Part shown: positions 1-22,360 of the stretch, piece by piece | Position numbering within the stretch: the first letter of the stretch is position 1 | Layout: every line of letters begins with the position of its first letter | Virus record (IMG/VR): IMGVR_UViG_3300036985_004760 | Span: 1 to 22,360 of that record | Source: a virus | DNA length: 22,360 nucleotides | Reading direction: 5' to 3' (one strand) | Position numbers and translations under genes: made by a program | The notes under the pieces: generated by a model | The model's input: only the letters and a program-made list of their open reading frames with translations | Told to the model about the DNA's origin: nothing | Database searches by the model: none

Positions 1-1034
1 TCTGGGGTTGTGTATTCGGAAATAAAAACGGGGCAAGAAAAGTGAGTACCATCGTGAGCAACGGCTATTATATCCATTCGATTGCTTGTTAGCCGATGCC
101 CGTCTTGAGCTTCGATTTCAAAGTCAGCTTGGAAAGGAATCGTGATAGTTGCCCGATATTTGGTGTTGCGTTCTATCGTGCTTTTACCTTGGCACTTTAG
201 CCAATAAACATCAACGCTTGGCTTATCGCAGATTAGCTCAACTTCGATAACTCTTGATTGCGTCAAATCAACTCGCTTGAGTGCGATGACTTCATCAGTT
301 CGAACCAGGTCGCTTTGCTTGAGGCTATCGCTGATTAGTTTAATCGAGAGTTTCGGTGGCATCTTGTCAATCGTGATCGATGCTGCCAAAGCAAGATCCT
401 CAGCAGACGGCCATTTCGTGCTCAAAACAGGCTGATGGTTTTTTGGATCGAGATACCCGCCCAGTAGATTGGACCGCATCAAGTATGCAACAACGTCGCC
501 TACTCGTTGATTCGCAATCATCCATTCTCTTACTTCTGGCCTAAGTGCTTTAACGATCTCATTGCATCGCTGCACTTCTTCGCCTTCACTACCCGACGAC
601 CCCTGCGAAGTAAAAACGTAAGGATGATTGACCCGGAACCAATCGACTGCGTCGTAGTCTTGATGTTCGGGAAAGAACTGCAAGCAGCCTTGCCGCCAAG
701 AATCACGAACAGTGTGATACAGCGTTTGATTAGCTATATCGAGGTATCTTGTATTGCTGCCGCTTGCCTCGCTTGCGTTTGCAGCCGTGGAGGAATTCGA
801 AATTACAATGCCATTGAGGTAGTTTTCGGACGAATTTATCCCCCAACTTGTCGAGTCGCCTTTGCGAATGAGGTTGTCAAAATACTGTTCATAGTTTGCG
901 TGCAGACCGTCTCTGTTTTCATGCCAAATCTTTGTCGCTGTGTCGGGCAACGTGTAGACAGATTGGCCGATATTAAACCCTGGACCAGTGACTGGTGAAA
1001 ATACAGGCGTGTTTGCGAGTTTGTCGAATATCAT
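1..1034 (-). CDS. Unknown phage protein, 3' end cut off by the window edge
   Basis: An open frame starts at ATG 1034 and stays open to base 1, giving 344 codons with no stop. Its ATG overlaps the TGA of the upstream gene (ATGA, 4 bases), the same coupling used by its neighbours, which fixes the start. I do not recognise a family. The N-terminal half (residues 1-200) is mixed and polar, with several Trp and Tyr residues and a short Ser/Gly-rich stretch. From about residue 235 onward the pattern alternates hydrophobic and polar residues (around VIEVELICDKPSVDVYWL), which suggests an immunoglobulin-like beta-sandwich. Its place at the end of the tail fibre cluster suggests a virion-associated or adhesion role, but this is inference. 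The long plus-strand frame at 507-998 is its antisense shadow. Confidence 0.8.
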   Translation of the reverse strand, partial: MIFDKLANTPVFSPVTGPGFNIGQSVYTLPDTATKIWHENRDGLHANYEQYFDNLIRKGDSTSWGINSSENYLNGIVISNSSTAANASEASGSNTRYLDIANQTLYHTVRDSWRQGCLQFFPEHQDYDAVDWFRVNHPYVFTSQGSSGSEGEEVQRCNEIVKALRPEVREWMIANQRVGDVVAYLMRSNLLGGYLDPKNHQPVLSTKWPSAEDLALAASITIDKMPPKLSIKLISDSLKQSDLVRTDEVIALKRVDLTQSRVIEVELICDKPSVDVYWLKCQGKSTIERNTKYRATITIPFQADFEIEAQDGHRLTSNRMDIIAVAHDGTHFSCPVFISEYTTP

Positions 1035-1348
1035 GTCAAGATGTCCGGTATCGCCCAGGTACTTAACATAGCCTGCTGTTGATCGGCAGGTAGATCATAA
1101 AACATGTCCATCACCATGCGTTCTTTGACGGCGAGTAGTTGCGAGTATGCCCGGTCACCTTTTGCTGCCAAATCTGCTGAGACTAATTGAGCTAAAGACA
1201 ATTCCGGTATCATCTCAACTGGCAATCCTGTAACGGGATGCGTGGGATACAGAGCAAGACTTGCATTTTGTCTGCGCACTTGTGCGTTGTGTAATTGCAG
1301 TTCATAAGCCCAACCCCATTGTTGTTGTTGTGTAAGATTTTCTAACAT
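1031..1348 (-). CDS. Small unknown protein in the tail fibre cluster
   Basis: A 105-residue protein of no recognised family. The start at ATG 1348 is well supported by AGGAGG with a 6-base spacer inside the end of the upstream gene, and the two genes overlap by 7 bases. The protein looks helical and soluble: a Gln-rich N-terminus (TQQQQWGWAYELQLHNAQV), a central LSLAQLVSADLAAKGDRAYSQ helix and a C-terminal helix around PADQQQAML. There is no signal peptide or membrane segment. Its position between a beta-sandwich adhesin-like protein and another unknown protein is compatible with a fibre assembly factor or a small structural component, but nothing in the sequence proves this. Confidence 0.8.
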   Translation of the reverse strand: MLENLTQQQQWGWAYELQLHNAQVRRQNASLALYPTHPVTGLPVEMIPELSLAQLVSADLAAKGDRAYSQLLAVKERMVMDMFYDLPADQQQAMLSTWAIPDILT

Positions 1349-2022
1349 GCCATTCCTCCTATTAAATTGTTACGACGTGACGAACTACTTGCGGCTGGTT
1401 CTGCCTTGAATGATGCGATGGAAATTTCTGCTGCCGTTGATGTTCCCCACGATGCTGATGGATTTATTGCAGCAGCAGTTGTCTGAATTTTGTAGGCACA
1501 CATGATGCCGAAAATTACACCATTTGAATAATTGAATTGGTTTGAAATAGTCATTCCAGAATCAATTGCAATCGTATTAATTGCATTGAAGCAAAGCACT
1601 GAAACGATTAACTCGTTATCTTCCGATGGAGTTATCGAGCCGGTAGCTAATGCTGTTGCAGTCCCGGTTGTCGCACCATTTGATTGATCCGTAACCGATG
1701 TCGCCTTCGCGCCAGAAAACGCAACTACTGCTAGATTAGCGTAACTACCAGTCATAGCCGAAGTAAACGTATGCCCTGCGCCAACAGTTGGATTCAAACA
1801 ATAAAATAGACTTGCTCGACCAATGGTTGCCGAAGCGGTATTGATTATGTTGGTCCATGTATTGCTTTTGGAATCGCCAATTACCGGAACGGCATGAACA
1901 GCATAACTAGCAACAGCAATCACGATTAAATTCGCACCAGTCGTGTTGATGGAGGATGTCGTTGTTGAGTCTTGCGGAAACCCCGTCCCACCGACTGCGT
2001 TAGCTATGAGTGCGAATGCCAT
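1342..2022 (-). CDS. Putative tail or receptor-binding beta-sandwich protein
   Basis: A 226-residue protein starting at ATG 2022, overlapping the stop of the tail fibre gene by one base (TAATG). Its composition is rich in Ala, Ser and Thr, with repeated short beta strands: TGANLIVIAVASY, NTWTNI, ASLFYCLNP, HTFTSAMTG, NLAVVAFSG, NELIVSVLCF and AEISIASFK. This order matches a jelly-roll-like domain that I know from many phage tail and environmental virion proteins (exposed hydrophobic-alternating strands, then an ellvv-type strand, then a final fxA strand). A short tail (SSSSRRNNLIGGMAC) ends the protein. It lies directly downstream of the large fibre, so a role as fibre tip, adhesin or fibre accessory is likely but inferred. 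No catalytic motif is visible. Confidence 0.75.
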   Translation of the reverse strand: MAFALIANAVGGTGFPQDSTTTSSINTTGANLIVIAVASYAVHAVPVIGDSKSNTWTNIINTASATIGRASLFYCLNPTVGAGHTFTSAMTGSYANLAVVAFSGAKATSVTDQSNGATTGTATALATGSITPSEDNELIVSVLCFNAINTIAIDSGMTISNQFNYSNGVIFGIMCAYKIQTTAAAINPSASWGTSTAAEISIASFKAEPAASSSSRRNNLIGGMAC

Positions 2023-5000
2023 TATGTTGTACTCATTTCTGATTGCAGCACGTTAAGATTCGTGCCGTCCCACATCCACGTATAGGCACGTCTTGTTGAG
2101 GCGGTGTCAGTTGAAGTATCGATTTTCGTACATAGGAATTTTATAGTGCTTAAGTCGCTTGCATCAATAATTAAGTTTCTTGCTGTCGATCCGTTGAGTA
2201 CCAGAATCGTCCCCTGCATTGTCCCAGACGTTGGTACTGTGAGAGTAAGAGTTACGTTGCCGAGTGCCGATGCTAACGACAACTTTGTGATGTTTCCTGC
2301 ATTGAGGTCGATTGTTTGCGTTGTGCCCGTTGGCGTATACGTGCCCAACGTATGCTTGACGCCACTTGTAAACGTGCCACCTGCAAGCGGCATATTGCCA
2401 GATGCTGTACCTGTTAATGCAGCGGTAATCGTACCTGCCGTGAAGTTACCCGAAGCATCGCGTGCTACTAAAGTCGATGCCGTGTTGGCTGTTGCTACTC
2501 CGGTGCCTGTTGGTAGCCCGTTTATTACTGGGGTAGCTATCGTTGGTGATGTGCCTCGTACTAACCCACCCGTACCAGTAGCACTAGCACCACCGAGAGT
2601 ATCAACCATTGCCGATACTGTTGTGTCATCGAGTACGGTACTGGCTGCTGCCGTAATTGCTAAGCCTAATGCCGTAGCAACTCCAGTACCTAGTCCGCTG
2701 ATACCTGTCGATACTGGAATCGTGTCACCGACGTATAACACATTTCCATCGGATACAGCACCATCTAACAATGCCTTCGTGAATGTTCCAAGAGACGCAG
2801 CAAACGAACCCGCTCCGGTTCCGGTTACTGCTCCAGTCAGCGTGATTGTTTGGTCGCCTGTGTTGGTGCCACTATGTGTGCCGCTGCTTACCGTAGCCGA
2901 TGCACTCACCGTTAGAGTTGCACCGTCTGCAATCGTTAGCGTAGAGCCTGTTGCCGGTGTAGTCAGCGTTACTTTGTTTAGGGTCGTAGCCGCTGCAACT
3001 CCAAGAACAGGAGTTACAAATGTTGGACTAGTACCAAATACTAAAGCACCAGAACCCGTTTCGTCACTAATCACACCAAGCAATTGAGCCGATGTCGTTG
3101 CAGCAAATTGCGATAGCGGATTAGCAGTCTGTGCGTTTCCGCCACCCGATGGAGTAATAAATTCCATCGCTGTGGCCCCGGCATTTACCTGGAGTATTTG
3201 GCCTGCTGTACCAATAGTCGCAACACCCGTACCGCCTTTCGCAACAGGAACCGTATCCGAAAGAGTCGAACCCGCTGCCGTGACTGTGATGTTCGTCGAG
3301 CCGTTAAACGATACTCCGTTGATTGTCCTAGCAGTCGTTAGCGTTGCGGCAGAGCCACTTGCGTTGCCCGTTAATGCACCTACGAAAGTTGGTGCCGTCA
3401 CAGTGCCGCTTGCGGTTAGGTTCGTGAGCAGCAGCGAGCCTAGTGCGTTGTTGGCTGTAGTGCCGATTTGCAAGACATTAGCGGCATTGCGAGATAGTCG
3501 GATGTCACCACCACCTGTTCCGTCAGCGTTACCGTGCCAGCTAACATAGTGCGAATCACCAAAACCCAATCTTCCTGAACCACACACAACCGTTCCTGCT
3601 GATCCAACTACATGGAGGGCCATATTTCCAGCCCCTCCATTAACAATTATGTTATTTGCTTGAAGGTTATTGCTGCTTATTGTTGGAGCCGCTCCCGATG
3701 TTGGCCCTAATGCAAGTGTGCCTGATGCGGTGATGTTGCCGCAGGCTATTGCTCCAGCCGCATCGTTTGTCGTACCATTGCTTCCTACTCTTAACGTACC
3801 GGATACTGAACCATACAACGACACGTTAGTCGTCCAGCGTATTGGATAAGCATTGTTAGGAATAACGATACCACCGTTAGCACCGTCACCCCCAAAACAA
3901 TAAGCGCTGGCAGACTTTACCCAAGTAGTTGCTTGAGCAGATGAATATTCTAACCCATTGGCTGGTGGCGTAGAATTGCCAGTTACCGCCAAGCACACTC
4001 CCGTTACTACGCCGCTTGCGGTTAGGTTGCCTGTTATAACTTGATTGCCAATGAATGTTTGCGACTGTCCGAGATACGCTACGTTGTCGTCACTAACGGC
4101 TGCATCCAACAATGCTTTGGTGAATGTACCAAGAGAAGTTGCAAATGAACCTGTACCCGTTCCAGTTATTGCACCGGTCAATGCGATTGTTTGGTCGCCT
4201 GTGTTGGTATTCGAGTTCGTCCCGGTGATGTCCGAAGTAAACGCAACAGTTCCGCTTGCGTCTTTAAGCGTGTAGGTGCGTGCTGCTGTTGCCGTGTTCG
4301 TGAACTTACTTGAAAACGTATCAGCTACGTTTCGCATCAACAACGTAGTGTCGTTAAAAGTCTTAGCTGCTGTTACAGTCTGGACAGTACCAAGAGCCAT
4401 GTCTCCAGACCCACCAGAGCCGCTAGGAGCCGCCCACGTACCGTCACCTCGCCAAAAGGTCGATCCTGATGCAGATGTACCTGAGTTGAGATTTCCAACT
4501 GGCAAGTTACCTGTAACACCGCCCACCCCCGATGCAGAAAGGTTAGCTGCTGCTGCGGTGCCAGTTGTGTTTTGATTGAAAGTTGGAAATGAAGTTAAAG
4601 ATGCTGCACTACCACTTGGTGTTAGGTAGTCGGTGCCAGCAACGGCGATGCTAGGTATACCTGTCGTTGTGGTATTTTTAAGGATACCTGTTGCAAGTCC
4701 AGCTAATGACGTGCTGTTGATTGCAACGACGGTTAATACACTTGATCCAGTTGCGTCTCCAGTGTGATTCGCATTCGTGACAAGTCCGCTGTACTGTGTG
4801 TTTGTTGCGTTGTCACCAGTGTTGGTGTTGCTGTGAGTCCCACTGCTTATCGTAGCCGTAGCACTGACGGTTAGAGTTGCACCGTCTGCAATCGTTAGCG
4901 TAGAGCCTGTTGCTGGTGTAGTCAGCGTTACTTTGTTGACAGTCGTAGCCACTATGCCACCGTTTACAGCCAAGCCATTAGACGGAACGGTAACCGATGC

Positions 5001-5624
5001 CGACGTAGCAAATCCGATCGTAGCAGTACCCGCAACAGATAGCTTCGCCTGTGGCAAATTGCTCGGTGCATAATAGTCACCAATTCCAATATTGCCACCG
5101 GTGCCGACAAACAATCGAGACGGCCCAGTAGATACATCAGTTACAAAAAACTCGCCAGCAGAATTTAGGTTCCACGATACGATTTTTGCAGAATTTATGA
5201 ACAAGACGGAAGGCGAAGTGTTAGTCGATGCAAGCAGCGATAAACTAGGATTAGCCTTTGAAATAGTTTGATCTTGAGAGAACGTATTAGCCGTGCCAAC
5301 GTAGGCTACGTTGTCGTCCGAGACGGCTGCATCCAGTTCGGCTTTAGTGAATGCAAGGCGCGCAACCGGAAGCGTACCAGATGTAATTTCAGTTGCAACG
5401 TGGTTGTGCGCTGTTGGGGCGTCACCAACATAAAGGACGTTACCATCGGAAACCGCTGCATCCAGTTGTGCTTTGGTGAACGAACCGAGTACGGCTGCAT
5501 TGCCGACTGACGTAACGTGGCCCGTTAGGTTTGAATTGACTGCTTGATTTAGAGTCAGCCCGCTAGAAAGATTAACTTTTATGCCTTCAGTGGTCGAGAC
5601 TGTAACGTTTACTTGATCAGACAT
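2022..5624 (-). CDS. Long repetitive tail fibre protein
   Basis: A 1200-residue fibre. I place the start at ATG 5624 (MSDQVNVTV), which forms TAATG with the upstream stop; an earlier in-frame ATG at 5666 lies inside the upstream gene and lacks this coupling. The sequence is low in charged residues and very rich in Gly, Ser, Thr, Ala and Val. Typical fibre motifs recur: FTKAxLDxAVSDxNVxYxG four times (about residues 48, 91, 500 and 945), NTGDQT-LTGA-TGTGxGSF twice, a [17 protein letters not shown] block twice (about 230 and 883) and [17 protein letters not shown] once. Such modules usually form trimeric beta-helical or collagen-like shafts. The C-terminal about 110 residues ([13 protein letters not shown] onward, ending [16 protein letters not shown]) look like a distinct beta-rich knob seen in other phage tail proteins. 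It probably recognises the host surface. Confidence 0.9.
2911..2978. repeat. 68-bp direct repeat inside the tail fibre gene, copy 1
   Basis: This 68-base stretch is identical to 4870-4937 except for one base (C/T). It encodes the block [18 protein letters not shown] near residue 883 of the fibre. Bases on both sides are also similar but have drifted more, so it is the best-preserved part of a longer duplicated module. Confidence 0.9.
4870..4937. repeat. 68-bp direct repeat inside the tail fibre gene, copy 2
   Basis: Second copy of the repeat at 2911-2978, encoding the matching block near residue 230 of the fibre. One mismatch in 68 bases is much closer than the flanking similarity, which suggests recent duplication, gene conversion or recombination within the gene. 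Confidence 0.9.
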
Positions 5625-5974
5625 TAAACAGGACCCATCGTTAAAACACCCCAAAAAAGCAAGCACTCAAATGCTGAAGATGTCCATGCAACGCTATAAA
5701 CATACTTGCCAGCCGGATCATCGATTGAACGACCAGGCTCTATAGGATTAGATTCTGGTATCTCAAGAAGACACTGAGTTGCATTTAATGCAACTTGATC
5801 GAATGTATCTAGCGTTGCTTTGTCAAAGCTTCTACATATTCTTGTCGTGATAGTGCCGGTTGAAAGCACAATATCAACATTGTTAAGCGCAAGCGAAAAG
5901 AGCGTAGACCATCTGATGCCTTTATACACCAATATGTCTACGCGTTTTGCACGTGGTCCAAGTACGTCTGGCAT
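5624..5974 (-). CDS. Putative Ig-like baseplate or fibre attachment protein
   Basis: A 116-residue protein starting at ATG 5974, in TAATG overlap with the stop of the subtilisin-like gene; its own TAA overlaps the fibre start in the same way. The layout resembles the small N-terminal Ig-like domain of BppU-type baseplate upper proteins: [18 protein letters not shown] (a D-x-x-x-x-rG-type opening strand), a [13 protein letters not shown] strand, QCLLEIPE, then [14 protein letters not shown] and a closing LLFWGVLTM strand. In other phages such proteins join fibres to the baseplate. The family assignment rests on pattern alone and is moderate to low. Its place directly before the fibre gene agrees with an adaptor role. 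Confidence 0.7.
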
Positions 5975-7596
5975 TACAGGCCTTCAGCTGCTGCTTGCAT
6001 TGCTGCAATGTAATCAGGTGTTGCAGTTAAATTCATTGCTTTCACGGCAACTGAGACAGGATCGCGCCAACCCCAGTACCATTCGTAGCGACCATCTTTT
6101 CTTACATCATTTATGGTACCAACAACTTCAGCCATTGCAGCTTGTAGTGTTTGACATTGACCAGTTACGCACTGTCGAGATAACGCGTCAAGCTTTAATG
6201 TGAGTGCAGTCTTGATAGCAAGTGCAGTTGGCTTATCAAGTAGTGCTGCTTTGGCTTTACTCAAGTCTCGAATCTTTGCAAAGTCTTTGCCTGGCACCGG
6301 CACTGGTGTCACTGGAATTGTATCACCCTTGACAACTACCTTAACCCATTGTGGCGGTCCGGTTGAGTTTCTTAAAGACACCCAGAGCAATTGCCCAGGC
6401 TTTCCAACGATCATTACTTTGCCTTCAACTGGCTTCTGTACGATCGGAGGAAACTTCATATCGTCATGTATCTCAACCCACTCAACGCTTGGATTAGGCG
6501 TAAGCAATACGCCAAACTCTTTCTGTGGCTTTAAGTCTTCTGTAAAGATCAGCACTTGGTTACCATCAGGAGTTATAACCGCAGACTTAGCACGCTGAAA
6601 CGTGACTTGCTTCTGTTCTTGACCCAGCACAACCGACTGAAAGATTAGTAGAATAACAACAATGTTTGCGATCTTCTTGAGAATCCAAGCTACGATATTT
6701 TGGTTAGTGACTGTGATACCATCTCCAAATCTTGGATCTCTCCCTACTGGACCAGCGTCTTTTAAGAACTCTTCCGATTTTAAGAAAGCGACAAGACCAC
6801 GTGAGGTCAAAGCAGTCTTCATGCCAAGCTGTTTCATTGCTTGACGAAGCAGCAAGCAAGCCCCAGCAGCAGTTGGCGTTGCCATCGATGTGCCTGACAT
6901 GAACGATGTGCTGTCTGGACCGTTTATGCCAGCGCTTAAAATCAGGCCACCACCTGCACACAAGTCAATTCGAGCTCCACCAGAACTGAACCCTGAGATT
7001 GAGCCATCTTGATTATGACTTGCAACACACACAGTGCTAGGACTTAACGCTGGTGCTATGACAGTTGAAGCACCATTATAACCAGCATTACCAGCTGCAA
7101 CGAATAACCACTTGCCTGAGTCTTCGATCTCTTTTAGTGCAGATTGTGTTGAGCTATCCACGTAATTGCCACCACCCCATGAGCAAGATATGATATCGCC
7201 TTCTTGCTCAGCAGCCCATAGCAACCCTGCAACAGTGTTTGACCCATTCCCGCTGTCACCAAGGACCTTGCCAACTTTAAGATCAGCTTCTGGAGCAGCA
7301 CCTAAACCATTGCGACCTAGGATAGAACCGATTGTATGGGTTCCATGCCCGTTGTTGTCAATAACACTTTGTGAAGAGCTTGTGAAGTTCTTAACAGCGA
7401 GTGGGTCAGGTAATGAATTATGCTTTCTAATTCCGGTATCAAGGTTAATTGCAATGCAACCTTTGCCGGTCATGCCAGCGTCTTTGAGCTGCTGCATCAA
7501 AGCTTCTGGCAGTGTCCAAGGTCGAGCACCTTGGATGGAGATAAGGTTCGTGTGGACCTTATGATCAGGTGGTATTCCGAAGATAGGCTCCGACAT
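5974..7596 (-). CDS. Subtilisin-like serine protease fused to a membrane-anchored C-terminal region
   Basis: A 540-residue protein. The start at ATG 7596 has GGAG seven bases upstream. Residues 1-295 form an S8 (subtilase) domain with the complete catalytic set: Asp53 in NLDTGI, His84 in NGHGTHT, oxyanion Asn170 in AAGNAG and Ser237 in GTSMATP. No N-terminal signal peptide is visible. Residues about 302-326 (around ILKKIANIVVILLIF) form a strong hydrophobic helix preceded by two Lys, ending VLGQEQ; it looks like a signal peptide or anchor placed in mid-protein. The remaining 215 residues include a beta-rich part (VEWVEIHDDM to VKVVVKGD), a Pro-Val linker and a helical end with CVTGQC. The protein sits among tail genes, so it may process a virion or host surface protein. 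Whether it is in the particle is unknown. Confidence 0.9.
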   Translation of the reverse strand: MSEPIFGIPPDHKVHTNLISIQGARPWTLPEALMQQLKDAGMTGKGCIAINLDTGIRKHNSLPDPLAVKNFTSSSQSVIDNNGHGTHTIGSILGRNGLGAAPEADLKVGKVLGDSGNGSNTVAGLLWAAEQEGDIISCSWGGGNYVDSSTQSALKEIEDSGKWLFVAAGNAGYNGASTVIAPALSPSTVCVASHNQDGSISGFSSGGARIDLCAGGGLILSAGINGPDSTSFMSGTSMATPTAAGACLLLRQAMKQLGMKTALTSRGLVAFLKSEEFLKDAGPVGRDPRFGDGITVTNQNIVAWILKKIANIVVILLIFQSVVLGQEQKQVTFQRAKSAVITPDGNQVLIFTEDLKPQKEFGVLLTPNPSVEWVEIHDDMKFPPIVQKPVEGKVMIVGKPGQLLWVSLRNSTGPPQWVKVVVKGDTIPVTPVPVPGKDFAKIRDLSKAKAALLDKPTALAIKTALTLKLDALSRQCVTGQCQTLQAAMAEVVGTINDVRKDGRYEWYWGWRDPVSVAVKAMNLTATPDYIAAMQAAAEGL

Positions 7597-7598
7597 TA

Positions 7599-8252
7599 TT
7601 ACGCTCCGATGAAGAAAGTAAATCCGTCGTTCATGATCAACGTCGAGCCTTCTGTTGTAACATAGAAGTCTTTAACGTCTGTCATGTTGTAGCCTAATAA
7701 GTCGATCAGCTTGATGATAATCGGCAGTAGTCGCTCAATGAAACTAATCAAGCCGTCCCAATCAATAGCAGCTCCGCTTACAAGCCCTTCTTGGACAGCC
7801 GATTCTCGCACAGCTTCTTGTATCTCTGCGAGTTTAGCTGGGTTCAGCGACGAACGCGAAATTGCAAAGTATTGCAGAATCGTAATATCGCCGTTACGAT
7901 GTGCGTTACCGACAGCTTTCATCAACGACTGTCGGAATTCATTACGGCGCATGCCTAAGCTTGCAACCTCAGGTGACTCTGGTGTTCCACAATTGCCAGT
8001 TAAGCAAGCAGGTGCAGGAGCTGGTACATACACCATTGCTTGGCCACTACAGCTTGCGCTCATTGATGAGCCGCAAGTAGCTTTCGCTTGACCACGAATC
8101 CTTGAAATAATTCCTAGCCTTGTAGAGGTTGTGCCGTAGTCTCCAGAACAGCTTGCTTGACGCTTGATAGCATTTCGTAGTGGTCCTTGAGCCACGCATG
8201 GTACACACGAGAGCGAGACAACAGTCATACACATTAGATAAATCTTGATCAT
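7599..8252 (-). CDS. Sec-exported protein of unknown function
   Basis: A 217-residue protein. Start ATG 8252 overlaps the upstream stop (ATGA) and has GGGAG with a 6-base spacer. Residues 1-21 (MIKIYLMCMTVVSLSCVPCVA) are a typical Sec signal peptide: a Lys near the start, a hydrophobic core and a likely cut after VxA at residue 21. I see no convincing lipobox. The mature part has several Cys residues (CSGD, CGSS, CSGQ, CLTGNC), a helical middle (RRNEFRQSLMKAVGNAHR) and a hydrophobic helix near residues 167-184 (LISFIERLLPIIIKLIDLLG). The C-terminal 30 residues are polar and end FFIGA. I do not recognise the family. A lysis or cell-envelope role is possible from the export signal, but there is no catalytic motif. 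Confidence 0.85.
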   Translation of the reverse strand: MIKIYLMCMTVVSLSCVPCVAQGPLRNAIKRQASCSGDYGTTSTRLGIISRIRGQAKATCGSSMSASCSGQAMVYVPAPAPACLTGNCGTPESPEVASLGMRRNEFRQSLMKAVGNAHRNGDITILQYFAISRSSLNPAKLAEIQEAVRESAVQEGLVSGAAIDWDGLISFIERLLPIIIKLIDLLGYNMTDVKDFYVTTEGSTLIMNDGFTFFIGA

Positions 8253-8782
8253 ACATTACTCCCTGGTAGTGGTAAAAACAAACTGGTTAACACTTGAACT
8301 TCCGCGACGATAGTACACATTGAAGAAAAGCCGACTACATTTCGATTCGCCTCTGCTCTTGTAAGGCCGATCTGTCCGTTAAGAAAGGATATCTTCTTCA
8401 ACGGTGTATCATCTTTCCAAACAAATATACCTGTATTCTTACTTAAGTAAGTCATTCTTGTCATTAGGAACCAGCATAACTTATTTATTTTAACTTGCGT
8501 AAGGCTGCCACTACTTATCAGCACTTCATAGTTTACTGAGAACTTACTATGACTAGAGCTAGACGTCGTCGGACCTGTAATCCCAACTAATGATAACGCT
8601 AACTCAGGATAGTCAGCGTCACTCGTGCCACGTTTATAAGTGTATGAATCATCAATAAGACTACGAATACAGTTAGTTGCGATCAAGTCAGACGCATTGC
8701 TCTTCAAGTCGCCGAAAATGAAATCGTATAGTGAAGTTAAGAGGTCGATTTTGCAAGCTCCTTCTGTAAGTCTTGAGTACAT
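8249..8782 (-). CDS. Putative tail terminator or neck protein
   Basis: A 177-residue protein. The listed ATG at 8782 has no clear ribosome binding site and lies 46 bases inside the upstream gene. An AGAAGGAG lies later, 8 bases before an in-frame ATC (about 8746), so the N-terminal boundary is uncertain by about 12 residues. The body starts with LLTSLYDFIFGDLKSNASDLI and contains DADYPELALSLVGITGP followed by beta strands (FSVNYEVLI) and a helix (KINKLCWFLMTRMTYL). This helix-strand pattern and the place after a tail-completion gene are typical of tail terminator (gpU-like) or minor tail proteins. No specific motif clinches the family. Confidence 0.75.
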   Translation of the reverse strand: MYSRLTEGACKIDLLTSLYDFIFGDLKSNASDLIATNCIRSLIDDSYTYKRGTSDADYPELALSLVGITGPTTSSSSHSKFSVNYEVLISSGSLTQVKINKLCWFLMTRMTYLSKNTGIFVWKDDTPLKKISFLNGQIGLTRAEANRNVVGFSSMCTIVAEVQVLTSLFLPLPGSNV

Positions 8783-9231
8783 GAGTCTATAACTGATTGA
8801 GATGGGTTGACTATAATCTCGCGCTTAGGTAAGTTACCAGCACCATCTTGATGAAAGCCAGCTATCTCGGCGATGGTAGCGAAACCACTAGGATGTGTCT
8901 GTGACCCGCCAAACCCTATACGCACACCATCTTGTAGTAACTCATTAATGCTGCCAGGTGGGGCTACCCATACTGGTGACAACGCGGCAAAGAGAACTCC
9001 AGTGTCTCTAAGAATCGTGCTTGAGCCTTTACGACGACCTGCAATAGTTCTTGATGATAAAGGTACCCAAGTACCATCGCCTTTGCTTGCAGCGTCGAAG
9101 CGCAACTGAATGAATGAGCGATAACGCATTGCCCACTTCTTGTATACCACTACAAGCCTATCTCCGGAGTGTATTTCTTTACCGAACTTCTTAAGATCAG
9201 ATAGGTTTACAGTTACGTTTGTGGTTATCAT
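8737..9231 (-). CDS. Tail completion / virion morphogenesis protein (Mu gpG-like)
   Basis: A 164-residue protein. The central region WAMRYRSFIQLRFDAASKG followed by WVPLSSRTIAGRRKGSSTILRDTGVLFAAL is the typical signature of the phage virion morphogenesis (Mu gpG, P2 gpS) and HK97 gp10-like tail completion group: an rF-sGdW-pLs-T segment, then iLrdTG-L. Further on, RIGFGGSQTHPSGFATIAEIAGFHQDGAG matches the segment that in the family carries Y/F-A--HQ-G. These proteins sit at the head-tail joint. The start at ATG 9231 has no clear ribosome binding site; a stable hairpin (9241-9264) stands directly in front of it, so expression may depend on read-through from the capsid gene. Confidence 0.85.
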   Translation of the reverse strand: MITTNVTVNLSDLKKFGKEIHSGDRLVVVYKKWAMRYRSFIQLRFDAASKGDGTWVPLSSRTIAGRRKGSSTILRDTGVLFAALSPVWVAPPGSINELLQDGVRIGFGGSQTHPSGFATIAEIAGFHQDGAGNLPKREIIVNPSQSVIDSCTQDLQKELAKSTS

Positions 9232-9240
9232 ATGAGAAGA

Positions 9241-9264
9241 GCCGTGTAGCTTTCACTACACGGC
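9241..9264 (-). terminator. Hairpin after the capsid gene, possible attenuator or processing site
   Basis: On the minus strand GCCGTGTAG and CTACACGGC form a perfect 9-bp stem with a 6-base loop (TGAAAG). The trailing bases TCTTCTCAT are only partly T-rich, so termination may be incomplete. It lies between the major capsid gene and the tail-completion gene, where phages often lower downstream expression. An RNase III site or mRNA-stabilising stem is an alternative. Confidence 0.6.
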
Positions 9265-9293
9265 CCGCGCGAAGTCCCACCCAGGAAGATGGC

Positions 9294-10283
9294 TTAGGCT
9301 GCGACGCCTTTGACCAGAACGGCCGGTTGCGTGCAGATGTGTAATGGGTTGGATTGTGTATGCAATACAACACCAGTGTCAAATGGCAAGTTCATTTGCT
9401 TGGCATACATTGGCTTACCAATTGTATTCACTGCTTCGATGAAAGTTGCAGGTCCGTTGAAACGACGGAACAAGCCAGGAACTCCCATAGGAACAAAGCG
9501 AGCGTTTCCAGACGCGATGAATGGTGTTGCACCGAGCTTTCCGGTGTAGCGAACCCATTTGATCCCGCCGTAATCGAACTCAGTTCGAGCATTCTGACGC
9601 AAGAACTGGCCGTCTTGCCACTTATCCCAAGCTGCTTTAACGTCTACGCTATTAACAAATGCATCGAAGAACACGGGGTTACAAATTGCCATGATGCCAG
9701 TGTAGGTCTGAGCACCCAAAGCATCGTCCATTGCTTGTTGAATAGCTAAGCAGCCGGTGCGAACCGAATTTGTAGTAGCCATTGTGAAAGTAACGGATGT
9801 TTCAGTAACGCCAAATTCTGTGAAGAAGTTATAAAGAACGCTTGAACCGTCTCCATCATACAAGACACCAGACAAAGCGCCGGCGCGATGGTACTCCCAA
9901 GTCATTTCATGATCTTGCTTAAGATCTGCCATACGCTGATTTACGAGCGACGATACTGAAGCCAGTGAATCGTTGCTGCCAAACTCACGGAGGTTCTGAA
10001 CTTCTTCAGCATACACGTTATTATTCATTGGCAAGTGTGGGAGTCTGAAGTCGCGAACCTTTCGCTTAGTATGTTTCTCATACTCAGGCATGATGCCTCG
10101 AGGTTGATTGAGAATCAAAGTGATTCGCCCACTGGAGAACTCAAGTGCTACTGATGTTGTCGCAACGCCTTCTTCTTTGAAGAGCCCTAACGAACCTAGC
10201 ACATTGGAACTAACGGGCAGAATGTTAATTGCCGCAGTCAAAGTTGTGACGCCGAACGCATCACTCTTGAAGATGTCTAACAA
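9294..10283 (-). CDS. Major capsid protein (lambda gpE-like, HK97 fold)
   Basis: A 329-residue protein that fits the lambda E-type major capsid family in length and pattern. It has a hydrophobic N-terminal arm (MLDIFKSDAFGVTTLTAAIN), the RGIMPEYEKHTKRKVRDFRLPHLP segment typical of the family, an E-loop-like region and a helix ending GYEYHRAGALSGVLYDGDGS-type (here WEYHRAGALSGVLYDGDG). Later come a conserved CNPVFFDAFVNSVDVKAAWDKW segment and a C-terminal end with FDTGVVLHTQSNPLHICTQPAVLVK. It starts with TTG at 10283, preceded by AAAGGA with an 8-base spacer; no ATG or GTG is available near. It forms the capsid shell. Downstream is a hairpin, consistent with high, separately tuned expression. 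Confidence 0.92.
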   Translation of the reverse strand: MLDIFKSDAFGVTTLTAAINILPVSSNVLGSLGLFKEEGVATTSVALEFSSGRITLILNQPRGIMPEYEKHTKRKVRDFRLPHLPMNNNVYAEEVQNLREFGSNDSLASVSSLVNQRMADLKQDHEMTWEYHRAGALSGVLYDGDGSSVLYNFFTEFGVTETSVTFTMATTNSVRTGCLAIQQAMDDALGAQTYTGIMAICNPVFFDAFVNSVDVKAAWDKWQDGQFLRQNARTEFDYGGIKWVRYTGKLGATPFIASGNARFVPMGVPGLFRRFNGPATFIEAVNTIGKPMYAKQMNLPFDTGVVLHTQSNPLHICTQPAVLVKGVAA

Positions 10284-10322
10284 GATCGGTTTCCTTTACT
10301 GGTCTTACCAGCTGTTAATTAG

Positions 10323-10760
10323 TTAAGTAGCGGTTGAAAGTCCAGTTGCATCGAGAACGACAATGTTAGCAGTCTTGAGAGCTGCAATGAATTTGTCCAT
10401 ATTGTAGGATGCACCCGCAGGGTCAGTGGTCTTAAGGCCATCCTTACCAACAACTAATGGACCACGTATTGCAAGTTTGTACTTCGTCGTCGATGGCGTT
10501 GCGGAAAATGCTTCAACAGCCAAAGTATCATCGGCAACTACACCACACTTGGAAGTTCCATCAGTGAAAGCTGCGACTTGAGCCGCGGTTTGAATGATGG
10601 CGCTCGTGCCAGGTGTGTTAATAACAGGGTAACCCATGTTCATTGTGCCAATAGCAACAGCACTAGCAGCTTGAAGCTTGTTCGCTTCGTAGTTGTAGTC
10701 TTGGCCGAACTCATTCTTGATGAGGTCGCCGATGTTTTTGCCTTCGGTAATCAGAGTTAT
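10323..10760 (-). CDS. Head decoration protein (lambda gpD-like), apparent ATA start
   Basis: A frame with clear protein character runs from 10760 down to 10323, giving 145 residues. The N-terminus reads ITLITEGKNIGDLIKNEF, matching the tytEGrh-GEFl opening of the lambda D-type head decoration family. It is followed by an ANKLQAASAVAIGTMNMGYP beta segment and ends with ANIVVLDATG. The only ATG (10643) would remove the first 39 residues, including the diagnostic segment. No ATG, GTG or TTG lies between the preceding in-frame TGA and the conserved start; the codon at the expected position is ATA, overlapping the upstream TAA as ATAA. A single G to A change from the usual ATGA junction would explain this. 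Decoration proteins bind the outer shell and stabilise it during packaging. Confidence 0.75.
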   Translation of the reverse strand: MTLITEGKNIGDLIKNEFGQDYNYEANKLQAASAVAIGTMNMGYPVINTPGTSAIIQTAAQVAAFTDGTSKCGVVADDTLAVEAFSATPSTTKYKLAIRGPLVVGKDGLKTTDPAGASYNMDKFIAALKTANIVVLDATGLSTAT

Positions 10761-11743
10761 GATGCACCAGCTTTCTGCCGAGCAATTGCGTCAGCTATTA
10801 ATGAGTTGGAAGCCGGGTCAAGGTTAGCTTGATTGCCAGTCTTGGAGCCGGGTGTGAAGATATTTTGACGAGTTTGTGCAAGCGTGTAAGCTGCATCGAA
10901 GCCATCAGCGTTGCTCAACGACAAAGTTGTCGGAGCATATGTCTTTTTCCAAGCAACTGCTTCAGCTGGTGACAGCTTCAAGCCAGTGACAAGACCTTCA
11001 ATTTTGAGATTGCGGTTGTCAGCGACGATGCTTAGCATGACAGCATCTTTACTGTCATCTTGCTTAGGCTTAAGCAAGGCAAGTACTTCAGCGAAAGAAG
11101 CTGCCACTGCTGGGTCAGCAGCTGGTGCAGTTTTCTTTTGAAGTTCAGCGAATGCTTTCATAATAAGCTCCGAAACAGCAGCATCATCAGCGCCATCTGG
11201 TACAGCAATGCCGAGCTTCATCGCTAACTCTGTCAAATTCATAAGTGATCCTTGTGCAAACGATGCAGCTAATGTTTCAAACGGGCTCAAGCCTGGCACT
11301 ACGGGATAATTCGTTAATGCGACGTGAGTAATAGGTCGTATAGCATTATACCCATTGCCCATCTGATATGTTGGAGGAGAATAGATAGAGACATCTGTGG
11401 TTCTAGCTAACTTCGCGGCAGCAGCATCAGAAAATTCGATGCGGCCAAAGAGGGCAGGTATGCCTCGTGAATTAGGTCTCTTTGAAAGAACTGTGACGTA
11501 CCCACGATTCTTTTCGGGGTCGAACGTATGCTCAACTGGTAGGATAATCTTAAAGCCGTGAGCTGCCATCTTAGAGAACTCTAGGACCCAATGGTCAAGA
11601 GTTTCTTCGACGACCTCAAATGTGACATCGTCTTTAGTGAACTTACCTATGTAGATAAGTTCCTTCTCGAATGTTAGGCCATTTCCATTTGTATCCAATG
11701 GATTTGAACTAAGGAAGAGAGCTTTGTTCCAATTTAAAGCCAT
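10757..11743 (-). CDS. Prohead protease with scaffold region (Mu gpI-like)
   Basis: A 328-residue protein. Start ATG 11743 overlaps the upstream stop (TAATG). Residues 1-155 match the Mu I-like prohead protease pattern: KIILPVEHTF with likely catalytic His72, RGIPALFGRIEFSDAAAAKLARTTDVSIYSP with the likely catalytic Ser (119 or 122), then ITHVALTNYPVVPGL. Residues 160-328 are Ala-, Lys- and Gln-rich and helical (MNLTELAMKLGIAVPDGADDAAVSELIMKAFAELQKK), as expected for a scaffold fused to its protease. The family acts inside the prohead, where it cuts the scaffold and itself before DNA enters. Its location just upstream of the decoration and capsid genes agrees. Confidence 0.88.
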   Translation of the reverse strand: MALNWNKALFLSSNPLDTNGNGLTFEKELIYIGKFTKDDVTFEVVEETLDHWVLEFSKMAAHGFKIILPVEHTFDPEKNRGYVTVLSKRPNSRGIPALFGRIEFSDAAAAKLARTTDVSIYSPPTYQMGNGYNAIRPITHVALTNYPVVPGLSPFETLAASFAQGSLMNLTELAMKLGIAVPDGADDAAVSELIMKAFAELQKKTAPAADPAVAASFAEVLALLKPKQDDSKDAVMLSIVADNRNLKIEGLVTGLKLSPAEAVAWKKTYAPTTLSLSNADGFDAAYTLAQTRQNIFTPGSKTGNQANLDPASNSLIADAIARQKAGAS

Positions 11744-12528
11744 TATCGTAACCCTAGAAGCTGTGCTGGTGTACCTTCAAATGATTTGTCAATAGTTATA
11801 CCAGTTGGTGGTCGCTTTATTCTCTGCTTCTCAAATACGGCTATAACGGTACATCGACAGGACCAACCATTTGGAGGATAATACTTTTTCCAGAAAGGAT
11901 CATCCTTTGGCAGCGTCACTCCTTCAAGCTTAACGTGTTCTTCACGTACGCGGTTGTCACCAACAGTGCGGTAAGTGTAACCCCAAAGAATGTCTTGAAT
12001 GTAGTCTTCTTGCTCTTCTTTATACTTGGCAGCATTATAAGTAACCTGCGCTTGAGTTCTTGCAATGTTTTCGAGAGTGTAAGCATTCTTTGGGTCAACT
12101 CCGAGTCTAGTGAACTCGTCACTAAGTAACTTAACCATTGCTGACGTAGGCAAGTTCTGACGTACTAAATCGCGCGTGAAAAGCTCAAGTGTTGAGTTTA
12201 CTTTTTGAGTATAGCCTGTGATGATCTGCAGCGCTTCATTGAAAAACACAGGATCATCAACGAAATCGTCAAGTATACTTGCTTTAACAATCTTGGCTTG
12301 AATCTGAATACGTCTTTTGCCAAGCTTTTGAGCAGCAGCGAGAGTTGCTGCCATGTAACGAACAAGCCTATCCACTTCTTTATGGGTGATGATACTTGTC
12401 TCGCCATTAAGAGCGCGCTTGATCGCTACATTTTTGAATTGAGTAAGCGTCTTACGAATCTCAAGGATGCTAGCTCGTTGCACTTTAGCGAGTTCGTTAG
12501 CTTGTAGTGACTTTTGCTTATGCGTCAT
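11743..12528 (-). CDS. Head morphogenesis protein (Mu gpF / SPP1 gp7-like)
   Basis: A 261-residue protein. I set the start at ATG 12528 (MTHKQKSLQANELAK), which overlaps the upstream stop as ATGA; an in-frame ATG 51 bases earlier lies inside the upstream gene and is less likely. The N-terminal two thirds is helical (DFVDDPVFFNEALQIITGY and FTRDLVRQNLPTSAMVKLL). The C-terminal third carries the classic Mu F-like signature: IARTQAQVTYNAAKY, YRTVGDNRVREEHVKLEG, PFWKKYYPPNGWSCRC. This region is well conserved in minor head proteins that associate with the portal and enter the capsid. The CRC pair and its preceding NGW are intact. Confidence 0.92.
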   Translation of the reverse strand: MTHKQKSLQANELAKVQRASILEIRKTLTQFKNVAIKRALNGETSIITHKEVDRLVRYMAATLAAAQKLGKRRIQIQAKIVKASILDDFVDDPVFFNEALQIITGYTQKVNSTLELFTRDLVRQNLPTSAMVKLLSDEFTRLGVDPKNAYTLENIARTQAQVTYNAAKYKEEQEDYIQDILWGYTYRTVGDNRVREEHVKLEGVTLPKDDPFWKKYYPPNGWSCRCTVIAVFEKQRIKRPPTGITIDKSFEGTPAQLLGLR

Positions 12529-12893
12529 TCTATATTTGACGGACCAGTGGGCAGTGTCACGTTGCTTGACCCGGCACAATAGTTCTTAAGCCACGTGTCG
12601 ACGAACTTACGATGATGAGCGACTGGTGACTGAGTAGCATCATCGCCACTAATGCCACGTGACTCATAGAGCCAGATGCCTGCTTGACGAATGATAATGT
12701 CACGCACTACAAGGTTCGTTTCGTCTAGCGTTGCTCGAGCCAAGACAAACGTTCGTATGTAAGCAGGAGCCCAAGCTATGGCGTAATCGACACGTGCGTC
12801 GATAGCTTCTTCATCTTCGTCGTTATTTAGGTCAGCCCAGGCAGTGATATTCTTTTCACCAAAGACAGTATTAAGTAAGGCCCGTGTTATCAT
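12525..12893 (-). CDS. Putative head-tail connector protein
   Basis: A 122-residue protein, start ATG 12893, overlapping the portal gene end by 23 bases. A rough binding site (CGGAAC) lies upstream and translation may be coupled. The protein is largely helical: EEAIDARVDYAIAWAPAYIRTFVLARA, then DIIIRQAGIWLYESRGISGDDA and a last helix with RKFVDTWLKNYC. This is reminiscent of Mu gp36 (DUF1320) and SPP1 gp15 / HK97 gp6-type adaptors, where an N-terminal acidic segment precedes DA-(x)n-id helices. It lies between portal and Mu F-like genes, an unusual but known place for this type. The family is inferred from pattern and order, not from a diagnostic motif. Confidence 0.7.
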   Translation of the reverse strand: MITRALLNTVFGEKNITAWADLNNDEDEEAIDARVDYAIAWAPAYIRTFVLARATLDETNLVVRDIIIRQAGIWLYESRGISGDDATQSPVAHHRKFVDTWLKNYCAGSSNVTLPTGPSNIE

Positions 12894-14085
12894 TTAAGAT
12901 AGGTTCCGAGTATGGGATGTTAAGCTTATCTTTCAAAGCATCTAGATCAATAGTTGTCATCTCTTGCATAAAGCCGTCAGTGTTGTTAAGCACAGCACTA
13001 TAAACACCACGCAAGAAGATCAGAGAACCATCACTAAGAGGTTGTGGTCTTATGTAAACCTTGTTCTTAAAGTCTTCCCCGTAATTCATAGCAAGTAACT
13101 GATTAACGACTTGGCTATTGAAGGCTGTAATGAATCTTTGATGTAGGAGCTCTATACCTGTTATCGCAAAGTCACCGTGTGCAGTAGCTTCTGCTTTAGT
13201 TCCAAACTGACCTTCAAGCACTGAACGCTCAGGTAACCCGAAGCCACGGACCTTTTCTTTATCACAACGCATTAAACGACTGTCAAAGTTAGCACCTGAG
13301 CCACTCGCTTCTTTAAGATCAATGATCCATTGACTTTTGCTTTGAGAACTTAAGTCATCTAGTATCTCTGTGGTCTTGTAAGGTATCGCCATCGAGCCAC
13401 TATTCTCAAGCTTTGCGATAAGCGTCTTAGCTATGATATCATTAGCGGTTTCAACTCCATTGAGCATTGACTTACCATCTGGAAAGTAAATGATCCAGTG
13501 TGCACCAGCAATTTTCTTATCATATGTATCAGCTACATTTGAAATACGAACAGATTTATCATAGGCATTCTCAACATTGCCCAGGTAAGACTGACCATAA
13601 TGATAGCCGCATTCTGCATCGACGTTAACGAGTACAGTGTCAAAGTCGGTAACGATGACACCGTCAGGTTGTAGGAAGCCTTCGAAGTTTCCGCTTTCAT
13701 CGACGATGATCGAAGTAATGTCTTGAAGCAAGGGCTTAAGCGAACGTATCTTATATAAGCCGTCATCAATCGCATTGATCTTTTCAAAGCCCTGCCAGCC
13801 GAAGTCAATGACTCCACGTGTACAGTCTTCAAGATAATCATTCTTAAGTCGTTGAGCCTCAGTATTGATGTATGTTGCGATACTATCGTCAACGATGTTG
13901 TCAGATTCAGTTGACCAAGAAGCCGACATTATAGCCGAGCGCAACATCAGACGAGCTAAGAATATCGTTGGGTCCTTCCGCATCAAACGGACTTTGACCG
14001 GTGTAATACGATCAGTGTGTTGAGATAAGGTGTTGTCGTAGTCAGATATTACGATGTTTGAAGGCAGTTGATTTGTCGTAGTCAC
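12871..14085 (-). CDS. Portal protein (Mu gp29-like)
   Basis: A 404-residue protein that starts with GTG at 14085, sharing one base with the stop of the large terminase (TAGTG). The family is suggested by the order after the terminase and by segments typical of the Mu gp29 / DUF935 portal group: RKDPTIFLARLMLRSAIMSASWS at the start, DCTRGVIDFGWQGFEKI in the wing region, and RGFGLPERSVLEGQFGTKAEATAHGD with LLHQRFITAFNSQVVNQLLAMNYGE toward the C-terminus. The portal is a 12-subunit ring at one capsid vertex through which DNA passes and to which the terminase docks. The length is shorter than Mu gp29 (about 500), so it may be a compact member. Confidence 0.85.
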   Translation of the reverse strand: MTTTNQLPSNIVISDYDNTLSQHTDRITPVKVRLMRKDPTIFLARLMLRSAIMSASWSTESDNIVDDSIATYINTEAQRLKNDYLEDCTRGVIDFGWQGFEKINAIDDGLYKIRSLKPLLQDITSIIVDESGNFEGFLQPDGVIVTDFDTVLVNVDAECGYHYGQSYLGNVENAYDKSVRISNVADTYDKKIAGAHWIIYFPDGKSMLNGVETANDIIAKTLIAKLENSGSMAIPYKTTEILDDLSSQSKSQWIIDLKEASGSGANFDSRLMRCDKEKVRGFGLPERSVLEGQFGTKAEATAHGDFAITGIELLHQRFITAFNSQVVNQLLAMNYGEDFKNKVYIRPQPLSDGSLIFLRGVYSAVLNNTDGFMQEMTTIDLDALKDKLNIPYSEPILNDNTGLT

Positions 14086-15350
14086 TAACTTGCCACCATC
14101 GATGAAGTGATAGTTGAATCTGTTCGTATTGGGTAGAGCCTATGGACTATATACCCAAGAGCATCGCTCATATGACCCATACCAGGTCCAAGTGCTATCT
14201 CTCGAGTGTTAGGCTTATATGATAGATGTCCTAAGTCATGTATAAGTGCTTTGCATCGTGGATGTACGATTAAACGTCGTTCCTTTGCAGCATTACAAAG
14301 CAGCGCATTAACAGAAGCGTTACGATCTGCAACTGCTGGGTTACTTGTTGTGTACATCATCCTTTTATTAACGAATCGTTCGTCGCTTTTGATTTGTGTG
14401 TAATCGCTGGAGGTGGCGCTTGTCTTTCGTGCTCGACCAGAAGCATCACCCATGAACAGCCATCCTGATTTATGATCAGCATATCGTTCATATAGCCTAC
14501 CAAGAGTCTCTAAGGTGTTCGTGTTTTTAATACGTACTTCATCGAACGCTCTTAGGCCGTTAGGTATCGTTTGTGTAAGTGCCCATGACATCGGGTCTAC
14601 GTTAAAGTCGGACCCGACGATGATAGGAAGCGTAGGGTTATAAGTAGCTTGATCGGTTATGTTGAATATCTCAGAGAACGAATGATACACAACGCCTCGA
14701 ACGTTAAGCCAAGACGCTCTATACTGTTCTTCGTAATCTTGATCGTCAAGCTGCCGACGAGCTGCAAGGATTTCATCGAGTGTTAGGATGTCCTCACTTG
14801 GCCATGTGTATGAATCGACGTCAGGGTCAGTATCTTTTTGACCTTCAAGGAATTTCTTCTTAAAGTCAGAGGCTCCAATACCGAAACGCTTAGGCACTCC
14901 AATCGTCCAGCACCAACCTTTCCTATGACTCAATGCAGGACGTACACTTAAGTCAAATACCTTAGGCTGCTGGTCGCTCGCCTCATCAATAATGCCGCCG
15001 TCCCATTGTGTACCTTCAATACGCTGAGGCTTATCCATGCCGACAATATAAAGCTTAGAGCCGAACACTGTTTCAATGCTAAGACTGCTAACAGATGCAT
15101 TCTTAATCCAATGAGGTGGAATAAGAGCTATGATCGGGTCCCAAGCTACTCGCTTAGCTTGACCATAAGTTGGTAATGCATAGAAGTATTGTGGATTAGG
15201 CCAAGGCTTTTGCACTGCAAGGTAGCGAACGACTCGTCTACGTGCCAGCTCTGTCTTACCACTACCTCGGCCTGCGACTACGATAGAGAATCGCTGCTTG
15301 CTTGTCCACAGAGCATGTTGAACCTCGTGATGTCTAAGCTTGGGCCACAT
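14085..15350 (-). CDS. terL: Terminase large subunit
   Basis: A 421-residue packaging motor. The ATPase half has the Walker A motif AGRGSGKT at residues 26-33 and a Walker B ending in GGIIDEAS (Asp122, Glu123). Coupling motif candidates lie around WCWTIGVPK. The nuclease half has the metal-binding acidic residues expected of the RNase H-like fold: Asp248 in VGSDFNVDP, Asp302 in FMGDASGRARK and Asp396 in GHMSDALGYIVHRL. The start ATG 15350 overlaps the upstream gene by 17 bases and has only a weak binding site. It packs DNA into the prohead at the portal vertex and cuts concatemers. No defect is visible. Confidence 0.95.
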   Translation of the reverse strand: MWPKLRHHEVQHALWTSKQRFSIVVAGRGSGKTELARRRVVRYLAVQKPWPNPQYFYALPTYGQAKRVAWDPIIALIPPHWIKNASVSSLSIETVFGSKLYIVGMDKPQRIEGTQWDGGIIDEASDQQPKVFDLSVRPALSHRKGWCWTIGVPKRFGIGASDFKKKFLEGQKDTDPDVDSYTWPSEDILTLDEILAARRQLDDQDYEEQYRASWLNVRGVVYHSFSEIFNITDQATYNPTLPIIVGSDFNVDPMSWALTQTIPNGLRAFDEVRIKNTNTLETLGRLYERYADHKSGWLFMGDASGRARKTSATSSDYTQIKSDERFVNKRMMYTTSNPAVADRNASVNALLCNAAKERRLIVHPRCKALIHDLGHLSYKPNTREIALGPGMGHMSDALGYIVHRLYPIRTDSTITSSMVAS

Positions 15351-16098
15351 TCATTTGACTTTCAAAGAATTCAAGCCACGCTTTTTTATGAGACGTTGCA
15401 CAGTAGTGAACCCAGGTTGACTTAGGCAACTTAGGGCAATACTTGCTTGGGCATTTATAAGGCACTGCACGATAGTCGTATGTTGATGTTAAGCGCCTCA
15501 TCTTACGTATACAAGCAGTTACTGACAGGACTCGTTGGTCCATCAGCCTAAAGTCATTCTTGCCAAGATTCTTATAAGCATTACGAACGTCCTTGCTTGA
15601 CAAGATACGGATCATAATGTCTTTGTAGACTTCTTTGTCTTCATCAGTGAACGCTTGAACACCGGCATCGCAACACCAAGCATTAGAAATGTCTGGGTCC
15701 CAGTCAATGCCGCAGCATTCCGATATGGCGTTAGTCAAAATGATGTTAGCGTTACTCCAAGATGTGCGGTCAAGACCGCTTACACTTGCCCAGCTGTATC
15801 CTAAGTAAGCTGGGTTACGTAACACAAGTACGTCGTCATCACTATGAATAGTGTCGCCTTCGTAAAGCAGTGGCAGTGCCATCTTTTGGCGCATACTGTA
15901 TGACATGTAGAAGTCGAATGTATCTGGGTTCAATATGTCTTTCATTCGTTCATCGACCTTAAGACTGCTTAATGCTGTAGCATTAAGTATCTCTAAATGA
16001 TGGTCGTCATACACGACTTCCATGTTAAAGTACTTTGAGCTATGCTCAATGAACGCGTGACAGAATTGTATGTTACTTGTCAGTAAGATTAAGTTCAT
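15334..16098 (-). CDS. Putative GT-A fold glycosyltransferase
   Basis: A 254-residue protein, start ATG 16098 with AGGAC upstream; it overlaps the sulfotransferase-like gene by 26 bases. The N-terminus (MNLILLTSNIQFCHAFIEHS) opens like a Rossmann-type strand. QKMALPLLYEGDTIHSDDDVLVL (Asp87-Asp88-Asp89) has the DXD pattern and context of metal-dependent nucleotide-sugar transferases, where the acidic group holds the sugar nucleotide. AWCCDAGVQAF and LMDQRVLSV fit the acceptor-side region, and the end has a WVHYCATSHKKAWLEFF helix. Several Cys residues (CCGI, WCC, CPSKYC) are unusual. The assignment is moderate. Its acceptor is unknown; with the neighbouring sulfotransferase-like gene it may modify the same glycan. 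Confidence 0.65.
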   Translation of the reverse strand: MNLILLTSNIQFCHAFIEHSSKYFNMEVVYDDHHLEILNATALSSLKVDERMKDILNPDTFDFYMSYSMRQKMALPLLYEGDTIHSDDDVLVLRNPAYLGYSWASVSGLDRTSWSNANIILTNAISECCGIDWDPDISNAWCCDAGVQAFTDEDKEVYKDIMIRILSSKDVRNAYKNLGKNDFRLMDQRVLSVTACIRKMRRLTSTYDYRAVPYKCPSKYCPKLPKSTWVHYCATSHKKAWLEFFESQMNVAQA

Positions 16099-16576
16099 AG
16101 CTGAAAGTCCTAGCGTCTAACTCAATGCGTTCCATGATAATGTCGTAAGAACTGTCATCTTTGACCAGCTGCAATTTATGTGTGACGTTGCTTTTATTAG
16201 CGTGGCTCATCTTCCTGATGCCGAAGAACTTGAGCGCATCGTCTAACTTCTCAAGCTTAAAGACATGAGGTGGGTTGGTCTTTTCGTACATTGATGTTAA
16301 AGACTCAGACCAAATGTCAGCAGCATCATGAGCAAGCCAGCGTTGCCAAGTAAGTAAGCTTGTTGTGTATCGCTGTAGTGGCGGGTACTTGAAGCAATGA
16401 TGATACATTGATCTCATACGGTCAAGCGGGTTACGAACCATCATCACATCAACTTTAAGTGGAAGATAATGACGAGGAAGGTACTCAACAGCTCCCATTG
16501 GCTTAAGCATGTTAAGAAGGCTATTCGTACCGCACTTGGTAGGCGTATGTATAACGCATCCATTATATTGGATCAT
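16073..16576 (-). CDS. Sulfotransferase-like protein
   Basis: A 167-residue protein, start ATG 16576 overlapping the upstream TGA (ATGA). Two elements match cytosolic-type sulfotransferases that use PAPS: IHTPTKCGTNSLLNML (residues 9-24) fits the 5'-phosphosulfate loop, where K14, G16, T17 and N18 stand in for the usual K-x-G-T-S/T, and VMMVRNPLDRMRSMYHHC (residues 44-61) fits the 3'-phosphate site with R48, R53 and S56. The end of the protein is alpha-helical and less typical. The length is short for the family (usually 200-300 residues), so parts may be reduced. If active, it would transfer sulfate to a sugar or protein. It sits between the putative small and large terminases. Confidence 0.7.
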   Translation of the reverse strand: MIQYNGCVIHTPTKCGTNSLLNMLKPMGAVEYLPRHYLPLKVDVMMVRNPLDRMRSMYHHCFKYPPLQRYTTSLLTWQRWLAHDAADIWSESLTSMYEKTNPPHVFKLEKLDDALKFFGIRKMSHANKSNVTHKLQLVKDDSSYDIIMERIELDARTFSYELNLTDK

Positions 16577-17205
16577 CCTGTCGTGTCCCTATCCATCTCA
16601 AGTACTTCTTGATCAGGTGTAATGGTAGTGGCTTGAGCTTTACTTATCTGAATCTCGTTTCTTAAACGAAGAGCAAAGTGATTAACGAGTTCGTGGTCCT
16701 TGAAAGTATCGTAGCTGATACGAATTATTTGTTCGATGATATAGTTGAGATCGTGAACACTAAACTTCTCCCGCTGTTCCGTATGTAAAGATGCGGCAGC
16801 CTTGCACATTTCTGCAACTCTTTGCAGATGCATCGCCATAAGCTCCGCGGCGATAAGAATGGACTCTTGCTTGTCGGTCTCAAGAGCAGCACCATACATA
16901 CGAACACTAAGCTGTGCAGCTTCACGTGTTAATGCTAACTCTTGGAAGAGGTTAAGCACATCGTCAGGCTTCTGTTCAAGGGATTCTTGCACAGCGTCGT
17001 TAAGCGCTTTAGTTAATGATCGTCTGTAAAAGCCTGCCACTCTAACCAACCAGTCTTTCTCTTTGCCGCGTTTGCGTCCACCATGAAACTGACAATACTT
17101 TTTACTCTTAAGCGCCCATCTCTCACATCTTAGGCCGCACTTGCGAATGCCCTGACATCTAAAAACACTATCACTCGCTGGCTTGCCACGATTACGATGC
17201 GTCAT
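16573..17205 (-). CDS. Putative terminase small subunit with zinc-binding N-terminus
   Basis: A 210-residue protein. Start ATG 17205 shares one base with the thymidylate synthase stop (TAATG). The N-terminus carries a treble-type zinc motif: Cys17, Cys23, Cys27, Cys38 and His41, ending YCQFHGGRKRG. This C-x(n)-C-HGG pattern is known from phage HGG-motif proteins often found at the small terminase position. The rest is helical (ALNDAVQESLEQKP, DDVLNLFQELALTREAAQLSVRMYG, SVHDLNYIIEQIIRISYDTF), consistent with an oligomerisation region. Small terminases bind the packaging site and help the large subunit start. The assignment is from position and motif; a different DNA-binding role is possible. 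Confidence 0.7.
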   Translation of the reverse strand: MTHRNRGKPASDSVFRCQGIRKCGLRCERWALKSKKYCQFHGGRKRGKEKDWLVRVAGFYRRSLTKALNDAVQESLEQKPDDVLNLFQELALTREAAQLSVRMYGAALETDKQESILIAAELMAMHLQRVAEMCKAAASLHTEQREKFSVHDLNYIIEQIIRISYDTFKDHELVNHFALRLRNEIQISKAQATTITPDQEVLEMDRDTTG

Positions 17206-18050
17206 TAAACTGACACGTCTGCTTTAATAGCTTTATGATGGACGTAGTTCGTCAGCTCAATGTCGACGCTCATTAGCCTTGTAACCTCGTTCGTTGCTAA
17301 TGCGTCATGCATCGCTGCGGTCCACCAAGGTAACGCATAAGGTATTCGGTCTAGCTGCTGTTCAGCCTGTGCCACATGATTGTCGTACAAGTGCAGGTCA
17401 CCGAAGCTGATGATCAAGTCTCGAGGTTTGAGATCAGCGTACACGCCAAGCATGATAAGCAACGACGCGTACGACGCAATGTTATAAGGTAGCCCAAGGA
17501 ATATGTCAATGGACCGCGCGTACAAGTGCAGGCTTATCTGCTTTGACGACTCATGTACTTTGACTTGCCACAGCGTATGGCAGGGCGGCAGTGCTACATC
17601 GCGACAGTGATTAGGATTCCAACCTGTGACGATAAGCCTGCGGCTGTTGGGCGAATGCTTAAGGTCATGAAGCAAGCCAACAATTTGATCGTTGTGATCA
17701 GTGATACATATGGCTGGCTCAAAGTTTCTCCACAGGCCACCATATATATGACCCAGGTCGCCTTCTTCACGGTTGAACTTAGCACACTGTTCAGCAGTCG
17801 CCCACTCTTTCCAGATGTGAGTGCCCATAACTGCAAGGTCAGGCTCACGTGTTGAGCCACTAAGAAACCACCTGAGCTCGTTTAGTATGTTCTTATAGCT
17901 TACGAACTTAGTGGTGAGTAACGGGAAGCCTTCCAGCATACTATGTCGCCATTGACGGCCGAACACTGATCGTGTACCTGTGCCAGTACGATCCGCATGA
18001 GGCTCGCCGTTATGTATAACTTCTTTAAGCAAGTCGTGATATGACCACAT
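17205..18050 (-). CDS. thyA: Thymidylate synthase
   Basis: A 281-residue complete enzyme of the ThyA family, which makes dTMP from dUMP with methylenetetrahydrofolate as donor. Visible landmarks are DRTGTGT at residues 20-26, FPLLTTKF at 42-49, IWKEWA at 79-84, SRRLIVTGWNP at 136-146 with the phosphate-binding Arg pair, LPPCHTLWQ with catalytic Cys157, ARSIDIFLGLPYNIASYA with Arg179, Ser180, Asp182 and uracil-reading Asn190, and GDLHLYDNHVAQAEQQL with His220 and Tyr222. Asn190 speaks against a dCMP hydroxymethylase, which has Asp there. A dUMP hydroxymethylase cannot be ruled out from sequence alone. AAAGGAG stands 7 bases before ATG 18050. The C-terminus (YVHHKAIKADVSV) is slightly divergent but present. 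Confidence 0.96.
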   Translation of the reverse strand: MWSYHDLLKEVIHNGEPHADRTGTGTRSVFGRQWRHSMLEGFPLLTTKFVSYKNILNELRWFLSGSTREPDLAVMGTHIWKEWATAEQCAKFNREEGDLGHIYGGLWRNFEPAICITDHNDQIVGLLHDLKHSPNSRRLIVTGWNPNHCRDVALPPCHTLWQVKVHESSKQISLHLYARSIDIFLGLPYNIASYASLLIMLGVYADLKPRDLIISFGDLHLYDNHVAQAEQQLDRIPYALPWWTAAMHDALATNEVTRLMSVDIELTNYVHHKAIKADVSV

Positions 18051-18062
18051 AAATTATCTCCT

Positions 18063-18470
18063 TTAGATTATGATGCCTGTCTTTTCAATGTCAAGGTCTA
18101 GTCGTGTAGTTGATGACGCGACGCCAATTCTTACAACTTCACAGCCAGCAGTAAGGTCGCTCTCACGAACGATCTCACCGCCTGTAGGTCCTAAGTAATA
18201 GGTCATGCCTTTAACGAGTGTTGAGCCTACAAGCTCAACGGATCCATCGATTGCAAGAACGCCATATTGGGTTGCCACACCTGGTGTCACTGCGATGCCG
18301 ATGACGTCTGTCAGTCCTACAGTGTTAGCGTCAGCTAACTTATAGGAGTTGTCAGACGAGTCGCGATACAACGCTGAAGATCGAAGTACAGTAGCGTTAT
18401 AAAGTACTGACGGCGACAGCACCGTACTTGACGTGGGTTGCACTAATGAAGGTGTAACGATAGCTGGCAT
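18063..18470 (-). CDS. Putative capsid cement or structural protein
   Basis: A 135-residue protein beginning at ATG 18470 after the terminator region, with only a weak AGAAAGA site. The sequence NSYKLADANTVGLTDVIGIAVTPGVATQYGVLAIDGSVELVGSTLVKGMTYYLGPTGGEIV is typical of small phage virion proteins: short beta strands with IGIAvt..., a dG-v-l strand, lvkGmtYyLg and a final strand. I know this pattern from DUF2190-like and capsid cement-type proteins. It stands apart from the main head genes, upstream of thymidylate synthase, and so opens the late gene block. The exact location in the particle is inferred. Confidence 0.75.
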   Translation of the reverse strand: MPAIVTPSLVQPTSSTVLSPSVLYNATVLRSSALYRDSSDNSYKLADANTVGLTDVIGIAVTPGVATQYGVLAIDGSVELVGSTLVKGMTYYLGPTGGEIVRESDLTAGCEVVRIGVASSTTRLDLDIEKTGIII

Positions 18471-18487
18471 TGTTATCTTTCTTCGTT

Positions 18488-18543
18488 AAAAAGCTACGGT
18501 CAACGACATGTCGCAATCCCGTAGTTCATTCGTTGACCATAGC
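18488..18543 (-). terminator. Factor-independent terminator on the minus strand
   Basis: On the minus strand GCTATGGTCAACGA and TCGTTGACCGTAGC pair over 14 positions (one G-T wobble). The 23-base loop is long, and the stem is directly followed by TTTTTAACG. This ends the sigma-factor operon before the structural gene at 18470. A small AGAC-GAAA-GTCT hairpin with a GNRA loop (18548-18559) stands just upstream. The loop also contains CTACGG, which could pair with CCGTAG of the 3' arm and so break the main stem. Confidence 0.8.
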
Positions 18544-18557
18544 CTAAAGACTTTCGT

Positions 18558-18755
18558 CTACTGAACTATACCCATAGCGTGCATCAGTGCTCGAGCGTCC
18601 TGCGGCCAAAGTAACCCCTTTGAGCGGTCTTGCAATATACGTCCCATAAGTTGTGTAGGTTGTAGGAAATGATACACATGTACATGGCCATCGTCGCTAT
18701 GTAATAATGCGATGTAGTGAAGATCGCAGCTAGGCTTTATAACGGACACATACAT
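18558..18755 (-). CDS. Small unknown protein with an ideal ribosome binding site
   Basis: A 65-residue protein starting at ATG 18755. It overlaps the end of the sigma-like gene by 26 bases but has its own very strong ribosome binding site (AAGGAGGTGATC, 18757-18768). The protein has an N-terminal stretch VIKPSCDLHYIALLHSDDGHVHVYHF with alternating strands and several His residues, and a helical end (QDARALMHAMGIVQ). No family is recognised. A two- or three-stranded sheet followed by helices would fit a small regulatory or host-interaction protein. The strong site suggests high expression. Confidence 0.8.
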   Translation of the reverse strand: MYVSVIKPSCDLHYIALLHSDDGHVHVYHFLQPTQLMGRILQDRSKGLLWPQDARALMHAMGIVQ

Positions 18756-19224
18756 TGATCACCTCCTTAACAAAGAGCCACGGGTCATACATCATTCTTA
18801 GGTTAAGCTTAACATGATTAAGGCTACGCGTCGTTTGTGATACGCTCCAGTTAAGCTCATCTGCAATGTCAACGACTGACATCTTATAGAAGACGTTAGC
18901 TTCTACGAGGTATCTTTCCACATCGTTCAATGAATCAAGAGCGTCGAGATGTGACTCGTTTATCTCAAAAGTAATGTCCATTTCGTCAATGCATTGATGA
19001 GCTTTGCGCTTATTATAATACTTGAAGGCATACCATCTTATGGAGTTTAGGACGTAATTCTCAAGAGGTCGGATGCCGTCGTACAGCTCAAAGATACGAT
19101 GTATCCTCTCAAGCGCAACCTCGCTGAACATTTCGTTACATAGGTCAATGTCATTTCGTGCAGCCTTCATAAGAAGACTTCGTATGCGCTTCTCATACTT
19201 AATGATGTACTCAAATGCATCCAT
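18730..19224 (-). CDS. Sigma-70-like RNA polymerase sigma factor
   Basis: A 164-residue protein, start ATG 19224 with AAGG seven bases upstream and a one-base gap from the previous gene. It has the layout of a short two-domain (ECF-like) sigma factor: residues 23-72 (DIDLCNEMFSEVALERIHRIF and ENYVLNSIRWYAFKYYNKRK) resemble region 2, a linker follows, and residues 97-142 (DSLNDVERYLVEANVFYKM, SVVDIADELNWSVSQTTRSL) resemble the region 4 helix-turn-helix. Its region 2 is divergent and the first helices are short. It probably redirects host RNA polymerase to phage promoters. It is in the operon next to the repeat region 19931-20192, whose boxes are candidate targets. Confidence 0.7.
   Translation of the reverse strand: MDAFEYIIKYEKRIRSLLMKAARNDIDLCNEMFSEVALERIHRIFELYDGIRPLENYVLNSIRWYAFKYYNKRKAHQCIDEMDITFEINESHLDALDSLNDVERYLVEANVFYKMSVVDIADELNWSVSQTTRSLNHVKLNLRMMYDPWLFVKEVINVCVRYKA
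18757..18768 (-). promoter_or_regulatory. Perfect ribosome binding site
   Basis: Minus-strand AAGGAGGTGATC is the complete complement of the conserved bacterial 16S rRNA 3' end (GATCACCTCCTT). It has a 6-base spacer from GGAGG to ATG 18755. No other gene in this window shows so full a match. Confidence 0.85.
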
Positions 19225-19225
19225 A

Positions 19226-19921
19226 CTAAGACCTTCTTCCGTAACACTTACGACACATTACAATATCTTTCTTTACGGTCCACATCACCAACTCACGCTT
19301 CTCAACACCGCACTCAAGGCATATAAGATCTTTAGGTAACCTTAATGCTTTTGCTTTGCGGCGATCATCCTGACGACGTGATACACTTTGTGTGTTCCAC
19401 TGCAATAGTCGCAGTACTTTGACTTCTTCATCTTTGCATTTCTTACAAGGTTTCTTACAAGTATGAGCATCACACCAACCATTATAACACTTCGCACAAC
19501 GATCAGCATTCCAGTTCTTCAAGTCCCATACGTCTTCATTACATATCGAACATACTCTAATGTCTTGACCTTCAATACGACGGTCATAACGATGACAAGC
19601 GATGCAGACGTAAGATCGGTCATCATTAATATGCCAAGGGTGAAGTACTGGTTTCTCTTTCTTGCAACACGGGCAAACACCAATGATGTCAGCTTGAGCT
19701 CGTACGGTTTCGTTTCGTTGCTGCAACAGGCCAAGCTTGTCCCAATCTCTATGAGTCGTTGACTTACCAGACCTACCTACTTGAACTTGACGTTCCCTAC
19801 GTGATCTTCGATGCTCAAGAGTCTCAACCTTACGAAGAGGCTTATCCCGAGTAGTAACCTCTTTCTCACACTGACTGCACTCAACTCCTTCATATAGGCC
19901 ATGTGCTCCGCATATTTTCAT
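19226..19921 (-). CDS. Cysteine-rich multi-zinc-ribbon protein
   Basis: A 231-residue protein. The start is set at ATG 19921 (MKICGAHGLYEG), five bases after GGAG; an in-frame TTG at 19936 lies in the repeat box and is unlikely. CxxC pairs are at 15/18, 83/86, 106/109, 124/127, 142/145, 201/204 and 223/226, with extra Cys at 150, 155, 159 and 162. This points to three or four zinc sites. Residues 83-110 (CPCC, LHPWHIND, VCIACH) resemble an HNH or endonuclease VII-type treble clef, but the usual DH pair is replaced, so nuclease activity is uncertain. Residues 30-60 are very basic (RRSRRERQVQVGRSGK). It most likely binds nucleic acid. It is the first gene after the repeat region. Confidence 0.85.
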   Translation of the reverse strand: MKICGAHGLYEGVECSQCEKEVTTRDKPLRKVETLEHRRSRRERQVQVGRSGKSTTHRDWDKLGLLQQRNETVRAQADIIGVCPCCKKEKPVLHPWHINDDRSYVCIACHRYDRRIEGQDIRVCSICNEDVWDLKNWNADRCAKCYNGWCDAHTCKKPCKKCKDEEVKVLRLLQWNTQSVSRRQDDRRKAKALRLPKDLICLECGVEKRELVMWTVKKDIVMCRKCYGRRS

Positions 19922-19930
19922 ATCATCTCC

Positions 19931-19943
19931 AATCAAATGTCTA
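19931..19943 (+). repeat. 13-bp box A, copy 1
   Basis: AATCAAATGTCTA. It is an exact copy of 19961-19973 and 19992-20004, and the inverse of 20180-20192. It lies just before the start of the zinc-ribbon gene. Confidence 0.95.
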
Positions 19944-19960
19944 TACTATTTTCATTTATG

Positions 19961-19973
19961 AATCAAATGTCTA
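19961..19973 (+). repeat. 13-bp box A, copy 2
   Basis: AATCAAATGTCTA, 30 bases after copy 1 and 31 before copy 3. That is about three helical turns, so a protein binding all three would sit on one DNA face. Confidence 0.95.
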
Positions 19974-19991
19974 TAACTATACCATAGACAC

Positions 19992-20004
19992 AATCAAATG
20001 TCTA
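19992..20004 (+). repeat. 13-bp box A, copy 3
   Basis: AATCAAATGTCTA. It is the innermost copy on this side, 11 bases from the 28-bp box at 20016, mirroring the 11-base distance on the other side. Confidence 0.95.
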
Positions 20005-20015
20005 GTATGCCATCG

Positions 20016-20043
20016 ATGGTCTTTGCAAAACTAGTAATCTATA
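20016..20043 (+). repeat. 28-bp inverted repeat (box B), left arm
   Basis: Begins ATGGTCTTTGCAAAACTAG, whose 19 bases match the right arm (20141-20168, inverted) perfectly. The next nine positions match with two differences. The core TTTGCAAA is itself palindromic. Confidence 0.95.
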
Positions 20044-20140
20044 TAATCTAACTATCTTTATATACGACAATAACAACAAAACTCACAAAAAAACCTGAAT
20101 TAGTGATATTGTTGTATACGTATAGATGTATTGTTGTTTT

Positions 20141-20168
20141 TAGAGATTGCTAGTTTTGCAAAGACCAT
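20141..20168 (-). repeat. 28-bp inverted repeat (box B), right arm
   Basis: Inverse partner of 20016-20043. On the plus strand it ends CTAGTTTTGCAAAGACCAT. The arms are separated by 97 bases between the full 28-bp copies. Confidence 0.95.
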
Positions 20169-20176
20169 GTGAGAGC

Positions 20177-20518
20177 TTATAGACATTTGATTTGAGAATG
20201 CTCAAGTATAAGTTGCAGCAACTCAACTCCATTGCAGAACTCGCCTACCTTTTCGTTACCCCAGAAAAGTTCTCCGGGCATACGAGCAATGTAAACATAA
20301 CGTCCTCGCCTGATGATGCGACCCACAATCACCTCCTGTAATGATGTCAGCCACTTCTTCGCAGCCTTAAACTCAATGAGCCCACACCAGCCTTTACAGA
20401 TCACGAGCCGGTCAGGCCAGCCCGAAGCTTGCATCTTAGCCCCTACGATCGCAAAGATCAAAGCTCCAGTAAGTTCAAGCTCCTTACAAATCTTCCGCGT
20501 CCATTCGGATTCAGTCAT
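20177..20518 (-). CDS. VRR-NUC type PD-(D/E)xK nuclease
   Basis: A 113-residue protein. Start ATG 20518 overlaps the upstream stop by 8 bases (ATGACTGA). The motif QASGWPDRLVICKGWCGLIEFKA has Pro35-Asp36 and Glu49-x-Lys51, the PD-(D/E)xK active site in the short form typical of VRR-NUC domains. An N-terminal Glu (ESEWTRKICKELE) and LTSLQEVIVGRIIRRGRYVYIARM, with Gln61, complete the expected fold. The size is normal for a single-domain phage VRR-NUC protein. It likely cuts branched DNA structures during replication, recombination or packaging; exact substrate is unknown. It lies directly upstream of the repeat region, whose last box A sits in its final codons. Confidence 0.88.
   Translation of the reverse strand: MTESEWTRKICKELELTGALIFAIVGAKMQASGWPDRLVICKGWCGLIEFKAAKKWLTSLQEVIVGRIIRRGRYVYIARMPGELFWGNEKVGEFCNGVELLQLILEHSQIKCL
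20180..20192 (-). repeat. 13-bp box A, inverted copy 4
   Basis: TAGACATTTGATT on the plus strand. It falls inside the last codons of the nuclease gene (encoding IKCL before the stop), so the box is kept within coding DNA. Confidence 0.95.
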
Positions 20519-20684
20519 CGCTGTCTCCCGAAGTTATCGGTCGTCGCCCGCGTATCGGCTTAGATGGCTCAGCCTCCTTAAGCTTCAGCTCCACTAAGCA
20601 GTATTCGTTGACACTACAACCCGCAGCCTCAGCCGCCTGAGCCAACATCCTATGCTGATCATCATCCAACCGTAATGTTACCAT
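20511..20684 (-). CDS. Small ribbon-helix-helix protein
   Basis: A 57-residue protein. I choose ATG 20684 (MVTLRLDDDQHRMLAQAA), 8 bases after AGGAGG; ATG 20690 is only 2 bases from it, and the much longer frame from 20837 runs inside the glycosyltransferase. The N-terminal strand VTLRLDDD followed by two helices (HRMLAQAAEAAG and SVNEYCLVELKLKEAE) is the ribbon-helix-helix (CopG/Arc or HicB-type) pattern of a dimeric DNA-binding protein. The tail (PIRGRRPITSGDSDD) is disordered. It may act as a repressor. The operators could be the box A or box B repeats 500 bases away, but that is a guess. Confidence 0.8.
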   Translation of the reverse strand: MVTLRLDDDQHRMLAQAAEAAGCSVNEYCLVELKLKEAEPSKPIRGRRPITSGDSDD

Positions 20685-21711
20685 TCTCATAACCTCCTCC
20701 ATAAGTACCTTCAAACAAAACACCACGTAACATACTAAAGTCAGGTTGGTAAAGTACCTGAGCCTCATGTATGGCATACTCATAATTATTAATAGCGAAC
20801 AAAACATCAGCCAAGCTTGTACACGGAACACAACCACAGCTTGTCGCTACGTAAGGCTTGCCAGTCTTGAACCCAGGGGTATGTGGAACATAAAAGCAAG
20901 TCTTAGCACGTGAGAATTCCTTAAGTACTTGATGTGGCAGGATCGGACCCATGAAGTTAACATCATCAACTTCCCATCCATTGCCGTAGATTTTAATCTC
21001 AGGCATCAACTTAAGTAACTCATGCAACGAACTCCAGTCACTCTTCGACGCAATGCTATCGTTAGCGTGATTGTGAGCTATAACGACACAGTTCATCTCA
21101 CCAGTGTTGAGCCGCACGGGCAAGTAGCCGTATGACTCACAGACACCATACACCGACACACGACGGTAATCAAGACCGCCTACTGTCATCTTCTTTATCG
21201 CACTACACTGATCAAGTAACGCAGATGGCCGGCAGTGATTCCAGCCGTACGACATCTCTTGATCACGTGGATAAGACCTCGGATCATTATTGACGCACAC
21301 ACGAGGCAACCTCAGAGTCTGTAGTACGTTAAGCCACGGGCCGCACATACGAACTGCAAATGATTGCAGCCTGGCGCCTCGTGGGTTGTCAATCCAGCTA
21401 AAGGTCGGTGCCATCCCATTCACTTGCACAGCATGAGTCACATGCAAGTCAGCCAGCTGCTCAATATCTTTCGTCCACAACTCTCGTTGATGCCGATCAC
21501 TTGACTCAGCGTCTAAACCATCTAAGTGCGGCCTAATGAACGTCACACCGTCAACTTCGCCTTCATGAGCTCCGAAGTATATAACCTCGTGGCCCTGACC
21601 AAGAAGCCATCGCATGATGCCTTCTGTTTCACCTTGCTCACCGATCTTATTAGTGGTACATTCGCGCGAGTACCACTTCATACCGTACTTACTTACAATT
21701 ACTCTTGCCAT
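20662..21711 (-). CDS. Putative GT-B fold glycosyltransferase
   Basis: A 349-residue protein. I set the start at ATG 21711 (MARVIVSKYGMKWYSRECTT), preceded by AAGGA with an 11-base spacer; an earlier in-frame ATG at 21741 lies deeper in the upstream gene. The first domain opens with a Rossmann strand, then a helix with GETEGIMRWLLGQGHEVIYFG, typical of GT-B enzymes. The second domain has CVVIAHNH, EIKIYGNGWEVDDVNFMGPILPHQVLKEFSRAKTCFYVPHTP, then FKTGKPYVATSCGCVPCT, which corresponds to the G-----P-e-l---y--a----P------G-p--EA-a-G-p region of GT4-like enzymes. A strict E-x7-E pair is not seen. The gene follows a nucleotidyltransferase, with a 13-base overlap, so the pair may make and attach a sugar. 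Confidence 0.75.
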   Translation of the reverse strand: MARVIVSKYGMKWYSRECTTNKIGEQGETEGIMRWLLGQGHEVIYFGAHEGEVDGVTFIRPHLDGLDAESSDRHQRELWTKDIEQLADLHVTHAVQVNGMAPTFSWIDNPRGARLQSFAVRMCGPWLNVLQTLRLPRVCVNNDPRSYPRDQEMSYGWNHCRPSALLDQCSAIKKMTVGGLDYRRVSVYGVCESYGYLPVRLNTGEMNCVVIAHNHANDSIASKSDWSSLHELLKLMPEIKIYGNGWEVDDVNFMGPILPHQVLKEFSRAKTCFYVPHTPGFKTGKPYVATSCGCVPCTSLADVLFAINNYEYAIHEAQVLYQPDFSMLRGVLFEGTYGGGYENGNITVG

Positions 21712-22271
21712 ACTTTTAAGTATCCTTCCGGGGTTCCACAATCCTGCACGCCGTTACATATCAGAGGTGATATGCCATGTGCTTCAAACTCATGCATCAA
21801 AGACTTCGACCTAGGCTGCCACAAGTCAATAGTGAATGAGCCTGAGAACGACACTTGTCGCTCCATGTATCTCGTTGCCCAGGTACCATTCTTCCAGCCG
21901 TCCAAGCCTTCGTAAGCCCCAGTCATACATGTTGCTTGATTCCTACCTGGTAGCGGCAGGCTACGGTAGCCGTAACAGTCGCCGAATGCTACGAGCAGAT
22001 CAGTGTTACTACTTGCCAGACTAATAGCGTCAACGACGCCAGTCGCAGTGTTTTGTCGACGTATCCTAAGACGACTGAAACTGGGGTAACACGCAAGCAG
22101 ATAATGCTCCAATGCAGTTTCACCTTCCTTAATTATCACGTCGACATAGTAACAGTTCCTCAAGCAGTACTCGATTGAGTCAACGATGATAGCGCTGTGA
22201 TCAGGAGCCGCAAGCAGTAGCTTGTTAGGCATTCGTGTCGCATCGCCCGCGGCTAATACCACTCCTAACAT
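21699..22271 (-). CDS. NTP-transferase (sugar-nucleotide or MobA-like)
   Basis: A 190-residue protein. The start ATG 22271 has GAGGAG upstream with a good spacer; an in-frame ATG 30 bases earlier is a poorer choice. MLGVVLAAGDATRMPNKLLL carries the NTP-transferase signature, LAAG-x(3)-R-M-x(2)-K with Arg13 and Lys17. QNTATGVVDAISLA and LLVAFGDCYGY (likely metal-binding Asp98) follow as in sugar-phosphate nucleotidylyltransferases. It would join a sugar phosphate (or similar) to a nucleotide. The length is short compared with RmlA-type (about 290), nearer MobA or minimal enzymes. Its neighbour is a glycosyltransferase, which favours sugar activation. Confidence 0.85.
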   Translation of the reverse strand: MLGVVLAAGDATRMPNKLLLAAPDHSAIIVDSIEYCLRNCYYVDVIIKEGETALEHYLLACYPSFSRLRIRRQNTATGVVDAISLASSNTDLLVAFGDCYGYRSLPLPGRNQATCMTGAYEGLDGWKNGTWATRYMERQVSFSGSFTIDLWQPRSKSLMHEFEAHGISPLICNGVQDCGTPEGYLKVWQE

Positions 22272-22360
22272 TGCAGCCTCCTCGCTGTGATTCGTAAACA
22301 TTGAAAAGCTTCATCCTCAGGTAGTGAGCAGTAACGCTTAACGTCAAGCTGCTCTACAAG
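22265..22360 (-). CDS. C-terminal end of an unknown gene, cut by the window edge
   Basis: One frame stays open from the right edge to TAG at 22265, coding 31 residues (starting LVEQLDVKRYCSLPEDEAF, ending RRLQC). The other two minus frames have stops near the edge. It overlaps the nucleotidyltransferase start by 7 bases, the same style as the other junctions, and the GAGGAGG site of that gene sits in it. Too short to classify. Confidence 0.5.
   Translation of the reverse strand, partial: LVEQLDVKRYCSLPEDEAFQCLRITARRLQC

Follow-up and report, generated by a model that had tools for sequence, protein, structure and literature searches.

A mirrored repeat element upstream of zr

The window that we analyzed spans a whole 22,360-bp virus contig (IMGVR_UViG_3300036985_004760), with its genes on the minus strand. 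Read in gene direction, the stop of a nuclease gene is followed by an element made of repeated boxes, then by the start of zr and by a sigma-like gene; TerS, TerL and a Mu-like portal gene lie further on. The features are as follows.

14085..15350, minus strand: TerL gene, the query used for finding relatives
16573..17205, minus strand: TerS-like gene, with an HGG zinc motif
18730..19224, minus strand: sigma-70-family-like gene, after zr
19226..19921, minus strand: zr, encoding a basic protein of 231 aa with several C4 zinc fingers; start codon at 19921
19931..19943, plus strand: 13-bp box, the copy closest to the zr start, its end 10 bp before the zr start codon
19961..19973, plus strand: 13-bp box, middle copy
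19976..20004, minus strand: candidate sigma-70-like promoter, TAGACA-17-TATAGT, its first hexamer within a 13-bp box
19992..20004, plus strand: 13-bp box, the outer block of the left arm
20005..20015: left-arm spacer of 11 bp, diverged, GTATGCCATCG (sequence read directly)
20016..20043, plus strand: 28-bp box, the inner block of the left arm
20044..20140: AT-rich core, which together with its flanks holds the AT maximum of the contig in 200-bp windows
20141..20168, minus strand: 28-bp box, the inner block of the right arm
20169..20179: right-arm spacer of 11 bp, diverged, reading inward TAAGCTCTCAC (sequence read directly)
20180..20192, minus strand: 13-bp box, the outer block of the right arm, within the last codons of the nuclease gene
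20177..20518, minus strand: nuclease gene (phrog_93 endonuclease), upstream of the element

The sigma-70-like assignment comes from Pfam Sigma70_r4_2, found in 11 of 13 cases, and from a PDB profile match to SigE (E = 4e-10). Elsewhere in the window, the ORFs at 17205-18050, 16073-16576 and 5974-7596 resemble, from their translations only, ThyA, a sulfotransferase and a subtilisin-like protease.

The 13-bp box, AATCAAATGTCTA, occurs exactly four times in the window, three times on the plus strand and once on the minus strand, and no additional copy with up to two mismatches was found across the 22,360-bp record. Boxes on the same strand follow one another at steps of 30 and 31 bp. The 28-bp box forms a single mirrored pair that is identical over the first 19 bp and has two differences beyond, and the two spacers are equal in length and dissimilar in sequence. 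The GC content of positions 20035-20149 is 24.3%. The boxes, the mirrored pair, the 11-bp spacers, the 30- and 31-bp steps and a core of about 24% GC had all been described in a first-pass annotation and were all found again here. Its placing of the right box inside the coding end of the nuclease gene was also borne out: positions 20180-20192 fall within the ORF at 20177-20518, among the final nuclease codons (ATC AAA TGT CTA TAA).

The window arms (31 nt, 90% complementary) are the best inverted pair of the contig, with a score of 18 against 14 for the runner-up elsewhere. A score of 18 was also reached by 1 of 100 shuffles of the AT-rich stretch of the window, and stronger evidence against chance than the window's own scores is the recurrence of the element in relatives.

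Recurrence and variation among relatives

A search with the window TerL gave 46 loci, and the set was widened with a nuclease profile and then with a zr profile. Single-protein searches with the window nuclease or zr gave no matches, as did a DNA search of GenBank phages. By tblastn, zr had no match, and the nuclease and TerS found just two environmental records, at about 30%; the annotation of one of these records, MW202657, shows no such unit. A TerL scan of genome contigs returned only matches of 24-31% and no prophage of the group, and a broader scan with TerL added 73 contigs, of which 72 lacked a zr match, many being short of upstream sequence. The exact 19-bp box matched a single viral contig, L005, where it lies inside an apparent HNH-type endonuclease gene; we judged this match to be chance. 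The group is broad, with a locus GC of about 36-63% and TerL identity down to about 32%, and no cultured relative of it was found.

A pair of mirrored arms was present just upstream of zr in 25 of the 26 dereplicated zr-bearing contigs with upstream sequence. The miss was G027/G028, whose sole candidate is weak and lies about 1 kb upstream, and the element of G014, also among the 26, is weak. Two loci found later, outside the set from which the rule was made, have perfect arms of 29 nt (L159) and 30 nt (L183), and the sequence of L183 has an extra matching block past short diverged spacers of equal length. Two-block arms with equal-length, diverged spacers recur in relatives, and second blocks compared in the same register gave 7.0 matches, compared with 3.9 for the remaining registers and 3.5 for shuffles (p = 0.002), even though the shifted register in which the window and G009 were entered biases the test against this outcome. 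Over 12 full dereplicated contigs, the element ranked first among inverted pairs in 8, tied in 2 and came second in 1; G007 was missed by the inverted-pair scorer, and its long arms with a 363-bp loop were seen separately. Each genome has one copy of the element. Its outer length is 208-219 bp in 11 of 19 cases, and the distance between arms varies from 173 to 324 bp, reaching up to about 560 in G007, and keeps no constant helical phase. Some of the arms span 30-50 bp.

The boxes are alike within each phage and different between phages. The five closest syntenic loci, at about 66% TerL identity (L010 and L011 being near-identical), hold at the same place the locus's only cluster with at least three copies of an 11-mer, in different letters, e.g., ATAACTGATCA or ATAACTGTCCA in gene sense; the window, L006, L008 and L009 have 190-195 bp between copy 1 and copy 2. 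A common oriented box core is nonetheless discernible near AACTG[AT]CCA. Over 17 genomes, the likeness of box cores was 4.72 versus 3.74 ± 0.09 when shuffled and 3.88 in the opposite orientation; the boxes were chosen manually within the arms, which weakens this test and the matrix tests below. Motif discovery in the AT-rich cores gave a TATA-rich word slightly above shuffles, at no fixed position, and nothing else.

The first-pass annotation had argued that constant spacing with diverged spacers marks binding sites held by selection, and the comparison supports this as a reading of the sequences, in that the mirrored layout and its place are kept while letters and spacers vary. It had also proposed looking in relatives for boxes and spacing that are kept while spacers vary; the layout and the position were found to be kept and equal spacers recur, and the letters of the boxes were not kept.

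Other repeats were seen along the way. G032 and L132 have four nested mirrored blocks at about 5450-5620, which make up an imperfect palindrome, about 165 bp in length, upstream of zr. G020, a distant relative without a zr match, carries the inverted pair AAAAGTCACACATAGGGTATAC with a loop of 206 at 37473-37720 (reverse-complemented); the pair is close to the AT-richest window of G020 and lies upstream of an ORF that may be sigma-like. G001 has a second repeat cluster at 17066-17455, TTCGATACAATAGTCGTACC plus inverted copies, with a pair stronger than that of its element.

Inverted arms might act in RNA, forming a long stem in the transcript and affecting zr processing or translation. The gene-sense strand of the window does fold 6.5 s.d. 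below shuffles (z = −6.5), which we ascribe to the arms, and the arms co-vary between genomes. However, arm differences on the gene strand were C.A in 11 cases and G.U in 10, and this absence of G.U enrichment gives the look of a DNA site, not an RNA helix. The additional box copies in the same direction likewise favor a bound DNA site; the box core sequence is common across genomes, and there is no relevant Rfam family. An RNA element is, in our estimate, very unlikely.

The element might also be a site of recombination or cutting, its core inverting between the arms or the adjacent nuclease cutting a cruciform formed by them. The inverted arms lie beside the nuclease gene in the window and its closest relatives, and one short motif appeared inverted between the window and relatives. 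Yet full-core alignments gave no consistent support for inversion, core orientation was identical in near-identical contigs (of which there are few sets), and we noticed no integrase or recombinase in the translations of G002. The first-pass annotation had put forward strand cutting by the adjacent nuclease; this is disfavored because in several relatives 0.5-2.2 kb separate the nuclease gene from the element, while zr remains adjacent to it. We hold a recombination or cutting site to be scarcely probable. A protelomerase site was rejected as well: there is no tight palindrome, and the arms are separated by about 100-300 bp in almost every genome and by 363 in G007.

Coupling of the element to zr

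The element is followed by zr and then, where found, by sigma, TerS and TerL in 20 genomes. Inserted genes were seen in one genome or another at the nuclease/element, zr/sigma (G007, G012 and G032), sigma/TerS and TerS/TerL junctions. At the element/zr junction insertions were hardly ever found, the exceptions being a possible short ORF in L095 and the ambiguous G027/G028, and most genomes have a box copy at most a few tens of bases from the zr start. In matrix tests, which covered 15 genomes and used boxes chosen by hand, box similarity followed zr best (Mantel r = 0.53, p = 0.004; with TerL partialled out, 0.48, p = 0.010) and did not track sigma.

No known DNA-binding family was matched by zr. 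Its AlphaFold model is confident only in the C-terminal helix and finger, and a fold search returned LIM or treble-clef-like fingers, none of them significant. The window zr is unusually long and the window box is unusual; the window sigma, TerS and nuclease have about 43-62% identity to close relatives. In the clade of L102, L106 and L112, zr has 242-247 aa, two zinc fingers and a C-terminal stretch, which in L102 gives a weak HTH_31 match; an adjacent sigma-like gene was not found beside zr in L102 or L106.

The element could instead be a pac site like that of SPP1, with TerS binding both arms and TerL cutting near the center. It lies upstream of TerS and TerL wherever both were found, and box similarity follows TerS too (r = 0.49, p = 0.004). 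The TerS signal is weaker once zr is allowed for, however (0.26, p = 0.10), and TerS can be up to 4.4 kb off with inserted genes, a separation not seen for zr. The skew has its breakpoint in or close to TerS, away from the element: in G001, G002, G003, G005, G006, G009 and G010 the maximum of detrended cumulative GC skew is 1.1-1.9 kb downstream of the element and within TerS or a few hundred bases of it, and in other contigs it is elsewhere. The pac site of P1 consists of hexanucleotide clusters that flank a central stretch within a terminase gene. Our element resembles it in having boxes on both sides of a center, with TGATCA in the box of G001, G005 and G012, but TGATCA is missing in most relatives and the element is not within a terminase gene. 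The SPP1 site has the layout pacL-pacC-pacR and overlaps late promoters and the ribosome-binding site of the first late gene (PMC6316719). It is like the present element, for which binding is predicted, in that protein-bound segments flank a center at the head of the late genes and the ribosome-binding site of the first late gene is overlapped. In SPP1, however, that gene is TerS, into which pac extends (PMC6316719); here it is zr, and instead of adjoining or overlapping the element TerS lies 0.9-4.4 kb downstream, with zr between. We consider a packaging site quite improbable.

Operator and origin readings

Judged from sequence, the mirrored boxes are probably a binding site, either for late-gene control or for the start of DNA copying. 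Two inward-facing arms of one or two boxes each enclose a usually AT-rich core of similar length, and we picture a dyad-symmetric, protein-bound DNA control site coupled to zr. Tentatively, and at somewhat less than an even chance, we take the arms to be operators through which zr may control the operon of zr and the late genes. The zr protein would bind the boxes; its presence on both arms and at the copy near the zr start would give autoregulation, perhaps with a DNA loop over the core, and would time the start of transcription of the zr, sigma and terminase genes, whose late expression is assumed from gene content. In support are the coupling to zr, the boxes at the zr start, a sigma-like member of the operon and, in the window, a −35-like hexamer within a box. 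We put an operator slightly ahead of an origin because no gene other than zr stays with the element.

Like the element, operator pairs that act by DNA looping, for example gal OE and OI and those of pLS20 Rco, have repeated boxes in two clusters of opposite orientation. The pLS20 operators OI and OII likewise have the regulator gene in the region, but one of them overlaps mapped promoters, whereas here there is no general promoter signal and the arms are longer and mirrored (PMC4207663). The candidate promoter in the window scored z = 3.0; over 19 elements there was no enrichment in gene direction (p = 0.33). This lack of a general signal and the variable arm distance without helical phase are points against an operator, and arms of 30-50 bp were also counted against it since they exceed the need of one operator. 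Stoperators of Cluster A mycobacteriophages are 13 bp long. Like our boxes, for which protein binding is a prediction, they are short asymmetric sites whose specificity shifts between relatives; unlike them, stoperators are scattered genome-wide and serve an immunity repressor (PMC6550527, PMC9283540). The boxes here occupy one locus, and no temperate genes were noticed.

A replication origin, which the first-pass annotation had also named, is a close second to the operator, though less likely than not. An initiator, zr or another phage protein, would bind the inverted arms and melt the AT-rich core, at which the phage's primase-helicase and family-A-like polymerase would load; the phages seem to have replication genes of their own, those in the replication and metabolism blocks of G002 having been named from translations. 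In 10 of 13 dereplicated contigs, no 200-bp window is more AT-rich than that at the element, and AT content peaks at the dyad center (GC 0.28 in the middle third versus 0.38 and 0.42 outside, p = 0.0002). The single copy per genome, the symmetric arms and the absence of a general promoter signal fit an origin as well. Against it, though not decisively, the skew check proposed earlier places no GC-skew extreme at the element, which sits within a co-directional block while the replication-like genes are in a different block, and which is tied to zr, probably a late gene. In G007, G014 and L183, moreover, the AT-richest spot is elsewhere. Within the core, a left-right switch in AT skew was not significant (p = 0.14); GC skew differs between the halves (p = 0.006), perhaps because the right half approaches a ribosome-binding site.

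In SPP1, pac and an origin can both occupy the late region (PMC6316719). The SPP1 origins oriL and oriR resemble the element in having an AT-rich stretch next to repeated boxes, and oriR is intergenic in the late region, but their repeats are direct and bound by gp38 (PMC6316719). Here the main pair is mirrored around the AT-rich center, direct copies occur in some genomes only, and a known initiator gene is not adjacent.

The two functions may also be joined, although we think this unlikely: zr would then be a new phage origin and late-switch factor that couples the start of replication to terminase transcription. It would bind the two-block arms and melt or expose the AT-rich center, and box and protein would co-evolve from phage to phage.

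Across a broad group of uncultured phages, then, one cis element is kept with a fixed plan and changing letters. Its natural variants are a set ready for testing the joint change of a site and its protein, and zr, an uncharacterized zinc-finger protein, becomes a candidate late-switch or origin factor.
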